Source of the DNA: Aurantiacibacter aquimixticola | Lineage (GTDB): Bacteria; Pseudomonadota; Alphaproteobacteria; Sphingomonadales; Sphingomonadaceae | Length of the DNA stretch: 64,000 nucleotides | Assembly (NCBI RefSeq): GCF_003605475.1 | Contig: NZ_RAHX01000001.1 | Coordinates: forward strand, 1,612,001-1,676,000 | Direction: 5' to 3' | In this document: piece by piece, positions 1-64,000 of the stretch | Position numbering within the stretch: position 1 is the stretch's first letter | How the letters are laid out: each line of letters begins with the position of its first letter | Position numbers and translations under genes: made by a program | The notes under the pieces: generated by a model | What the model saw: only the letters and a program-made list of their open reading frames with translations | Told to the model about the DNA's origin: nothing | Databases searched by the model: none

Positions 1-117
1 TGAAAACCGCAGAAAACCAAGGGTTTTGAAACGTCTGTTGTAACACTTGGCATATCCAACTGTAACAGTTTTGACAAGCGTGCCCCCAAAATGGCCCCCA
101 CTTGGAAGGTGCTTAGG

Positions 118-142
118 TTCGAGTCCGAAAAAGGGACTCGAA
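118..142. repeat. Perfect 9-bp inverted repeat containing a tRNA T-arm-like sequence
   Basis: TTCGAGTCC (118-126) and GGACTCGAA (134-142) form a perfect 9-bp stem around a 7-nt loop. GGTTCGAGTCC is also the generic tRNA T-arm (box B) sequence, and GGACTCGAA recurs in direct orientation inside tRNA-Leu at 10842-10850. It could be a hairpin terminator, a decayed attachment site or a tRNA remnant. No complete tRNA can be folded here. Confidence 0.5.
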
Positions 143-442
143 TTACACTCCACTCTGCGTCTTGAAACAATGAGACGCCAAGGCAGCGTTGAAGGGGGAT
201 AATAGGTTGCGCGACCTGTAGGCGTTCGGAAAAAGCCGAGCAGTCCAAAATGCCGCGTTACTTGCGCACTCCACGAGCTGAAATTTGGGCGCTCCCATAA
301 GCTGGCACCTCTGATCCAACACTGGTGGACTTCCCCCATACCCCCTCCGACATGCGGTGGCAGCAGGTGCAAAGGAGGTAGCGCGGATCATCCCGGCTTT
401 CCCGACAATGCCGGTGTATAAACCGGATTGCGCTTTGCGGTG
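143..442. other. No gene recognised
   Basis: About 300 bp between the inverted repeat and the palindrome upstream of the serine recombinase. A minus-strand open frame spans it but encodes a composition without recognisable domains. No RNA gene or clear promoter was identified. Confidence 0.5.
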
Positions 443-472
443 TTCACATATAAACGGTGGTTTACTTGTGAA
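443..472. promoter_or_regulatory. Imperfect palindrome upstream of the serine recombinase (operator or crossover site)
   Basis: TTCACATATAAAC (443-455) and GTTTACTTGTGAA (460-472) are inverted repeats matching at 11 of 13 positions with a 4-nt spacer. They end 15 nt before the recombinase ATG. Serine recombinases of the resolvase/invertase family act at short dyad sites that often lie next to their own gene, so this may be the recombination site, an autoregulatory operator, or both. The function is inferred only from position and symmetry. Confidence 0.5.
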
Positions 473-487
473 CAAAAGGTTATCCAC

Positions 488-1156
488 ATGACAATTCGCA
501 CACCGGCAATCGCATACTTCCGCGTTTCCACAGATCGACAGGGCCGCAGCGGTTTAGGTCTGGAGGCGCAGCGGGAAGCCGTGGCGCGCTATGCTGCTGA
601 AACCCGGCTGGAATTGGTCGGCGAGTTCGTTGAGGTCGAGACAGGAAAAGGTTCGAATGCGCTAAGCAAACGGCCCCAGCTTCTCGCTGCCCTTACCCAG
701 GCAAAGAACCGAAAGGCCAAACTGGTTTTGGCAAAGCTCGACCGGCTCGCCCGCAACGTTCATTTTATCTCGGGCCTGATGGAAACTGGCGTGGATTTCG
801 CGGTTGCTGATATGCCCAATGCAGATCGCTTCCAACTGCACCTTTATGCCGCTCTGGCGGAGAAGGAGGCCGAGGTTATCTCCCACCGGACCAAGGCTGC
901 CCTTGCCGCTGCAAAGGCTCGCGGAACAGTTTTGGGGCGCAACGGCAAGGTGCTGGCGAAGCGTAACAAGGCGGAAGCCGAAGCGCGTCTAAAGCCAATC
1001 GCGGGCCAGCTTCTGGCAAAGAAGGAGGCAGGCAAGAGCATTCGTCAAATAGCAGCGGAGCTAAACAAAGAAGGAGTAGCATCGCCCGCTGGCGGCAAAT
1101 GGCATCCAGCCAGCCTTCATCGAGCACTGAGCAGGCTTGAAACGATGAAGGGCTAG
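488..1156 (+). CDS. Serine recombinase, resolvase/invertase family
   Basis: A 222-aa site-specific recombinase. The N-terminal catalytic domain carries the motif AYFRVSTDRQ with the nucleophilic serine at residue 14 and the conserved LDRLARN segment at about residues 84-90. The C-terminal third (from about residue 165) is basic and predicted to form the DNA-binding helix-turn-helix. The ATG at 488 was chosen because it gives the canonical N-terminus; an upstream extension to 428 would overlap the palindrome. It stands alone in the island, with no partner or transposase, facing the restriction operon tail to tail. It could invert or resolve DNA within the island or help its excision. Large serine integrases are much longer, so this belongs to the small resolvase class. 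Confidence 0.9.
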   Translation: MTIRTPAIAYFRVSTDRQGRSGLGLEAQREAVARYAAETRLELVGEFVEVETGKGSNALSKRPQLLAALTQAKNRKAKLVLAKLDRLARNVHFISGLMETGVDFAVADMPNADRFQLHLYAALAEKEAEVISHRTKAALAAAKARGTVLGRNGKVLAKRNKAEAEARLKPIAGQLLAKKEAGKSIRQIAAELNKEGVASPAGGKWHPASLHRALSRLETMKG

Positions 1157-1193
1157 TAACCTCTACGGCACGAAATTCTAATATGCTCGGACG

Positions 1194-4100
1194 CTATGCG
1201 AAGCGATCCTGCACGAACTCCCAGACCGCGTTCACCTTGGCGTTCCAAAGCGCCTCTGGGTAAGGCTCCTCAGGTAATTGATTGAGCTGCACCCTGAGTT
1301 CGGTCCAGACAGTTCCTCGCGTTTCTTGACCGCGCTGCCAATCGACGGCCTCGACTAGCGTAGTGAGCCGCTCCAAAAGCTTTTTGGCGACCGCTTTCAC
1401 CTCGGTCTCTTGTGCCCTCGTCAGCCTTGGTTCGGGATTGGTTAGCAGGTCGAAGATCGCCAGCTCCGTCTGACTGAGTCCAGCTCTTGCGGCGCGCTCT
1501 TCCTCCTCATCGAGTCTGTGCACAAAATCTTTCAGCTCTGCAAAGAACCGCTCCGCATCAATCGACGCTGCATTGTAGGCAGCAACCAGCTCCTCCAGCT
1601 TCTCGATCATCGGTTTGCGAGCAGGGTTCTCCCTCACCATCTTCTTGGCTTTGGCCTCGGCTTGCTCGCGCAGTCTTTCAGCGGCAACTTTTGGGCTCTC
1701 TTGGAAAAGATCGCTCAGCTTCTCGAAGTCGATGTCGGAGAGGTCCACGCGCCCTTCGCGGCTGTCGCCTTCGATGATCGGCGAGACTATAGCGACGCCT
1801 TCGATCCGCTCGTCGAGCAGCGTCGCTATCCGTGCGGCGATGGCCGAAATATCGACCGGGCCAAGTTTGGCACGAACGGCATCGGCCAGCGTATGGAGGA
1901 CCGCCACCCGCCGCAGGAATGGCGCAGCACGCTCATCGGGAAGCACGGCCTTGTAGGCCTTCGACACAGCGGCAGACAGCCGCAAGAACTCGCGCCGCCT
2001 CTCGTCGGGGGCTACGAGCACTTCGACTGCCGCCGTGATCTGCCGGAGGCGCTCCATCCCCTGGACATCCAGAATAGCTGGCAAGTCGAGATCGAGAGAG
2101 GAGGTGAAGCTCTCGGCCTCTTCCAGCATGGTCGATAGCGCTCCGATCAGTGCCTGCTTGTCCTTGATCGGCGTCTCACCGACGCCAGCGCCGCCCGCAT
2201 ATACGGCAAGAGCCTTCTGAAGGTTGTTGAACACGCCAATGTAGTCGACGATCACGCCCGATGTCTTGTCCTCAGCCCTACGGTTGGCGCGGGCGATAGT
2301 CTGCATCAAAGTGTGGTTCTTCATCGGCTTGTCGAGATACACCGTGCCGATGCTGGGCACGTCGAACCCGGTAATCCACATCGCGCAGACGAACACCATT
2401 CGCAGCGGATCGTCGGCATCCTTGAACTTACGTTCTAGGTCTTCCTTCTGCATCCGCTCACGATGCGGGAGAATATCGAGCCCTCTCTTCCGCAGGTCGT
2501 CGACTTCGTTCTGCCCCTGGCTAACCACCACGGCCATATCCAGCTCGCGTAGGTGCATCAGGCGCTCCGCAATTTCCGCGCCCTCCGCTTCATGCGCCGT
2601 CTTGAGGTGCTTCTCAGCTTCGGCGATCAGGCGCTCGATTGCCGCCTTCACTCGGTCGTGCATGGCGACCGCAGCGGCCTTGTCTATGGCGACGAACATG
2701 GCCTTCCCGCGATAGCCGCGCGAAGCGAAGTGTCGCGCCACGTCCTCGGCTACCTTGTCCTGTCGGTCGGGATTGGTGATGAGCGTGTATTGGCGCCCGA
2801 AATCGCGGCCCAGTTTTCGCTCCTGCTCCTCGTCGAGCATTACTTCGTCTAGCAACTCATCGAGATCGCTTTGCAGGGCGTCCCGATCCATCTGAAGCTC
2901 CGGCTTGCGGGCTTCGTAGTAGAGCGGCACCGTCGCACCATCCCGCACCGACTGGGCGAAATCATACACCGAGACGTAATCGCCGAACACTTCGCGGGTG
3001 CGGCTGTCCTCGCCCTTGATAAGCGGCGTGCCTGTGAAGCCGATGAAGGCCGCATTGGGCAACGCCGCTCGCATGTTGGCGGCAAGCTGATCGTACTGGC
3101 TGCGATGTGCCTCGTCGGTCATTACGATGATGTCGGAGCGGTCCGACAAGACCGGCATCGGTTCGCGGTCCTCGGTGGAGAACTTCTGGATCAGGGTGAA
3201 AACGTAGCGTTCGTTGCCTTCCAGCAAATCGCGAAGATGCGCTCGGCTTCCGGCCTGCGCTTCCCGGATGTCTTTCGTCAGCGCCCCAGCCGAAGCGAAC
3301 TGCCCGGCGATCTGATCGTCCAGCTCTGTGCGATCCGTGACGATCACGAAAGTATAGTTGCCAGCAATCCGCCGAAGCACCTTCTCGGCAAACATCACCA
3401 TCGACAGGCTCTTGCCCGAGCCCTGTGTGTGCCAGAATACGCCCAGCTTGCGCTGATCATCGGCCAGCCTGCCGACCGCTTCGATCGCGCGGTTGACGCC
3501 CAGCACCTGATGATACCTGCCAACGATCTTTCGCAGGCCGTCGCGCGCCTCGTCGAACAACACGAAGTTCTCGATCAGATCGAGGAAACGGGCGGGCTCG
3601 CATGTCGCATGAAGCAGAGTGTTGAGGCTGGGATCGTCGGGCTCGCCCTCTTCCAGCTTCTGCCAGGGCGAGAAGAAGCGATAGGGCGCATGGCTGGCCC
3701 CGATGAGGTTATCGATACCGTTGGAGAGGATCACGAAGCCATTGGCGTCGAACACGCGCGGTATCGCATCCTTGTAGTCACGCAGATTGGCCTCGTATCC
3801 GTCCTGCACCGGCTTCGTCGGAGCTTTCCATTCGGCGAAGAGAAGCGGAATGCCGTTGACGAAGCCGATAGTGTCCGGGCGGCGCTTGTGATGCAGCCCC
3901 TCAATCCAGACCTGGTTGGCGGCGAGAAAATCATTGGCAGCTGGATTCCGCCAATCGATCACGCGGACGGTGACATCCTCGAACTTCCCGTCATCGCGCC
4001 TGACTTCGACGGTCACACCATCGACTATCTGCGCCAGGACTTCGCGATTGGCAGCCACAGGATTGAGTGCCGAGCGATCCCGGAAGAGTTTGTCCTCAGC

Positions 4101-4331
4101 CAGCTTGAGCGCTTCTTCCGGCAGGCCGGGATTGAGCTTTGCCATGGCGGCGCGAAACCAGGCGGGCAGGTACGTCTGGCGAAAGCTGATGCGACCCGTC
4201 GGATTGTCCGGTCCCGGCTGTTCATGAAGTAGATTGATGCGTTCCCAGCCGAGCTGCTCCATTAGGTCCAAAGCGGGCTGCTCCACCGTCTTGTCCTCAC
4301 TGGCGACAAAGCTGGAAAGCGACGGCGCCAT
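1194..4331 (-). CDS. hsdR: Type I restriction enzyme, R (motor/nuclease) subunit
   Basis: A 1045-aa HsdR, the ATP-dependent translocase and nuclease of the type I restriction complex, which cuts unmethylated foreign DNA. The N-terminal nuclease domain has a PD-(D/E)xK signature: D153 in RRPDTIGF and E167-W-K169. The superfamily 2 helicase core follows, with Walker A TQGSGKS at 302-308 and the DEAH box at 406-409. The C-terminal region is helical and charged, as is usual for HsdR contacts with the methylase. Its ATG overlaps the stop of the DUF4268 gene by one base (TGATG), so it is the last gene of a translationally coupled operon hsdM-hsdS-DUF4268-hsdR. The length is normal for the family and no disruption is seen. 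Confidence 0.95.
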   Translation of the reverse strand: MAPSLSSFVASEDKTVEQPALDLMEQLGWERINLLHEQPGPDNPTGRISFRQTYLPAWFRAAMAKLNPGLPEEALKLAEDKLFRDRSALNPVAANREVLAQIVDGVTVEVRRDDGKFEDVTVRVIDWRNPAANDFLAANQVWIEGLHHKRRPDTIGFVNGIPLLFAEWKAPTKPVQDGYEANLRDYKDAIPRVFDANGFVILSNGIDNLIGASHAPYRFFSPWQKLEEGEPDDPSLNTLLHATCEPARFLDLIENFVLFDEARDGLRKIVGRYHQVLGVNRAIEAVGRLADDQRKLGVFWHTQGSGKSLSMVMFAEKVLRRIAGNYTFVIVTDRTELDDQIAGQFASAGALTKDIREAQAGSRAHLRDLLEGNERYVFTLIQKFSTEDREPMPVLSDRSDIIVMTDEAHRSQYDQLAANMRAALPNAAFIGFTGTPLIKGEDSRTREVFGDYVSVYDFAQSVRDGATVPLYYEARKPELQMDRDALQSDLDELLDEVMLDEEQERKLGRDFGRQYTLITNPDRQDKVAEDVARHFASRGYRGKAMFVAIDKAAAVAMHDRVKAAIERLIAEAEKHLKTAHEAEGAEIAERLMHLRELDMAVVVSQGQNEVDDLRKRGLDILPHRERMQKEDLERKFKDADDPLRMVFVCAMWITGFDVPSIGTVYLDKPMKNHTLMQTIARANRRAEDKTSGVIVDYIGVFNNLQKALAVYAGGAGVGETPIKDKQALIGALSTMLEEAESFTSSLDLDLPAILDVQGMERLRQITAAVEVLVAPDERRREFLRLSAAVSKAYKAVLPDERAAPFLRRVAVLHTLADAVRAKLGPVDISAIAARIATLLDERIEGVAIVSPIIEGDSREGRVDLSDIDFEKLSDLFQESPKVAAERLREQAEAKAKKMVRENPARKPMIEKLEELVAAYNAASIDAERFFAELKDFVHRLDEEEERAARAGLSQTELAIFDLLTNPEPRLTRAQETEVKAVAKKLLERLTTLVEAVDWQRGQETRGTVWTELRVQLNQLPEEPYPEALWNAKVNAVWEFVQDRFA

Positions 4332-5335
4332 CAGTCGATCTCGGAGCTTTCATCGCCATCGACGTCGACATCGATGGTGGCGCCTGCGTCAGTGAATTGC
4401 AGGGCATAGGGCCGGAAGACTTCTCGGAAACGCTCAAGGGTCGAGACCACCCAGGCTTGCTGTTCCGGCCAGTCCTCTTCGTCGGCAGGGTTGGTCTTCT
4501 CCCGATAGAGCGCGATGCGGCTTTGCTTCTTGCCTTCGAGCCGTTGCCATGAAAGGCCTGGAATTGCCTCGTCGATTGCCGCCCGATGCGCCTCCAGCTC
4601 GTCGTACCAGACCTTTCCCGGTGGGCCGCGAAAGGCGAACTCGACCGAGAGGTGCTGCTTGCCCTTGTTGACGGTCGAGGAGAGCCAGGTGTCGGAACGC
4701 CCCAGAGAATAATCCGCCCAGTGCTGGGGATGGGCTTTCTGCGGGCGCACCTTGCTTTTGCGATCGATCAGCTTCGCGCGAACACCCTTCCAGAAGCGCT
4801 GCTGTTGTTGCTTGAGGTCGGACAGGCCGGATTCGGTCTTCTGCTTGACCTCTTTCGTCCATTCATTGGGCTCGGCCACCACATTGAACATGGGTGCGGG
4901 CGGCGATCCATCGATTTGCCACAGCTCGATTTCAAGCCCGAAGATTTCGAGATTGTCGGTCGTCAGATCATTCAGCCAGTCCAGGGCCGCGCGATGTTCT
5001 TCTGCAAACTTCTCGGCGATCCAGACGATCGTGACGGCATCAAGCCCCGCTGCGTAGGTGAGGAGTTGGCCGAGGTGGCGGTGATCGGTGCGTTCAAGCT
5101 GGTTCTCGATCAGCACCCAGTGATCGTCTGTCGTGTCGGTGCGCTTGGCGAGTATGTCAGCCTTGAACGGACCGACGAACTTCTCGGTCGCCTCGACCTC
5201 CAGCTCCATGTCGAGCACTTCCTGGAGTAATTCCATGCCTTCTTCGGATGCGAGCCAAGGCGTGAAGTGCGTTGCCTCGTTCATCCACGCGCTGCGGACA
5301 TCGACGCGCTTTACCTTGCCTAGTTTGGGGATCAT
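4331..5335 (-). CDS. DUF4268 protein embedded in the type I restriction operon (PD-(D/E)xK-like)
   Basis: A 334-aa protein between hsdS and hsdR, overlapping hsdS by 4 bp and hsdR by 1 bp. The N-terminal half has a restriction-nuclease-like pattern: D60 in PFKADILAK, then E77-N-Q79 in LIENQLERTDH, followed by HLGQLLTYAAGL and a conserved IVWIAEKF strand. This resembles a PD-(D/E)xK fold with the last lysine replaced by glutamine. The C-terminal half (about 170-334) matches the DUF4268 type, rich in tryptophan and charged residues. Proteins of this family are known to recur beside type I systems, but their role is not established. Its position implies that it works with the HsdRMS complex, perhaps as an extra nuclease or specificity modifier. 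That role is inference. Confidence 0.8.
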   Translation of the reverse strand: MIPKLGKVKRVDVRSAWMNEATHFTPWLASEEGMELLQEVLDMELEVEATEKFVGPFKADILAKRTDTTDDHWVLIENQLERTDHRHLGQLLTYAAGLDAVTIVWIAEKFAEEHRAALDWLNDLTTDNLEIFGLEIELWQIDGSPPAPMFNVVAEPNEWTKEVKQKTESGLSDLKQQQQRFWKGVRAKLIDRKSKVRPQKAHPQHWADYSLGRSDTWLSSTVNKGKQHLSVEFAFRGPPGKVWYDELEAHRAAIDEAIPGLSWQRLEGKKQSRIALYREKTNPADEEDWPEQQAWVVSTLERFREVFRPYALQFTDAGATIDVDVDGDESSEID

Positions 5336-6543
5336 GCTGCGTCCTCAAGTTCGCGCTCGGCAATCTCGACGGAGAGCTGGCCGGAGATTAGACGGGGGAG
5401 CAGGAGGTCGCGGGAGGCTGCAAGTTTCTCGTTCGCCACATGAAGGTTCACCAGCTCTTCGTCGACCGGTGAGAAGAAAGCGTCGGCCTGTCTCTGGGTC
5501 TCATCGTCAGCCACCGGCAGATAGATGGTTTTAAGGTGCTTCGCTCCGAGATGGGCGACGGTCGTGCCGCTGATGGTGTCTTCGAAAAACTTAATCTTCG
5601 GCTTCACCGCTTGGAGGAGCCAGCCGCTCGACCGGGCCAGCGTTGGCCTCAGCCGCGTCACTCGTTGATTGAGAGCTGCATCTCCGCCAACCCACACATT
5701 TGTGTGAAAGTTGCCGTCCATCCCAACCAGAATGTCTCCATTGCGGACGCAGTATCGATCGGCAAACTCCTCCGGCGTCCAAGTAGAGGTTCGCCCCTCT
5801 TGTACATCCCGGATACGCACGACACGAGCGCCGACCGGCTCGGTCGAGAATGCCTTTGACTTGAATGCGAAGCCGAACCCCACCTCAGCAGCATCGTAGA
5901 GGTTCACCCACTCCCAACCCTCAGGCAGCGGGCCATCGGGAGCACCGACGATGGGCACATCTTCATGGCCGGGGAAGCGGAAGCGGACGAACCACTCCTC
6001 GAACAGCCGCCGCGCCATCTCCTCCAGCGCCGCTATCCGCCGCCGGTTGACCTCGATCAGGTCGTCATAGGTTCCAAGGATCGCCGCGATGCGCTGCTGT
6101 GTTTCGAGGGGCGGGACAGGGATAAGAGCCTGTCGAAAAAGCGGATGATGCCCCTTGTAGTCCGATAGACTTACCCGCCCTAGCGCAGCGTAGAAAAAAT
6201 AGCGCGTATCAATAATACCGGGCTTCCCAACCTTCGGGAAGATATTCTGGATACACGAGAACGGCGAAGTCATAAAACGCATTGCGCAAGTGTGGTTGGC
6301 AAATGTCACGACTGGCCTACCCTGCGTTGCCTGAACTCCAGGCTCCTCGTCGTGATAGCCAACGAAATCGGTTTGCCCCTGCGAAAGCACGGGCACGCGC
6401 CCTGACGCCTGCGAAGATTTTTTGTCGAACAGCTTCCCCGGCTTCAATTTTTCCGTCGCATCCTCGGTCGCGAGATACTTCCAACCGTGAGGGAGTTTCG
6501 GAGCCTCATCGGCTTCAAGATAGAACGGTTGAGTGAGGCTCAT
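5332..6543 (-). CDS. hsdS: Type I restriction-modification specificity subunit S
   Basis: A 403-aa HsdS, which sets the bipartite DNA target of the restriction-modification complex. It has the standard layout of two target-recognition domains (about residues 15-140 and 215-350), each followed by a conserved helix. The first helix contains PPLETQQRIAAILGTYDDLIEVNRRR near 150-175 and the second DETQRQADAFFSPVDEEL near 355-375. The ATG overlaps the hsdM stop by 4 bp (ATGA), and the end overlaps the DUF4268 start by 4 bp. Target-recognition domains vary strongly between strains, so the recognised sequence cannot be read from this protein. Confidence 0.93.
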   Translation of the reverse strand: MSLTQPFYLEADEAPKLPHGWKYLATEDATEKLKPGKLFDKKSSQASGRVPVLSQGQTDFVGYHDEEPGVQATQGRPVVTFANHTCAMRFMTSPFSCIQNIFPKVGKPGIIDTRYFFYAALGRVSLSDYKGHHPLFRQALIPVPPLETQQRIAAILGTYDDLIEVNRRRIAALEEMARRLFEEWFVRFRFPGHEDVPIVGAPDGPLPEGWEWVNLYDAAEVGFGFAFKSKAFSTEPVGARVVRIRDVQEGRTSTWTPEEFADRYCVRNGDILVGMDGNFHTNVWVGGDAALNQRVTRLRPTLARSSGWLLQAVKPKIKFFEDTISGTTVAHLGAKHLKTIYLPVADDETQRQADAFFSPVDEELVNLHVANEKLAASRDLLLPRLISGQLSVEIAERELEDAA

Positions 6544-8144
6544 CTTGCAAGCACCTCAGCCGCGTTTTGAGCGATGGTCTCTTGCAACTGTGCCGCCTCC
6601 GCATTCAACGTCTCCAGCTCCTCCTGCAACCCCTCCAATCGCTCTTTAAAATCGACGTCGTCGATCTGCTCGCCAGCCGCCACGCCAACATAGCGGCCAG
6701 GATTGAAGCTCCAGTCTTGCGCTTCGATCTCCTTTCGGCTGACAACTTTGCAGAGGCCAGCCACATTGCGGAAGCCATCTTCGCCGAACGTTTCTGCCAT
6801 CAGGTCCGCGCTGCCCTGCTGCATCTCGACCTCACCCCCGCGCCACAGCCGCACGATGTTGCTGATAAACTCGATCTGCTCTGGCGTGTATTCGCGGTGC
6901 GCCCGCGTCACCTGCCGGAAAATCTTGCGGGCATCGATGAAGAGCACCTGATCCGCGCGCTCGCCATCCGTCTTGCCTTTGTCGAGGAACCAGAGTGTTA
7001 CTGGCAGCGTGACGGTAAGGAACATATTGGGCGAGGTCGTGATGATGACATCCACCATTCCGCTCTCGACCAGCTTGCGGCGCATCTCCTTTTCGGAATG
7101 TCCCGCATCGGCAGCCGAGTTCGCCATTACGAAGCCTCCGCGACCGGTTTCGTTCAGCGCGGCGGCAAACATCCCAATCCAGAGGTAGTTGGCGTTGTTG
7201 GTCCCCGGAATGCCCAGTGGAAAGCGCGGGCTGACCTTGCCCGCATCGTTTACCAGCCGGGAGCGATCGACCTCCGATTGGTTGAAGGGCGGATTGGCCA
7301 TGACGAAATCGAACTGGCCCACCATTTTGTGCGGGTCTTCGTAATAGGCGTTGGCCACCTTGATGTCGCCGGAAACGCCATGAACCGCCAGATTGAGGCG
7401 GCACAGCTTCTGTGTGTCCTCCATCTTCTCAACGCCATAAAGGCCGATCTCGCGGCTGGGATTGTCCCCGTGCCGCTTCACGAACTCCGCCGAATGCACG
7501 AACATGCCGCCCGATCCGCAGGCGGGATCGAGTATTTTGCCATGATAGGGCTCAATCACCTCCACGATCAGCTTCACGATGGACGCCGGGGTAAAATACT
7601 CCCCACCCTTCTGCATATAGTTGGACGCAAACTCGCCCATGAAATACTCGAAGATGAGGCCGTAGGCGTCCCCGTCGATCTCCAGCGGCGCAAGCAGGCG
7701 CAGAAGCTCTCTCAGCACTCCGTTGGGCAGCGATCCGTAGCCCTGCGGCATCACACCGGCGAGATCGGGATTGTGCTCCGCAATCGCCTTCATCGCCTCG
7801 TTCAATGCCTCGGCGAGGTTCTCGTTTTCCGGTAAGCCGAGCAGGTAGGAGAAGCGGGCATGGTCGGGCAGAAATATCGCGCCCTTGCCCTGATAGTCGC
7901 CCGGCGTGGGCTTCATGCGGCCCGTGAACGTCTCCGCCAGCTCTGCATCGATGAGATCGAACTTCGCCTCCATCTGCCGCAGCGCAATGAGCGCCAGCAC
8001 CGGCTGAGCGTATTGGTCAGGCCGAAGGGCTGTGTTCGTCCAGAGCTGGTTTGCCGTCGCAAACAGGCGACGCGACAGGTCTTGAAGATCGACTGCCAAG
8101 ATTTCCCCCAATGGTGTGCCCGGGATCACCCCAGAGTTTGCCAA
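6540..8144 (-). CDS. hsdM: Type I restriction-modification DNA methyltransferase subunit M
   Basis: A 534-aa N6-adenine methyltransferase that protects host DNA and forms the core of the type I complex with HsdS. An N-terminal helical domain (about 15-150) precedes the catalytic domain, with the SAM-binding motif DPACGSGG at 206-213 and the catalytic motif NPPF at 284-287. The C-terminal tail is coiled-coil-like (about 500-534). It is first in the operon, so its promoter should lie in the palindrome-rich spacer to its right. The assigned start is a TTG at 8144 with a weak ribosome binding site; a GTG five codons downstream is an alternative. Confidence 0.95.
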   Translation of the reverse strand: MANSGVIPGTPLGEILAVDLQDLSRRLFATANQLWTNTALRPDQYAQPVLALIALRQMEAKFDLIDAELAETFTGRMKPTPGDYQGKGAIFLPDHARFSYLLGLPENENLAEALNEAMKAIAEHNPDLAGVMPQGYGSLPNGVLRELLRLLAPLEIDGDAYGLIFEYFMGEFASNYMQKGGEYFTPASIVKLIVEVIEPYHGKILDPACGSGGMFVHSAEFVKRHGDNPSREIGLYGVEKMEDTQKLCRLNLAVHGVSGDIKVANAYYEDPHKMVGQFDFVMANPPFNQSEVDRSRLVNDAGKVSPRFPLGIPGTNNANYLWIGMFAAALNETGRGGFVMANSAADAGHSEKEMRRKLVESGMVDVIITTSPNMFLTVTLPVTLWFLDKGKTDGERADQVLFIDARKIFRQVTRAHREYTPEQIEFISNIVRLWRGGEVEMQQGSADLMAETFGEDGFRNVAGLCKVVSRKEIEAQDWSFNPGRYVGVAAGEQIDDVDFKERLEGLQEELETLNAEAAQLQETIAQNAAEVLAR

Positions 8145-8260
8145 TGCCTGCCAGCTTACCGATCGCTCGAAAAGCCCTGATCTGAGAGGAAATGCTGAAT
8201 TGATACCGTCAAGAACAAGAACGCGGTTTTGATTGGCCGAGTGACAAGTTCCTCCCGCAC

Positions 8261-8490
8261 AGGGTTACCCAGGGTATACCCGGGGCCTCCCCCGGTTTCA
8301 GACCGAGGAGAGATGCAAGGTCAATACGCCAAGCGAACCATCTGGCAGGACGAAGAATTATCCCCTCAGGGTGTATCTAGGGTTATCCCCGGGTGCCGAG
8401 GAATGGATGAAGGACAATATCAGCTAGCCTACTCCGTGAGGAAGTAAGGTACGCCCCAGTGAGTACCCGGGAGAATCCTAGGGATACCCT
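8261..8490. repeat. Cluster of AGGG..CCC palindromic motifs upstream of hsdM
   Basis: The spacer between hsdM and the small secreted protein contains repeated near-palindromes built on AGGG-N-CCC: AGGGTTACCC (8261-8270), AGGGTATACCC (8271-8281), AGGGTTATCCCC (8379-8390) and AGGGATACCC (8480-8489). Weaker relatives lie at 8368-8378 and 8446-8456. The main sites are about 100 bp apart. They resemble operators or iteron-like protein-binding sites and lie where the restriction operon promoter should be. No open reading frame over this stretch is convincing. Confidence 0.6.
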
Positions 8491-8577
8491 AAGGGGAACC
8501 GGGGGGATTTGGAAACAAAAGAAGAACATCAGAGGGCGGCTAGGTCACTTATCCGGCTAACACATCTGTCTCGTTCT

Positions 8578-8997
8578 CTAATCGGCTTCCACAAGCTCAA
8601 TCATTAAGGTTTCTTCATATTGCTCTATATCAAGGGCGACAGCTTCTTCCGACAGAACTGATAAAGTCTGTTCGGAGATTGCTGAGCGTATGCCCCTGCC
8701 CAACAAATGCGCCTCCGCTAGCGGGGCCATCGCTTCGATATACTCTTGCCGCAGCACCCAACATTTCTCTTTGGCCACTTCCAAGGCAGATCGAGCATCC
8801 GTGACGGTCGCCCAGCGTCGTGCCTCAAACTCTAGACACTGTTTTAGAAGCGCGCTGGCGCTTCCAGCCCTCGCCTCATTTACGTTGAAACTCTCCGGCT
8901 CTCGAATTTCGCGCGTTTCGCCGAGAGCATCCTGAGCTGCGGCGGGCACTGCAAAAATGGCAGCAGCGACTGTCAGCAAAAAAGAGGACTGGATCAC
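8578..8997 (-). CDS. Small secreted protein of unknown function
   Basis: A 139-aa protein with an N-terminal signal peptide: a hydrophobic stretch (SSFLLTVAAAIFAVPAAAQ) with an AAAQ-type cleavage site. The mature part is acidic and helical, with two cysteines (near C65 and C83) and no recognised domain. The GTG at 8997 was chosen because AGGAG lies 7 nt upstream and the reading starts directly with the signal peptide; a longer frame to 9078 lacks these. It is divergent from the XRE regulator and lies inside the island, so it is accessory cargo. Function unknown. Confidence 0.7.
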   Translation of the reverse strand: MIQSSFLLTVAAAIFAVPAAAQDALGETREIREPESFNVNEARAGSASALLKQCLEFEARRWATVTDARSALEVAKEKCWVLRQEYIEAMAPLAEAHLLGRGIRSAISEQTLSVLSEEAVALDIEQYEETLMIELVEAD

Positions 8998-9066
8998 GAA
9001 GCACTCCTGGAGAGGTGGGTCGTAAATACCGTGGCCTAGCCGTGCATCGGGCGCAACTGAAAAGCG

Positions 9067-9312
9067 GTGCCGCGACAATCACCTCGCACCGATACGGACG
9101 GAAAACTTCGCAAACTGGGCGATGCGATACGCGCTGCGCGTTATGAGATCGGCATGTCGCAAGAAGCGCTCGCCGATGCATCGGGCATTGATCGGTCGCA
9201 TATGGGAAAGATCGAGCGCGGAGAACGCAATGTGAGCGTCCTGAACGTCGCCCGGGTGGCGGACGCCCTAAACGTCTCAATCGCGTCTCTGATGGCCTCA
9301 GCGGGGCTCTGA
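9067..9312 (+). CDS. XRE-family helix-turn-helix regulator, controller-protein-like
   Basis: An 81-aa protein consisting almost only of a lambda-repressor-like HTH domain (about residues 14-75), with the turn and recognition helix in MSQEALADASGIDRSHMGKIERG. Size and layout match the controller (C) proteins of restriction-modification systems, which bind short palindromes and time expression of the nuclease. It starts with GTG at 9067 and overlaps the 3' end of the integrase gene by 15 bp on the opposite strand. It is divergent from the secreted-protein gene. Whether it acts on the AGGG..CCC sites 0.6-0.8 kb away or on the integrase is not shown by the sequence. Confidence 0.85.
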   Translation: MPRQSPRTDTDGKLRKLGDAIRAARYEIGMSQEALADASGIDRSHMGKIERGERNVSVLNVARVADALNVSIASLMASAGL

Positions 9313-10737
9313 GGAGCTGATCTCGAAACGCGGTAGCCTTTCAATTTCCTGCACCAGCCGCGAAACCGGAACTGACCCGTAAGTCTGGTTAGCATTGCCC
9401 GCCGAGTGGCCTAGGATTGCGAGCGTGGCGCGATGGTCCAGCCCGTGCTCCATCGCCAGCGTATTGAACAGATGCCGCCAGGCATGGTTCGGCTTTACAC
9501 CTTCGATCCCAAGCGACCTAACCCATTCGGCGAGCTTCGAGCCCAACCTGTTCGATTGGCGATTGATCGCGCTATCGCTGCGTCGCTTTGAGGGATCGTA
9601 GAATATCGGCCCCTCCCCTTGGCCCTGGACGAAGTCCAAAAAGCCCTGCTCGATCAGGTCGCTGTGCAACGGCACCACTCGCGCCTCTTGTGTCTTGATT
9701 GTTCCCGCTTCGGGTGTGAGTCGCATCACCCACACACCGTCGACGTCCATGATGTCTTTCTTCCGAAGCTGGGTGATTTCGTTCACTCGCGCTCCCGAGT
9801 AGGCCATGAGCCAGGGGCACCACCGCTTGGCATTGCGCCACTGTTCCTGAGCGCGCCCCTCCTCTGCGATGAGGGTTGCCCGAAGGATGCGTAATGCCTC
9901 CTCATTGGTGAACTCTTTGGGGCGGAGCTTTGGCTTGTGAGGAGCTTTCACCTTCCCTACGCCCATCATCGGATTTCGGTCGATCAGCCCGTCGCCCTTT
10001 GCCCATGCCAGCAAAGTGCTTACCGCCGCGAGGTAGCTGCCATTGATGGTTTTTGCGGAAAGAGGGCGTCCGCGATACCTGACCTTGTCTCGCAAGTGAT
10101 TACGCCACGCGATGATCTGCCGGTCTGTGAGCTGGTGCAAATTCGGACTGCCCACGAACTCAACAAGCTGTCTGATGTAGGGACGCCATTGCGCGATGGT
10201 CTTGGGGCTGCGTCCCTCGACTTTCGCGAAGCTCTCGAAAAGGTCCAAGATGCTTAGCTCGCGCGCTGCCCGGTCCTGCTCGATAAACTCGCGAGCTTCG
10301 CGCTTTTCCCGCAACCGTGACATCTCGGCTGCGTGCTCGGCCCGAAGGGCTAGGTTGGCCGCAAAAGCTGGGTCGTCGGCGGCGCGCCGCTGCTCCTCGA
10401 ACTCCAACCGCTCGAAAAACTCAGCAGACTCGACCGAGACCCGCATCATCTCGCTGGCGATCTGCTCCGACTTCGCCGTCTGCTCGCTTGATGGCGTAGC
10501 CGCTACCTGCTCTCGCGCGGGCTCGAGCGATGATCGTGCATGATCGATAAGTGCGTTGGTTTTGGCAACGCTCTCAGGGATGAGTCGCTTGGCCTCTTCT
10601 CGATTCTTTACCCCCAGGGACCATCGCCATTCAGTCCTCGGCTTGCCGGATGCAGTAGGGAAAAGATGCCGGATATCATCGGGTACTCCCCGACGGAAAT
10701 AGTAGGTGCCCTGATGAAGCTGAAGGTAGGTACACAT
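9298..10737 (-). CDS. Tyrosine integrase (phage/island type)
   Basis: A 479-aa tyrosine recombinase that should integrate and excise the island at tRNA-Leu. The N-terminal part is a DUF6538-like arm segment (GTYYFRRGVPDDIRHLFP) followed by a long charged coiled region (about 75-160). A SAM-like core-binding domain spans about 162-265 and the catalytic domain follows. Catalytic residues are visible: R317 (GARVNE), H418-x-x-R421 (HAWRH), H444 (LGHSA) and Y453. The ATG at 10737 has GGGAG 8 nt upstream. The gene lies directly beside the tRNA 3' end and appears intact, so the island could still be mobile. Confidence 0.93.
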   Translation of the reverse strand: MCTYLQLHQGTYYFRRGVPDDIRHLFPTASGKPRTEWRWSLGVKNREEAKRLIPESVAKTNALIDHARSSLEPAREQVAATPSSEQTAKSEQIASEMMRVSVESAEFFERLEFEEQRRAADDPAFAANLALRAEHAAEMSRLREKREAREFIEQDRAARELSILDLFESFAKVEGRSPKTIAQWRPYIRQLVEFVGSPNLHQLTDRQIIAWRNHLRDKVRYRGRPLSAKTINGSYLAAVSTLLAWAKGDGLIDRNPMMGVGKVKAPHKPKLRPKEFTNEEALRILRATLIAEEGRAQEQWRNAKRWCPWLMAYSGARVNEITQLRKKDIMDVDGVWVMRLTPEAGTIKTQEARVVPLHSDLIEQGFLDFVQGQGEGPIFYDPSKRRSDSAINRQSNRLGSKLAEWVRSLGIEGVKPNHAWRHLFNTLAMEHGLDHRATLAILGHSAGNANQTYGSVPVSRLVQEIERLPRFEISSSEPR

Positions 10738-10827
10738 GCCGTTCTCCCGTTACGTTTGTAACAGTCAGCCGTGAAAATCCACTTGTTTTTCAGGGTTTTC
10801 GATACTTCTCAATGAGTTGAGAAATGC

Positions 10828-10914
10828 TGGTGCCCAGAAGAGGACTCGAACCTCCACGCCCTTGCGAGCGCCGCCACCTGAAGACGGTGCGTCTACCAAT
10901 TCCGCCATCTGGGC
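10828..10914 (-). tRNA. tRNA-Leu (anticodon CAG)
   Basis: The reverse strand folds into a class II tRNA: acceptor GCCCAGA pairs with TCTGGGC, the anticodon stem CCGTC/GGCGG holds loop TTCAGGT with anticodon CAG, there is a long variable arm, the T-arm is GGTTCGAGTCC, and CCA is encoded. The total is 87 nt. The 3' end faces the integrase gene, as expected for an attachment site within a tRNA. Confidence 0.97.
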
Positions 10915-11139
10915 ACCGGAGCGAGCCGGTCATCGAAGGCCGTCTCGCGGGTAGGGGCGCGCAGATAGGACGGGCGGCAGCTTTAGTCAACGCGCGCGTG
11001 ACGCGTGAATGCGCTTTTCCGGGGCCGCTGCGTCCCTTGCCGGAACGTCGCCCGCCCATCGCGCGTAATCCAGGCATTGCCCGCGCCCGTCGCGCTGTGC
11101 CAAGGGCGACGCGACCGACCAATCCCAGGAAAATTCCAG

Positions 11140-12099
11140 ATGCCGAAATCCTCTCCGCTCCAAGGCAAGCTCGTCACCCTGATCGGCGGCAGCGGCTTTA
11201 TCGGCAGTCATGTCGCACAGGATTTGCTCGAGCGCGGTGCACGCGTGCGCATCGCCGCGCGCGAGCCGGAAAAGGCGTTCAAATTGAAGCCGCTCGCCAA
11301 TCTGGGGCAGCTCCAATTCGTGCGTTGCAACGCCATGGACGAACGCAGCATCGCGCAATGTGTCGACGGATCGGACGCGGTCGTCTACCTGATTGGCACA
11401 TTCGAGCGGAACCAGCAGCAATTGCAGGCGGACAGCGCCGGCCACGCTGCGAAATGCGCGGCCGAAACCGGGGCGACGGGCTTCGTCTATATCTCGGCCA
11501 TCGGTGCCGATCCCGAAGCCGAGACCGGCTATTACCGCACCAAGGGCGATGGCGAGCGACAAGTGCTCGCCGCTTTTCCCGAAGCGACAATCATCCGCCC
11601 CAGCGTCGTGTTCGGCGAGGAATCCGGGCTCATTCCCATGTTCGCAGACATGGTGCGCTTCATGCCCGTGATGCCGGTCTTCGGCGCAGATTCGAAGTTC
11701 CAGGTGGTGTGGGTCGATGACGTTGCCGCGGGGGTGACAAGCGCGCTGGAAGGCCCCGCCAAGCACGGCGGGAAAGTCTTCGAGGCGGCGGGCCCCGAGC
11801 AGCTCACCATGATGGAGATCCACGAGATGATTGCCGATGCCCAGCAACGTCGTCGTTATTTCTTTCCAATGCCGGACCCCATCGCCGGCATCTTTGCCGC
11901 CGTACCGATGTCCCCGATCAATCCGGATCAGCTCGCCATGCTGAAAAGCGGCAGCACGGCCGGCAAGGGCGCGAAGCAGCTGGGCGCGCTTGGCGTGGAG
12001 CCCAAGCCGCTTTCGCTATTCCTCGATCGCTGGATGGTGCGCTACCGCAAGCAGGGCCGCTTCGGGGAAGCGCGGATGACGCCGCGGAGCGACGCCTGA
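11140..12099 (+). CDS. Complex I NDUFA9-like NAD(P)-binding protein
   Basis: A 319-aa member of the atypical short-chain dehydrogenase/NAD-dependent epimerase superfamily, similar to the NDUFA9-type accessory protein of respiratory complex I. The Rossmann nucleotide-binding motif GGSGFIG is at about residues 16-22. A YYRTKGDGE segment near 128-136 takes the place of the usual YxxxK motif. The ATG at 11140 has AGGA 9 nt upstream; a longer frame from 11005 would run into the tRNA leader region. It is the first core gene right of the island and stands alone on the plus strand. The exact substrate is not clear from sequence. Confidence 0.88.
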   Translation: MPKSSPLQGKLVTLIGGSGFIGSHVAQDLLERGARVRIAAREPEKAFKLKPLANLGQLQFVRCNAMDERSIAQCVDGSDAVVYLIGTFERNQQQLQADSAGHAAKCAAETGATGFVYISAIGADPEAETGYYRTKGDGERQVLAAFPEATIIRPSVVFGEESGLIPMFADMVRFMPVMPVFGADSKFQVVWVDDVAAGVTSALEGPAKHGGKVFEAAGPEQLTMMEIHEMIADAQQRRRYFFPMPDPIAGIFAAVPMSPINPDQLAMLKSGSTAGKGAKQLGALGVEPKPLSLFLDRWMVRYRKQGRFGEARMTPRSDA

Positions 12100-12232
12100 A
12101 AAACGCGATTGCCGATGATTTCGGCGTGGAACGGATCGGCAGCGGAAATTCGCGCGCGCGGGGTGGCGCGGTGGCGCGCCGCGCGCTTATAGCAGGGCTC
12201 ATCCAGCCGCACAGATTCGGGACCTCACCGCC

Positions 12233-12886
12233 ATGAAATTCTTCGTCGACACCGCCGAAATCGCCGACATCAAGGAACTCGCTTCCACCGGCTTGCTGGA
12301 TGGCGTGACCACCAATCCCAGCCTGATCGCCAAGTCGGGCCGGGACTTCATGGAAGTGACGAAGGAAATCTGCGACATCGTCGATGGTCCGGTCAGCGCC
12401 GAGGTCGTTGCGCTCGACCACGAGACGATGATGAAGGAAGCGGACAAGCTGCGCGCCATCGCCGATAATGTCTGCATCAAAGTGCCGCTGACGGTGGACG
12501 GGCTGAAGACCTGCAACGCGCTGACCGGCGACGGCACCATGGTCAATGTCACGCTCTGCTTTTCCGCCAACCAGGCGCTGCTGGCCGCGAAGGCCGGTGC
12601 CACATTCATCTCGCCCTTCGTCGGGCGGCATGACGATAACGGCACGAACGGCATGGATCTGATCCGGGACATTCGCCAGATCTACGACAATTACGCGTTC
12701 GAAACCGAGATTCTCGTCGCCAGCGTGCGCCATGTCGGCCATGTGCTGGAAAGCGCGCTGATCGGGGCGGACGTAATGACCGCGCCGCCTAAAGTGATCC
12801 ATGGCCTGTTCAAGCACACGCTGACCGAGAAAGGCATCGAGGGTTTCCTCGCCGACTGGCAGAAGACCGGACAGTCCATTCTCTGA
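12233..12886 (+). CDS. fsa: Fructose-6-phosphate aldolase / transaldolase-like
   Basis: A 217-aa class I aldolase of the small transaldolase family, interconverting fructose-6-phosphate with dihydroxyacetone and glyceraldehyde-3-phosphate, or acting as a transaldolase. The start [10 protein letters not shown] and the segment [10 protein letters not shown] are the family signatures. The Schiff-base lysine is K83 in CIKVPLT. The length is typical of the short subfamily (about 215 aa), with single-domain TIM-barrel architecture. Fsa and short transaldolase (TalC) are hard to separate by eye, so the transaldolase activity is a real alternative. Confidence 0.92.
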
Positions 12887-12941
12887 CCGGGAGGTGATTG
12901 CGGGCGACCGTTTGCCCTCTGTCTGCTAGGCCGACTGCGTC

Positions 12942-13124
12942 ATGCAGACCGTCCTGCAATTCTTCGTGCAAATCCTGATGGCGCTGTTCGGCGCGATCGG
13001 AACCGCGCTCGCCACCTTCGGCGTTGTCGGCGTGTTATGCGGTGGCGGCGTGCTGGGTGGCGGCTGGTGCTGGCGCGCGTGGAAGCGGCGCGCCCTGCGC
13101 AAGGCCGGCGGCGATCCGGACTAG
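12942..13124 (+). CDS. Small membrane protein, hypothetical
   Basis: A 60-aa open frame with one long hydrophobic segment (about residues 5-46, rich in Gly, Val and Ala) followed by a basic tail (WKRRALRK), consistent with a single-pass membrane peptide. No clear ribosome binding site is seen before the ATG, and the 3' end overlaps the convergent acyl-CoA synthetase gene by 4 bp. No family is recognised. It may be genuine, but the evidence is only composition. Confidence 0.45.
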   Translation: MQTVLQFFVQILMALFGAIGTALATFGVVGVLCGGGVLGGGWCWRAWKRRALRKAGGDPD

Positions 13125-14737
13125 CTCGTCGCCTTCTCCGCCACGTGATCCGCCACCCACTGGTCGCGCAGCTTAAATTTCTGGATCTTGCCCGAGCCCG
13201 TAAGCGGCCAACTTTCGACCTCTTCCCAATAGGCCGGGCATTTCGGCGCGCTGATTTGCGAGCGACAATGCGCGCGCAGCTCTTCCGGATCCATCGCGTG
13301 GCCCTCTTCCATGCGCACGAACGCGGCGACCGCTTCGCCGAGCACCTCATCCGGCACGCCGACCACGGCGCATTCGGCAACGCCTCCATGCTCCAGCAGG
13401 ACATTCTCGATCTCGGCGGGGAAGAGGTTCTCGCCCGCGCGGATGATCATGTCCTTCACCCGGCCGGTGATGACAGTGTAGCCGCGATCGTTCATCATGC
13501 CGAGATCGCCTGTATGCAGCCACCCCTCTGCATCCACCGCTTCCGCCGTTGCTTCGGGATTGTCATTGTAGCCGAGCATTGTGGCGTAGCTGCGCGCGCG
13601 GATTTCGCCCACCGTATCGCAGGGCAGAATCTCATCGGTTGCAGGATCGAAAATCCCGACTTCGCAGCCCAGCGCAGGCTGGCCGATCGTGCCCGTCATA
13701 TCTTCGAAGCTATCGGACGGTCGGCCACTCGTGATCAGCGGGCTGCTTTCAGTCTGGCCATAAGCGACCATGGCCTGCGCGCCGAGCACCTTTTCCACCG
13801 CGCGGGCGAGATCGGGCGCGACCATCGCGCCGCCCATGCCCAGCAGTTTGAGCGAGGACAGGTCGCGCGGCTTTGCCTTCTGCGCCGCCACCATCGCCAC
13901 CGCCATGGTCGGCACGCAAATCGACCAGCTGACTTTTTCCCGTTCGATCAGGTCGAGCGCGGCATTTGGATCGAACACCAGCAGCGGGACATAGGTCGTC
14001 GCCGATTGCAGCGAACCGAGCACACCCATCGAGCATCCCATCGTGTGGAACAGCGGAGTGAGACCGAGCGTCGTCTGCTTTTCCGCCAGCTCCCCGATCT
14101 TCACGAACAGGCGGGCATTGTTGGTCAGATTGCGATGCGAGAGGACGACGCCCTTGGGGAAGCCGGTCGTGCCGGACGTGTACTGGATCTGCGCCGGATC
14201 GTTGGTGTCCACATCGGGCAGCGTGCCGGATGGATCGGTGAACATCGCGTCGGGATCGGTCATGTCGACGATTTCGCGCAGCGTCGGAAGATCCTTTGCG
14301 ACTTCCTCCGCGATCTGATGCATCGGATTGCCGCGCACTTCCGGGATCAGGAACAGGCAGGCGCTGTTGGACTGGCGCAGCACGTAATCGAGCTCGCGCT
14401 TCTGATAAGCAGGATTGACCGTCACCAAAGTCAGGCCGGCAAGGGCGGCGGCATATTCGACCAGCACCCATTCGGGCAAGTTCGGCCCCCATACGGCAAC
14501 ACGTTCGCCGGGCTGGAAACGGGCCGCAAGTCCCTTCGCCATGCGCTCGGCATCGGCGAGCAATTCGGCATAGGTCCATCGGCGTCCGCTGGTCCCGTCG
14601 AGCTTGCCTTCGACCAGCGCATCGACATCGCCATTGCGCGCCGCCTGATCGCGCAGCAATTGGCCGATCGTGGTGTCCAGCACCTCTTCATCTGCATACC
14701 AGTCGCACAGGGCCTTATCGAGCCGCTTACTCGTCAT
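13121..14737 (-). CDS. Acyl-CoA synthetase, AMP-binding family
   Basis: A 538-aa member of the ANL superfamily that activates a fatty or other carboxylic acid to its CoA ester through an acyl-adenylate. The phosphate-binding loop YTSGTTGFPKG is near residue 190. The adenylate motif WLHTGDLG lies near 410, the hinge GRVKDMIIRAGENLFP near 430, and the C-terminal catalytic lysine is in SGKIQKFKLR near 525. The second of two nearby ATGs (14737) is preferred because GGAGAGAG precedes it; 14749 is the alternative. It is similar to the fatty-acyl-CoA synthases of Sphingomonadales. Substrate chain length is not predictable here. Confidence 0.92.
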   Translation of the reverse strand: MTSKRLDKALCDWYADEEVLDTTIGQLLRDQAARNGDVDALVEGKLDGTSGRRWTYAELLADAERMAKGLAARFQPGERVAVWGPNLPEWVLVEYAAALAGLTLVTVNPAYQKRELDYVLRQSNSACLFLIPEVRGNPMHQIAEEVAKDLPTLREIVDMTDPDAMFTDPSGTLPDVDTNDPAQIQYTSGTTGFPKGVVLSHRNLTNNARLFVKIGELAEKQTTLGLTPLFHTMGCSMGVLGSLQSATTYVPLLVFDPNAALDLIEREKVSWSICVPTMAVAMVAAQKAKPRDLSSLKLLGMGGAMVAPDLARAVEKVLGAQAMVAYGQTESSPLITSGRPSDSFEDMTGTIGQPALGCEVGIFDPATDEILPCDTVGEIRARSYATMLGYNDNPEATAEAVDAEGWLHTGDLGMMNDRGYTVITGRVKDMIIRAGENLFPAEIENVLLEHGGVAECAVVGVPDEVLGEAVAAFVRMEEGHAMDPEELRAHCRSQISAPKCPAYWEEVESWPLTGSGKIQKFKLRDQWVADHVAEKATS

Positions 14738-14815
14738 CGCTCTCTCCATCAGATCCGCTCTCCGGCGGGATTCGTGACGAAGCTATAACGCGCTCAGGCC
14801 GAACGCGATACTACC

Positions 14816-16387
14816 CTACTGCCAGACATAAACCGGCGCGGTATCGCGATTATAGGTGTCGTCGTAATAGGCGATCCGGCCATCGGCCGTCGGCTCGGCC
14901 GTCATGTAGGTAATATAGACCGGCACCGGATCGGGGATCGTCACATGCTGCTCGGGCGCGTCGCCCTCGGCCTCCGGCATGGTGCCGAACAGCCATTCGC
15001 CCAGTGCGGCAGCGTCTTCCAACCGCACGCAGCCATTGCTGATGAAGCGATCGTCCCGGCGAAACAGCGCACGATTATCGGTGTCGTGGAGATAGATGCC
15101 CTGATCGTTGGGGAACATGTACTTCACGCTGCCCATGGCGTTGCCGCTACCCGGCAATTCACGAACGCGCAGCTCGGTCGCGCCATTGGCTGCGCCGCGC
15201 CAATCGACATTGCGCCAGTTCAGCTTCTCCGCATCCGCCGTCCAGTCGGACAGGACTTCATAGCCCATCGCATCGAGCGAATTGCCGCGCAGCACGGCCG
15301 GCGCGATGATCCGCTCGACCAAATCGACGGGCACATTCCAATAGGGATTGAGCGTGGCAACGCTGAGCAGCCCGGCCATCATCGGCGTCGGCGTATTCTG
15401 CGAACCGACGATGACCCTCATCCGTCCGATTTCCTTGCCGCCATCGTAATAGCTGAGCGTCTGCGACGCAGCGTTTACCAGTATGTGGCGCCTGTCTGGG
15501 CCGGGCAGCTCTGCCGCGCGGGCCATGTTGCGGCGAATGGCTGCGGGATCGGTGCGTCGCGCGGTGGAATTGAGCGCGGCGACGGTTTGCGGGCCCAGTG
15601 TGCCGTCGGCGGTCAGATTGCGCGATCGCTGAAACGCCGCCAGCGCATCGCGCAGATCTTCATCGAAGACATCGCCTTCGGAGAGGCTCAGCCGCTCGCG
15701 GAGTCGACGCACGCGCACGCCCTCGTCGCCGGTGCGCAGAAGCGGACCATTCACGATGACGATCTGGTTGTAATCGTCCGGCGAACTTTCGGCGAGAATG
15801 CGGCGAAGCGCCACGTAGAGCGGATGCATCCACCCCATTTCGGCCACGTAGGTGTCGAAATCTTCGGCAAGCGCGGCCCGGCGCAAAATGCCGCTCACGG
15901 TGCGCGCACCGGGCCGCACGGTATCGCTGTAATATGCGACTTCACCCGATTCCTGCCCAAGTGCCTGGACGTAGCGCGTAAAGGCGCGCGAAAGCGCGAT
16001 CTCGGCTTCGGCCTGTTCCTTCGCGTCACCTGTGCGGGCGTCGTAAAGTTTCTCCGAAAGCTCTTCGGTGTCAAAAAGCCGCGGGTTCAATCCATCGAGC
16101 TGAACCGTCTCGAGATGCCTGATGAGGGCGGTGGCGGCGCCCGTGACTTCGCCATCGACCACCCAGAGCGGCCAGTAACCGCGACGCGAATAGAAACGAT
16201 CGTATTCGCCATCGACTTCACGCCGCAATTCGCGAACGAATCTCGCGCGCTCGGGCGTGACCTCACGATCCTGTCGGGCGGAAGTCACCTCATCTGCGCT
16301 GCTGCGCGCATGAGTAACGTTGGCCGAACCGGCAAGGACGCATCCTGCCAGCAGGGCGAGCTGCAATGTCCGGCGCACCGTTTTCAT
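14816..16387 (-). CDS. L,D-transpeptidase, YcbB/LdtD-like
   Basis: A 523-aa periplasmic enzyme that makes 3-3 crosslinks in peptidoglycan or attaches proteins to it. It has an N-terminal signal peptide (about 1-28), a scaffold region, a peptidoglycan-binding domain (about 225-275, with DALAAFQRSRNLTADGTLG) and a YkuD catalytic domain (about 300-480). The catalytic motif is HDTDN followed by SNGCVR with nucleophile C453. The order signal-scaffold-PGB-YkuD is that of the YcbB group. It is separated by only 3 bp from the lipoprotein gene upstream, so the two are probably cotranscribed. Confidence 0.92.
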   Translation of the reverse strand: MKTVRRTLQLALLAGCVLAGSANVTHARSSADEVTSARQDREVTPERARFVRELRREVDGEYDRFYSRRGYWPLWVVDGEVTGAATALIRHLETVQLDGLNPRLFDTEELSEKLYDARTGDAKEQAEAEIALSRAFTRYVQALGQESGEVAYYSDTVRPGARTVSGILRRAALAEDFDTYVAEMGWMHPLYVALRRILAESSPDDYNQIVIVNGPLLRTGDEGVRVRRLRERLSLSEGDVFDEDLRDALAAFQRSRNLTADGTLGPQTVAALNSTARRTDPAAIRRNMARAAELPGPDRRHILVNAASQTLSYYDGGKEIGRMRVIVGSQNTPTPMMAGLLSVATLNPYWNVPVDLVERIIAPAVLRGNSLDAMGYEVLSDWTADAEKLNWRNVDWRGAANGATELRVRELPGSGNAMGSVKYMFPNDQGIYLHDTDNRALFRRDDRFISNGCVRLEDAAALGEWLFGTMPEAEGDAPEQHVTIPDPVPVYITYMTAEPTADGRIAYYDDTYNRDTAPVYVWQ

Positions 16388-16390
16388 GGT

Positions 16391-16660
16391 CTAGCCTCGC
16401 TCGCCGGTCGGTTCCGGCACGTATACGGGAGCCGGGGCGGGCGGACATGGCGGCGCGACCCATGCAGTGTAGTTGCCGTTCGCATCGTAATAGCCGTCGA
16501 TCATGCCATCGCCATCGACATCCGCAGCGACGGTGCCGACCACGGCACCGGGGCCGACGGGTGCCGGTGCGACATACACGTCATCGTCGTCGCTATAACT
16601 GGCACAGGCCCCAAGGCCGATGGTTGCAAGCCCCAGCAGGGCGATGTGGACTGTTTTCAT
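16391..16660 (-). CDS. Small lipoprotein with EF-hand-like calcium loop
   Basis: An 89-aa protein with a lipoprotein signal peptide (lipobox LGAC, cysteine 19). An acidic stretch SDDDD follows, then a loop DVDGDGMIDGYYDANGN that has the spaced Asp/Asn/Gly pattern of EF-hand or dockerin calcium sites. The C-terminus is proline-rich (PPCPPAPAPVYVPEP). It lies just upstream of the L,D-transpeptidase with a 3-bp gap, which suggests a cell-envelope role. The function is unknown, and calcium binding is inferred only from the motif. Confidence 0.75.
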   Translation of the reverse strand: MKTVHIALLGLATIGLGACASYSDDDDVYVAPAPVGPGAVVGTVAADVDGDGMIDGYYDANGNYTAWVAPPCPPAPAPVYVPEPTGERG

Positions 16661-16794
16661 GGATCGGTCCCTTCATTTGCTTATCGCGCGGTACGCTGAA
16701 TCGATGCGTAATCGACAACAGTACCGACTCGAGCAATGTGTCGTGCGGCTCGGCAGTTCCCACTATCGTCGTCCCGCCATGAATGGCGGATTGC

Positions 16795-16829
16795 AAAAAA
16801 GGCCCTGCCAGCAAAGGGCTGGCAGGGCC
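16795..16829 (-). terminator. Intrinsic terminator downstream of the DUF4168 gene
   Basis: GGCCCTGCCAGC (16801-16812) pairs perfectly with GCTGGCAGGGCC (16818-16829) around a 5-nt loop. On the minus strand the hairpin is followed by a run of six T (the A run at 16795-16800). It lies 39 bp past the stop of the minus-strand gene 16868-17311. Confidence 0.9.
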
Positions 16830-16867
16830 GATATTGCGCCCAAGGGGCAAGGCGCAGGCTGGCCGAT

Positions 16868-17311
16868 CTACATGTCGGGCTCATCCTGCATTGCTTCGTC
16901 TGCCATATCGCCTTCGTTCAATGCGGATATGGCCATCTGGATACGCTGCGCGACAGCGGGGTCGGACTGAGCCGCGCGCCCGATGGCAGTGTAGGTCGCG
17001 GTGTCGAGCCCCGCATCGGCGACGATCGCTTCGGCTTGTGTCTGCCGTTCCTCGTCACTCAGAGCGCCATCTGCGTTGAGATCGCGCATTTGCAGCGCGG
17101 CGTTGGCGAAGGCGGCGATCTGCTCGTCGGTAAACTCCGCCGAGACCGCGGGAGGGGCCATGGACGGCGGAATGTCCCGTGGTTCCATGGGCTCCGTCTG
17201 CGCAGGCGGAATGGAATTGGGGGCCGGTGGCCCTTCCTGCATATCCTGCGCCGTCGCAGCTGTAGCGAGGAGCAGCGTCCCGGCAGTGGCCAGGGCGAAA
17301 ATGCGTTTCAT
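16868..17311 (-). CDS. Secreted DUF4168-type protein
   Basis: A 147-aa exported protein. The signal peptide occupies about residues 1-21 (MKRIFALATAGTLLLATAATAQ), then a proline-rich linker (about 22-50) and a helical domain with FTDEQIAAFANAAL and LNADGALSDEERQ, resembling DUF4168 proteins, possibly with an EF-hand-like DLNADG loop. The ATG at 17311 is preceded by AAGGA 8 nt upstream; an extension to 17395 has no support. A strong terminator follows. The function of DUF4168 is not established. Confidence 0.75.
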   Translation of the reverse strand: MKRIFALATAGTLLLATAATAQDMQEGPPAPNSIPPAQTEPMEPRDIPPSMAPPAVSAEFTDEQIAAFANAALQMRDLNADGALSDEERQTQAEAIVADAGLDTATYTAIGRAAQSDPAVAQRIQMAISALNEGDMADEAMQDEPDM

Positions 17312-17532
17312 CTGGTAATCCTTCCAAGCGTTTAACACGCCCCCGATGGAAGGCTGCCCATATCGGCAGCGTCGCGACAAGCGGCTCTTGGACAAGGCGC
17401 GCGAGTCGCGCGGCGAAGAGGGATTTGTGTGGCGCAGCTGCGATGAGCGGAGATGTCCCGCTGAAAACCGACCCTCCGCCCGCCTACGCGAACGCTCGGA
17501 TCACCGACACCCGACGTCCGGCAGGGCGCGAA

Positions 17533-18399
17533 TCACAAATGGGTGTCGTAGAGCGCTTTCAGGGCCGACCACGCACGCTCGGCGGCATCTTCGGCGTAGG
17601 CAGGGCTGTCGAGCACCGTCCAACCATGATCGCCGGCATAGACGTCCACCGTCACGTCCGCCGCCGCAGCGGATCCGGCATTGGCGAGGGCGACCTTGGC
17701 GCCCGGATCGTCGGCATCGTCGTCCTGCGCAATGGCGATCAGCGCCCCGGCATCGTCCGCCATGTCATCCAGCAGGTTGGCCGGCGCGTTCGGAGCGTCG
17801 CCGACAAGTTGGCCGCCATGAAAACTGGCAGCGGCCTTGACCCGCCCCGGCACGGCCGCGGCGCTCATAATGGTCCAGCTGCCCGTCATGCAATAGCCCT
17901 GATTACCGATGCCGCGGGTGCTGTCGACCGCATCCTGCTGGTCGAGCCAGGAGACCACGTCGCGCGCCGTCGCCATGATCGCTTCGGGCGTGTTCCGCTC
18001 CCGCCAGGGGCGCACTGCGGCAAATCCATCCGCTTCCCGAAAGCTTTCGAAATCCGAAAACTGTTGCCCGCTAACCGAGCGGTAATAGGGGTTGGCGACG
18101 AAAACGGCATAGCCTTCGCCCGCCAGCCGCCGTCCCATTTGCACCTTTGCCGGCCTTAGCCCGGCGATGTCCGGCCAGAGGATCACCCCCGGATGCGCTC
18201 CGCTCGATGGGCGCAGGAATACGCCGTCCATCGTTCCGCCATCGGCGGCAAAGCTCACCGTGTCGCTGGCTATGCCAGTGTCCGTCGCATTGCCGCTCGC
18301 CATCGGAGCGCAGGCGGATGCGGCGCCCGCAACGCCGATGGCGCCGAACTCGCGACGGGTAAGGCCCGTGCGGCCCTGGAAGTGATCACGCTCGCACAT
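17533..18399 (-). CDS. Dienelactone hydrolase family protein, Tat-exported
   Basis: A 288-aa alpha/beta hydrolase. The N-terminus has a twin-arginine motif (TRREFGAIG) before a hydrophobic segment, so export by the Tat pathway is likely. The hydrolase domain begins around residue 45. It contains the nucleophile-elbow GYCMTGS with cysteine as nucleophile, as in dienelactone hydrolases, and the late histidine in GDHGW. The ATG at 18399 has GAGGAG 9 nt upstream; the longer frame from 18717 covers the divergent intergenic region. The substrate is unknown, as the family hydrolyses varied esters and lactones. Confidence 0.88.
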   Translation of the reverse strand: MCERDHFQGRTGLTRREFGAIGVAGAASACAPMASGNATDTGIASDTVSFAADGGTMDGVFLRPSSGAHPGVILWPDIAGLRPAKVQMGRRLAGEGYAVFVANPYYRSVSGQQFSDFESFREADGFAAVRPWRERNTPEAIMATARDVVSWLDQQDAVDSTRGIGNQGYCMTGSWTIMSAAAVPGRVKAAASFHGGQLVGDAPNAPANLLDDMADDAGALIAIAQDDDADDPGAKVALANAGSAAAADVTVDVYAGDHGWTVLDSPAYAEDAAERAWSALKALYDTHL

Positions 18400-18743
18400 C
18401 GTCGGCTCCTCTTTTCGTTCGTTCGGATGGTATGCTAGCACCGGACGGCGGCTTGGCAAGCCGATCGAACGATTGCGCAGCGCGCTCGCATTCATGCGGT
18501 CCTGCGACATTTTGGCCCTTCGCGGCGCGCATAAAGTTCGCGCTGTTCTACGAGCGGCTGTCAGCGCTCTGCCGAACGCCTTTCCAGCCCATGCGCCCTC
18601 GCCTATGTAAGAAGGGCTTCCGGTGTTCCGCAGACATGTGGGAGACGTGATCGACCTTGGACGAGCACGCCGATCAAATGGGACGCGTACGGCGCGACAG
18701 CATCTGTGGCCGATCATCTTTTGGCAAAGGAAGGATGATCAAC
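18400..18743. other. Divergent intergenic region without a recognised gene
   Basis: A 344-bp spacer between two divergently transcribed genes (Tat hydrolase and TonB-like protein). It should hold both promoters. No hairpin terminator, RNA gene or strong operator was identified. Confidence 0.5.
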
Positions 18744-19271
18744 ATGAGCAACTTTACCGAATATTTCATACCATTTGCCGCGGCCGCAATGGCCACCACA
18801 ATGCCTGCCTATGCGCAGGACGCACCGACGCAGGCCGACGGCGAAATCATCATCGAACCGAGCCAGGAGCGCGTCGTCTATGCTCAGCGCGTTTCCCGCC
18901 AGCTCGACCGCAATCTTGCCCGGCACAACGTACCACTGCGCACCGACGCCAGCGGCATCGTTCGCGTGCGCTTCACCGCCGATGGAAATGGGCGCGCGCA
19001 TGATGTCGAAGTGATGGAGGATTCGGGCAGCCGCTTCCTCGAACGGGCGGCGATATGGGCCGTCTCGCGCTTGAGCGATATTGCGCCCACCTTCGCGCAT
19101 GATCCGGCCGGACAGCGCATGCAGGCCAATATCGTTTTCGCCAATAGCTGGACTGAGGGCCGCCGGCTGACTCGCCAGCTCGAGGAGGAAGAGGCCGCAC
19201 GCCTGGCTTCGCAAGCTGACGACGACGAACACGTGCTCGCCCTTAACATCGGGACTTCGGTCCGGCGATAA
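18744..19271 (+). CDS. Exported TonB C-terminal-like protein
   Basis: A 175-aa exported protein with a signal peptide (about 1-24, ending PAYAQ). The core (about residues 50-130) has the beta-alpha-beta pattern of a TonB C-terminal domain: GIVRVRFTADGNGRAHDVEVMEDSGSRFLERAA. There is no N-terminal transmembrane anchor or proline-rich stalk, so it is not a classical TonB; this stand-alone form is common in Sphingomonadales. The second ATG (18744) has AAGGA at good spacing; 18735 is the alternative. The C-terminus is acidic and helical. Confidence 0.78.
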   Translation: MSNFTEYFIPFAAAAMATTMPAYAQDAPTQADGEIIIEPSQERVVYAQRVSRQLDRNLARHNVPLRTDASGIVRVRFTADGNGRAHDVEVMEDSGSRFLERAAIWAVSRLSDIAPTFAHDPAGQRMQANIVFANSWTEGRRLTRQLEEEEAARLASQADDDEHVLALNIGTSVRR

Positions 19272-19329
19272 ACCCCCAAGCCGGACGGAGCGCCGCGGTC
19301 GGCCGTGCTGCGGACGGTCGGCCGCGGCG

Positions 19330-20349
19330 TTATGCCGCCCGCCGCCCGCCCAGCGCCGCTTCGCTTTCCGCCATGAGTTTGGCGATGATCTCGGCGGCGG
19401 GCTCCTCTTCCTTGACCATGCCGACGCTCTGTCCCGCCATCAGCGATCCGTTCTCGACATCGCCATCCACCACCGCGCGGCGCAAGGCGCCTGCCCAGTA
19501 ATGTTCGATCTGCAACTGCGCCTCGGCCATCGCGATCTCTTCGCGATCGAGCACGCCTGCGACTTCGCGCTGCTTGGCGGTAAATTCCTCCGTGCCCTTG
19601 TTCTTCAGCGCGCGCACGGGGATGACCGGGAGCCGCGCGTCGACCTGCACGCTGGCCACGGCATCACGGGCATTGGCGCGGAAGAACGCCTTCTTGAAAT
19701 CGGGATGGGCTATACTTTCGGTGGCGCAGGCAAAGCGCGTGCCGAGTTGGACACCCGAAGCGCCCATCTCCAGATAGCCGGCCATCGCCTCGCCACGGCC
19801 GATGCCGCCCGCGACGAAGACGACATGCTCCTCGCTGAGAGCGGGCAGGAATTCCTGCGCAAGCACACTGGTGGACACCGGGCCGATATGGCCGCCCGCT
19901 TCCATGCCCTCGATCACCAGAGCATCCGCGCCGGAACGCAGAAGCTTCTTCGCCAAAGCCAAAGTCGGCGCGAAGACGATGACCTTGGCCCCGGCCGCCT
20001 TGATAGCCTCGACGCTACCCTTCGGCGGAATACCTCCGGCGAGCACGACATGGCCGACGTCATGCCCGGCACATACCGCGATCAGATCAGGAAGGTCGGG
20101 ATGCATGGTGATAAGGTTTACCCCGAAGGGCTTGTCGGTCATCGCCTTGGTGGCAGCGATTTCGGCATCGAGCAGGTCGGGCGTCATCGCGCCGCAAGCA
20201 ATCACGCCGAAGCCGCCACCATTGCTGATGGCCGAGACCAGATTACGCTCGGATACCCAGCTCATCGCGCCGCACATGATGGCGTATTCGGTGCCGAGAA
20301 ATTCGCAGCCGCGCGCCATCAGCGCGCTCGTCTTTGGAAAGGCGTTCAT
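19330..20349 (-). CDS. Nitronate monooxygenase family flavoprotein
   Basis: A 339-aa FMN-dependent TIM-barrel protein of the nitronate monooxygenase/2-nitropropane dioxygenase family, which detoxifies alkyl nitronates. Family motifs are visible: MCGAMSWVSERNLVSAISNGG near residues 25-45, GMEAGGHIG near 150, VFVAGGIGRG near 185 and GASGVQLGTRF near 203. The length is normal. It lies 11 bp downstream of purT on the same strand and may be cotranscribed with lysC-purT. Members also include enoyl reductase-like enzymes, so the substrate is not certain. Confidence 0.88.
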   Translation of the reverse strand: MNAFPKTSALMARGCEFLGTEYAIMCGAMSWVSERNLVSAISNGGGFGVIACGAMTPDLLDAEIAATKAMTDKPFGVNLITMHPDLPDLIAVCAGHDVGHVVLAGGIPPKGSVEAIKAAGAKVIVFAPTLALAKKLLRSGADALVIEGMEAGGHIGPVSTSVLAQEFLPALSEEHVVFVAGGIGRGEAMAGYLEMGASGVQLGTRFACATESIAHPDFKKAFFRANARDAVASVQVDARLPVIPVRALKNKGTEEFTAKQREVAGVLDREEIAMAEAQLQIEHYWAGALRRAVVDGDVENGSLMAGQSVGMVKEEEPAAEIIAKLMAESEAALGGRRAA

Positions 20350-20360
20350 GGCGGGAGCGG

Positions 20361-21548
20361 TTAGTCGCTGTCGCCGCGATATTCAATTCGCACGTTGCGC
20401 GCCGCCACGCTCGCCAGAGCGCGCGCGTCATCCGTGTCCTCGCCCATGGCGAGCGCCACGCCCATCCGGCGATAAGGTCGCGTAATCGGCTTGCCGAAAA
20501 TGCGAAGATCAACATTTGGCGAGAGAGCGAGCGCCTTGGCCAAGCCGTCGAAGGCGAAGTCGTCGCTATCCCGGTCGGCCAAGATAACGGCGGAGGCCGC
20601 TGGAATGGATGGCTCATCGCCGAAGATCGGAAGGCCCATGACGGCGCGCGCGTGCAGATCGAATTCTGACAGGTTCTGGGAGATCAGCGTAACCATGCCT
20701 GTATCGTGCGGGCGCGGGCTGAGTTCCGAGAAGACTACCTCGTCGCCGCGCACGAAGAACTCTACACCATAAAGGCCCCAGCCTCGCCCCTCGCCCTCCA
20801 GCGCCATGACCACCTTTTCAGCCATCGCACGCGCCTGCTCGAGCGCCGCCTCGCTCATCGCGGCAGGCTGCCAGCTTTCCTGATAGTCGCCGCGCTCCTG
20901 CCGATGCGCGATGGGATCGCAGAAACTGATACCGTCGCGGTGGCGGATGGTAAGCAGCGTGATCTCGTAATCGAAGGCGATGAATTCCTCGACGATCACG
21001 CGCTGACGGTCGCCGCGCATGTTCGCCGTCGCGTGATCCCATGCGGCGCGCAGATTGCCCTCGCTCTCGACCTTGCTCTGCCCCTTGCCGGACGAAGACA
21101 TCACCGGCTTGATGACGCAGGGCAGGCCTATATGCCCGGCTGCTGCCTCGACGTCCTCGAAACTCTCCGCATAGCTATAGCGCGAAGTGGTCAGGCCCAG
21201 CTCGCCCGCCGCCAGATCGCGAATGGCGTCGCGGTTCATCGTCATCATCGTGGCTCGCGCGGAGGGCACGACATTGAAACCGTCCGCTTCCAACTCAGCC
21301 AGCACTTCCGTCCGGATCGCCTCGATCTCCGGCACGATCAGGTCGGGTCGATGCTTCTGCGTGACCGCGCGCAGCGCCTCGCCATCGAGCATCGAGAACA
21401 CTTCGCGGCCGTCCGCCAGCTGCATGGCAGGCGCATCGTCATAGGCATCGCAGGCGATGACTTTGGCGCCCAGCCGCTTGGCCGATATTACAAATTCGCG
21501 TCCCAACTCGCCGGAGCCAAGAAGAAGGATCGTCGCCGTATGGCTCAA
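20361..21548 (-). CDS. purT: Formate-dependent phosphoribosylglycinamide formyltransferase
   Basis: A 395-aa ATP-grasp enzyme that formylates GAR using formate and ATP in purine biosynthesis. The N-terminus has LLLGSGELGREFVISAKRLG (nucleotide fold). The ATP-grasp region includes VIKPVMSSSGKGQSKV near 150-165 and VIVEEFIAFDYEITLLT near 193-209. The FSELSPRPHDTGMVTL segment near residue 270 is diagnostic of PurT/PurK. It starts with TTG at 21548, overlapping the lysC stop (TTGA), so it is translationally coupled to lysC. Confidence 0.95.
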   Translation of the reverse strand: MSHTATILLLGSGELGREFVISAKRLGAKVIACDAYDDAPAMQLADGREVFSMLDGEALRAVTQKHRPDLIVPEIEAIRTEVLAELEADGFNVVPSARATMMTMNRDAIRDLAAGELGLTTSRYSYAESFEDVEAAAGHIGLPCVIKPVMSSSGKGQSKVESEGNLRAAWDHATANMRGDRQRVIVEEFIAFDYEITLLTIRHRDGISFCDPIAHRQERGDYQESWQPAAMSEAALEQARAMAEKVVMALEGEGRGWGLYGVEFFVRGDEVVFSELSPRPHDTGMVTLISQNLSEFDLHARAVMGLPIFGDEPSIPAASAVILADRDSDDFAFDGLAKALALSPNVDLRIFGKPITRPYRRMGVALAMGEDTDDARALASVAARNVRIEYRGDSD

Positions 21549-22825
21549 GTCGCCGGCTCTTCGGCGTCGAGTCCATATGCGGTGTGCAGCACGCGCACGG
21601 CCAGTTCGGTCTCGTCCTCGTCGATCAAAACGCTGACCTTGATCTCCGACGTGCTGATCGCCTGCACGTTGATGCCGCGCTCGGCGAGCGCCTTGAACAT
21701 GGTCGCGGCAACGCCCGCATGGCTCTTCATGCCCATGCCGACGACGCTGATCTTGGCGACCTTGCTGTCGGTGATGACCCGACCGAAGCCGAGCGCATCC
21801 TGCTTGTCCTCAAGCATCGCCTGCGCGCGCGCCAGCTCGTTCTGCGGCACGGTGAAGGTGACGTCGGTCTCGCCCTTGTCGCGGCCGACATTCTGGATGA
21901 TCATGTCCACATTGATGCCAGCCTCGCCCAGTGGGGCGAAGATCTCTGCAACCGCGCCGGGCTTGTCGGGCACGCGGGTAAGCACCACGCGCGCCTCGTT
22001 CTTGTCATGGGCGATGCCGGTGACGGATTGGCGTTCCACTTTGCCTTCCTCCAGTAATTTGCCCATCTCCAGTTCGGAGACGATCATCGTGCCGGGCAGG
22101 GTATCGGCGGGCGGTGAGCCGTCCTCCACAAAAGACGACAGGACCTGTACGCGTACCTCGTTCTTCATCGCCAGGCTGACGGAGCGGGTCTGCAGCACTT
22201 TCGCGCCGACGCTGGCGAGCTCCAGCATTTCCTCGAAAGCGATATATTTGATCTTCCGGGCGCGCGCGACGATGCGCGGATCGGTGGTGTAGACGCCGTC
22301 CACATCGGTATAGATGTCGCAGCGATCCGCGCCGAGCGCCGCCGCCACAGCGACAGCCGACGTGTCCGATCCGCCGCGACCCATCGTCGTGATGCGGCTG
22401 TCTTCCGACACACCCTGGAAGCCCGGGATGATGGCGATTTCGCCTTCCTCCATGCTTTCCAGCAGACGATCGGCATAGATCTCGCCGACACGCGCATTGG
22501 AGTGGCTCGAGAAGGTCTTCACCGGCAACTGCCAACCGAGCCAGCTGCGCGCCTTGCTACCCATGCTTTGCAGTGTGAGCGCCAGGAGGCCCGCCGTTAC
22601 CTGCTCCCCGCTTGCGACGACGACATCGTATTCGGCAGGATCGTAGAGCGGGTTCGCCTCGCGACAGAAGTTGACGAGCCTGTCGGTCTCCCCTGCCATC
22701 GCGCTTACCACTACTGCGACCTGGTTGCCGCCTGCAGCCTGCGCGCGCACGATGTTGGCGACGCGGCGGATGCGCTCCGTGCCGGCCACCGAGGTGCCGC
22801 CGAATTTCATCACGATGCGCGCCAC
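21545..22825 (-). CDS. lysC: Aspartate kinase
   Basis: A 426-aa aspartokinase catalysing the first step of the lysine, threonine and methionine pathway. The N-terminus MARIVMKFGGTSVA is the family signature. The kinase domain covers about 1-235, with GRGGSDTSAVAVAAALGA near 170-187. Two C-terminal ACT domains (about 265-335 and 340-415) provide feedback control by amino acids. The start is a GTG at 22825 with AAGGGG 7 nt upstream; the longer frame to 22891 overlaps the divergent ubiG promoter. It is followed by purT with a 4-bp overlap. Confidence 0.95.
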   Translation of the reverse strand: MARIVMKFGGTSVAGTERIRRVANIVRAQAAGGNQVAVVVSAMAGETDRLVNFCREANPLYDPAEYDVVVASGEQVTAGLLALTLQSMGSKARSWLGWQLPVKTFSSHSNARVGEIYADRLLESMEEGEIAIIPGFQGVSEDSRITTMGRGGSDTSAVAVAAALGADRCDIYTDVDGVYTTDPRIVARARKIKYIAFEEMLELASVGAKVLQTRSVSLAMKNEVRVQVLSSFVEDGSPPADTLPGTMIVSELEMGKLLEEGKVERQSVTGIAHDKNEARVVLTRVPDKPGAVAEIFAPLGEAGINVDMIIQNVGRDKGETDVTFTVPQNELARAQAMLEDKQDALGFGRVITDSKVAKISVVGMGMKSHAGVAATMFKALAERGINVQAISTSEIKVSVLIDEDETELAVRVLHTAYGLDAEEPAT

Positions 22826-22878
22826 TACCGCCCCTTGTCGCTCTGGTTGGATGCCCCGCGCGCTGTTAGGGACGCAGC

Positions 22879-23640
22879 ATGAGCGATGCAACTGTCACAG
22901 GTGAAACCGGTTCGGCCACGATCCGCGAGGGTGAGGCCGCCCATTTCGGCAAGCTGGCGCGCGAGTGGTGGGATCCGAAGGGCTCCTCGGCCATGCTCCA
23001 CCGTCTCAACCCGGTTCGGCTGCGCTTCGTCCGTGACGCCATCGACACGCATTGGGGCGGCGATGTGGAGAGCGTCAGGCCGCTGGCGGGCAAGACCGCG
23101 CTCGATGTCGGTTGCGGCGCAGGGCTGCTGACCGAGCCACTGGCGCGCATGGGCGCGGAGGTGACGGGCGTCGATGCCGCGCCCGAGAACACGCAGGTTG
23201 CCGCGCTTCACGCCGACGGTGCCGGGCTCGATATCCGCTACATGCCGGGAGAGCTCGGGTCGCTCGGGCTTGGCCATTTCGACCTCGTCACCTGCATGGA
23301 GGTGCTTGAGCACGTTGCCGATAAGCAGGTCTTTGCCGCGCAGCTTTCCGCCCACCTTGCGCAGGGCGGGTTGATGGTGCTTTCCACCCCCAACCGCACG
23401 CTGGCGAGCCGCGCGCTGCTGGTGGAGGGTGCGGAGTGGCTCGGCGCGATACCCAGGGGGACGCATCACTGGGACGACTTCGTCACGCCGGAGGAGCTGG
23501 AGGAGCTGCTCGAAGCGGCGGGGCTTGAGGTGACGAGCACGCGCGGCATCGCGTGGTCGCCCGTGCAAGGGCTGCATCTGTCGGACGACATGAGCCTGAA
23601 CTTCATCGTCACCGCTCGGCATCGGCAGGGCGGCGCGTAG
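22879..23640 (+). CDS. ubiG: Ubiquinone biosynthesis O-methyltransferase
   Basis: A 253-aa class I SAM methyltransferase performing both O-methylations of ubiquinone. The UbiG hallmark HFGKLAREWWDPKGSSAMLHRLNPVRL is near residues 19-46. SAM motif I is LDVGCGAGLLTEPLA near 78-92, and CMEVLEHV lies near 140. It is divergent from lysC and overlaps the 3' end of the convergent glycerophosphodiesterase gene by 32 bp. Confidence 0.95.
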   Translation: MSDATVTGETGSATIREGEAAHFGKLAREWWDPKGSSAMLHRLNPVRLRFVRDAIDTHWGGDVESVRPLAGKTALDVGCGAGLLTEPLARMGAEVTGVDAAPENTQVAALHADGAGLDIRYMPGELGSLGLGHFDLVTCMEVLEHVADKQVFAAQLSAHLAQGGLMVLSTPNRTLASRALLVEGAEWLGAIPRGTHHWDDFVTPEELEELLEAAGLEVTSTRGIAWSPVQGLHLSDDMSLNFIVTARHRQGGA

Positions 23641-24703
23641 CGCAGGGCGGCATCGCCGCGCGGTCGCGCCATTCGACAGCCATTCCGGGTTGATCGGCGA
23701 AGACACCATTCACCCCCACAGCCTGTAGCATCAGTAGAAGCTGCTCGGCGCAGCCATGGTCCGATGGCGCTTCGCCGCGTTGCAGCGATGGCGGCAGGAA
23801 GGCGTTCTCCCGCCGCAGGGTCCACGCATGCACCAGCAGCCCGGCGGACTGCGCGCGCTCGACGAAGCCGGTCGACGTGCCCTGCTCGCTCAGCACCAGC
23901 GTGATCGGCGCTCCGATGCCGTCGGCATAGCGGGCGATCTCGGTCATGCCGTCGATGCCGAGCATCTCGGGCCAGGTCAGATCCTGCCGGTCGAACGGAC
24001 CGCCCGCCACATTGACGAGCTGGACTAGCGGCAGATCGGTCATCTCGTTGAGCCGCACCAGCACGCCGATCTCGAAACTCTGGATGAAGACCGGCGCGTC
24101 CTCTCCGCGATAGCCTGCCTCGTGCAGCTGCTCGACCAGCGTGGCGGCCACATCGAAGCCAAGTTCCTCGAAGTAGGTCGGGTGCTTGAGCTCGGGGTAG
24201 AGGCCGATGGGCCGCCCGCTCTGCTCCTCAGACGCCTGCACAAGCTGGATCACCTCCGCCAGCGTCGGCACTTCGTAGAGGCCGTCATAGGCGGTGTTGG
24301 CGGGCCGGATCTCGGGCAGGCGCTCGCGGGCGCGCAGCGTGCGCAGCTCGGCGAGCGTGAAGTCCTCGGTGAACCAGCCGGTCACCTCCTCGCCATCGAC
24401 CACCTTCGTGGTGCGGCGTTCGGCGAACTCCGGCCGGTCGGCGACATCGGTGGTGCCACCGATGGCGTTCTCGTGCCGCGCGACGAGCACGCCGTCCGCC
24501 GTCGGGACGAGGTCCGGCTCGATGTAGTCCGCACCCTGCGCGATGGCGAGGTCGTAGGCGGCGAGCGTGTGTTCGGGGCGCTCTCCAGAAGCGCCGCGAT
24601 GGGCGATCACGATCATCTCGTCCTCCTGCGATTGCTGCGCCATGGCCGGAAGCGATGCTGCGCAGCAAAGCGTTGCAATCGCGAGCAAACCCGCTCTCAG
24701 CAC
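23609..24703 (-). CDS. glpQ: Glycerophosphodiester phosphodiesterase, exported
   Basis: A 364-aa periplasmic enzyme that hydrolyses deacylated phospholipids to glycerol-3-phosphate and an alcohol. A signal peptide (about 1-22, ending SLPAMAQ) precedes a GDPD TIM barrel with IAHRGASGERPEHTLAAY near residue 32 (catalytic His and Arg) and the metal-binding YIEPDL near 57. The start is a GTG at 24703 with GGGAG 9 nt upstream, overlapping the end of the ArsC-like gene by 7 bp. The much longer frame to 25255 is not real because it runs through the ArsC gene and the 206-bp repeat. The GlpQ-type symbol is by similarity of layout. Confidence 0.88.
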   Translation of the reverse strand: MLRAGLLAIATLCCAASLPAMAQQSQEDEMIVIAHRGASGERPEHTLAAYDLAIAQGADYIEPDLVPTADGVLVARHENAIGGTTDVADRPEFAERRTTKVVDGEEVTGWFTEDFTLAELRTLRARERLPEIRPANTAYDGLYEVPTLAEVIQLVQASEEQSGRPIGLYPELKHPTYFEELGFDVAATLVEQLHEAGYRGEDAPVFIQSFEIGVLVRLNEMTDLPLVQLVNVAGGPFDRQDLTWPEMLGIDGMTEIARYADGIGAPITLVLSEQGTSTGFVERAQSAGLLVHAWTLRRENAFLPPSLQRGEAPSDHGCAEQLLLMLQAVGVNGVFADQPGMAVEWRDRAAMPPCATRRPADAER

Positions 24704-25050
24704 AGCGCGTTCTCCCACTCGCTTTGCGTGAAGCCGACCAGCACGTGGCTGTCGCCCTCGCGCTCCATCACCGGGCGCTTGATGAGGCTGGTATGCTCCT
24801 CCATCAGCGCAAGCGCCTTTTCGCGATCGACGTCCTCCTTCTGCGCGTCCTCGAGCTTGCGCCACGTCGTCCCGCGCCGGTTGAGCAGCACTTCCCAGCC
24901 GCAGCGGTCGGCCCAGTGGGAGAGCGTATCGGGCTCCACCCCTTCCTTCTTGAAGTCGTGGAAGGTGTAACCCAGCCCCCGCCCATCCAGCCATTTGCGC
25001 GCCTTGCGCACGCTTTCGCAATTGGGGATGCCGTAGAGGTGGATGGTCAT
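24697..25050 (-). CDS. ArsC/Spx/YffB-family reductase
   Basis: A 117-aa thioredoxin-fold protein of the ArsC/Spx family. The active-site loop is PNCESVRKA with a single N-terminal cysteine (C11). The arsenate reductase region KRPV near residue 91 is present (LIKRPVMEREG). The sequence is closest in layout to the YffB-like group of unknown substrate, so arsenate reduction is not certain. It overlaps the downstream glycerophosphodiesterase gene by 7 bp. Its promoter must lie within or near the 206-bp repeat, which starts 24 bp before its ATG. Confidence 0.88.
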   Translation of the reverse strand: MTIHLYGIPNCESVRKARKWLDGRGLGYTFHDFKKEGVEPDTLSHWADRCGWEVLLNRRGTTWRKLEDAQKEDVDREKALALMEEHTSLIKRPVMEREGDSHVLVGFTQSEWENALC

Positions 25051-25074
25051 GCGAGAGCGTCCTTTGTTGGCTTA

Positions 25075-25280
25075 GGGGTGTGACAAGTGGAACAGTGTCC
25101 TGGAGCAAAATGCGCAAGCTGTAACCCTGGGCCGCAAAAGTGAGACTTTTGTGACTCAATGTGTGACCTTCCAGCGAAAAGTGTGACCTTTCGCCCGCCG
25201 GAGTGTGACCTTTCAGGCGGCCAGAACTGGCACCTTTTGGACCGGCAAGTGTCACCCATTTGCGCCGGGATTGTCACCCT
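25075..25280. repeat. 206-bp dispersed element, copy A, with TGTGACC-like motifs at about 21-bp spacing
   Basis: This copy begins GGGGTGTGACAAGTGG and ends TGTCACCCT. It has the same length as copy B at 38741-38946. The first 56 nt match copy B at about 50 positions; later motifs stay in register although the bases between them differ. GTGACC-type motifs occur at offsets of about 88, 108, 130, 153, 174 and 197. It lies between two minus-strand genes, directly upstream of the ArsC-like gene. Confidence 0.85.
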
Positions 25281-25400
25281 GTTTGCCCATGCCTTCATGT
25301 CGCCCTGCTGGCACATGGCACGCTTGTAGGACAGAGCTCGCGCTCCTCCGATATAGGGGGTCAGCGGGCAGAGGCGACTGCCCGCTGTCCGCTGCCGATA

Positions 25401-25736
25401 TCAGTCGAGATCGAAATCGACGATGCGCCCGTCGTCGCGGAACACGCACTCGAACTCGTCGCGGTCGCGATTGCGGTTGTCGATCCGTCCGCGCACGCGA
25501 ACGACGTCGCGGCGTTCCTCCACATCGCGGATGGCGACGCGGCCATAGCGCGAGGCTTCGCGCCCGCAGGCCTGCACCGCCGCGCGTTCGAAACGCGAGA
25601 GATTGCGATCATAGCCATAGCTGTCGTCGCCGCCGAAAATGCCGCCCAGCAGGCCGCCCAGCGGATCGGTGCCGATGGCGGTGCAGCCCGAAAGCAGGGC
25701 ACCGGTCAGGATGGCGGGGATGATTGTCTTGCGCAT
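25401..25736 (-). CDS. Small lipoprotein, hypothetical
   Basis: A 111-aa protein with a lipoprotein signal (lipobox LSGC, cysteine 18). A glycine-rich segment (PLGGLLGGIFGGDDSYGYD) is followed by an acidic/basic domain with paired cysteines (about C56 and C96) and the charged stretch RGRIDNRNRDRDEFECVF. The ATG at 25736 has GAGGAG upstream. No named family is recognised; similar short glycine-linker lipoproteins are common in this bacterial group. An outer-membrane or periplasmic location is likely. Confidence 0.75.
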   Translation of the reverse strand: MRKTIIPAILTGALLSGCTAIGTDPLGGLLGGIFGGDDSYGYDRNLSRFERAAVQACGREASRYGRVAIRDVEERRDVVRVRGRIDNRNRDRDEFECVFRDDGRIVDFDLD

Positions 25737-25829
25737 GCGTGTCTCCTCTTGAATGGACACGCCGAGCCCCGTGTCAGGTGATCCACCTACGCCTGCGGTA
25801 AAATCTTGTTCCGATTGCGGAAAACCCGC

Positions 25830-26294
25830 TCATCCGAGATTGGCGTCGGCAATGGCCACGGCAAGCGCATCGGCCGCATCGGCTCCGGCAAGATGCGCGC
25901 TTGGCAACAGCACTTTCAGCATGGCCTGGACCTGCGTCTTTTCCGCCCCGCCAGTGCCGACCACCGCCTTCTTTACCAGCCGCGCGGCATGCTCTCGCAC
26001 CTCCAGCCCGGCAGCGCCGCACGCCGCGATCACCGCGCCTCTAGCCTGGGCAAGCTTGATGGTCGATTTCGGATTCTTGTTGGCGAAGATTTCCTCGCAC
26101 GCCGCCCGGTCCGGGGCATGCTGGGCGATGACCGCGGCGATGGCGGCATAAAGGTGATCGAGCCGCGCCGCCATGGGCGCCTTGGCATCGGTCGGCACCT
26201 GCCCATTGGCGATGTGCGACATGCGATTGCCCTCCACGCGGATCACGCCCCAGCCGGTGCAGGAAAGCGAGGGATCGAGGCCGAGTATTATCAT
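25830..26294 (-). CDS. ruvC: Crossover junction endodeoxyribonuclease RuvC
   Basis: A 154-aa Holliday-junction resolvase. The N-terminus MIILGLDPSLSCTGWG carries the catalytic D7. The second acidic centre is in ACEEIFANKN (E67/E68), and the C-terminal GADAADALAVAIAD supplies the last carboxylates (about 140-147). The ATG at 26294 is chosen because it gives the canonical N-terminus; the longer frame would run into the palindromic repeat upstream. No ruvA or ruvB is adjacent. The gene is separated from the YebC gene by that repeat. Confidence 0.95.
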   Translation of the reverse strand: MIILGLDPSLSCTGWGVIRVEGNRMSHIANGQVPTDAKAPMAARLDHLYAAIAAVIAQHAPDRAACEEIFANKNPKSTIKLAQARGAVIAACGAAGLEVREHAARLVKKAVVGTGGAEKTQVQAMLKVLLPSAHLAGADAADALAVAIADANLG

Positions 26295-26298
26295 TATA

Positions 26299-26408
26299 CT
26301 CCCCCGGCGGGGGAGGGGGACCATCCGCAGGATGGGGGCGGGGCACGGTCGACCGGTCGGAGGGTGCTACTCCACCACTGCGTGGTCCCCCTCCCCGTTT
26401 CGGGGAGG
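26299..26408. repeat. Palindromic REP-like intergenic element
   Basis: Left arm CTCCCCCGGCGGGGGAGGGG followed by GACCA is mirrored at the right by TGGTCCCCCTCCCC followed by GTTTCGGGGAG. The roughly 25-bp arms are near-complementary around a GC-rich centre, with each arm also containing its own small hairpin. This form resembles the dispersed intergenic palindromes common in Sphingomonadales chromosomes. It lies between ruvC and the YebC gene and may attenuate readthrough. Confidence 0.75.
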
Positions 26409-26418
26409 ATCCGGATCA

Positions 26419-27165
26419 TCACCCCTCCACCTTCTCCATCACCTCGTCGGAAATGTCATAATTGCCCCACACGGTCTGCACGTCGTCATCGTCGTCGAGT
26501 ACGTCGATGAGCTTGAGCAGCGTGCTGGCATTCTTCTCGTCCATGTCGACGGTAAGGTTCGGCTTCCACGCGAGCTTCACCGTTTCGGCCTCGCCCAGCG
26601 CCTTTTCGAGGTCGCTGGCAACCTGATGCAGATCGTCCGCCGCGGTCCAGATCTCGTGGCCGTCATCGGTGGAAGTAATGTCCTCCGCCCCCGCTTCGAG
26701 CGCGGCCTCCAGAACCTTTTCCTCGTCTCCCGCGCTGGCGGGATAAAGGATGAAACCCAGCCGCTCGAAGCCGTGGACGACGCTGCCTTCGGTGCCGAGA
26801 TTGCCGCCATGCTTGCTGAACGCGGTGCGCACGGCAGTCGCGGTGCGATTGCGATTGTCGGTCAGCGTCTCGACGATGATCGCGCTGCCGCCGGGGCCAT
26901 AGCCTTCGTAGCGGACTTCTTCGTAATTCTCGTCATCCCCAGCGCTCGCCTTGTCGATGGCGCGCTGGATATTGTCTTTCGGCATGGACTGCGCCTTCGC
27001 CGTGTTGACCGCAAGACGCAGGCGCGGGTTCATATCGGGATCGGGCGTGCCCATCTTCGCCGCAACGGTGATCTCGCGGCTGAGCTTGGAAAACAGGTTG
27101 GACCGTTTCTTGTCCTGCGCACCCTTGCGATGCATGATGTTCTTGAATTTGGAATGGCCTGCCAT
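26419..27165 (-). CDS. YebC/PmpR family transcriptional or translational regulator
   Basis: A 248-aa YebC-family protein. The N-terminus [21 protein letters not shown] is the family signature. The three-domain layout is normal, with [14 protein letters not shown] near residues 88-101 and [14 protein letters not shown] near 119-132. Members bind DNA as regulators or help ribosomes pass difficult motifs. The gene is next to ruvC on the same strand, the classical yebC-ruvC order, here separated by a palindromic repeat. Confidence 0.95.
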
Positions 27166-27225
27166 GGGATCGCTCTATCGGTGGATCGGAATGGCCCCGC
27201 CGATAACGCAGGATTTGGCTCGCGG

Positions 27226-27573
27226 CTAGACCTTCACCGCCGTCCCGCTAGCCGACACCATCAGCATGGAACCCGTATCCCCGATCACCTCGTAATCGAG
27301 ATCGATGCCGACCACGGCATTGCCGCCCAGCGCGGCCGCCTCCGCCTGCAATTCGGCGATGGCCTGCTCGCGCGCATCGCGCAGGATGCGTTCGTAACTG
27401 CCCGATCGACCGCCGACGATGTCGCGGATATTGGCGAAGAAGTCACGAAACAGGTTCGCACCGACGATCACTTCACCGGTGACGATGCCGAGATAGTCCT
27501 GGATCGGCTTGCCCTCGAGAGTGGGCGTGGTGGTGACGGTGACGCCGCGGGCGTCTTTCCATTCCTTGGGCAT
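27226..27573 (-). CDS. YbjQ family heavy-metal-binding-domain protein
   Basis: A 115-aa protein of the YbjQ (UPF0145) family. Visible family motifs are [27 protein letters not shown] near residues 16-42 and [14 protein letters not shown] near 84-97. The family forms pentamers and is annotated as a putative heavy-metal-binding domain, without proven function. The ATG at 27573 gives the canonical length; an upstream extension overlaps the membrane-protein gene, which ends 11 bp away. The two are likely one operon. Confidence 0.88.
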
Positions 27574-27584
27574 GGCGCGTTCTC

Positions 27585-27833
27585 CTATCTGCCTTTGCGG
27601 CCTTTTCCGAAGCTGCGAAAGAACCCGCCGATAAAGCCGAACATGGCCCCGATCTGCCAGGCGGGAACCTCCTTGCCGAACAGCATGTCGGAAAGGTTCG
27701 CGAAGACCTGCGGGAAGACGAGGCCTGCCAGCCAACCTGCTGCCGCGCCCATCACCATAAGAACGAGAGCGAGCAGGGCCGCGAGAAGCGGAACCATTAG
27801 TGCAGCGAAGAGAAAGCCAAGCGTTTTTTGCAT
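27585..27833 (-). CDS. Small membrane protein upstream of the YbjQ gene
   Basis: An 82-aa protein with two hydrophobic helices (about residues 5-40) and a possible third short one (about 61-72), ending in a basic tail ([10 protein letters not shown]). It lies 11 bp upstream of the YbjQ-family gene on the same strand, so the pair may act together at the membrane. No named family is recognised. Confidence 0.7.
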
Positions 27834-27864
27834 GGTGTATTGCTAATCTACATCACCAGCGCGT

Positions 27865-28131
27865 TCAACCCATGCCGAGCGCGGCCTTGTACGTGTCGAG
27901 GATCATTTCCTGCTCGCTGCGGTCATTGGCGTCCATCTTCCTGAGGCGGATGATCTGGCGCATGATCTTGGTGTCGTAACCCACGGCCTTCGCTTCGGAA
28001 TAGACATCGCGGATATCGTCGGCGATGCCCTTTTTCTCTTCCTCGAGGCGTTCGATACGTTCGATGAGGAGGCGCAGGCGGTCGTCGGTGGGTTGCGCTC
28101 CGCGCGCAGCTTCGCTGTCAGCCATTTTCAT
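27865..28131 (-). CDS. GapR-like DUF2312 DNA-binding protein
   Basis: An 88-aa DUF2312 protein. The core [48 protein letters not shown] matches the family to which Caulobacter GapR belongs. GapR is a nucleoid protein that clamps overtwisted DNA ahead of replication and transcription. The whole protein is helical and positively charged in its second half. GGAG lies 5 nt before the first ATG (28131), and an ATG two codons downstream is an alternative. It stands alone between the YbjQ operon and the DUF1244 gene. Confidence 0.92.
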
Positions 28132-28220
28132 ATTGCTCCGGTGATGATGCGAGAATCGGTTCGCCGCTGATTAGCCGCGCCGCCCGGGCGGGCAAAGTCG
28201 CTTTCCACAGGCCGGGAAAA

Positions 28221-28538
28221 CTATCTGAGGTCCGGCGCATTCCGGGCGATGCTTGCCTGCATGCGTTCGACCTGTTCGGGCGATGCCTCGCTCTGCCGGG
28301 TGGCCTTCCATTCTTCCTGTCGCATGCCGTGGATCAGTTCGCGCGCCGCGGCCTTGTCGCCATCATATCCCGCATCGCGGATCCAGTCGGCCAAGCAGTT
28401 CCGGCAAAAGCCCGCCAGCCCCATCAGCTCGATGTTCTGCGCATCGTAGCGATGGCGAAGGTGCCGCACCAGCCGGCGGAATGCCGCGGCGGCCACCGCA
28501 TCGGGAAGGTCGTCGAGAGTGTCGCGTTCGCTTTGCAT
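28221..28538 (-). CDS. DUF1244 domain protein
   Basis: A 105-aa protein of the DUF1244 family, recognised by AAFRRLVRHLRHRYDAQNIELMGLAGFCRNCLADW and YDGDKAAARELIHGM. The CxxC pair in FCRNCLADW suggests metal binding. The function is not established. The ATG at 28538 gives the canonical N-terminus; the gene is divergent from pyk with about 50 bp between them. Confidence 0.85.
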   Translation of the reverse strand: MQSERDTLDDLPDAVAAAAFRRLVRHLRHRYDAQNIELMGLAGFCRNCLADWIRDAGYDGDKAAARELIHGMRQEEWKATRQSEASPEQVERMQASIARNAPDLR

Positions 28539-28586
28539 ACCAATGTGTCCTTGTCTTGCAGCACAGGCGCGGCATAAGCCCACCTC

Positions 28587-30053
28587 ATGGCACATTCCAA
28601 ACTCGAACCCCGGGGCCGCAAGGTCAAGATCCTCGCGACGACAGGCCCCTCCACCGCCGATCCCGACATGCTCCGACGGCTGTTCAAGGCAGGTGCCGAC
28701 GCCTTTCGCGTCAATATGAGCCATGGCGAACATGCCGTTCACGCCAAGACCATCGCAAACATCCGCGCGCTGGAGCAGGAGTTCGGCCGCCCCATCGCCA
28801 TCCTTGCCGATCTCCAGGGGCCGAAGCTGCGCGTGGGCGAGTTCAAGGATGGGCGCGCCACCGTGCCGCACGGTGCGCGCTTCACCTTCGATCGGTCGAG
28901 CGAGCCGGGCGATGCCACCCGCGTCGAACTGCCGCATCCCGAAATCTTCGACGTGGTCGAGGAAGGGCAGCGCCTGCTGGTAAACGACGGCAAGATGCGT
29001 TTCCGCGTCGTCTCGGCCAGCAAGGATGAAATCGCGTGCAAGGCCGAAGTCGGCGGCGTGATCTCGAACCGCAAGGGCGTGAACGTGCCCGATGCCGAAA
29101 TCCCGATCCCCGCGCTGACCGAGAAGGACAAGCGCGATCTCGCCTTCGCGATGGAGCAGGGCGCGGACTGGATCGGCCTCAGCTTCGTGCAGCGGCCGGA
29201 CGATCTTGCCGATGCGCGCAAGCTGATGGGCGGCAAGGGCGCGCTTTGCGCCAAGATCGAAAAGCCTTCAGCGGTGCGCCGCCTGCCCGAGATCATCGAG
29301 ATGTCGGACGGCATCATGGTCGCGCGCGGCGATCTGGGCGTGGAGCTCAATCCCGAAGAGGTTCCGCCGCTGCAGAAGAAGATCGTCAACGCCACCCGAC
29401 TGATGGGCAAGCCGGTGATCGTCGCCACGCAGATGCTCGAAAGCATGATCGAAAGCCCGGCGCCCACCCGCGCCGAAGTCTCCGATGTTGCCAATGCCGT
29501 CTATGACGGTGCCGACGCCGTCATGCTCAGCGCCGAGACAGCAGCGGGCGACTGGCCGGAAGAGGCGGTCATCATGATGGCCAGCATCGCCCGGCAGGTG
29601 GAAGCGGATGAGGACTACACCGCGCGCGTGCGCATGCTCGAGACGCCGCCCGACGCCACCACGGCCGACGCGCTGGCGCATGCCTGCATGACCATCGGCG
29701 ATACGGTGAAGCTGAGCGCCATCACGGTCTTCACCTTCTCCGGCAGCAGCGCCCGGCGCGTGGCGCGCGAGCGGCCGGCCGTGCCGGTAATGGCGCTGAC
29801 GCCCAGCATGGAAGTCGCGCGCCGCGTCGCGCTGTTATGGGGCGCGCACCCTGTCGCGACCAAGGATATCGGAAGCTTCGAGGAGATGGTGGCCAAGGGC
29901 AAGCGGATGGCGCTGCGTCACGGTTTCGGAGGATCGGGCAGCCGCCTTGCCGTGATGGCGGGCGTGCCCTTCGGTCAGTCCGGCGCCACCAATCTCGTCC
30001 ACGTCGTCACCGTGCAGGGCGACGAGCTCGAACGGCACGAAAGCGAGAATTGA
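28587..30053 (+). CDS. pyk: Pyruvate kinase
   Basis: A 488-aa glycolytic enzyme converting phosphoenolpyruvate and ADP to pyruvate and ATP. The N-terminal motif RKVKILATTGPST and MSHGEH are typical. The catalytic segment GALCAKIEKPSAV near residues 216-228 contains the key lysine, followed by IMVARGDLGVEL near 245 and MLESMIESPAPTRAEVSDVANAVYDGADAVMLS near 285-320. The C-terminal effector domain is present. The gene is monocistronic and divergent from the DUF1244 gene. Confidence 0.96.
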   Translation: MAHSKLEPRGRKVKILATTGPSTADPDMLRRLFKAGADAFRVNMSHGEHAVHAKTIANIRALEQEFGRPIAILADLQGPKLRVGEFKDGRATVPHGARFTFDRSSEPGDATRVELPHPEIFDVVEEGQRLLVNDGKMRFRVVSASKDEIACKAEVGGVISNRKGVNVPDAEIPIPALTEKDKRDLAFAMEQGADWIGLSFVQRPDDLADARKLMGGKGALCAKIEKPSAVRRLPEIIEMSDGIMVARGDLGVELNPEEVPPLQKKIVNATRLMGKPVIVATQMLESMIESPAPTRAEVSDVANAVYDGADAVMLSAETAAGDWPEEAVIMMASIARQVEADEDYTARVRMLETPPDATTADALAHACMTIGDTVKLSAITVFTFSGSSARRVARERPAVPVMALTPSMEVARRVALLWGAHPVATKDIGSFEEMVAKGKRMALRHGFGGSGSRLAVMAGVPFGQSGATNLVHVVTVQGDELERHESEN

Positions 30054-30059
30054 GCCGGG

Positions 30060-30572
30060 CTAGAGCCGTTCGCCATCCGGCAGGTCGGCAGACCAGCAAT
30101 CCTCCAGCGATTCCAGCGTGCCCTCCACCCAATTGGCGAGCGGCGAGCCGACATTGGAGGTAAAGCGGATGTCGGAGGAGATGCGGCTGTCGTAATGGGC
30201 GCTGGCGGTCAGTTCGTACTGTACGCCGTCCATGGTGATGACATAGGAGCCGTCTGGCCGCACCGGAATGCCCGGTACATAAACGCGCGGCGGCGCGATC
30301 TGCGTCGCGGCGACAATCGCATTGCGGGCTTTCGGGCAGCGCACCGTGTCGGTCCATTCGATGGCCGTCGCGCCTTGCCCTTCCACCGCCTTGCGCATCC
30401 AGAAATGCGGGCGCGCATCGTCCGTCCGCAGCTCGCCCACCTGCACGCGCAGCGTGTCAGGTTCTTCCGCCGCGCGGCGCGAAAAGGTAAGAAACGGGCC
30501 GCCTTCCTGCGGGGCGGCAAGCATCGACAGGGTGGCGAAAAGCGTCAGCATGGACGCCTGTATAGAACGCAT
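30060..30572 (-). CDS. Exported hypothetical protein
   Basis: A 170-aa protein with a short signal peptide (MLTLFATLSMLAAPQ) and no recognised domain. The mature part is beta-rich with two cysteines (about C79 and C162) that could form a disulphide. The stop lies 7 bp from the convergent pyk stop. An internal ATG seven codons in is a possible start. The function is unknown. Confidence 0.65.
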   Translation of the reverse strand: MRSIQASMLTLFATLSMLAAPQEGGPFLTFSRRAAEEPDTLRVQVGELRTDDARPHFWMRKAVEGQGATAIEWTDTVRCPKARNAIVAATQIAPPRVYVPGIPVRPDGSYVITMDGVQYELTASAHYDSRISSDIRFTSNVGSPLANWVEGTLESLEDCWSADLPDGERL

Positions 30573-30612
30573 CGCGCGCGCTGGCGAGCCAGACGACCTA
30601 TCGGAAGGAAAA

Positions 30613-30687
30613 TGGAGCGGGCGAGGCGATTCGAACGCCCGACCCCAACCTTGGCAAGGTTGTGCTCTACCCCTGAGCTACGCCCGC
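30613..30687 (-). tRNA. tRNA-Gly (anticodon GCC)
   Basis: The reverse strand gives a 75-nt class I tRNA with acceptor GCGGGCG/CGCCCGC, the D-arm region GTAGCTCAGGGGTAGAGC, anticodon stem CAACC/GGTTG with loop TTGCCAA and anticodon GCC, and T-arm GGTCGGGCGTTCGAATC. CCA is encoded. It sits between the exported hypothetical gene and the thioredoxin-TPR gene. Confidence 0.97.
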
Positions 30688-30866
30688 TCACTGGCGCTCT
30701 TCCGACAGGCTCCTGCCGGATGGGGAGCGGCGCGATTAGCAGCGGTCTTGGCGGCTCGCAAGAGGAATCTCATGTCGGCGGACATGCTCCGCAATGCCCC
30801 TTCACAAACCGCATTAAAGCGCCACATTGCACTCCTGATCCAATCGCCACCAACAGGAGCACTACC

Positions 30867-31814
30867 TTGGCAAGCATGGGCCTCAATATCGACGAACAAA
30901 AAGCGGTCGACCGGTTCCGCAAGCAGGTGGTCGAGCCTAGCCAGACCAAGCTGGTGATCGTCGATTTCTGGGCCGAGTGGTGCGGGCCGTGCAAGGCGCT
31001 CACCCCGGTGCTGGAAAAGGTTGCCGCCGAATATGCGGACAAGGGCGTCGTGCTGGCGAAGATCGACGTCGATTCCGAAAAGTTCATCGCCAGCCAATTC
31101 CAGGTGCAATCCATCCCCACCGTCTATGCGATGTTCCAGGGGCAGCCGGTGGCCGACCTGACGCCCGCGCGCACCGAATCGCAATTGAAGGCCGCGCTCG
31201 ACGAATTGCTCAAGCAGCTGCCGATCCAGCCCGGCGTGGATGGCGGCGCCGATGATCCGGCCGCGCAGATGGAAGCGCAGGTCGGCGAGGTCATCGCTAT
31301 GGGCGAGCAGCTGCTGGCTAGCGGCGATAACGACAAGGCGGTCGAGCTTTTCCAGCAGATCAGCCAGAACGCCCCGCCTGCCATCGCTCACAAGCCCGAA
31401 GTGCAGTCCGGCCTGATCCGCGCGTTGATCGCTGCAGGCCGCGCCGACGAAGCGAAGGCCACGTATGACACGCTGCCGGACGATGTGAAAGCCGATCCGC
31501 TTGTGGCGCAGGCGCACAGCGCTCTCGAACTGGCGGGCAGTCAGGTGGATGCGGGCGAATTGCAGAGCCTGCGCGCCGCCGCGGCAGAGCGCCCCGCCGA
31601 CACCGATGCGCAGCTGGCCTATGCCGAGGCAGCTTTCGCAGCGGGCGAGCGGGACGAGGCCGCCGACGTGCTGCTACGCTCCGTCAAGGGGCATGAGGGC
31701 GAGGAGGAGAGCCCTGCCAAGGCAAAGCTGCTGCAGATGTTCGAGGCGGTCGGCATGGAAGACCCGTGGGTGGCCGCGCAGCGCCGCAAGCTCAGCTTGA
31801 TCCTGTTCGGATGA
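30867..31814 (+). CDS. Thioredoxin-TPR co-chaperone, YbbN/CnoX-like
   Basis: A 315-aa protein with an N-terminal thioredoxin domain (WAEWCGPCKA active site near residue 35) and a C-terminal TPR region (from about 135). This is the layout of YbbN (CnoX), a holdase and redox co-chaperone that delivers substrates to GroEL. A TTG at 30867 is chosen because GGAG sits 8 nt before it; the ATG at 30876 is 17 nt from that site and is the alternative. The stop overlaps the ATG of the Lon-domain gene by 4 bp, so they are coupled. Confidence 0.9.
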   Translation: MASMGLNIDEQKAVDRFRKQVVEPSQTKLVIVDFWAEWCGPCKALTPVLEKVAAEYADKGVVLAKIDVDSEKFIASQFQVQSIPTVYAMFQGQPVADLTPARTESQLKAALDELLKQLPIQPGVDGGADDPAAQMEAQVGEVIAMGEQLLASGDNDKAVELFQQISQNAPPAIAHKPEVQSGLIRALIAAGRADEAKATYDTLPDDVKADPLVAQAHSALELAGSQVDAGELQSLRAAAAERPADTDAQLAYAEAAFAAGERDEAADVLLRSVKGHEGEEESPAKAKLLQMFEAVGMEDPWVAAQRRKLSLILFG

Positions 31815-32425
31815 GCACCAAACGTCTCACCATATTCCCGCTGACGGGCGCGATCCTGTTTCCTGGCCTGCAGCTGCCGCTGCATATTTTCGAGCCGCGC
31901 TACCGCGCGATGGTTGGGGACGCGCTCGCCCGCGATCGCCGGATCGCCATGATCCAGCCGACCGAGCCGGTGGACGGCGCGCCGCTCTACCAGATCGGCT
32001 GCGTCGGCAAGATCGAGGATGTCGAGGCGAATGAGGACGGGCGCTACAACATCATCCTGCAGGGCGAGGCACGCTATCGCATCAAGCGCGAGCTGGAAGT
32101 CGCAACGCCCTTCCGCCAGGTCGAAGCCGAGCTGATCGCGGAGCCGGAAGAGGAGTATCTCTCCCTCGGCGAACGCGCCAGCTTCGAACACGAAGCGCGC
32201 AAATTCGCCGACAGCCAGGGCTATGCCATTGACTGGGATTCGGTCGCGCAGCTCGACGATTTGACATTGATCAACGGCGTCAGCCAGATCGCGCCATTCG
32301 ACGCGGCGGCAAAGCAGGCACTCCTGGAAGCGCCGAACCTGCGCGAACGCTGCGACATCCTGGTCAGCCTGCTGGAATTCTTCGGCAAGGGCGACCCCGA
32401 TGAAGGCACGGTGACGCTGCAGTAG
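31811..32425 (+). CDS. Lon-substrate-binding (LON N-terminal) domain protein
   Basis: A 204-aa stand-alone LON N-terminal domain protein without the ATPase and protease parts. It starts RLTIFPLTGAILFPGLQLPLHIFEPRYRAMV, the classic LON-substrate-binding beginning. Such proteins are thought to act in protein quality control, which fits coupling (ATGA overlap) to the thioredoxin-TPR chaperone gene upstream. The exact role is not established. Confidence 0.9.
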   Translation: MSTKRLTIFPLTGAILFPGLQLPLHIFEPRYRAMVGDALARDRRIAMIQPTEPVDGAPLYQIGCVGKIEDVEANEDGRYNIILQGEARYRIKRELEVATPFRQVEAELIAEPEEEYLSLGERASFEHEARKFADSQGYAIDWDSVAQLDDLTLINGVSQIAPFDAAAKQALLEAPNLRERCDILVSLLEFFGKGDPDEGTVTLQ

Positions 32426-32686
32426 TTTGGATAATCTGTCTCGTGCGAGCGCCTCCGCGCTCGCGTCCTCGGTGCTATTCCCTCCGCTTCGCTGCGGGGC
32501 ACCTGCGGTCGGGCAGTTCGCCCTCTGTCGGGCGCTGGTCGCGCCCGATTTCAGCGCAAGGTCGCAGAAGCTCGGCGGAGCTCCGAGCGAAGCGAGGCAA
32601 GGGCGAACGCCCGCCCGCAGCGGGCGCAGCTCGCTGCGCATCTAGCGAGGACGATCCGACGGATGCCGGATCGCAACAAACAAACT
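32426..32686. other. GC-rich intergenic region with small hairpins
   Basis: A 261-bp spacer between convergent genes. It holds several short self-complementary runs, such as GCGAGCGCCTCCGCGCTCGC near 32447-32466 and CGCCCGCAGCGGGCG near 32615, but no clear terminator with a T run and no coding frame. Confidence 0.5.
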
Positions 32687-33310
32687 CTAAATCCCGAAAC
32701 TTCCCCGCAGCCCGTCGATCACATATTGCGCGGCGAGCGCGGCCAGCAGGACGCCGAGCAGACGGGTGATCACTGCTTCCACGCGGTCTCCCAGCAGGCG
32801 GATCAGCGGTCCGGCGGCGATCAGGGCGAGCATGGTCAGCACCAGCACTGCGACCAGCGCGCCAAGCACCACGAGAGATTCCTCCAGCCCCTCCGCCTCG
32901 TTCTGCAGCAGCATGATGGCGGCGATGGCGCCGGGGCCGGCCAACATGGGCATGGCCATGGGGAACACGGAGACGTCCTCCACCTCCGGACTGGCGGCGA
33001 CCTTCTCGGCGCGTTCTTCGCGGCGCTGGGTGCGTTTCTCGAACACCATTTCCCAGGCGATCCAGAACAGCATCAGCCCACCCGCAATGCGGAAGGCGTC
33101 GAGCTCGATATGCAGCGCGCCCAGCAAATCCTGCCCGAACAGCGCGAAGACGAGCAGGATGACAAGCGCGATCACGCAGGCGCGGATCGCCATGATGCGC
33201 GCCTGCGCCGCGCTCGCCCCCTTGGTAAGCCCGGCATAGATCGGCGCGCAACCGGGCGGATCGATCACCACGAATAGAGTGATGAAGGCGGAGAGAAAGA
33301 GCTCGGTCAC
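32687..33310 (-). CDS. MarC family integral membrane protein
   Basis: A 207-aa MarC/UPF0056 membrane protein with six predicted helices. Family motifs are FITLFVVIDPPGCAPIYAGLTKG near residues 9-31, AFRIAGGLMLFWIAWEMVF near 72-90 and PMAMPMLAGPGAIAAIMLL near 116-134. It starts with GTG at 33310. The function of MarC proteins is not known; the historical link to multiple antibiotic resistance is not supported. It is preceded, 3 bp away, by the lipoprotein gene on the same strand, suggesting an operon. Confidence 0.9.
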   Translation of the reverse strand: MTELFLSAFITLFVVIDPPGCAPIYAGLTKGASAAQARIMAIRACVIALVILLVFALFGQDLLGALHIELDAFRIAGGLMLFWIAWEMVFEKRTQRREERAEKVAASPEVEDVSVFPMAMPMLAGPGAIAAIMLLQNEAEGLEESLVVLGALVAVLVLTMLALIAAGPLIRLLGDRVEAVITRLLGVLLAALAAQYVIDGLRGSFGI

Positions 33311-33313
33311 GGA

Positions 33314-34084
33314 CTACCCCGCAAGCGGTGGAGCGGCGAAATTTACGGCATCCTGCCACTCGCCACCGCGATACCATTGGACATTTACGCTGCGCACGCC
33401 CTGGTCCGTATGGTACCAGGTCCAGGCGAGGGTCTTGTCGTCGGACATCGCAGTTTCCTGCCGCGCACCGTCGACAATTCGCAAAGGCGGCAGCGGGATA
33501 ATTTCGCCGCGCCTTGGGCAATCGGCGATACGCCCCTGAACCGAGCGCAGCCCTTCGACCACGATCGCGTCATCGGGTGCTTCGCCCTCCGGGTCGCGAA
33601 CGGGCTGCGGATTGTCCGGTGCGCCCAAATCGTAAGTGTATTTGTAGCTGCCATCGCGCTGCAGCGCCCAAGCGCTGACATAGCTGCCGACAAGCCCTTC
33701 CGTGTCCTCGAACCGGCCGAAGCTGATCGCCAGCGTACCGTCGCAGCTGCTCCACACCGTATTGGGCGCCCATTCTACAGCTTCAGACGGATCGTCCATT
33801 CCGCTGAGGAAAGATGTCACCGGCACGGGGCCATTGCGCCCATGCAGCACGGCACCAGGCGCGGCGTAGCGGCGAAAGGCCGTCCACTGGCCGTCTTCCT
33901 GCGCGGCTCGTGCGAAAGCGAAGTCGGCGGCGGCAACCTTGCCCGGATCGCCGATGCTGCCTGCCCGCTCCAGCACGCGCTCGGCCATGTTCGCCTGCCG
34001 CGCGCGCTGTTGCTGCTGCGGCGATGCGCAGGCCGAAAGCAGCGCGCCGAGCGCCACGGTTGCGATAAGGAATCTGCCAGTCAT
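33314..34084 (-). CDS. Lipoprotein, hypothetical
   Basis: A 256-aa lipoprotein (lipobox LSAC, cysteine 19) followed by a glutamine-rich linker (SPQQQQRARQ). The middle (about 50-150) has a SnoaL-like pattern, ADFAFARAAQEDGQWTAFRRYAAPGAVLHGRNGPV, suggesting a cone-shaped ligand-binding fold. The C-terminus is rich in tryptophan (LAWTWYHTDQG, NVQWYRGGEWQD). It is 3 bp upstream of the marC-like gene. No enzymatic residues can be named. Confidence 0.75.
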   Translation of the reverse strand: MTGRFLIATVALGALLSACASPQQQQRARQANMAERVLERAGSIGDPGKVAAADFAFARAAQEDGQWTAFRRYAAPGAVLHGRNGPVPVTSFLSGMDDPSEAVEWAPNTVWSSCDGTLAISFGRFEDTEGLVGSYVSAWALQRDGSYKYTYDLGAPDNPQPVRDPEGEAPDDAIVVEGLRSVQGRIADCPRRGEIIPLPPLRIVDGARQETAMSDDKTLAWTWYHTDQGVRSVNVQWYRGGEWQDAVNFAAPPLAG

Positions 34085-34143
34085 GACCGGCCCCTGCGTC
34101 AGCCGCGCGGCTTTGTCAAAAAGATGCAGGACCGCCCGCGCTG

Positions 34144-34416
34144 TCAGGCGACTTCGACCAATATCCTCATGATGATGTTGAGGCCGATGATCAGGACGAT
34201 CGGCGAAAAATCGATTGCGCCAGTATTCGGCATGATCCGCCGGATGGGCCCGAGCACAGGTTCCAGCAGGGCGTTGATGGATCGGTAGATCTGCTCGAGA
34301 AATTCGTTCCGGTTCACCACGTTGAAGGCGAAGAGCAGCCCGATGATGAACTGGATGATCACCAGCATGATGATCACATTGGCGATCATCCCGATGATAT
34401 CGATCAGTGCGTTCAA
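34144..34416 (-). CDS. YggT family membrane protein
   Basis: A 90-aa YggT-family protein with two hydrophobic helices (about residues 5-32 and 66-88) joined by the conserved segment FLEQIYRSINALLEPVLGPIRRIMPNTGAIDFSPIV. The family has been linked to cell division, shape and osmotic balance, without a defined activity. It is downstream of argB on the same strand with a 55-bp gap. Confidence 0.9.
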   Translation of the reverse strand: MNALIDIIGMIANVIIMLVIIQFIIGLLFAFNVVNRNEFLEQIYRSINALLEPVLGPIRRIMPNTGAIDFSPIVLIIGLNIIMRILVEVA

Positions 34417-34471
34417 GGTCTTCTCCGTCCGTAATGTCCCGCGGGCAATCTAGGCATTGCAGCGTGCGTTC

Positions 34472-35371
34472 TCAAGCCGTGCTGACAAGTGTTCCCGCAC
34501 CGCGACTGGTGAAGAATTCCAGCAGCATGGCGTGCGGCACGCGCCCGTCCAGCACAACCGCTGCCTCGCACCCGGCTTCCACTGCATCGACACAGGTCTG
34601 CAGCTTTGGAATCATGCCACCGCTGATCGTTCCGTCCGCGCGCAGGCGGGCGATATCCGCCGGGGTGAGATCGGACATAAGCTGGCCGTCCTTGCCCAGC
34701 ACGCCTTCCACATCCGTCAGCAGGAACAGCCGCGCCGCGCCGAGCGCCGCCGCGAGCGCGCCCGCCATCGTGTCGGCATTGATATTGTAAGTCTGCCCCG
34801 CTCCGTCGCTGGCGATGGGCGCGACGATGGGGATCATGCCCGCCTGGCTCGCGGTTTCGAGGATGGTCGTGTCGACCACTTCCGGCTCCCCCACGAAACC
34901 GAGATCGACCATTTCCTCCACCTGGCTGTCGGGATTCTTGCGCGTGCGGCTGACCTTGGCTGCGCGCACCATGCGCCCGTCCTTGCCCGATAAGCCGATG
35001 GCCTTGCCGCCCGCCTGATCGATCCAGCCGACCAGTTCCTTGTTGATGCCGCCCGACAGAACCATTTCGGCGACTTCCGCAGTGGCCTTGTCGGTCACGC
35101 GCAGGCCGTCCACGAAGGTGCTTTCCACACCGAGCCGCTTCAACATCGCGCCGATCTGCGGTCCGCCACCATGAACGACGACCGGATTGATGCCGACCGC
35201 CTTCAGCAGCACGATATCCTCTGCGAAATCGCGCGCGGCCTCGGCATCGCCCATCGCATGGCCGCCATATTTCACCACGAAACTGCGCCCGGCATAGCGC
35301 TGGAAGTAAGGAAGGGCCTCGATCAGCGTTTCCGCCTTGGCGAGCATGGTTTCGTGCGTTTCGTCGGTCAT
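34472..35371 (-). CDS. argB: Acetylglutamate kinase
   Basis: A 299-aa amino acid kinase that phosphorylates N-acetylglutamate in arginine biosynthesis. Motifs are [12 protein letters not shown] near residues 31-42, [18 protein letters not shown] near 63-80 and [27 protein letters not shown] near 196-222. The N-terminal helix ([23 protein letters not shown]) is of the arginine-sensitive, hexameric type, so feedback inhibition by arginine is likely. The ATG at 35371 is used, since an extension to 35461 adds a non-conserved segment. Confidence 0.94.
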
Positions 35372-35528
35372 CGCTGCGGGCGTTACCGCGTGGGCGCTTG
35401 CCGTGCCAGCGAGAATGCGCGCAGCTATGGCGCCTCCTGCTTTACGCTCCGGTAACCACATGCGTGGTAAATGAATGTTAATGCTGCGAAGTGTGATCTG
35501 TATTGCGGCAGGTATTGGGGGAAATCGA

Positions 35529-35684
35529 ATGGCCGATCATAAGGATTTCGGCAAACAGCCGACCGACCGTCGCAAGGGCGAACGGCGGGTGAAGGAAGGC
35601 GATATCGACTTCGACGATCGCCGCGCGGGTGAGCGGCGCAGCGGTGACGATCGGCGCGGCAGCCCGCGCATCGTTGCCGATTAA
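35529..35684 (+). CDS. Small Arg/Asp-rich repeat protein, hypothetical
   Basis: A 51-aa highly charged protein with three degenerate repeats of DRRxGERR type: [18 protein letters not shown] and GDDRRGSPR. It looks intrinsically disordered and could bind RNA, DNA or polyphosphate. GGGG lies a few bases before the ATG. It is followed 47 bp downstream by the PPK2 gene on the same strand. No family is recognised. Confidence 0.65.
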
Positions 35685-35731
35685 TCGCGCCCGCTGGTCA
35701 AGTCCGCGTGCATGCGGCATGACCGCGCGTC

Positions 35732-36505
35732 ATGAAACGCAAGGATTATGACAGACTGATCGAGCCGCTCGAGCATGAGCTTGTGGCGATGGCGCGCTGG
35801 GCGCGGACGACGGGCGAGCGCATCTGCGTGCTGTTCGAAGGTCGCGATACGGCGGGCAAGGGTGGGACGATCAAGGCCATTTCCGGCCGTCTCAATCCGC
35901 GACAGTGCCGCGTGGTCGCGCTGCCCAAGCCGAGCGATGTCGAGCGCACGCAATGGTATTTCCAGCGCTATGTTCCGCACCTGCCAGCCGCAGGCGAAAT
36001 CGTGCTGTTCGACCGCAGCTGGTACAACCGCGCCGGTGTCGAGCGAGTCATGGGATTTGCCGATCAGCCTCAGGTCGAGAAGTTCCTGCGCGAGGCGCCT
36101 GCATTCGAGCGGCTCTTGATCGATGACGGCATCCGCCTGTTCAAATACTGGCTCTCCGCCGATCAGGCGCATCAGGAAGAACGCTTTGCCGAGCGGCTGG
36201 AAGATCCGCTCAAGCGCTGGAAGCTCTCGCCCATCGACGTCGCCAGCCGCACCAGGTTTGCCGAATATTCCGCCGCGCGCGAAGCGATGTTCGAAGCGAC
36301 GCATACCGACCATGCTCCCTGGACGGTGGTCGACTTCAACGATCAGAAGCACGGTCGCCTGACGCTGATCCGCAACCTGCTCGACCGCCTGCCGGACACC
36401 GATGTTCCGCCCGAACCGATCGCGTGGCCCGAACTGGATCACCCGCCGCTGGACGAGGAGTTCCGCCTCCTGCAACCCATCGCACCTTTCCCGCTGGAGG
36501 AGTGA
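35732..36505 (+). CDS. ppk2: Polyphosphate kinase 2 family protein
   Basis: A 257-aa PPK2-type enzyme that transfers phosphate between polyphosphate and nucleotides. The Walker A-like motif is VLFEGRDTAGKGGTIKAI near residues 33-50. The lid and Walker B-like region is EIVLFDRSWYNRAGVERVMGF near 88-108, followed by RWKLSPID. The length fits the single-domain class. Whether it prefers ADP, GDP or AMP cannot be decided by eye. Its stop overlaps the GTG of the nuclease-like gene by 4 bp. Confidence 0.92.
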   Translation: MKRKDYDRLIEPLEHELVAMARWARTTGERICVLFEGRDTAGKGGTIKAISGRLNPRQCRVVALPKPSDVERTQWYFQRYVPHLPAAGEIVLFDRSWYNRAGVERVMGFADQPQVEKFLREAPAFERLLIDDGIRLFKYWLSADQAHQEERFAERLEDPLKRWKLSPIDVASRTRFAEYSAAREAMFEATHTDHAPWTVVDFNDQKHGRLTLIRNLLDRLPDTDVPPEPIAWPELDHPPLDEEFRLLQPIAPFPLEE

Positions 36506-37026
36506 CGCTGGGCAGCATCCTGCATTTTCGCCGACCGAAGAGGTCGCGCGGTCGGGGTCGGCGGCGAGGATGGAACTGGCCTGCGATTGCAGCTGCCATT
36601 CTTCTCGCCATCTGGGCCGCGCAGCGCTTCGGTCTGGGCGACGGGACCTGGGACGAGGTCGCGCAATCCTTCCCGGTGTGCGCCGAGCAATGGCGCGATG
36701 CCGGTTGCGTGATCGACGGCGACACCATCGCCATCGGCGAGCGGCGCATCAGGCTTGTCGGCTATGACGCGCCCGAGCTCGACGGAGAGTGCGAGGCCGA
36801 ACGCACTGCCGCCGCGCGCGCCCGTACGGAGCTGGCCGAATGGCTCAGCAGCCGACCGTTCGAACTGGATGGCGGCGCCGATCCCCCGCGTGACCGATAC
36901 GGGCGCGAGTTGCGCAGCGTTCGCCGCGATGGCCGCGATGTGGCCGACCACATGATCGCCCGGGGACTTGCGCATCAGGACCGCTGGGGCTTCGCTTCCG
37001 ATTGGGGCGAGCAATCCTGGTGCTAG
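36502..37026 (+). CDS. Thermonuclease-family (SNase-like) protein, membrane-anchored
   Basis: A 174-aa protein with a basic N-terminus, one transmembrane helix (about 29-43, AIAAAILLAIWAAQ) and a staphylococcal-nuclease-like domain. The domain shows CVIDGDTIAIGERRIRLVGYDAPE near residues 67-91 and DRYGRELRSVRRDGRDVADHMIARGLA near 132-158, with the active-site Asp and Arg positions present. The start is a GTG overlapping the ppk2 stop (GTGA), since no in-frame ATG exists downstream before the domain. The nuclease likely acts outside the cytoplasm. Confidence 0.82.
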   Translation: MTLGSILHFRRPKRSRGRGRRRGWNWPAIAAAILLAIWAAQRFGLGDGTWDEVAQSFPVCAEQWRDAGCVIDGDTIAIGERRIRLVGYDAPELDGECEAERTAAARARTELAEWLSSRPFELDGGADPPRDRYGRELRSVRRDGRDVADHMIARGLAHQDRWGFASDWGEQSWC

Positions 37027-37655
37027 AGCGCGAAGGGGCGCTGGGCGAGGATCTCGGCCTCGCGATCGCGCGGACCGGTTAGCGCCAGCGCCGCGTCGCG
37101 ATCCGTCAGCAGCGCCTCGATATCCGCGCGGCACGCGAACAGGGCGAGCGTCAGCCAGCGGCCGACATGGTCGATCCCCTTTTCTTCTCCCGCCTGGCTC
37201 ATATCGGCGAGGTCGAGCCGGTCGATCACCGCATGGGCCGGCTGGAGATACTCCTCCGTCACCCATTGATTGGTCGCGATCCAGTGAGTCGGCAGCCCGT
37301 CCGTATCGAAGCACAGCGCCGCGATGTGGACCACCTTCGCCGCGCCTTCCTTCGCCGGGCCGGCCAGCGGCTCCAAGCCGTCGAACGCGCCGAGCGGCAG
37401 GAACAGGTGGAAGTGCCCGTGCTCGCCTTCACTACGCTCCTCCGGAGGATGCGCGTGGTAGAACCAGCGCGCCTTCGTGTCGGGGTCGATCGCATCGCCT
37501 TCGGGATAGTGCTCCCATTGGCGGTACTCGGCAGGATCGGCGGGCAGGACGCGCTCGATCAGCGCCCTGCCCTCCTCTGCCATCGACGCGCTGAGGTCTA
37601 CCAGCTCGGCGATGGCCGCGTCGCGGTTACTCGGCAGCGGCACAGCAGCCGGCAT
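37023..37655 (-). CDS. DUF6969-like conserved protein
   Basis: A 210-aa soluble protein with no signal peptide. Conserved-looking blocks are PAEYRQWEHYPEGDAIDPDTKARWFYHAHPPEERSEGEHGHFHLFL near residues 41-86 (many His, Asp and Trp) and HIAALCFDTDGLPTHWIATNQWVTEEYLQPAHAVIDRLDL near 109-148. This matches my memory of the DUF6969 family, but the number is not checked. The His-rich block could bind metal. It overlaps the 3' end of the Cys-rich lipoprotein gene by 29 bp on the same strand, so the two may be linked in function. Confidence 0.75.
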   Translation of the reverse strand: MPAAVPLPSNRDAAIAELVDLSASMAEEGRALIERVLPADPAEYRQWEHYPEGDAIDPDTKARWFYHAHPPEERSEGEHGHFHLFLPLGAFDGLEPLAGPAKEGAAKVVHIAALCFDTDGLPTHWIATNQWVTEEYLQPAHAVIDRLDLADMSQAGEEKGIDHVGRWLTLALFACRADIEALLTDRDAALALTGPRDREAEILAQRPFAL

Positions 37656-37848
37656 AGTCCCCGTCTTCGGCGGCAGCGCAGCAGCCGGTCTTGTCCTCGG
37701 CCGCGGCGCAGCATCCCGAGGCGTAGGCCGAGCACGAGCCGCTGGCGGCACAGCAGGCACGGCACGCACCGCAGGCGGCGAGCGCGGGTGCGGCGAGGGC
37801 GAGGCCGCCGGCGACCTTCAGGTATTTGGCGATGTTCTTGGCAGGCAT
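37627..37848 (-). CDS. Cys-rich lipoprotein-like peptide with CCAAAE repeats
   Basis: A 73-aa protein with a signal-like N-terminus (KYLKVAGGLALAAPALAAC, lipobox LAAC) and a mature part rich in cysteine: 11 Cys in about 50 residues. Three repeats of GCCAAAE(D) occupy the last third. The ATG at 37848 has GAGGAG 10 nt upstream. The gene overlaps the DUF6969-like gene downstream. The composition suggests metal binding, as in small metallothionein-like or copper-buffering proteins, but no known family is recognised and the role is inference. Confidence 0.72.
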   Translation of the reverse strand: MPAKNIAKYLKVAGGLALAAPALAACGACRACCAASGSCSAYASGCCAAAEDKTGCCAAAEDGDYAGCCAAAE

Positions 37849-37906
37849 GGGTACGTCTCCTCTAGCTAGGGTACCGCAGGGGCGTTCGCTCCGGCGGGGC
37901 AATCGG

Positions 37907-38146
37907 TTACTCCGCCGCCATGTCACCGCCTGCATCCTCGGCCATCTCGCCTTCCGGGACGGTGGTCATCTCGGTTTCGGGCAGGTCGACCGGGACCGCA
38001 TCGGGATCCTGCTCGCGCACCTGCAGCTCCGTATCCTCGCCAGCGGCCTCCACGCCGGCTTCGTAGTCCGTGTCCTCCTGCGCGCCGGAGCATGCGGCAA
38101 GCGCGAGGGCCAGCACGGCGGGGGCGATCAGCTTGGTGGCTTTCAT
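37907..38146 (-). CDS. Small acidic lipoprotein, hypothetical
   Basis: A 79-aa lipoprotein with signal peptide and lipobox LAAC (cysteine 19). The mature part is very acidic (EDTDYEAGVEAAGEDTELQVREQDPDA, ending GEMAEDAGGDMAAE) with no cysteine and probably disordered. The ATG at 38146 has AAGGAG 10 nt upstream. It is upstream of the Cys-rich gene on the same strand with 58 bp between them. No family is recognised. Confidence 0.7.
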   Translation of the reverse strand: MKATKLIAPAVLALALAACSGAQEDTDYEAGVEAAGEDTELQVREQDPDAVPVDLPETEMTTVPEGEMAEDAGGDMAAE

Positions 38147-38266
38147 GGGTCTGTCTCCTTCGGGTCGATGCTCCATGAATGCGCGCAGCACCCGCAGCGT
38201 TCCGCCTTTGCCAAGCGCGGCGAACCGCGATAGCCTGCCCAAAGACCACAGACAGGGGCGCGCATC

Positions 38267-38710
38267 ATGGCCGAGACGACACCACCACCACCGCAGGGCC
38301 AGGAGGCCAAGGGGGTCACGCTGATGCGCCCCGTCATCGTGGCGCTGCTCTACCTCCTCAATCTCGTGCTCGGCTTCTCAGCCATCGTCGGCCTCGTGCT
38401 CGCCTATGTCTGGCGGGCGGACGAGGACACGACCGCGTGGGAGCGCACGCACTACGTCTACCTCATCCGCACCTTCTGGATCGGGCTCATCGTCATGGTG
38501 GCCGCCGTCATCGTCCTGCTCTCTCTGGCGATCGGCATCGATGCGAGCTCGGACACGCGCGGAGCCGATGCCGGGATCACGATCGCCATGGTGCTGCTCG
38601 TCCTGTTCGCGCTCTTCATGCTGGCCTGGTATTGCATCCGCTGCATCCTCTCGCTGGTGAAGGCGGGGGAGCGGAGGCCCATGCCGAACCCGCGCACCTG
38701 GCTGTTCTGA
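38267..38710 (+). CDS. DUF4870-like membrane protein
   Basis: A 147-aa membrane protein with three hydrophobic helices (about residues 21-48, 65-91 and 103-131). The layout and the motif ALFMLAWYCIRCILSLVKAGERRPMPNPRTWLF at the C-terminus resemble DUF4870-type small membrane proteins common in this group. Its N-terminus is proline-rich (TTPPPPQGQ). The 206-bp repeat copy B starts 30 bp after its stop. The function is unknown. Confidence 0.8.
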   Translation: MAETTPPPPQGQEAKGVTLMRPVIVALLYLLNLVLGFSAIVGLVLAYVWRADEDTTAWERTHYVYLIRTFWIGLIVMVAAVIVLLSLAIGIDASSDTRGADAGITIAMVLLVLFALFMLAWYCIRCILSLVKAGERRPMPNPRTWLF

Positions 38711-38740
38711 CCGGCGAGCGGCGACGGCAGGGTGACAGCG

Positions 38741-38946
38741 GGGGTGTGACAGGTGGCACAGTGTCCTGGAGCAAAAACCGCAAACCGTAACCCTGGCCGG
38801 GCCAAACCGTGACCTTGCGCGCAAAAGCGTGACCTTGCGGCGGGAAAGTGTGACCTTTCGCCGCGAATGCGTGACCTTTTCCCACCGCCAAGTGGAACCC
38901 GCCGAGACGGCAAAGTGTCACCTTGCGAAGGCCGATCTGTCACCCT
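38741..38946. repeat. 206-bp dispersed element, copy B, with TGTGACC-like motifs at about 21-bp spacing
   Basis: This copy begins GGGGTGTGACAGGTGG and ends TGTCACCCT, matching copy A (25075-25280) in length and register. GTGACC-type motifs fall at offsets of about 68, 88, 109, 130, 151, 174 and 197, close to two helical turns apart. It lies between two plus-strand genes, whereas copy A lies between two minus-strand genes, so it is not tied to one gene orientation. Confidence 0.85.
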
Positions 38947-39049
38947 CTCGCTATGATCTGCAATGCTCATGAGACAGGAACTGCCACGGCGCGCACGATG
39001 TAGGAAAGCCCACTCGCCAGCGGCGGCCCGGCATGGCAGGATGCGCGCC

Positions 39050-39760
39050 ATGAGAAATCTTCCCGTCGCCATAGCCGCGCTCGCCCTTCCGCTGACATCC
39101 TGCACTACCACGCCCGAGCCCCTCACCCTGGTGCCCGAGCAGCAGGCCTTCTGGGATGCGCTCTCCAGCCATTGCGGCCCGAATGGTGAAGGTAGGGCCT
39201 ATGCGGGCACGCTGGTGAGCGAGGATGCGCGCGATGCGGACTGGGCGGGCAAGGCAATGGTGGCGCACTGGGCGGAGTGCTCGAGCGAGCGGATCGCCAT
39301 CGCCTTTCATGTCGAGGATGAACCCATACCGCCCTCAAGTAGCGAAGCGGTAGGGCGACAAGCATCCTGGAACAGAAGCCGCACCTGGCTGGTGAGCAAG
39401 GAATGGCAGACCGACGGCCATATCGGCGGCGAGACTTACGAACTGCGCCTCGACCACGATCACCGCCACGAGGATGGCGAGCGGGACGCGGTGACCGGCT
39501 ATGGCGGCATCGCCACATCGAAAGGCACGGCGCGCGGGCAAGACTTCCCCGTGCATGCAGACGCGCTCGCCGTGTTCGCGCGCGAGGGGCTGGACGCCTC
39601 CACCACCAATGTCTGGCGCATGGAAGTCGACCCGGCGAGCGACCCGAACGCGCGCTTCGCCTACCAGCTGACGCGCGAGAACGACCCTACGCGGTTGTTC
39701 CGCGTGGAATTCGACGCCAGCACGCCCGTCGCACCGCCGCCGCCTGCGTGGGGTTGGTGA
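39050..39760 (+). CDS. Lipoprotein, hypothetical
   Basis: A 236-aa lipoprotein (lipobox LTSC, cysteine 18). The mature domain has CGPNGEGRAYAGTLVSEDARDADWAGKAMVAHW near residues 40-74 and a histidine/aspartate-rich block LRLDHDHRHEDGERDAVTGYGG near 136-157. There is also FRVEFDAS near the end. The stretch SSSEAVGRQASWNRSR (about 95-111) looks unlike its surroundings and may be a small in-frame insertion. The ATG at 39050 has AGGA upstream. The function is unknown. Confidence 0.78.
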   Translation: MRNLPVAIAALALPLTSCTTTPEPLTLVPEQQAFWDALSSHCGPNGEGRAYAGTLVSEDARDADWAGKAMVAHWAECSSERIAIAFHVEDEPIPPSSSEAVGRQASWNRSRTWLVSKEWQTDGHIGGETYELRLDHDHRHEDGERDAVTGYGGIATSKGTARGQDFPVHADALAVFAREGLDASTTNVWRMEVDPASDPNARFAYQLTRENDPTRLFRVEFDASTPVAPPPPAWGW

Positions 39761-39804
39761 CACCCCCTTCGTCGTCCCGGCAAAGAAGCCTGACCTCTCA
39801 CCAT

Positions 39805-39915
39805 TCGTCATTCCCGCGAAGGCGAGGAGTCGATGACGAGCGCAGCACAATACAGATAGGGTCGGTCGACCTATATCGAGAAGGCAGCTGGATCCCCGCC
39901 CGCGCGGGTATGACG
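39805..39915. repeat. Dispersed palindromic intergenic repeat
   Basis: CGTCATTCCCGCGAAGGCG at the left and GGATCCCCGCCCGCGCGGG followed by TATGACG at the right form a long imperfect inverted repeat of the kind often scattered between genes in alphaproteobacteria. It lies downstream of the lipoprotein gene and contains no credible coding frame. Confidence 0.6.
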
Positions 39916-39944
39916 CGGAGGGAGCGGCGGCAGCCCAAACGCCA

Positions 39945-39972
39945 GCGGCCGCCCTTTTGACAGGGCGGCCGC
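39945..39972 (-). terminator. Hairpin downstream of the small Lys/Gln-rich gene
   Basis: GCGGCCGCCC (39945-39954) pairs perfectly with GGGCGGCCGC (39963-39972) over an 8-nt loop. There is no clear T run, so termination activity is uncertain, but the position 40 bp after the stop of gene 40012-40155 (minus) is right for a terminator. Confidence 0.5.
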
Positions 39973-40011
39973 CGAATAGCGCCGTTTCAGGCGCGGTGTG
40001 TCAGAGCGGGC

Positions 40012-40155
40012 TTACTTCTTGTGTTCGCCCTGCTGGCCACTCTTATGGTCGCCCTTCTGATCACGGCCCTTGCCCTTTTCGTCAGCCTGCGGGGGCTTCT
40101 GGCCACCCTGCTGCTGCTGCTTGTCGGCACCGGGTTTCTTTTCGTTATTGTCCAT
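40012..40155 (-). CDS. Small Lys/Gln/Gly-rich disordered protein
   Basis: A 47-aa hydrophilic protein (starts MDNNEKKPGADKQQQQGG, ends GQQGEHKK) that looks fully disordered. GAGGA lies 9 nt before the ATG and a perfect hairpin follows the stop, which supports it as a real gene despite its size. Similar short KGQ-rich stress-type peptides occur in Sphingomonadales. The function is unknown. Confidence 0.65.
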   Translation of the reverse strand: MDNNEKKPGADKQQQQGGQKPPQADEKGKGRDQKGDHKSGQQGEHKK

Positions 40156-40548
40156 GACAATTTCCTCGGGTTGCAGCGCGGAAAATACCGCCTGCACCCT
40201 ATCAACGGACGAGCGAGGACAATGGCCCGGACTTTGCGATGAGTGGAGTGGGTTGGGGCTGATTATGCGCTGGGTGGAGTGGAAGCGTTTGCGCGCCACC
40301 TTTAACCGCTCTCGCAAGCGGAGCGCAGTTCAGACGGTGCTGTCTGGTTTTCGGAAGAAGCGGGTGGTTCATCCGTCAAACGCGCATCGGCTGTCCGATG
40401 CGGTCCGACATCACGGGAGGCTGTCGCCGCCCGCCAGAGGGGCCCGGTCCACAGAGGTGAAGATAACGCGCGGCGGGCGGGTGGAAAGCAAAATCGGCAT
40501 GGTTTTCCCAAACGATTTGAGAGAACTGTCACTGTCTACCGCAATCAT
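40156..40548. other. Intergenic region without a recognised gene
   Basis: About 390 bp between the small disordered protein gene and the 57-aa membrane peptide gene. Base composition changes here from GC-rich core to the AT-richer inserted cassette on the right. No RNA gene, repeat or credible frame was identified. Confidence 0.5.
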
Positions 40549-40722
40549 TCAATCGTTCTTTTGATAATGGCGAGTGAGCAGCACGGCGATCGGTGAAGTA
40601 GCTTTGGGGTTCACAAATCTCTTACTTTCTCGTGGACAGCGAAAGGCCCAAATAATGCTCGGCAGTGAGCGAATAAATGCCACACCTAAAATCGCAATGG
40701 AAATGATTGCCGGATCAGTCAT
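40549..40722 (-). CDS. 57-aa membrane peptide overlapping the MerR-like gene
   Basis: A 57-aa open frame whose ATG lies inside the end of the MerR-like gene (8-bp overlap, ATGACTGA), pointing to translational coupling. The N-terminal half is hydrophobic (IISIAILGVAFIRSLPSIIW), suggesting a membrane helix, followed by a basic part (RCPRESKRF) and a second mildly hydrophobic piece. Codon use is AT-richer than the neighbours, like the MerR-like gene. No family is recognised. Confidence 0.6.
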   Translation of the reverse strand: MTDPAIISIAILGVAFIRSLPSIIWAFRCPRESKRFVNPKATSPIAVLLTRHYQKND

Positions 40723-41554
40723 TGGACTTTCGCGCCTTCATTTCCGCCAGACGTTTCATCAGCCTATCTGCGCGTTCGGGATTTGTCCTCAGTAATTCCG
40801 GAATTGCTCTCTTCGTTTGCTCAATTTTTATTTCGTGAAGATCGATATTCCAAACAGCACGAACTATCGTACCCATAGCCAAAAATATGCCGGTGTCTGC
40901 GTCGGGATGTCGCGAGAATTGCTCACCTGGCTCAGTTTGGCTCGAAATCTGCCAGCTACCATGCTGATCTTGCCACAAAAGCCACGATGGATTGGACCAG
41001 TCCAAACCTTCCATCGCGCTTTTGATTTCGCTGAACGCCTTGAGGCCCATAAATTGGTCCTCTTCGATTTTTCGCGCAAATTCGTAAATATCTTCCGCTA
41101 GATCAAATTCCGGTCGACCGGCTTCTAGGTCTTTTAATAGATCCTCCGGTTTATTTGCAAATAACTCCTTGTCGGTATCTGAGCTGACGTTCCAAAGTCG
41201 AACCTGTTTGCCTAACTCAAGATCGAGTAGGCTCTTCTTTGTTTCGACCGCAGCGAGGATACTATACGGCTGAAGATTGGTAGACAGACCAACCCTGACA
41301 CCAGTCTGTATGATGTCGGAAATAGCTTTTAACGCCGCGATATTTAAGCCGATGGCCTGAAGCTTGCCGAAGATCGCCGCAATTGTTGCCTGGATCGGAT
41401 GAAATTTTTTATGGCTGCCGCTTCCATGGCCGCCGCTCGAGGGAACCAAAATCTCATTCCGCAACCAAAAGGCGAGAGTGTGGGAGCTGACGCCACTTAT
41501 CTCAGCTATTTGACCTCTCGAAAGGAGGAGACTTCTCGACCAGACGTGCGACAT
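40715..41554 (-). CDS. MerR-like helix-turn-helix protein in an AT-rich cassette
   Basis: A 279-aa protein with an N-terminal MerR-type winged helix (about residues 10-75): SRGQIAEISGVSSHTLAFWLRNEILVP and HPIQATIAAIFGKLQAIGLN. The rest (about 80-279) is a helical, charged domain without recognised effector family and without the cysteines of metal-sensing MerR proteins. The gene is clearly AT-richer than its surroundings, which indicates recent transfer. It overlaps the 57-aa peptide gene downstream. Its regulon is unknown. Confidence 0.75.
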   Translation of the reverse strand: MSHVWSRSLLLSRGQIAEISGVSSHTLAFWLRNEILVPSSGGHGSGSHKKFHPIQATIAAIFGKLQAIGLNIAALKAISDIIQTGVRVGLSTNLQPYSILAAVETKKSLLDLELGKQVRLWNVSSDTDKELFANKPEDLLKDLEAGRPEFDLAEDIYEFARKIEEDQFMGLKAFSEIKSAMEGLDWSNPSWLLWQDQHGSWQISSQTEPGEQFSRHPDADTGIFLAMGTIVRAVWNIDLHEIKIEQTKRAIPELLRTNPERADRLMKRLAEMKARKSND

Positions 41555-41605
41555 ATCTTATGCTGATAAAAGCACATCGCACCTTTGTAAAGAACCATCG
41601 CGCTT

Positions 41606-42670
41606 TTACTCCGCCGCCACGCTCCCCGCGCCACCACTCTCCCCAAACATATCCGGACCCTCGTCCTCGGCCTCTTCCTCGTTCGCGGCCTTGGCGTTCT
41701 GGCGCTTGTCGAAGCTCGACCAGACGTCGTTCCAGTTGCCGGTCGTGGCGGCCTTGGAATATTCGGTGGCGCGGGTTTCGAAGAAGTTGGCGTGCTCCAC
41801 GCCGTTCAGCAGCGGGGTGAGCCAGGGCAGGGGGTGGTCTTCGACCATGTAGATGCTCGGCAGGCCCAGCTGGCTCAGGCGCCAGTCGGCGATGTAGCGG
41901 ATGTAGCGCTTGATTTCCTTCGCCGTCATGCCGGGCACGGGGCCCTGCTCGAAGGCGAGATCGATGAAGGCGTCTTCCAGCCGCACCGTCTTCTGGCACA
42001 TGTCCATGATGTCTTCCTTCACCGACTTGGTCAGGCAGTCGCGCTCCTGACAGAAGGCGTGGAAGAGGCGGGTGATGCCTTCGCAATGCAGGCTCTCGTC
42101 GCGCACGGACCAGCTGACGATCTGCCCCATGCCCTTCATCTTGTTGAAGCGCGGGAAGTTCATCAGCATGGCGAAGCTGGCGAAGAGCTGCAGCCCCTCT
42201 GTAAAGCCCCCGAACATCGCCAGCGTGCGGGCGATATCCTCGTCATTGTCGACGCCGAATTCCTGCAGGTAATCGTGCTTGTCCTTCATCTCCTCATATT
42301 CGAGGAACATGCCGTATTCGCTTTCGGGCATGCCGATCGTGTCGAGCAAATGGGAATAGGCGGCGATGTGCACCGTCTCCATGTTGGAGAAGGCGGCGAG
42401 CATCATCTTGACCTCGGTCGGCTTGAACACGCGGCCGTATTTTTCGTGGTAGCAATCCTGCACCTCGACATCGGCCTGGGTGAAGAAGCGGAAGATCTGC
42501 GTGAGCAGGTTGCGCTCGTGATCGGTGAGGTTCTGCGCCCAGTCGCGGCAGTCCTCGCCCAGCGGCACTTCCTCCGGCATCCAGTGGACCTGCTGCTGGC
42601 GTTTCCAGAACTCGTAGGCCCACGGATATTCAAAGGGCTTGTAGGTCTTGCGGGCTTCAAGGAGGGACAT
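41606..42670 (-). CDS. nrdB: Ribonucleotide-diphosphate reductase, beta subunit
   Basis: A 354-aa class I radical-generating subunit that supports dNTP synthesis with NrdA. Iron-ligand helices are visible: DVEVQDCYHEKYGR, MLAAFSNMETVHIAAYSHLL (E-x-x-H plus the radical tyrosine) and SVRDESLHCEGITRLFHAF (E-x-x-H). The C-terminal tail is acidic (NEEEAEDEGPDMFGESGGAG), consistent with binding to NrdA. No N-terminal ATP-cone is present. GGAG precedes the ATG. An upstream mini-ORF repeats the first seven residues, and the promoter carries a motif shared with nrdA. Confidence 0.95.
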   Translation of the reverse strand: MSLLEARKTYKPFEYPWAYEFWKRQQQVHWMPEEVPLGEDCRDWAQNLTDHERNLLTQIFRFFTQADVEVQDCYHEKYGRVFKPTEVKMMLAAFSNMETVHIAAYSHLLDTIGMPESEYGMFLEYEEMKDKHDYLQEFGVDNDEDIARTLAMFGGFTEGLQLFASFAMLMNFPRFNKMKGMGQIVSWSVRDESLHCEGITRLFHAFCQERDCLTKSVKEDIMDMCQKTVRLEDAFIDLAFEQGPVPGMTAKEIKRYIRYIADWRLSQLGLPSIYMVEDHPLPWLTPLLNGVEHANFFETRATEYSKAATTGNWNDVWSSFDKRQNAKAANEEEAEDEGPDMFGESGGAGSVAAE

Positions 42671-42712
42671 GCGAATTCTCCGGCAGGCGTGAAATCAATA
42701 TATGGTGGAGGA

Positions 42713-42745
42713 CTAGTCGGTTTGGCGGGCTTCCAACAGCGACAT
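42713..42745 (-). CDS. 10-aa upstream ORF repeating the NrdB N-terminus
   Basis: The frame MSLLEARQTD ends in a stop and lies in the nrdB leader, between the promoter motif and nrdB. Its first seven residues equal those of NrdB (MSLLEAR). It has its own GAGGA 8 nt upstream. It could be a leader peptide or the remnant of a small duplication of the gene start. The peptide itself is not known to be made. Confidence 0.5.
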   Translation of the reverse strand: MSLLEARQTD

Positions 42746-42770
42746 CTTGTGTTTCCTCTGGCTCGTGCGA

Positions 42771-42802
42771 ACAACCCATATAGAGAATCACGGGCGCGAT
42801 TC
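42771..42802 (-). promoter_or_regulatory. nrdB promoter motif with two GANTC sites
   Basis: On the minus strand the sequence reads GAATCGCG, 5 nt, TGATTC, then CTATATGGGTTGT. It matches the nrdA upstream region (47847-47874) at almost every position outside a 2-bp gap. Two GANTC sites are the recognition sequence of the CcrM methylase, through which GcrA times cell-cycle transcription in alphaproteobacteria. Start point and factor are not determined. Confidence 0.6.
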
Positions 42803-42942
42803 GATAGCAAGCATGGACTTTGGGTCGGGGATAAGCGGTGGATTGCCGTGCGTGCTTTGGGGCAGGTGCGCGGACCCTCGCGGAACGTGCGGGCGGTGCG
42901 GGTCGTTGATTGGGCGACACCACGCCAGAAACGGAGCCGATC

Positions 42943-43161
42943 ATGGCCGAATACGAACCCGACGACAGCCGCAAGGTCACGCACAGCAAGAAGCCCGACG
43001 CCAGCGGCCTTGTCGCCACCGGCGCGCGCGAGGACGAAGCGCGCAAGCGGGCCAAGGGCAAGCGCCCCGATCTCGAGGACAATCCCGATGCGGACCTTGT
43101 CGAACGTGCGATCGACGGCGGCACGCTGACGAGCGGCGGCAGGCTTTCTGATGACGGTTAA
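42943..43161 (+). CDS. Small charged protein, hypothetical
   Basis: A 72-aa very hydrophilic protein (MAEYEPDDSRKVTHSKKPDASGLV) with a run of alternating charges (REDEARKRAKGKRPDLEDNPDADLVERAIDGG). It is likely disordered. GGAG is 9 nt before the ATG at 42943. Its end overlaps the next small gene by 11 bp, so they may be one operon. No family is recognised. Confidence 0.6.
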   Translation: MAEYEPDDSRKVTHSKKPDASGLVATGAREDEARKRAKGKRPDLEDNPDADLVERAIDGGTLTSGGRLSDDG

Positions 43162-43417
43162 GCGCGGCGGCGAGCTTCCCTCGCGCGAGCAGCAGCGGAA
43201 CCGCCCCGCCGCCGCGCCGACGCCGATGGACCAGATGCAGCAGGAAGGCGTGCGCTCGCCAGAGGACGAGGCGCAGGACCATGCGGATTATGGCGGCGGC
43301 AAAGGCAAGGCACCCGGCAAAGGCCATGCGCCCGACAAGGGCGAAGCGCCCGATACCGGTGATGCCGCGACGGGCCGCGGCTATGGCGGGCGGTCAGATT
43401 CCGAAGGCGCTGAGTAA
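43151..43417 (+). CDS. Small Gly/Lys/Asp-rich protein, hypothetical
   Basis: An 88-aa protein with low-complexity repeats in its second half (GKGKAPGKGHAPDKGEAPDTGD). It follows the 72-aa charged protein with an 11-bp overlap on the plus strand and ends overlapping the convergent membrane-protein gene. It is probably disordered. No family is recognised, and the reading frame could be non-coding. Confidence 0.5.
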   Translation: MTVKRGGELPSREQQRNRPAAAPTPMDQMQQEGVRSPEDEAQDHADYGGGKGKAPGKGHAPDKGEAPDTGDAATGRGYGGRSDSEGAE

Positions 43418-43744
43418 CGTCACGCTCAGCAGGAACACGAAGATCGCGCCCCCTACGAAGAGCAGCGCCTCTTCCCATCCGAATGGTGCGTCCTCTTCGC
43501 GCTTGAGCGTCGGATCGGGAAACATCCGCTCAAGAATTATGTCGACCAAGAGCTTGCCCCACATGCCGACGAGAAATGCGTGTAAAAGCTCAAGCTGGAA
43601 ATACAGGTGGGCGATCGCGAAACCCACAACGCCGCCAGTCCCTATCGCAAGGATATTCTGAAACCATCGCCGCCTGATCAGCGGGCGGTCTTCCAAGGCG
43701 GTATGGCTTTGTGGCACGCGGCGATCATGCCAACCCCGGCTCAC
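43394..43744 (-). CDS. Membrane protein, hypothetical
   Basis: A 116-aa protein with two clear hydrophobic helices (about 31-50, ILAIGTGGVVGFAIAHLYF, and 92-114, LLFVGGAIFVFLLSVTLLSAFG) and a possible third (about 55-68). The start is a GTG at 43744. The C-terminus overlaps the convergent small gene by 24 bp. No family is recognised. Confidence 0.6.
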   Translation of the reverse strand: MSRGWHDRRVPQSHTALEDRPLIRRRWFQNILAIGTGGVVGFAIAHLYFQLELLHAFLVGMWGKLLVDIILERMFPDPTLKREEDAPFGWEEALLFVGGAIFVFLLSVTLLSAFGI

Positions 43745-43754
43745 GCTTGCAAAT

Positions 43755-44060
43755 TCAGCCTTCGCTTCTGTTCACCCGGCGGGAGATTTCCAGCGCGATC
43801 AGGATCGGCGTCGCCCACAGCCAGGTCAGCAGCGCGGCCTCGCGCCAGCCGCCGCCATCGCTCGGCAAGTGGGGCGAGCAGGCATACACTTCGACCAGGT
43901 CCGAAGGCTGGCAGCTCGACGGCCAGTAGGCGACCGAATACAGATAGAAGCCCAGCACGAACCACCCGGCCTGCGCCACATACAGCACGAAGTAGCGCGA
44001 GACGCCGACATCACCGTGCCCGTGATGCGTCGGAAAGCGTTTGAGACCCTTGCTTGCCAT
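43755..44060 (-). CDS. Membrane protein, hypothetical
   Basis: A 101-aa protein with two hydrophobic helices (about 23-46, YFVLYVAQAGWFVLGFYLYSVAYW, and 75-92). Two cysteines lie in the loop between them (CQPSDLVEVYAC), which could form a disulphide outside the membrane. It is 10 bp upstream of the other membrane-protein gene on the same strand. No family is recognised. Confidence 0.6.
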   Translation of the reverse strand: MASKGLKRFPTHHGHGDVGVSRYFVLYVAQAGWFVLGFYLYSVAYWPSSCQPSDLVEVYACSPHLPSDGGGWREAALLTWLWATPILIALEISRRVNRSEG

Positions 44061-44245
44061 GGGCGCTGCGTAGCCCGGAAATGGTTAGAAAAGCCTTACC
44101 TTTTGGACTTTCGGGGCGCTTCGCGGCGGTGCCGGAACCGGGAGCGGGGACGCGGGTTGATATCACACAGGGCAGGAAGCGCGGCCATCCCGCCGCCCCG
44201 CCCGCCGAGGTTTCTGCCGCTCCGCAAGGAACGGCAGCAATAGGA

Positions 44246-44289
44246 GCCCGGCCCTCGCCGAAGCCTCAAGGAGGCTGGCGAGGCCGGGC
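44246..44289 (-). terminator. Nested hairpin downstream of the small lipoprotein operon
   Basis: GCCCGGCC and TCGCC on the left pair with GGCGAGGCCGGGC on the right, enclosing a second stem AGCCT/AGGCT. It lies 46 bp past the stop of the minus-strand gene 44335-44625. A short T-rich stretch is on the plus-strand side, so direction of activity is uncertain. Confidence 0.55.
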
Positions 44290-44334
44290 TTCACTTTTGT
44301 TGGCACGGCAAGTCGCAGCTTCGCGACCTTCGCC

Positions 44335-44625
44335 CTATCCGCGTTTGCGCGATTTCGATCCGAATGCGCTGCCCCCGCCCAGCACCGTCACGCCGAGGAA
44401 AAAGCCGAAATCGTACCAGCCGCCCGAATTGGGCACGGCGTAAACGGCGATGTCGGACGAAAAGAGCGAGCCGATCCAGGCGAACGGAAAGATAAATCCG
44501 TGCCATAGCCCCCACCAGAATCCGGGGGCGGAAGCGGCATCGGACACGCCCGCATCGATCTGGCTGGCGCAGGCGGAGAGCAACAGCACCAGTCCGAGGG
44601 CGCAGGCAAGGCGGCTAAACGGCAT
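44335..44625 (-). CDS. Small lipoprotein, hypothetical
   Basis: A 96-aa lipoprotein (lipobox LSAC, cysteine 19), then an aromatic-rich region (APGFWWGLWHGFIFPFAWIGSLFS) and a glycine-rich hydrophobic tail (FFLGVTVLGGGSAFGSKSRKRG). The hydrophobic second half suggests additional membrane insertion. It ends a three-gene operon of small membrane proteins (44335-45012) and overlaps the gene before it by 11 bp. No family is recognised. Confidence 0.68.
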   Translation of the reverse strand: MPFSRLACALGLVLLLSACASQIDAGVSDAASAPGFWWGLWHGFIFPFAWIGSLFSSDIAVYAVPNSGGWYDFGFFLGVTVLGGGSAFGSKSRKRG

Positions 44626-44833
44626 CCTGGGCAATCTCCTCATCATTGCTGGCGTGATCCTGCACGATATCGAGCGCATCGGCCATCGCAAGGATCAGCG
44701 CAAGGACGAGCAGCGCGGTCGCAACTTGCCGCAACCGCCTGCAGTTCGGCGTCTGCCCACGCTTCCTGCCCTGCGAATAGAGCGCGATGCCAACGACCAG
44801 CAGGGCGATGACAATTGCCGTGCTAGTGCTCAC
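44615..44833 (-). CDS. Small membrane protein, hypothetical
   Basis: A 72-aa protein with two hydrophobic helices (about 5-20, AIVIALLVVGIALYSQ, and 36-53) linked by a basic loop (GRKRGQTPNCRRLRQ), and an acidic tail (HASNDEEIAQDAV). It starts with GTG, overlapping the stop of the upstream gene by 4 bp (GTGA), and is therefore coupled to it. No family is recognised. Confidence 0.6.
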   Translation of the reverse strand: MSTSTAIVIALLVVGIALYSQGRKRGQTPNCRRLRQVATALLVLALILAMADALDIVQDHASNDEEIAQDAV

Positions 44834-45012
44834 CCTTTCTGCAATATCAGGACGACGGTCGTCAGCATGAGCAAGGCCGCGCCCATCAGCATAAAGCGCG
44901 AGCCTGCATGCTTATCGCCCGATTTGATGAGCAGCGCCCCGCGCGTCACCGAAATCAGCGCGGCGATGGCAAGGATGGCGACGGCGACGACGCGGAAGGT
45001 TTCATTGTCCAA
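44830..45012 (-). CDS. Small membrane protein, hypothetical
   Basis: A 60-aa protein with two hydrophobic helices (about 7-24 and 40-57), starting with a TTG codon. It is the first gene of the three-gene membrane-protein operon, and its stop overlaps the GTG of the next gene. No family is recognised. Confidence 0.58.
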   Translation of the reverse strand: MDNETFRVVAVAILAIAALISVTRGALLIKSGDKHAGSRFMLMGAALLMLTTVVLILQKG

Positions 45013-45020
45013 AGATCACC

Positions 45021-45296
45021 TCAGGCCGCGTCGGCCGCCCGAAATTCGTGCGATTTGTAGCCAAGCACTATGCTGAGAACGGAAATGTCCTCGTCGATTT
45101 CATCCCAATGAATACCGGTAGGCGAGAGCTCGAATTTCTCGAGCTGATCAGGCGGTGCATTGAAAAGACGCGGATACCAGATCAAAGGCACACCGATCTC
45201 ACGTCCGTCCTTAAGCGTCGTCCAGAAATTGCCTTCGTCGAAACGCACGGCGACCGGCTCGGGGAAATCCATTTCGTCAAATTTCGAAGAATCCAT
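45021..45296 (-). CDS. DUF2442 domain protein
   Basis: A 91-aa protein of the DUF2442 type, recognised by VRFDEGNFWTTLKDGREIGVPLIWYPRLFNA and LSPTGIHWDEIDEDISV. Such proteins occur beside DUF4160 genes, as here (20-bp overlap with the upstream gene), and the pair is often listed as a putative toxin-antitoxin-like module without proof. The C-terminus is short. The ATG at 45296 gives the canonical start. Confidence 0.82.
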   Translation of the reverse strand: MDSSKFDEMDFPEPVAVRFDEGNFWTTLKDGREIGVPLIWYPRLFNAPPDQLEKFELSPTGIHWDEIDEDISVLSIVLGYKSHEFRAADAA

Positions 45297-45522
45297 GCCA
45301 GTGTCTTTCGATCTCGTCGCGCTTAGACATAACCTGCCCTGCAATGCGCTTCAACTCGAGACCATTGAAGCCGCGATTATAGGCCAGTGACACGAATGGG
45401 CGGAGCCAGAATTTCGCTTCCTTCCCGTCTTTGCGCACATGAATATGCGCCGGCTCTAGCGGCGTGCCTTCATGCGCATAAAAGAAGAACCGATAGCCGC
45501 GCCACTCAAACACCTTTGGCAC
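45277..45522 (-). CDS. DUF4160 domain protein
   Basis: An 81-aa protein of the DUF4160 type: FEWRGYRFFFYAHEGTPLEPAHIHVRKDGKEAKFWLRP is the family signature, with conserved aromatic residues and the HIHV motif. It starts with GTG and overlaps the DUF2442 gene by 20 bp, forming the typical two-gene unit. The biochemical role of either partner is not established. It lies 26 bp downstream of nrdA on the same strand. Confidence 0.82.
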   Translation of the reverse strand: MPKVFEWRGYRFFFYAHEGTPLEPAHIHVRKDGKEAKFWLRPFVSLAYNRGFNGLELKRIAGQVMSKRDEIERHWHGFFEI

Positions 45523-45548
45523 GTCTCAGAACTCGTCGGCAACCTGCC

Positions 45549-47573
45549 CTACTGGCAAGCCAGGCACTCGTCGTAATCGGTGGTCGGCAGTTCGTACTTT
45601 GCCGGTTCGCCGGTATTGTCCGCTTCCACGCCGCCAGCAAAGCCCGCGCGCTGCACCGACTTCGAGCGCAGGTAATAGAGCGACTTGATGCCCTTCTCCC
45701 ACGCCTGGAAGTGCAGCATCGCCAAGTCCCACTTGTCGACATCGGCGGGGATGAAGAGGTTGAGGCTCTGCGCCTGATCGATGAAGGGCGCGCGGTCTCC
45801 GGCGAATTCGAGCAGCCAGCGCTGATCGATTTCGAAGCTGGTCTTGAACGCGGCCTTTTCTTCCGGGGTCAGGAAATCGAGATGCTGGACCGACCCGTTC
45901 TTCTCGAGGATCGAATTCCAGACATTGGTCGAATTCTTGCTCTTCTTGTCGAGCAGCTTTTCGAGATACGGGTTCTTCACGACGAAGCTGCCCGACAGAG
46001 TCTTGTGGGTGTAGATATTGGCCGGGATCGGCTCGATACAGGCGCTGGTGCCGCCGCAGATGATGCTGATCGACGCGGTCGGCGCGATTGCCATCTTGCA
46101 ACTGAAACGCTCCATTGCGCCCATTTCCTCGGCATCGGGGCACGGCCCGCGTTCCTTCGCAAGCATCATGCTCGCCTCGTTCGCCTTGGCATTGATGTGC
46201 TTGAACATCTTCAGGTTCCACACCTTCGCCATCGGGCTTTCGAAGCCGATATTCTTCGACTGCAGGAAGGAGTGGAAGCCCATGACGCCGAGGCCCACGC
46301 TGCGTTCGCGCGCGGCGGAATATTTGGCACGCGCCATTTCGGGCGGGGCGCGGTCGATATAGTCCTGCAGGACATTGTCGAGAAAGCGCATGACGTCCTC
46401 GATGAATTGCTTGTCGCCGTCCCACTCTTCCCATTTTTCGAGGTTGAGCGACGAAAGGCAGCACACCGCCGTGCGATCGTTGCCGAGATGGTCGACACCG
46501 GTCGGCAGGGTGATTTCGGAGCACAGGTTCGAGGTCGAGACCTTGAGGCCCAGCTCTCGGTGATGCTTGGGCATCATGCGGTTCACGGTGTCGGCGAACA
46601 CGATATAGGGCTCGCCCGTCGCCAGGCGCGTTTCGACCAGCTTCTGGAACAGGCTGCGCGCATTGACTGTGCCGCGCACGCTGCCGTCCTTGGGCGATTT
46701 GAGCTCGAACTCCTCGCCTGCGCGCACCGCTTCCATGAATTCGTCGGTGATCAGCACGCCGTGATGCAGATTCAGCGCCTTGCGGTTGAAATCGCCGCTG
46801 GGCTTACGGATTTCGAGGAATTCCTCGATCTCCGGATGGTGGATGTCGATATAGCAGGCGGCCGAGCCACGGCGCAGGCTGCCCTGGCTGATCGCCAGCG
46901 TAAGCGAGTCCATCACACGCACGAAGGGAATGATGCCGCTCGTCTTGCCGTTGAGGCCCACCGGCTCCCCGATGCCGCGCACATTGCCCCAATAGGTGCC
47001 GATGCCGCCGCCCTTGCTGGCGAGCCAGACATTCTCGTTCCAAGTGCCGACAATACCGTCGAGGCTGTCGCTGACGGAGTTGAGGTAGCAGCTGATCGGC
47101 AGACCGCGCGTGGTGCCGCCATTCGAGAGGACGGGCGTTGCCGGCATGAACCACAGGCGCGAGATGTAGTCGTAAAGCCGCTGCGCGTGCTCGGCATCGT
47201 CGGCATAGGCATCGGCGACGCGAGCGAACAGATCCTGGTAGCTTTCGTTCGGCAGCAGATACCGGTCGGTCAGCGTTTCTTTGCCGAATTCGGTCAGCAG
47301 CGCATCGCGGCTTTCATCCGTCTTCACGTCGAAGCGGCGCGGCTGGATCGTCTTGGAATCGCTCTTGGCGGCTTCGGCGGAGCTGGCGGCGGCGGCCTTC
47401 GCGGCCTCAGCCAGCGCTTCGGCGGTTGCCTCGCCCACCAGATTGTCCGTGCCTTGGTCGGTCTTGTCCATGCTCACTGCCTTCTTTCCCGCCTTGGCGG
47501 TCTTTTCGGGGGTGTCGCTCGCGATATTCTCGTCCAGTCCCATCGCCGCGTCGTCTCCATTACGAAATTCCAT
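45549..47573 (-). CDS. nrdA: Ribonucleoside-diphosphate reductase, alpha subunit (no ATP-cone)
   Basis: A 674-aa class I catalytic subunit reducing ribonucleotides with NrdB. The active-site cysteine C162 (ISCYLNS) and the catalytic N349-x-C351-x-E353 (NLCSEI) are present, and the C-terminal redox pair is CLAC. The first 70 residues are Ala/Lys-rich and low complexity, followed directly by the ten-stranded barrel domain (from about 75). No N-terminal ATP-cone (about 90 aa in E. coli NrdA) is visible, so dATP feedback through that domain should be missing. Three ATGs are possible (47573, 47543, 47471); the last gives a better ribosome binding site. Confidence 0.94.
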   Translation of the reverse strand: MEFRNGDDAAMGLDENIASDTPEKTAKAGKKAVSMDKTDQGTDNLVGEATAEALAEAAKAAAASSAEAAKSDSKTIQPRRFDVKTDESRDALLTEFGKETLTDRYLLPNESYQDLFARVADAYADDAEHAQRLYDYISRLWFMPATPVLSNGGTTRGLPISCYLNSVSDSLDGIVGTWNENVWLASKGGGIGTYWGNVRGIGEPVGLNGKTSGIIPFVRVMDSLTLAISQGSLRRGSAACYIDIHHPEIEEFLEIRKPSGDFNRKALNLHHGVLITDEFMEAVRAGEEFELKSPKDGSVRGTVNARSLFQKLVETRLATGEPYIVFADTVNRMMPKHHRELGLKVSTSNLCSEITLPTGVDHLGNDRTAVCCLSSLNLEKWEEWDGDKQFIEDVMRFLDNVLQDYIDRAPPEMARAKYSAARERSVGLGVMGFHSFLQSKNIGFESPMAKVWNLKMFKHINAKANEASMMLAKERGPCPDAEEMGAMERFSCKMAIAPTASISIICGGTSACIEPIPANIYTHKTLSGSFVVKNPYLEKLLDKKSKNSTNVWNSILEKNGSVQHLDFLTPEEKAAFKTSFEIDQRWLLEFAGDRAPFIDQAQSLNLFIPADVDKWDLAMLHFQAWEKGIKSLYYLRSKSVQRAGFAGGVEADNTGEPAKYELPTTDYDECLACQ

Positions 47574-48159
47574 TGGCCGCCTATCCCCGTCTGCCTTGGG
47601 GCGAGAGCTGCGGGTGTCGTGCCGCGGCCATCGCCTATGTTCTTTTTGTGTTCGACTCGGTCAGGCCATGCCAACCTAGTCATTCCGACATGTATTCTCG
47701 ACCCGTTGGAGCGAAAAACTTCTCCCCGACTGTCCACGGGTCGTGCCCGGTTTCATCCACATTCCCTGGCGACTCGTCACCCGTTCGCGCCGGAGCGCGC
47801 AATGGCTCAAAATCTAGGTCTTGTGGGTGCCCCCGGTATTTCGACCACAACCCATAGTGAATCAGCCGCGACTCGCGCGCAAGAGGGTTAAGCGCGATTT
47901 ACCGTTCCCGATTACCCGGCAGCAGGGGTGTCTCAGCCACCCAACACGGTGCGACGCGTGGAAAGTCCATGGCTGGCGCGACGCGCAAGAGACAAAACAC
48001 AACTGCGGAAAAAAACCTGCGCGCTTTGCGGATCGCGAATCAAAAGAATCGGTGCGTGAAATTTGCTTGCGTATTTGCATGTCGGGGCAAGTCCGGCTTG
48101 GCCCAGCAAAGGCGCTGAGCTAAAGCTGGAAAGGGCAGACCAAAGTCGGGGGTGGAGAC
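47574..48159. other. Long nrdA leader and divergent promoter region
   Basis: A 586-bp gap between nrdA and the small membrane gene 48160. The part next to nrdA (about 270 bp) is a long transcribed leader if the shared motif at 47847-47874 is the promoter. The rest is AT-richer. A 29-codon frame at 47802 has a fair Shine-Dalgarno but overlaps the promoter motif on the other strand and is not called. No riboswitch fold was recognised. Confidence 0.5.
47847..47874 (-). promoter_or_regulatory. nrdA promoter motif with two GANTC sites
   Basis: On the minus strand the region reads GAGTCGCG, 3 nt, TGATTC, then CTATGGGTTGT. It is the counterpart of the nrdB motif (42771-42802), with GANTC sites 6 rather than 8 nt apart. 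The pair suggests common regulation of the two separated reductase genes, plausibly by the CcrM/GcrA cell-cycle circuit. Confidence 0.6.
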
Positions 48160-48381
48160 ATGATCGCATTCTTCAAGGCCATACCGTTCGGCGTTTTCCT
48201 GACCGTGCTGGTGGCGCTGTTCATGGGATCGGGCGGCGCGACGGGCGGCATGCTGAACATCTTCCCGGTCGATGTGTACCAGCCCGATTTCGGGCTCGAC
48301 TTCCGCTTCTACTGGAGCTGGGTGCTGTTCCTGGGCGGGACGTTCCTCGCCTTCATCTTCATCATCATGATGGGGGATTAA
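48160..48381 (+). CDS. Small membrane protein, hypothetical
   Basis: A 73-aa protein with two hydrophobic helices (about 1-27 and 50-72) joined by the conserved-looking loop MLNIFPVDVYQPDFGLDFRFYWSWVLF. GGTGGAGAC precedes the ATG. Its stop overlaps the convergent gene 48378-48683 by 4 bp. No family is recognised, although the sharp helix-loop-helix layout suggests a genuine conserved peptide. Confidence 0.7.
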   Translation: MIAFFKAIPFGVFLTVLVALFMGSGGATGGMLNIFPVDVYQPDFGLDFRFYWSWVLFLGGTFLAFIFIIMMGD

Positions 48382-48683
48382 TCGGCGCGCCGCGCAATGC
48401 CGATGAGCGAGGCGGGGGCAAGCCCGTCCTCGTCGCCGCAGGTCATACGGATCGGCTGGAAGGCCGAGATGCCGACGCCGATCGGATAGCCGATGCGCGC
48501 GAATTCGCAGCTGCCCCAATCGACCGCGCGCTCCTTCCAAATATCTCGCGTGGGAAGCATGCTCTTACGCTGCGCGTCGGACACGCGCTGCGACGGCGCG
48601 TACAGCGAGGCCTGCCCGCTAGGCGCCGCTCCCGGTACGGGCAGCGCATAGGCCCGCTCCGGCGACTGAGTGATCGCGATCAT
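48378..48683 (-). CDS. Hypothetical protein downstream of nadB
   Basis: A 101-aa protein without signal peptide or membrane helix. It contains two cysteines (about C59 and C82) in WGSCEFARIGYPIG and RMTCGDEDG. It is 33 bp downstream of nadB on the same strand and may be cotranscribed. No family is recognised, and it could be a non-functional frame. Confidence 0.5.
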   Translation of the reverse strand: MIAITQSPERAYALPVPGAAPSGQASLYAPSQRVSDAQRKSMLPTRDIWKERAVDWGSCEFARIGYPIGVGISAFQPIRMTCGDEDGLAPASLIGIARRAD

Positions 48684-48716
48684 CCCGCCAGCTACCGATA
48701 TGTCGGCAGCGCCTTC

Positions 48717-50303
48717 CTAAGGCACCAGCACCGTGTCACGCACTTCGTCATCCGTCTCGGGATAGTCGAGCGTGTAGTGCAGCCCCCGGCTTTCGTGGCG
48801 GCGCAGGGCGCTGGTCACGATCAGCTCGGCGCACTGGTGCAGATTGCGCAGCTCAATGAGGTCCGTGGTGACACGGAAATTGCCATAATAATCGGCGATC
48901 TCGCTCGCCAGCAGGTCGATCCGGTTGCCGGCCCGCTGCAGCCGCTTCGTGGTCCGCACGATGCCGACATAATTCCACATCATCCGCCGGATCTCGGTCC
49001 AGTTCTGCTTGATGACGACTTCCTCGTCGGAATCGGTCACTCGGCTTTCGTCCCATTCGCGGATGGCGGGCGGGGCATCGAACCCGTCCCAATGGGCAAG
49101 GATATCCTGCGCCGCCGCTTCCCCGAAAACGAAGCATTCGAGCAGTGAGTTGGAGGCGAGGCGGTTCGCGCCGTGCAGCCCGCTTTCCGTGCATTCGCCC
49201 GCGGCATAGAGGCCGGGCAGGTCGGTGCGCCCGTCGAGATCGATCACCACGCCGCCGCATGTGTAATGCTGCGCGGGCACGACCGGGATCGGCCCCGTCG
49301 TCATGTCGATGCCGAGGCCGAGCAGCTTTTCGTGAATGGTCGGGAAATGCTCACGCACGAATTCGGGCAGTTGGTGGCTGATATCGAGATGCACGTAATC
49401 CAAGCCGTAGCGCTTGATCTGGTCGTCGATGGCTCTCGCGACCACATCTCGCGGGGCGAGCTCCATCCGCTCGGCATCGTAATCCGCCATGAAGCGGTGA
49501 CCCGTTTCAGGGTGGAGAAGCCTGCCACCCTCGCCGCGCACCGCCTCTGTGATGAGGAAATTCTTGACCTCCAGATTGTAGAGGCAGGTCGGGTGGAACT
49601 GCATCATCTCCATGTTGGAGACGCGCGCGCCCGCACGCCACGCCATCGCAATGCCATCGCCCGTTGCGCCCCGCGGCGCGGTGCTGAACTGGTAGACGCG
49701 CCCCGCGCCGCCCGCCGCCATGATCGTCGCCTTGGCGGTATAGGCTTCGACCTTGCCGGTCGCGACATCGAGCGCATAGGCGCCCCACACGCGGCCACTG
49801 CCCGAATATTTGCGCTCGTGCCGCCCGGTGATGAGATCGACGCAGGTGCGATCGGGCAGTAGGGTGATGTTCGGATTTTCCTCCGCCGCTTTCAGCAGCG
49901 CGGCCTGCACTGCCCAGCCGGTCGCATCGTCGACATGGACGATGCGCCGATGCGAATGCCCGCCCTCGCGGGTGAGGTGAAGGTCGCCGCTTTCCCGGTT
50001 GAAGGGCACGCCGAGCTCGCACAGCCGGTCGATCGCCTGCGGAGCGCGTTCGATCACGAATTCCACCGTCTCGCGGTCGTTCAGCCCCGCGCCCGCCACC
50101 ATCGTGTCACGCACATGATCCTCGAACGTGTCGCCCGCATCGAGCACGGCGGCGATCCCGCCCTGCGCCCAAGCCGTGGATCCGCTGCGCAGCGTACCTT
50201 TGGCGAGGACGAGCACTTTGCACGTTTCGGCCAGCGTAAGCGCCGCAGTCAGCCCCGCCGCGCCCGAGCCGATGATGAGAACGTCGTGTTCGTGCTGCGC
50301 CAT
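48717..50303 (-). CDS. nadB: L-aspartate oxidase
   Basis: A 528-aa FAD enzyme that oxidises L-aspartate to iminoaspartate, the first step of NAD synthesis. The FAD-binding motif IIGSGAAGLTAALTLAE is near residues 9-25, followed by SGSTAWAQGGIAAVL near 40-54, LTREGGHSHRRIVHVDD near 110-126 and HYTCGGVVIDLDGRTDLPGLYAAGECTESGLHGANRLASNSLLECFVFG near 350-398. The length and layout are standard. It lies 2 bp from the ABC ATPase gene stop on the same strand. Confidence 0.95.
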   Translation of the reverse strand: MAQHEHDVLIIGSGAAGLTAALTLAETCKVLVLAKGTLRSGSTAWAQGGIAAVLDAGDTFEDHVRDTMVAGAGLNDRETVEFVIERAPQAIDRLCELGVPFNRESGDLHLTREGGHSHRRIVHVDDATGWAVQAALLKAAEENPNITLLPDRTCVDLITGRHERKYSGSGRVWGAYALDVATGKVEAYTAKATIMAAGGAGRVYQFSTAPRGATGDGIAMAWRAGARVSNMEMMQFHPTCLYNLEVKNFLITEAVRGEGGRLLHPETGHRFMADYDAERMELAPRDVVARAIDDQIKRYGLDYVHLDISHQLPEFVREHFPTIHEKLLGLGIDMTTGPIPVVPAQHYTCGGVVIDLDGRTDLPGLYAAGECTESGLHGANRLASNSLLECFVFGEAAAQDILAHWDGFDAPPAIREWDESRVTDSDEEVVIKQNWTEIRRMMWNYVGIVRTTKRLQRAGNRIDLLASEIADYYGNFRVTTDLIELRNLHQCAELIVTSALRRHESRGLHYTLDYPETDDEVRDTVLVP

Positions 50304-50305
50304 GC

Positions 50306-51238
50306 CTAACCTGCCCCCGTCAGCTGCACGAAAACATCCTCCAGATCGGCTTCGCGCGTGGTTACGTCTTCTATGCCATAGCCGTGGCTCTGCACTATGC
50401 CGAGCACATCTCCGGCGGAGGTCCTGTCGCGGTTGTAGGTGATTTCGAGCGTGCGCTCATCCAGCACCTCGGCTTTTATGAAATTGGCTTCCATCACCGG
50501 CCCGCCCAGATCCTTGTCGACGCTGACGCGCACGATCTTCTCGCGCGCCATGTCGACCAGTTCGCGCGTTGTCTTGTTGGCAATCAGTTCGCCGTGATTG
50601 ATGATCGCGATGCGCTCGCACAGTTCCTCGGCTTCTTCGAGATAATGGGTGGTGAGGACCACGGTCACGCCCTGCGCATTGAGCTCGCCGACCAATTCCC
50701 ACAGCTGGCGACGCAGTTCGACATCGACGCCCGCCGTCGGCTCGTCCAGCACGAGGATCGGCGGTGAATGGACCATCGCCTTGGCGATCAGCAGCCGACG
50801 CTTCATCCCGCCCGAAAGTGTGCGGGCATAGGCGTTGCGCTTGTCCTCCAGCCGCACGGCGCGCAGCAATTCCTCGGACCGGCGCAGCGCCTTGGCGACG
50901 CCATACATGCCGCCCTGGTTTTCCAGCACTTCGAACGGGGTGAAGAACGGATCGAAGACGATTTCCTGCGGGACGATGCCGATATTGAGCTTCGCATTGC
51001 GATGATCGGTGTCGATATCGTGACCCCAGATTTTCACCGTGCCGCCGCTTTTGTTGACCAGCCCCGCCATGATGTTGATCAGCGTGGACTTGCCTGCGCC
51101 ATTGGGGCCGAGCAGGCCGAAGACCTGCCCCTGCGGCACGTCGAAACTCACGCCTTTCAGCGCCAGTTTCGGCGGCGCATCGCCCGCGCCTGCATATTCC
51201 TTGCGAAGATCGCGGATCTCGATTGCGGTGTCGGCCAT
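50306..51238 (-). CDS. ABC transporter ATP-binding protein, orphan
   Basis: A 310-aa ABC ATPase. Walker A GPNGAGKS is near residues 44-51, the signature TLSGGMKRRLLIAKAMVH near 140-157, Walker B ILVLDEPTAGVD near 161-172 and the H-loop LTTHYLEEAEEL near 195-206. The layout, with a C-terminal regulatory region (about 240-310), resembles the drug/polysaccharide export group such as YadG. No permease gene is in the window next to it, so the partner must be encoded elsewhere. It is upstream of nadB with a 2-bp gap. Confidence 0.92.
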   Translation of the reverse strand: MADTAIEIRDLRKEYAGAGDAPPKLALKGVSFDVPQGQVFGLLGPNGAGKSTLINIMAGLVNKSGGTVKIWGHDIDTDHRNAKLNIGIVPQEIVFDPFFTPFEVLENQGGMYGVAKALRRSEELLRAVRLEDKRNAYARTLSGGMKRRLLIAKAMVHSPPILVLDEPTAGVDVELRRQLWELVGELNAQGVTVVLTTHYLEEAEELCERIAIINHGELIANKTTRELVDMAREKIVRVSVDKDLGGPVMEANFIKAEVLDERTLEITYNRDRTSAGDVLGIVQSHGYGIEDVTTREADLEDVFVQLTGAG

Positions 51239-51294
51239 TGCGAGGTCGCCTTAGGGTCTTTTCCGCCCGCGCGTAAAGCGATAGGGCACCGCAT

Positions 51295-51582
51295 ATGGAT
51301 CACGTACCCGAAACCACAATCGTCGACACCCCTCGCGTCTGGTGCGACGGCGCCGGAGACATTCGCGGCGGCGAGAATTACAAGCCCGCCAGCCTCGGCC
51401 ATCCGCGCGTGTGGATGCAGATCGACGAGAAGGGCTATGTCGATTGCGGCTATTGCGACAGGCGCTTCATTCTCGAAGGCGGCCCGGCCGATGACGGCAA
51501 TGTCCCCGATGCCCGCGATCCAGGCGCGAAGCCGCTGCCGCATGGGCATGGCCCTGAGGAGGCGGACGTCGCCGGAACCTGA
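51295..51582 (+). CDS. Zinc-finger (CHCC) domain protein
   Basis: A 95-aa protein with the pattern of a CHCC zinc finger: VWCDGAG (Cys 17), GHPRVWM (His 36) and DCGYCDRRF (Cys 51 and 54). This finger is best known from the NDUFS6 subunit of mitochondrial complex I, and stand-alone bacterial forms are common in alphaproteobacteria. The rest is charged and probably disordered. The gene is divergent from the ABC ATPase. Confidence 0.88.
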   Translation: MDHVPETTIVDTPRVWCDGAGDIRGGENYKPASLGHPRVWMQIDEKGYVDCGYCDRRFILEGGPADDGNVPDARDPGAKPLPHGHGPEEADVAGT

Positions 51583-51639
51583 ATGCGTAAGCCATCGTTC
51601 ATGGGGTGTGTGCCATCCTGCAGGAATTGGAGAGACGCC

Positions 51640-52041
51640 ATGAAGACACTCATCGCAACCGCCACAGCCGCCTGCGCCATCGCGCTCGCGCTTCCCGCAG
51701 CCGCGCAGGACTATTCGGACGAGGCTGAAGAAGCCTTTGCCGAACTCGTCGAAGGGCGCACCGCAGGCGAACCGCAAAGCTGCATCAGCACCTTCAATTC
51801 GAACCGCCTCAACGTGGTCGAGAATGTCGGCATCACCTATCGCCGTGGCAACACGCTCTGGGTGGCCCGCGCCCGCGATCCCGAACGGCTCGACGTCTGG
51901 GACATCCCGGTGATCGAACGCTACGGCTCGCGCCTCTGCCGCCACGATGTGCGCACCACGATCGATCGCAGTTCCGGCTTCTTCTCCGGCGTGCTGTTCC
52001 TCGAAGATTTCGTTCCCTGGACCGAAACCGAGGAAGGCTGA
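51640..52041 (+). CDS. Exported hypothetical protein
   Basis: A 133-aa protein with a signal peptide (about 1-22, ending PAAAQ). The mature domain has two cysteines (about C48 and C103) and repeated beta strands, including GNTLWVARARDPERLDVWDIPVIERYGSRLCRHDVRTTIDR. GGAG is 8 nt before the ATG at 51640. It lies 6 bp upstream of the DUF924 gene. No family is recognised, although similar sequences are common in this bacterial group. Confidence 0.75.
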   Translation: MKTLIATATAACAIALALPAAAQDYSDEAEEAFAELVEGRTAGEPQSCISTFNSNRLNVVENVGITYRRGNTLWVARARDPERLDVWDIPVIERYGSRLCRHDVRTTIDRSSGFFSGVLFLEDFVPWTETEEG

Positions 52042-52047
52042 TCCGGC

Positions 52048-52602
52048 ATGGCCCTGGCGCCAAGGCGCTGGGCCGCCGAACTGCTGCATTTCTGGTTTCA
52101 CCGCCTGACCCCGCACGATTGGTGGGGCGGCTGCGACATGGTCGACCGCGAACTTGAAAAGCGCTTTCGGCGAGAGCTGGAGGCGCTTTCGGATATGCGG
52201 GCGGAAGACTTCTGCGACCGCCCGCGTGGCGCGCTCGCCGCCGTGCTGCTGTTCGATCAGGTGCCGCGCAATATCTTCCGTGGCAGCCCACGCGCCTTTG
52301 CCTTCGATCCGCTGGCGCAGGACATCGCCAACATGGCGCTCGATCGTGGTTTTGCAGAGGCCCTACCGCGGCGTGAAGCGCCCTTTCTCGCCATGCCGCT
52401 GATGCATAGCGAGCATATTGCCGACCAGCAGCGCGCGCTCCACATGTTTCGCCAGCTGGACGGCGGGGCGAGTTTCGCTTTCGCGCGCAGCCATCACCGC
52501 ATGATCGCCCGCTTCGGCCGCTTCCCGCATCGCAACGCGATGCTCGGTCGCAAAAGCACGCCCGCCGAAGAGCGCGCCGTCGCGGCGGGCTTCAGCTGGT
52601 AG
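52048..52602 (+). CDS. DUF924 family protein
   Basis: A 184-aa DUF924 protein, an all-helical TPR-like fold. Family motifs are LHFWFHRLTPHDWWGG near residues 13-28, LAAVLLFDQVPRNIFRGSPRAFAFDPLAQ near 63-91, PLMHSEHIADQQRA near 116-129 and RFGRFPHRNAMLGRKSTPAE near 154-173. The function is unknown. The end overlaps the convergent nth gene by 11 bp. Confidence 0.9.
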   Translation: MALAPRRWAAELLHFWFHRLTPHDWWGGCDMVDRELEKRFRRELEALSDMRAEDFCDRPRGALAAVLLFDQVPRNIFRGSPRAFAFDPLAQDIANMALDRGFAEALPRREAPFLAMPLMHSEHIADQQRALHMFRQLDGGASFAFARSHHRMIARFGRFPHRNAMLGRKSTPAEERAVAAGFSW

Positions 52603-53248
52603 CCCGCGTGGCGGCGTAGAATTCGCACAGATCGCTGACCGGACACGCATCGCATTTGGGCGCGCGGGATCGGCAGACGCGCTTGCCGAACTGGATGAGC
52701 CAGAAGTGCCCGTCGCGCATGGCCCACTCGGGGGAGCGGTCCTCCAGCTGCTGCGCCGTCTTGTCCGCCGTTTTCGCCTCGGTCAGGCCAATACGATTGC
52801 ACACGCGATGGACATGTGTGTCGACCGCGATCACGTCTTTGCCGAAGGTGAAGCTCATCACGATGTCGGCGCATTTGCGACCGATGCCGGGCAGGCTCAG
52901 CAGGCCCTCGCGAGTGTCCGGCACCACGCCGCCATGTTCCGCCAGTAAAGTCTCGCAAAAGCGGCGGATATTGCGCGTCTTCATGTTGTAGAGCCCGCAA
53001 GGCTTTATCGCCCCCGCGATCGCCTCGTCGCTCAGCTCGAGCATCGCCTCAGGCGTCCTGGCAAGCGCGAACAGTGCCTTGCTCGCCTTTGCCGTGTTGC
53101 GATCGAGCGATTGGGCAGAAAGCATGCAGGAAATGCAGGAGCGGAAAGCGCTGGGCTGCCCTTTCGGCCCTTTCGCCCCGCGTGTTCTTCCGGGCATCGC
53201 CTCGGCGAGGCGACGATAGACCTCCTCGACTGCAGCGTCCGAGATCAC
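52592..53248 (-). CDS. nth: Endonuclease III (base-excision repair glycosylase/lyase)
   Basis: A 218-aa DNA glycosylase/AP lyase for oxidised pyrimidines. The helix-hairpin-helix is LSLPGIGRKCADIV with the catalytic Lys near 124, followed by VDTHVHRVCNRIG with the catalytic Asp near 142. The C-terminal 4Fe-4S cluster ligands are C-x6-C-x2-C-x5-C (CRSRAPKCDACPVSDLC). It starts with GTG, overlapping the stop of the Old Yellow Enzyme gene by 4 bp. A second homologue is encoded upstream (54467-55300). Confidence 0.94.
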   Translation of the reverse strand: MISDAAVEEVYRRLAEAMPGRTRGAKGPKGQPSAFRSCISCMLSAQSLDRNTAKASKALFALARTPEAMLELSDEAIAGAIKPCGLYNMKTRNIRRFCETLLAEHGGVVPDTREGLLSLPGIGRKCADIVMSFTFGKDVIAVDTHVHRVCNRIGLTEAKTADKTAQQLEDRSPEWAMRDGHFWLIQFGKRVCRSRAPKCDACPVSDLCEFYAATRATS

Positions 53249-54402
53249 GCCGGCAGCTTGTCCTCGACCTTTTCCAGCGTCGGATAGTCGGTGTAACCTT
53301 CCGCGCCGCCACCATAGAATGTGTCCTCGTCCGGCTCGTTATACGGGCCATCCGCCGCGATCCGCTCGGGCAGGTCGGGATTGGCGAGGAACAGGCGGCC
53401 GAAAGTGACGGCATCCGCATCGCCGCGCTCGATCCATCGGGCGGCCTCCGCCGGATCGAAATTGCCATTGGCGATGAAGGGGCCGTCGAACGCTTCGCGC
53501 ATATCGCGCACGATCTTCTCGCCTTCTTCCCGGTCGCCGCCACCGGTGTGCGAATTGGGCCTGATCACGTGGAGATAGGCAAGACCGCGACCCGCGAGCT
53601 TGCGCGCGGCCGCGGGATAGGTTTCGCCAGGATGTGCGTCGCTCGTGCCGCCGGGGCCGCCCTGCGGCGACAGGCGCACGCCGACTCGATCCGCGGGCAA
53701 TTCCTCGCAGACCGCGGCGACCACCTCGTCCATAAGCCGCAAGCGGTTTTCGACGCTGCCGCCATATTGATCGTCACGATCGTTCGTTCCGGACCGGATG
53801 AACTGGTCGATCAGGTAATTGTTCGCGCAATGCACCTCCACGCCATCGAAACCGGCCTGGGCGGCGCAGCGGGCGGCGTGGCGGTAATCCTCGATCAGGC
53901 CGGGGATTTCCTCGGTGCGCAGGGCGCGGGCCTGCTGAAACGGAACCTTCGGGCCATCCTCGTGCCGGTCCCCCACGAAAGCCTCGCCGTCCGGGGTCCA
54001 CGCGCTGGCGGAAACGGGCTGGCCGCCATCCGGCTGGAATACCGGATGCGAAATCGCGCCGACATGCCAGAGCTGGCAGAAAATCCGTCCGCCGGCATTA
54101 TGCACCGCATCGGTGACCGGCTTCCAGCTTTCGACCTGCGCGTCGGTAAAAATTCCCGGCGTCCAGGTATAGCCCTGCCCCTGCTGGCTGATCTGCGTCG
54201 CCTCGCTCACGATCAGTCCGCCGCCCGCGCGCTGGCTGTAATACAGCGCATGAAGTCCTGTCTGCGTCGCGCTTTTCGCTTCGGAGCGGCTGCGCGTGAG
54301 CGGCGCCATGAAAATGCGGTTGGGCGCGGTAAATGCACCGATCTCGGCGGGCTTGAACAGCGGGGCGAGCGAACGGTCGGCGGGCATTATGGGCGATGTC
54401 AT
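53245..54402 (-). CDS. Old Yellow Enzyme family alkene reductase
   Basis: A 385-aa FMN-dependent ene-reductase, which reduces activated C=C bonds or nitro-compounds with NADPH. It starts PLFKPAEIGAFTAPNRIFMAPLTRSRS. The active-site region is FDGVEVHCANNYLIDQF near residues 176-192 (usually HGAN or HGAH), followed by GTNDRDDQYGGSVENRLRLMDEVV. The C-terminal part has NGNFDPAEAARWIERGDADAVTFGRLFLANPDLPER. The ATG at 54402 is chosen over 54450 as it gives the canonical N-terminus. It is coupled to nth by a GTGA overlap. Confidence 0.92.
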   Translation of the reverse strand: MTSPIMPADRSLAPLFKPAEIGAFTAPNRIFMAPLTRSRSEAKSATQTGLHALYYSQRAGGGLIVSEATQISQQGQGYTWTPGIFTDAQVESWKPVTDAVHNAGGRIFCQLWHVGAISHPVFQPDGGQPVSASAWTPDGEAFVGDRHEDGPKVPFQQARALRTEEIPGLIEDYRHAARCAAQAGFDGVEVHCANNYLIDQFIRSGTNDRDDQYGGSVENRLRLMDEVVAAVCEELPADRVGVRLSPQGGPGGTSDAHPGETYPAAARKLAGRGLAYLHVIRPNSHTGGGDREEGEKIVRDMREAFDGPFIANGNFDPAEAARWIERGDADAVTFGRLFLANPDLPERIAADGPYNEPDEDTFYGGGAEGYTDYPTLEKVEDKLPA

Positions 54403-54466
54403 TCGGGAATGTCTCCGATAAGGGGTTTCCGGTCGAACGGCCCGCCACACGCGCCGGTTCCGGCGC

Positions 54467-55300
54467 TCAGATCGAAGGGATCAACGCAGTCCCGGTGTCG
54501 CACCATTCAAGGATCGGGCAGGCCTCGCAATGCGGCTTGGCCGGGCGGCAATGCACCTGGCCAAGTCGCTTTACCAGCAGGTGATGCTCGTCGATATCGG
54601 CGGCTGACCATTCCGGCGGCAGAAGCGGCATGAGCGCATCGTACGCGCGCTGCGTATCCGCCTTGGGCGGGACGAGACCGATGCGCTGCACCACGCGGCG
54701 ATGATGCCCGTCGATCACCAGGGCGCGGCGCTGGAAGACGCTGGTATTCATCACCCCGGCCGCAATCTTGCGACCCACGCCCGGAAGATCCTCGAGCCAG
54801 GCCATTGCGTCGTCGTCGGGCACGTTGGAAAGGTGCCGCAGATCCACGCCGCCGCGAGCGTCGATTATGGCTTGCAGACACGCCTTCAATCGCTCGGCGG
54901 CGACGGAAGGAAAGGTTTGCGTGCGCAGCAGTTCTTCGAGTTCGGAAAGCTCCGCCTGCGCCACGCTTTCCCAAGACCCGTAGCGCGCTTTCAGAGCATC
55001 GGTCGATGCGTTGGAGATCGCCGTTCTGGTCTGCGCCCCGATCACGCCCTGCACCAGCGTCCACACCGGATCGCGGCGCTTGTCGTCGGGCCGCTCTATC
55101 CGTCCGAAAGCCCGGATCAGCGCCGCGTGAATATGCGACAGGATTTCCGTGCGCGGATCGGGACCGAGGGGAAGCTGGCCCGTCAGCTTTTCGTCCGATA
55201 ATGCCGTTCGAACAACGCTTCCCGCTCCGCCTTCTTCATCCCTGCGCTCTCCTCCACGAACCGATCGCGGTCCTCGCGCGTGGCGAACACCCACACGCAC
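54467..55300 (-). CDS. Second endonuclease III-like DNA glycosylase (start uncertain)
   Basis: An HhH-GPD family protein of up to 277 aa. The hairpin LEDLPGVGRKIAAGV has the catalytic Lys, and VIDGHHRRVVQRIG keeps the Asp although the usual VDTHVxR is replaced. The 4Fe-4S ligands CRPAKPHCEACPILEWC are intact. No ATG, GTG or TTG occurs between the end of the small upstream gene and the start of the conserved domain. The true start is therefore a GTG within the upstream gene (55300 or 55294, overlap of more than 100 bp) or a rare codon. It probably repairs a different lesion from Nth. Confidence 0.8.
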   Translation of the reverse strand: MRVGVRHARGPRSVRGGERRDEEGGAGSVVRTALSDEKLTGQLPLGPDPRTEILSHIHAALIRAFGRIERPDDKRRDPVWTLVQGVIGAQTRTAISNASTDALKARYGSWESVAQAELSELEELLRTQTFPSVAAERLKACLQAIIDARGGVDLRHLSNVPDDDAMAWLEDLPGVGRKIAAGVMNTSVFQRRALVIDGHHRRVVQRIGLVPPKADTQRAYDALMPLLPPEWSAADIDEHHLLVKRLGQVHCRPAKPHCEACPILEWCDTGTALIPSI

Positions 55301-55407
55301 ACGCTGTCGGTCCCATGGTAAATCGCCTTCAGCTCGTCGTCGATCGTGGTGAGTTCGTCCGGCATGGTGACGGGCACGCAGACGGCGAAGGGAGATGGAC
55401 CGATCAT
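55183..55407 (-). CDS. Small conserved-looking hypothetical protein
   Basis: A 74-aa soluble protein: MIGPSPFAVCVPVTMPDELT, then LKAIYHGTDSVCVWVFATREDRDRFVEESAG and a basic C-terminal helix (MKKAEREALFERHYRTKS). GGAGGGG precedes the ATG at 55407. It is 14 bp downstream of guaA on the same strand and overlaps the second endonuclease III gene. Fusion of this frame with a long frame antisense-shifted through guaA is not real. No family is recognised. Confidence 0.65.
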   Translation of the reverse strand: MIGPSPFAVCVPVTMPDELTTIDDELKAIYHGTDSVCVWVFATREDRDRFVEESAGMKKAEREALFERHYRTKS

Positions 55408-55421
55408 GTCCACCCCTCCGC

Positions 55422-56984
55422 CTATTCCCACTCGATCGTGCCGGGCGGCTTGCTGGTGTAGTCGTAGACCACGCGATTGATGCCCTTCACCTCGTTGATG
55501 ATGCGAGTGGCGACGCGGCTCAGGAAACTGGCGTCGAAGGGATAGACATCGGCGGTCATGCCATCGGTGCTGGTCACGGCGCGCAGGCCGCACACGCTGT
55601 CGTACGTGCGCCCATCGCCCATCACGCCGACGGTCTTGACCGGCAACAGCACGGCGAAGGCCTGCCAGATCGCATCGTAGAGGCCCGCATTGCGGATTTC
55701 CTCCAGATAGATCGCGTCGGCCTTGCGCAGGATGTCGCAGCGTTCCTTGGTGACTTCGCCGGGGATGCGGATGGCAAGGCCCGGGCCGGGGAACGGGTGA
55801 CGACCGACGAACACTTCGGGCAGGCCGAGCTCGCGGCCCAATTCGCGCACCTCGTCCTTGAACAGTTCGCGCAAGGGCTCGACCAGCTGCATGTTCATGC
55901 GTTCGGGCAGGCCGCCGACATTGTGGTGGCTCTTGATCGTGACGCTCGGCCCGCCGGTGAAACTGACGCTTTCGATAACGTCGGGATAGAGCGTGCCTTG
56001 CGCCAGGAAATCCGCACCGCCGATCTCCCCTGCCTCGTCCTCGAAGACATCGATGAAGGTCTTGCCGATGAATTTGCGCTTCTTCTCGGGGTCGGTCTCG
56101 CCCGCCAGGCCGGACATGAACATCTCTTCGGCGTCCACATGGACGAGCGGGATGTTGTAATGCTCTTTGAAGAGCGAAACGACCTGCTCTGCTTCGCCCA
56201 TCCGCATCAGTCCGTGATCGACGAACACGCAGGTCAGCTGCTCGCCGATCGCTTCGTGGATCAGAACGGCGGCAACCGCGCTGTCGACCCCGCCCGAAAG
56301 CCCGCAGATTACTTTGCCATCGCCCACCTGTTCGCGGATTTCGGCGATCTTGGTCTTGCGGAATTCGGCCATCGTCCAGTCGCCTGCAAGCCCGCAGACG
56401 TGGCGCACGAAATTGGCGATCAGCCGCGCGCCGTCGGGCGTGTGGACGACTTCGGGGTGGAACTGGATACCGTAGAAGCGCCTGTCCTCGTTGCAGGTGA
56501 CGGCAAAGGGCGCGCCCTCGCTGGTGGCGACGGGGGTGAAGCCGTCGGCAAGCTCGGTCACCTTGTCGCCATGACTCATCCAGACCTGGTGCCGCTCGCC
56601 GACCTTCCACATGCCGTCGAACAGCGTGCAGTCGCTTTCGATATCGACGAAGGCGCGGCCAAATTCGCCCATATCGTGGCTCAGCACATTGCCGCCGAGC
56701 TGCTTGGTCATCACCTGCTGGCCGTAACAGATGCCGAGGATCGGGACGCCCGCGTCGTAAAAGCTTTCGGGCGCGAGCGGCGGATCCTCGTCATTCACGC
56801 TGGCCGGGCCGCCGGACAAGATGATGCCCCTGGGACTCATGCGCTCGAACACCTCTGCCGCCTGGCTGAACGGCGCGATCTCCGAATAGACGCCGGCCTC
56901 ACGAACGCGGCGGGCGATAAGCTGGGTGACCTGGCTGCCGAAATCGACGATCAGGATGGAATCGGGAAGGTGGTCTGGCTGCAT
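55422..56984 (-). CDS. guaA: GMP synthase (glutamine-hydrolysing)
   Basis: A 520-aa enzyme converting XMP to GMP. The N-terminal glutaminase has the catalytic Cys in [17 protein letters not shown] near residue 86 and the late His/Glu in [11 protein letters not shown] near 175. The ATP-pyrophosphatase has the P-loop [18 protein letters not shown] near 228-245, and the dimerisation domain ends in KPPGTIEWE. The ATG at 56984 gives the standard start; the longer frame runs over the twin palindrome. The promoter should lie between 56985 and 57110. Confidence 0.96.
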
Positions 56985-57050
56985 GAACGCGCTCTGCCGA
57001 ATGGGCACGGGGCTGTCCAGCATGGGCCGCGAAACGGTTCCCGAGGCCAT

Positions 57051-57097
57051 GTTGCAAAGCGCGCAACACTTGTCGATTATTTCACACTTGTGAAATA
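57051..57097. repeat. Twin-palindrome unit, copy 1
   Basis: Two palindromes in a 47-bp unit: GTTGC-7-GCAAC (57051-57067) and TATTTCAC-4-GTGAAATA (57078-57097), the second with perfect 8-bp arms. The same unit recurs at 57333-57379, matching at about 35 of 47 positions, so the two copies bracket the 26-aa gene in direct orientation. It lies about 67-113 bp before guaA. Confidence 0.8.
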
Positions 57098-57180
57098 TAC
57101 CTCTGTCCCACACATGGGCGATCACAGCGGTCGGAAGTCTTCCGGCCACGCCATCTTCGACATCAAAAAGGATTCTCATC

Positions 57181-57261
57181 ATGCGCAATGCTGCCATGCA
57201 TCTGTTCGCCTCGCTCGCCGCCGTCACCATCAGCTCCACGCTGTTCTTCGGCGTGATCTGA
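57181..57261 (+). CDS. 26-aa hydrophobic microprotein
   Basis: A 26-aa frame ([20 protein letters not shown], then LFFGVI) with AAGGA 9 nt before the ATG and a strong intrinsic terminator just after the stop. The single hydrophobic stretch could insert in the membrane or be a signal-like peptide. Such tiny genes with own terminator are easily missed by gene callers. It is bracketed by two copies of a twin palindrome. Function unknown; I recall similar short peptides in related genera but cannot check it here. Confidence 0.65.
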
Positions 57262-57284
57262 GCGCTCGAGGCACTCGACAAAAA

Positions 57285-57317
57285 GACGGCCGCTCCAGCA
57301 ATGGGGCGGCCTTTTTC
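57285..57317 (+). terminator. Intrinsic terminator of the 26-aa gene
   Basis: GGCCGCTCC (57288-57296) pairs with GGGGCGGCC (57303-57311, one G-T pair) over a 6-nt loop, followed by TTTTT. It begins 24 bp after the stop of the 26-aa gene. The A run on the left makes it bidirectional in principle. Confidence 0.9.
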
Positions 57318-57332
57318 GTGTCCGCCAGGAGT

Positions 57333-57379
57333 GTTGCATTGTGTGCAACATATGTCGCTTATTTCGCATTTGCGCAATT
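57333..57379. repeat. Twin-palindrome unit, copy 2
   Basis: GTTGCA-5-TGCAAC (57333-57349) and TATTTCGC-4-GCGCAATT (57360-57379) reproduce copy 1 at 57051-57097 with the same internal spacing. The first palindrome is perfect; the second has decayed to 6 of 8 pairs. Confidence 0.78.
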
Positions 57380-57554
57380 AAATTAGCGGGATTATCTGCG
57401 CTCCCAACGGCGCATCGAGGTAAGCGATGCGTCTGTCCCAAACCCCGCGGCCCGCAGCTCCCCTCCCCTTCCCGCTGCCGGCCATGCGACAATGGCCGTC
57501 ACCGATCCACCTGTCCCCGGATCGCTGGCGGCCATTCTTGCATCTGCAGCCTTT

Positions 57555-59171
57555 TCAGATTCGGGCGAGCAGCCGGTCCATCGCTTCGCGCTGTTCCGGG
57601 CCGGCGAAATCGCGCAGTTCCGCAACGATCCGCCGCGCCTCGCCATTGCGACCGTTGGCGACCAGCGCATTGGCATAATGCCAGCGGATCTGGAGATTGC
57701 CGGGCTGCCCGTCGATCGCCGCGGATAGATGGCGCAGGGCCGCTTCACGCTGGCCGTTCTCCAGCAGGATCCAGCCGAGCGTATCGCGCACCCGCGGATC
57801 GCGTGGCGCCAGCTCGTGCGCCAGGCGCGCGCGGCGCAGCGCCTCGCTCTTGTCCCCTGCGCCCAAGGCGGCATGGGCGGCGTTGTTAAGGATGACGGCA
57901 TCGCTGCCTCCGCCCGCGTCGACAAGCGCTGCGTAACGCCGTTCGGCAAGTTCGGCATCGCCATCCGCAAAGGCGCGCTGTGCATCGCGCACGGCTTGCG
58001 CAAACCCTTCGGGTCGCTGGCGATTGAGCCGGGCCGAGAAGCGATCTTCCTCGTCCAGCCGTGCCGCAAGGCTGGATGCCAGTGCGAGAATTTGCGGCGT
58101 CGCCGTCGCACTGTCCGCCAGCGGAGCGGCGATGTCCCACGCAGCGCGCGGCTCGCCTTCCTCTGCCAGAGCGCGCGCCAGCACGGTGCTCGCGTGCATA
58201 TGTCCCGGCTGCTGCGCCAGGAAGCGTTCCAGATGGGCGCGCGCCTGTGCCGGGAAGCCCCGCAGATAGGCGATCTCACCCATCAGCAGACGGCCTTGCG
58301 GTATCTTGCCGATATCGCCTTCGGCGCGCTGGATCAGCGCGTTGGCCTCGTCGAGATCGCCTTCGAGAAAAGCGAGACGGGCACCGAGCAGCAGCGCCAT
58401 CGGATGGCCCGGAGCGCGTGCCTCGATCTCGGCGAGATGCTCACGCGCCGCCGCCGCATTTCCAAGATCGCCCTCGACCGCTGCCAGCGCGAAAAGCGCG
58501 CCCAGATCGGCCGGGTTGTGCTGCCTTGCGGAGGCATAGATTTCGCGCGCGCCCTCATGGTCGCCACGCATTGCACGCAACTGGCCTGCCAGCATCAGCG
58601 CATCGATATTCTCGTCATCAGCGGCAAGCGCGCGCTCGGACAGGATTTTCGCATCGCCAAGCGCTCGCCGTGACAGGGCGATCGCGCCGCGCAAAGCGAG
58701 CAGGCGAGCATCCGTGGCATGTGTTTCGACCGCAACATCGGCGCGTTTTAGAGCTTCGGCGAGCCGTTCGAGTTCGCCAAGGGCGCGGATGGCGACCCAT
58801 TCGGCCAAGGGATCGGAAGGGGATGCGTCGGCGCGCTCCAGCGCAAGCGCGAAATCGCCGCGCAGCAATGCTGCGTGCGCGCTCATCGCGGCTATGTCGG
58901 CAGGGGGCTGTGCACGGGCTTGCAGCTGGTCGATAACGCGCTGCGCACTCTCGCCATCGCCAAGCGCGAGCAGGGTGCGCGCATACAGCTCAGCCGCACG
59001 CGGATCGGGATTTTCGGAATTCGTGGCATTCGCCAGCGCCACACGTGCTGCGTGGTAATCGCGCTCCGCAAAGGCCGCTTCGCCTGTCGCCAGCGGATCG
59101 CCAGCGGAAATGCCGCACCCCGCAAGGGAAATCGCGAGCGCGGCTGCCAGAATCGAATTGCGAATGATCAT
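57555..59171 (-). CDS. TPR-repeat lipoprotein, PEP-CTERM-associated
   Basis: A 538-aa lipoprotein (lipobox LAGC, cysteine 19) built almost entirely of tetratricopeptide repeats (about residues 25-525), for example GDHEGAREIYASARQHNPADLGALFALAAVEGDLGN and LGWILLENGQREAALRHLSAAIDGQPGN. Proteins of this kind (PrsT-like) accompany PEP-CTERM/exosortase systems and polysaccharide export. The PEP-CTERM gene 76 bp upstream on the same strand supports the link. It is shorter than typical PrsT proteins (about 900 aa), so the assignment is tentative. Confidence 0.82.
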   Translation of the reverse strand: MIIRNSILAAALAISLAGCGISAGDPLATGEAAFAERDYHAARVALANATNSENPDPRAAELYARTLLALGDGESAQRVIDQLQARAQPPADIAAMSAHAALLRGDFALALERADASPSDPLAEWVAIRALGELERLAEALKRADVAVETHATDARLLALRGAIALSRRALGDAKILSERALAADDENIDALMLAGQLRAMRGDHEGAREIYASARQHNPADLGALFALAAVEGDLGNAAAAREHLAEIEARAPGHPMALLLGARLAFLEGDLDEANALIQRAEGDIGKIPQGRLLMGEIAYLRGFPAQARAHLERFLAQQPGHMHASTVLARALAEEGEPRAAWDIAAPLADSATATPQILALASSLAARLDEEDRFSARLNRQRPEGFAQAVRDAQRAFADGDAELAERRYAALVDAGGGSDAVILNNAAHAALGAGDKSEALRRARLAHELAPRDPRVRDTLGWILLENGQREAALRHLSAAIDGQPGNLQIRWHYANALVANGRNGEARRIVAELRDFAGPEQREAMDRLLARI

Positions 59172-59247
59172 GACCGGACCTGTAGAGGCGCGGTGTTAAA
59201 AGGCGGCTAAGCGGCGACGCAGGACTGTGCGCCGCCGCTTCCCCCTG

Positions 59248-59913
59248 TTAGGCCGCAGTCTTGCGACGGCGCAGCGAGTACGCACCGGCGAGGCCCAGGC
59301 CGAACAACAGCAGGCCCGCAGGTGCCGGCACCGGCGTTCCCGGACGTTCGGTCAGGATGAAGTTGATGTCCCAGTGCTTGAGTGCATTGAGATGCGGATC
59401 GAGGAAATTCAGCCAGCTCGAACCGCCGAAATCGCCTGTCTTGTCGTTCGCGCCGATGCCGAACTGAAACACCGTATCGCCCGCAAATGGATCATGCGCA
59501 TTCAGCGTGTATGTCTTGCTGCCGATTGTGATCGTGCCGCTGGCATTCGTGAAATAGTCCTGCACGCTCGGATCGTACGGGCCGCCATTCCCCTTGTAAT
59601 CGAAGCCGGTGCCATCGAGCGAATCGAGCAATCCCGAAAGCGAAAGATCGAGCGTGGCGACCTTGCCGAGGCTGTTGATCGCCGTCCCTGTAAAGGTGCC
59701 GGTACCCGCATCGGTGTCGACCGAGAAGGTCGTACCATCCTGAAAGGAATAGCGACGCTTGCAGCCGCTGCCGAGCGTGTTGGTCCAGAGCCCGTGCGAA
59801 CAACCGCCGGAATACCAGGCGTCGGACACGTCGTATTCTAGAACGTCGGCCTGCGCCGGCGTGGCAAATGCGAGCGCGAAGCCGGCCCCCATCAATGCAA
59901 GTCTGGTCTTCAT
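59248..59913 (-). CDS. PEP-CTERM sorting domain protein
   Basis: A 221-aa exported protein with a signal peptide (about 1-23, ending TPAQA), a beta-rich glycine/aspartate/threonine body, and a C-terminal PEP-CTERM anchor: VPAPAGLLLFGLGLAGAYSLRRRKTAA (Pro-rich motif, hydrophobic helix, Arg cluster). These anchors are recognised by exosortase (XrtA), which is not in the window. Two cysteines (about C38 and C51) flank SHGLWTNTLGSG. The second of two ATGs (59913) has GGGGGA at good spacing; 59919 is the alternative. Confidence 0.85.
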   Translation of the reverse strand: MKTRLALMGAGFALAFATPAQADVLEYDVSDAWYSGGCSHGLWTNTLGSGCKRRYSFQDGTTFSVDTDAGTGTFTGTAINSLGKVATLDLSLSGLLDSLDGTGFDYKGNGGPYDPSVQDYFTNASGTITIGSKTYTLNAHDPFAGDTVFQFGIGANDKTGDFGGSSWLNFLDPHLNALKHWDINFILTERPGTPVPAPAGLLLFGLGLAGAYSLRRRKTAA

Positions 59914-60134
59914 CGTCATTCCCCCGCTGAGTTCGAATCTGGGTGTGTCGTCAGCATCGGGGTGGGACAAAGCGCCGCGCGAAGCGATGGCGCAAATGCC
60001 GCCGTTTCAATTTGGGGCAGAAGGGGAGGTTCGCTTATTCATTGAAATCGACCGGCACAACGAAAGCCGCCGACCCCTCGGTGGAAGGATCGGCGACGTT
60101 TCTGGCCATCGATGCGTTGGCGGATTGGCAGAGG

Positions 60135-63783
<3,649 letters not shown>

Positions 63784-63795
63784 GGCACGCACCTG

Positions 63796-64000
63796 ATGAG
63801 CACGAAGGAGGGCCGCGCGCAGCTCGAAAGCGGAGGGTATCTCGTTTTCCTCGCGCTGGTGACGATCGCCTTCATCGCGATCATCTGGCCCTTCGTCATG
63901 CCGATACTGTGGGCGACACTCGCGGCGATCATGTTCCAGCCGCTCTACCAGTGGTTTCACCGCCGCATGGGCGGCGAAAACCGTGCGGCCATTATGACGC
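63796..64000 (+). CDS. AI-2E family transporter, N-terminal part (cut by window end)
   Basis: The first 68 codons of a membrane protein: a short charged N-terminus (MSTKEGRAQLESGG) followed by a hydrophobic helix pair (YLVFLALVTIAFIAIIWPFV, then MPILWATLAAIMFQPLYQWF) with the motif ILWATLAAIMFQPLYQWFHR typical of the AI-2E (PerM/YdiK) transporter family. It begins 12 bp after the gyrB stop and continues past the window. Substrate is not known; the family name reflects only its first member. Confidence 0.75.
   Translation, partial: MSTKEGRAQLESGGYLVFLALVTIAFIAIIWPFVMPILWATLAAIMFQPLYQWFHRRMGGENRAAIMT

What the first reader, a model, noticed from the sequence alone, without database searches (positions are those of the whole stretch)
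25075..25280. 206-bp dispersed element (two equal-length copies) carrying an in-phase array of TGTGACC-like sites
Copy A (25075-25280) and copy B (38741-38946) are both 206 bp. They agree at about 50 of the first 56 bases, then diverge in sequence but keep GTGACC/GTCACC motifs at matching offsets. The spacing is 20 to 24 bp, near two helical turns, so the motifs would face the same side of the helix. Constraint on motif and spacing but not on the bases between them looks like an array bound cooperatively by a protein, not a gene or a plain transposon remnant. I do not recognise it as a named element.
Basis: seen in the sequence. Interest (0 to 1): 0.72.

Follow-up and report, generated by a model that had tools for sequence, protein, structure and literature searches.

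The report
Likely dispersed DNA-packaging start sites
The repeat belongs to a family of about 33 sites scattered over this bacterium's chromosome that look like recognition sites of a phage-type DNA-packaging protein encoded in the same genome, so its phage-like gene transfer particles may start packing DNA at chosen places and not at random.

Summary
Copies A and B are 2 of about 33 dispersed units in this genome. The conserved core is a 36-bp left box: two tandem TG-NNN-CA units, then NGTCCWGR...AAAA. A promoter-like right box (CTKTCCTACA on the other strand) usually lies 90-268 bp away and points towards it; between them lies a leader ORF or a boxA-like sequence. The in-phase GTGACC array is an extra found in about half of the own units. 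Congeners carry boxes at orthologous places, but each genome mostly uses its own dialect of NNN (TGA, GAA, GAG, ACA). One box lies inside a chromosomal gene whose product matches phage small terminases (PHROG E=4e-19), as P22 pac lies inside its terS. One residue of its recognition helix tracks the dialect (67 of 69 readable homologs), and gene and boxes co-occur (26/3/3/8 of 40 genomes, p=3e-4, kinship not corrected). The genome also carries a gene transfer agent (GTA) cluster. Best reading: dispersed pac-like sites for GTA packaging. Recognition by this terminase is strongly inferred; packaging itself is untested, and a co-opted regulatory role is the main rival.

The parts
25075..25110 (+). 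Left box of copy A, extended to the AAAA: units TGTGACA and TGGAACA, then GTGTCCTGGAGCAAAA
25121..25278 (+). In-phase array of GTGACC/GTCACC-like motifs of copy A
25325..25334 (-). Right box of copy A (CTGTCCTACA on the minus strand), promoter-like
25047..25298 (-). Leader ORF of copy A (83 aa); its stop overlaps the start codon of the next gene (ATGA)
24697..25050 (-). Downstream gene of copy A, ArsC family (PF03960)
38741..38776 (+). Left box of copy B, extended to the AAAA: units TGTGACA and TGGCACA, then GTGTCCTGGAGCAAAA
38787..38944 (+). In-phase array of GTGACC/GTCACC-like motifs of copy B
38999..39008 (-). Right box of copy B (CTTTCCTACA on the minus strand), promoter-like
38458..38970 (-). 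Leader frame of copy B (170 codons), running antisense into the convergent gene 38267-38710 (+)

Best explanation
The left box is the recognition site of a chromosomally encoded terminase small subunit (here called TerS2; G000:C1:1100769-1102034, minus strand). It works as a pac-like site: TerS2, through its helix-turn-helix, marks dispersed chromosomal places (33 in this genome) where the genome's RcGTA-like gene transfer agent begins to package host DNA. The right box is a promoter that sends transcription through the site in a fixed orientation into the DNA beyond; that RNA is guarded from Rho either by translation of a leader ORF or, mostly where the next gene is convergent, by a boxA-like element. 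Co-directional transcription would suit a motor moving away from the site. Shown by sequence: the dispersed conserved box, its place inside terS2, covariation of one helix residue with box dialect, co-occurrence of gene and boxes, reading frames kept open to and often past the box, and a GTA cluster in the same genome. Inferred: binding of TerS2 to the box, recruitment of TerL, direction of packaging, promoter activity and the role of transcription.
For: Box inside terS2 in own dialect, as P22 pac lies in its terS (PMC9611059 passage). TerS2 = PHROG 4044 terminase small subunit, E=4e-19; three of five viral fold matches with E<=0.001 are named terminase small subunits, two carry no name. Helix residue and dialect: R with TGA/TTA 11, A/P with GAA 10, S/H with GAG 3, in the 24 of 30 genomes scored; 67 of 69 readable homologs of 120 follow the rule. 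Co-occurrence 26/3/3/8 of 40, p=2.7e-4. G150: TerS2 match has an internal stop and its only box-like site lies in that gene. GTA cluster with TerL, portal, protease, head and tail genes in the own genome. Boxes also at GTA-type holin and phage lysozyme genes. No relative of TerS2 in the viral collection scan or 50,697 phage records, in keeping with a domesticated host gene.
Against: No binding or packaging data. The GTA cluster has its own TerS of the same PHROG, and TerS2 lies about 0.95 Mb away from it. Three genomes have boxes without a close TerS2 (G162, G169, G170) and three the reverse (G165, G176, G179; G179 shows a shortened variant box at its holin). The statistics are not corrected for kinship; the R versus A/P split may be two clades. 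P0050 breaks the rule and one homolog has Q. In phage SF6/SPP1 the TerS DNA-binding domain showed little specificity for pac repeats (PMC4737164 passage). [quoted passage not shown] TM-scores of the fold matches are low and no PDB match is significant. The 33 boxes are not more evenly spaced than random. Open frames running antisense are not predicted by packaging alone.
Confidence: 0.6

Rival explanations
1. TerS2 is a former terminase subunit now used as a transcription regulator. Bound to boxes some 40-100 nt (200 nt in array copies) downstream of the start, it acts as a roadblock or elongation switch for about 30 transcripts; the box in terS2 is autoregulation.
For: Boxes lie a fairly fixed distance from the leader ATG (median 77 nt in 37 short copies); many are followed by a codirectional gene, some with leader stop on its start codon. 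Dialect covariation and co-occurrence are expected here too.
Against: Downstream genes are mixed housekeeping functions. Many boxes face a convergent gene, and there boxA or long antisense frames keep transcription going, which a gene regulator does not need. Boxes lie inside coding sequences (terS2, lysozyme).
Confidence: 0.22
2. TerS2 diverts the packaging motor of infecting phages to the host chromosome, as satellite islands divert phages with their own TerS (recalled), so the boxes serve defence or transduction and not the resident GTA.
For: TerS2 is a lone gene, not beside structural genes, and lies next to a gene with an NTP-binding motif that I read by eye as NACHT-like.
Against: A resident GTA cluster exists and boxes sit at GTA-type lysis genes.
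Confidence: 0.1
3. The units are miniature mobile elements with the two boxes as ends.
For: Dispersed, intergenic; at pdxH about 80 bp of spacer in six species without the box against 181-230 bp in most with it, and at ilvA 95-161 bp without against 194-287 bp with it.
Against: Interiors carry almost no shared information while the ends are invariant; places are orthologous between species whose box sequence has changed; no target duplication was seen by eye; the right box stands at the holin gene in 30 of 30 congeners read, with or without a left box.
Confidence: 0.04

Closest known systems
pac sites of headful phages (P22; SPP1/SF6)
   Same: Short asymmetric site inside or next to the small-terminase gene, recognised through that protein; direct repeats in SPP1 (PMC9611059, PMC4737164 passages)
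   Different: Ten to 33 near-identical copies on a bacterial chromosome, each in a transcribed unit, with dialects that change in concert with TerS2
RcGTA-like gene transfer agents
   Same: A cluster with TerS, TerL, portal, protease, head and tail genes in the own genome; ectopic holin and lysozyme
   Different: RcGTA is described as packaging random DNA with a TerS lacking the specific DNA-binding domain (PMC6854486 passages); here both TerS proteins carry an HTH-like region and one has candidate sites; GTA_TIM was not found in 40 congeners
P22 pseudo-pac sites in Salmonella
   Same: Pac-like sequences in a host chromosome that start packaging of host DNA (PMC11226127 passages)
   Different: Those are chance look-alikes, about ten per genome; here the sites are conserved at orthologous places and follow dialect changes
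DNA-uptake-sequence dialects and phage stoperators (recalled)
   Same: Dispersed short sites whose sequence shifts together with a recognising protein
   Different: Different recogniser, far fewer sites than uptake sequences, and on the host chromosome

Membership tests
Terminase small subunit (for TerS2) | Sequence match to terminase small subunit families | tested here: met
   PHROG 4044 E=4e-19; but no Pfam family at E<=0.001 and no NCBIfam at E<=1 for its 283-aa part
Terminase small subunit (for TerS2) | N-terminal HTH followed by helical oligomerisation region | tested here: met
   AlphaFold model, HTH residues 134-170 with pLDDT about 96; viral fold matches to TerS, low TM-scores
Terminase small subunit (for TerS2) | Ring oligomer, interaction with TerL | not testable with these tools
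   Monomer model only
pac site | Lies in or beside the small-terminase gene | tested here: met
   Box inside terS2: own genome and further orthologs in their own dialect (some orthologs without a matching box there, e.g. G182, G183, G157, G103)
pac site | Recognised by TerS | tested here: inconclusive
   Indirect only: helix residue follows dialect
pac site | Packaging starts there and runs one way | not testable with these tools
   Needs sequencing of packaged DNA
RcGTA-like GTA in this genome | Cluster of TerL, portal, protease, capsid and tail genes with few or no phage replication genes | tested here: met
   C1:2034467-2049109; TerL profile E=3e-162; PHROG matches for the six proteins submitted; absence of replication genes judged by eye within
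RcGTA-like GTA in this genome | GTA_TIM domain protein | tested here: not met
   PF13547 in 0 of 40 congeners; rings in Caulobacter among 14 controls
rRNA-type boxA antitermination element | GCTCTTTNNCA-like sequence just after a transcription start, acting with NusB/NusE | tested here: inconclusive
   Sequence likeness recalled; tied to convergent next genes, 13 of 16 against 26 of 86; no function tested
Mobile element (MITE) | Similar interiors and target duplications | tested here: not met
   Interior columns near zero information; no duplications seen by eye

The most novel reading that the evidence does not exclude
Gene transfer agents of these Erythrobacteraceae are not random packagers. 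The host keeps a set of dispersed, transcribed pac sites read by a second, sequence-specific small terminase whose recognition code has changed repeatedly while the sites changed with it, so each species exports a defined part of its chromosome.
Probability: 0.5. Interest if true: 0.93.

Novelty: new variant of a known kind. Interest (0 to 1): 0.85.

Why it matters
In the passages read, GTAs are described as packaging seemingly random host DNA with no known start site (PMC6854486, PMC7947584). Conserved chromosomal pac-like sites with a matching terminase would mean that some hosts choose what is exported, which makes the adaptive value of GTAs directly testable. The TerS2-box pairs are also a natural series for a DNA-recognition code (R, A/P, S at one helix position) in a family whose specific binding has been hard to show in vitro (PMC9611059 passage). 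Searches of open-licence PMC papers for such sites found none (listings and passages only, so subscription papers may hold it).

Tried and rejected
Rfam shows no family at the element (gathering threshold). The first guess from memory, ends of an IS21- or Tn7-like transposon, was dropped when interiors proved unrelated and places orthologous. Promoter-only, sRNA/terminator, uptake-sequence and antitermination-site readings were weighed; the frame and boxA results show only that transcription through the box matters, and the terminase link decided. Spacing of the 33 boxes does not differ from random (CV 0.83, p 0.18) and I saw no clear replichore pattern in their orientation by eye. The right box is not in the 260 bp upstream of the GTA cluster TerS. 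TerS2 is not similar to the TerS of Caulobacter phage Sansa. A PDB sequence search with the TerS2 profile gave nothing relevant. Whether box-less congeners still have TerL could not be settled from the 120 listed hits: G150 and G151 contigs are not among them, but neither is that of box-rich G168.

Full report
OBSERVATION. Copies A and B exist as described: 50 of the first 56 bases and 73 of the other 150 agree, with motifs in matching register. A search of the own genome (G000, 2.55 Mb; window = C1:1612001-1676000) with copy A gave 45 matches at E<=10. A 23-base pattern of the conserved start gave 33 places, none for the reversed control. A second block, TGTAGGAMAGC, gave 29 places (control 2). 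A looser form of it lies 90-268 bp from the first in 24 of the 29 own loci examined. Of the other five, one has it at 528 bp, one at 496 bp with the holin gene between, and three have none within 620 bp.

ANATOMY. Aligned by the left box (29 own loci; 36 of other species after dropping 8 orthologous duplicates) the consensus is RRGGTGTGACARGTGTGACAGTGTCCWGRGGNAAAA; the interior carries little information. Read from right box to left box, an ATG lies 33-38 nt from TCCTAC in 50 of 57 copies. From that ATG to the box, frame 0 has 3 stops in 1616 codons, frame +1 57 in 1601 and frame +2 38 in 1585; 45 of 47 copies are open in frame 0 against 13 and 22 (47 = 57 less 7 without such an ATG and 3 orthologous duplicates). 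The frame relative to the box differs between copies, so the peptide across the box is not what is kept. Of the 32 rows with a codirectional next gene, 8 leader frames run in frame into it, 8 stop exactly on its start codon (ATGA, copy A among them), and the rest vary; gene starts come from my own simple gene caller. With a convergent next gene, 11 of 14 scored leader frames lie in the stop-poor antisense register (p=7e-4). A few of those plus-strand gene calls look doubtful by eye.

A SECOND WAY TO THE SAME END. In 40 further loci from two congeners and two species of another genus, a right box was found for 35. In the 21 ATG-type units there, frame 0 is open in 20, but frame +1 in 8 and frame +2 in 18, so this smaller set discriminates poorly. 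Units without an ATG often carry GCTCTTTCACAYCGTC at the same place, which I recall as like the rRNA boxA signal; no tool tested that. Over 140 boxes deduplicated by sequence, 90 are ATG type, 16 boxA type, 3 both, 6 neither, and 25 have no right box within 260 bp. Among those with a scored next gene, boxA units face a convergent gene in 13 of 16 and ATG units in 26 of 86 (p=2e-4, kinship not corrected). I infer that transcription is meant to run through the box and onward, guarded by translation or by boxA.

DIALECTS. At pdxH and ilvA (30 genomes each, own included) and after the GTA-type holin (30 loci), where a box is present its two units differ between species at the same place. TGNNNCANNTGNNNCANNGTCCWGR is found in 29 of 40 congeners (reversed control in 1) and in 78 of 397 family genomes, 31 of 96 genera (control in 3; single hits may be chance, and some read lie inside unrelated genes). 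In the listed matches one dialect dominates per genome: TGA in G000, G159, G160, G163, G168; GAA in G014, G156, G157, G158, G166; GAG in G153, G162; ACA in another genus. Exceptions: a GAG box in G159, a GAA-type box at pdxH of TGA-type G172, and second units TGA, GCA, TTA or GAA within G000. The lists were cut by the tool, so not every genome was read.

THE PROTEIN. Boxes also lie after recA and inside a 422-aa gene without a right box nearby, and after the GTA-type holin (PF11351) and inside the phage lysozyme gene (PF00959), where the right box stands upstream of the gene. The 422-aa protein matches PHROG 4044, terminase small subunit (E=4e-19). Of five viral fold matches with E<=0.001, three are named terminase small subunits and two carry no name; TM-scores are low; in the PDB search no match is significant, Sf6 TerS ranking fourth. 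It has 272 homologs at E<=0.001; names seen among the 120 listed were hypothetical, uncharacterised or HTH-domain. No relative was confirmed in the viral collection (21 candidate stretches) or found in 50,697 phage records, and neither the GAA nor the TGA box pattern occurs in the viral collection.

COEVOLUTION. Of 30 fetched TerS2 loci, 24 could be scored (dropped: G150, G161, G165, G171, G176, G179). The residue before QTAY or MTAY is R with TGA/TTA (11), A or P with GAA (10), S or H with GAG (3); the GAA/GAG contrast gives p=0.0035. Because the box is encoded inside the gene, dialect can be read from the protein: in the 69 of 120 homologs with both readable, R goes with VT (15), A/P with VP (49), S with AP (3); one has Q with VT, and P0050 has S with VP. 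None of this is corrected for kinship. TerS2 (92 bits or more, no internal stop) and boxes co-occur 26/3/3/8 in 40 genomes (p=2.7e-4); exceptions are G165, G176, G179 and G162, G169, G170. In G150 the TerS2 match has an in-frame stop and its only box-like site (2 mismatches) lies in that gene.

THE MACHINE. The own genome has a GTA cluster at C1:2034467-2049109: TerL (profile E=3e-162 in the 1.80 Mb searched), a 163-aa TerS of the same PHROG, portal, protease, major head and tail proteins. The two TerS share 28% over 101 residues. GTA_TIM was found in 0 of 40 congeners.

MECHANISM AND RANK. I take the boxes as pac-like sites where TerS2 loads the GTA motor. TerS2 recognising the box: about 0.87. 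Packaging as its purpose: about 0.6. A co-opted regulator (0.22) and diversion of infecting phages (0.1) remain open.

LITERATURE SEEN. Passages found by term in PMC6854486, PMC7947584, PMC9662315, PMC4737164, PMC9611059, PMC11226127, PMC13236601 and PMC11150451. No paper was read whole. A paper on non-random packaging in Dinoroseobacter shibae was seen only as a reference and is not held; it should be read before claiming priority.

Noticed in passing
L145, L148, L150, L152, L156 (G000): Right boxes without the left box but followed after roughly 80-140 nt by another shared motif near GCATGTGTTTCATCAACTTGC, several with the boxA-like sequence: perhaps a second unit family with its own protein.
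   Followed up: no
L293:2200-4038 (+): 612-aa protein with an NTP-binding motif, NACHT-like by eye, beside terS2 and uvrA. An NLR-like system was reported to control GTA release in Caulobacter (PMC13236601 passages).
   Followed up: no
G000:C1:2048618-2049109 (-): The cluster-encoded GTA TerS matches the HTH part of PHROG 4044, unlike RcGTA TerS, which is reported to lack the specific DNA-binding domain.
   Followed up: partly
L162-L191, upstream of the holin gene: TKTCCTAC stands upstream of the GTA-type holin in 30 of 30 congeners read, often followed by a GAACC-N5-GGTTC-like palindrome, which may be a regulator site.
   Followed up: no
L189, L190 after the holin gene: An inverted partial copy of the box unit faces the left box and would form a long hairpin (G182, G183).
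   Followed up: no
L120 (G150, upstream of ilvA): Tandem GCGTGACCTTTCC repeats in a genome without dispersed boxes.
   Followed up: no
window 40396-40455 (-): Rfam terC RNA (RF03067) above the gathering score.
   Followed up: no
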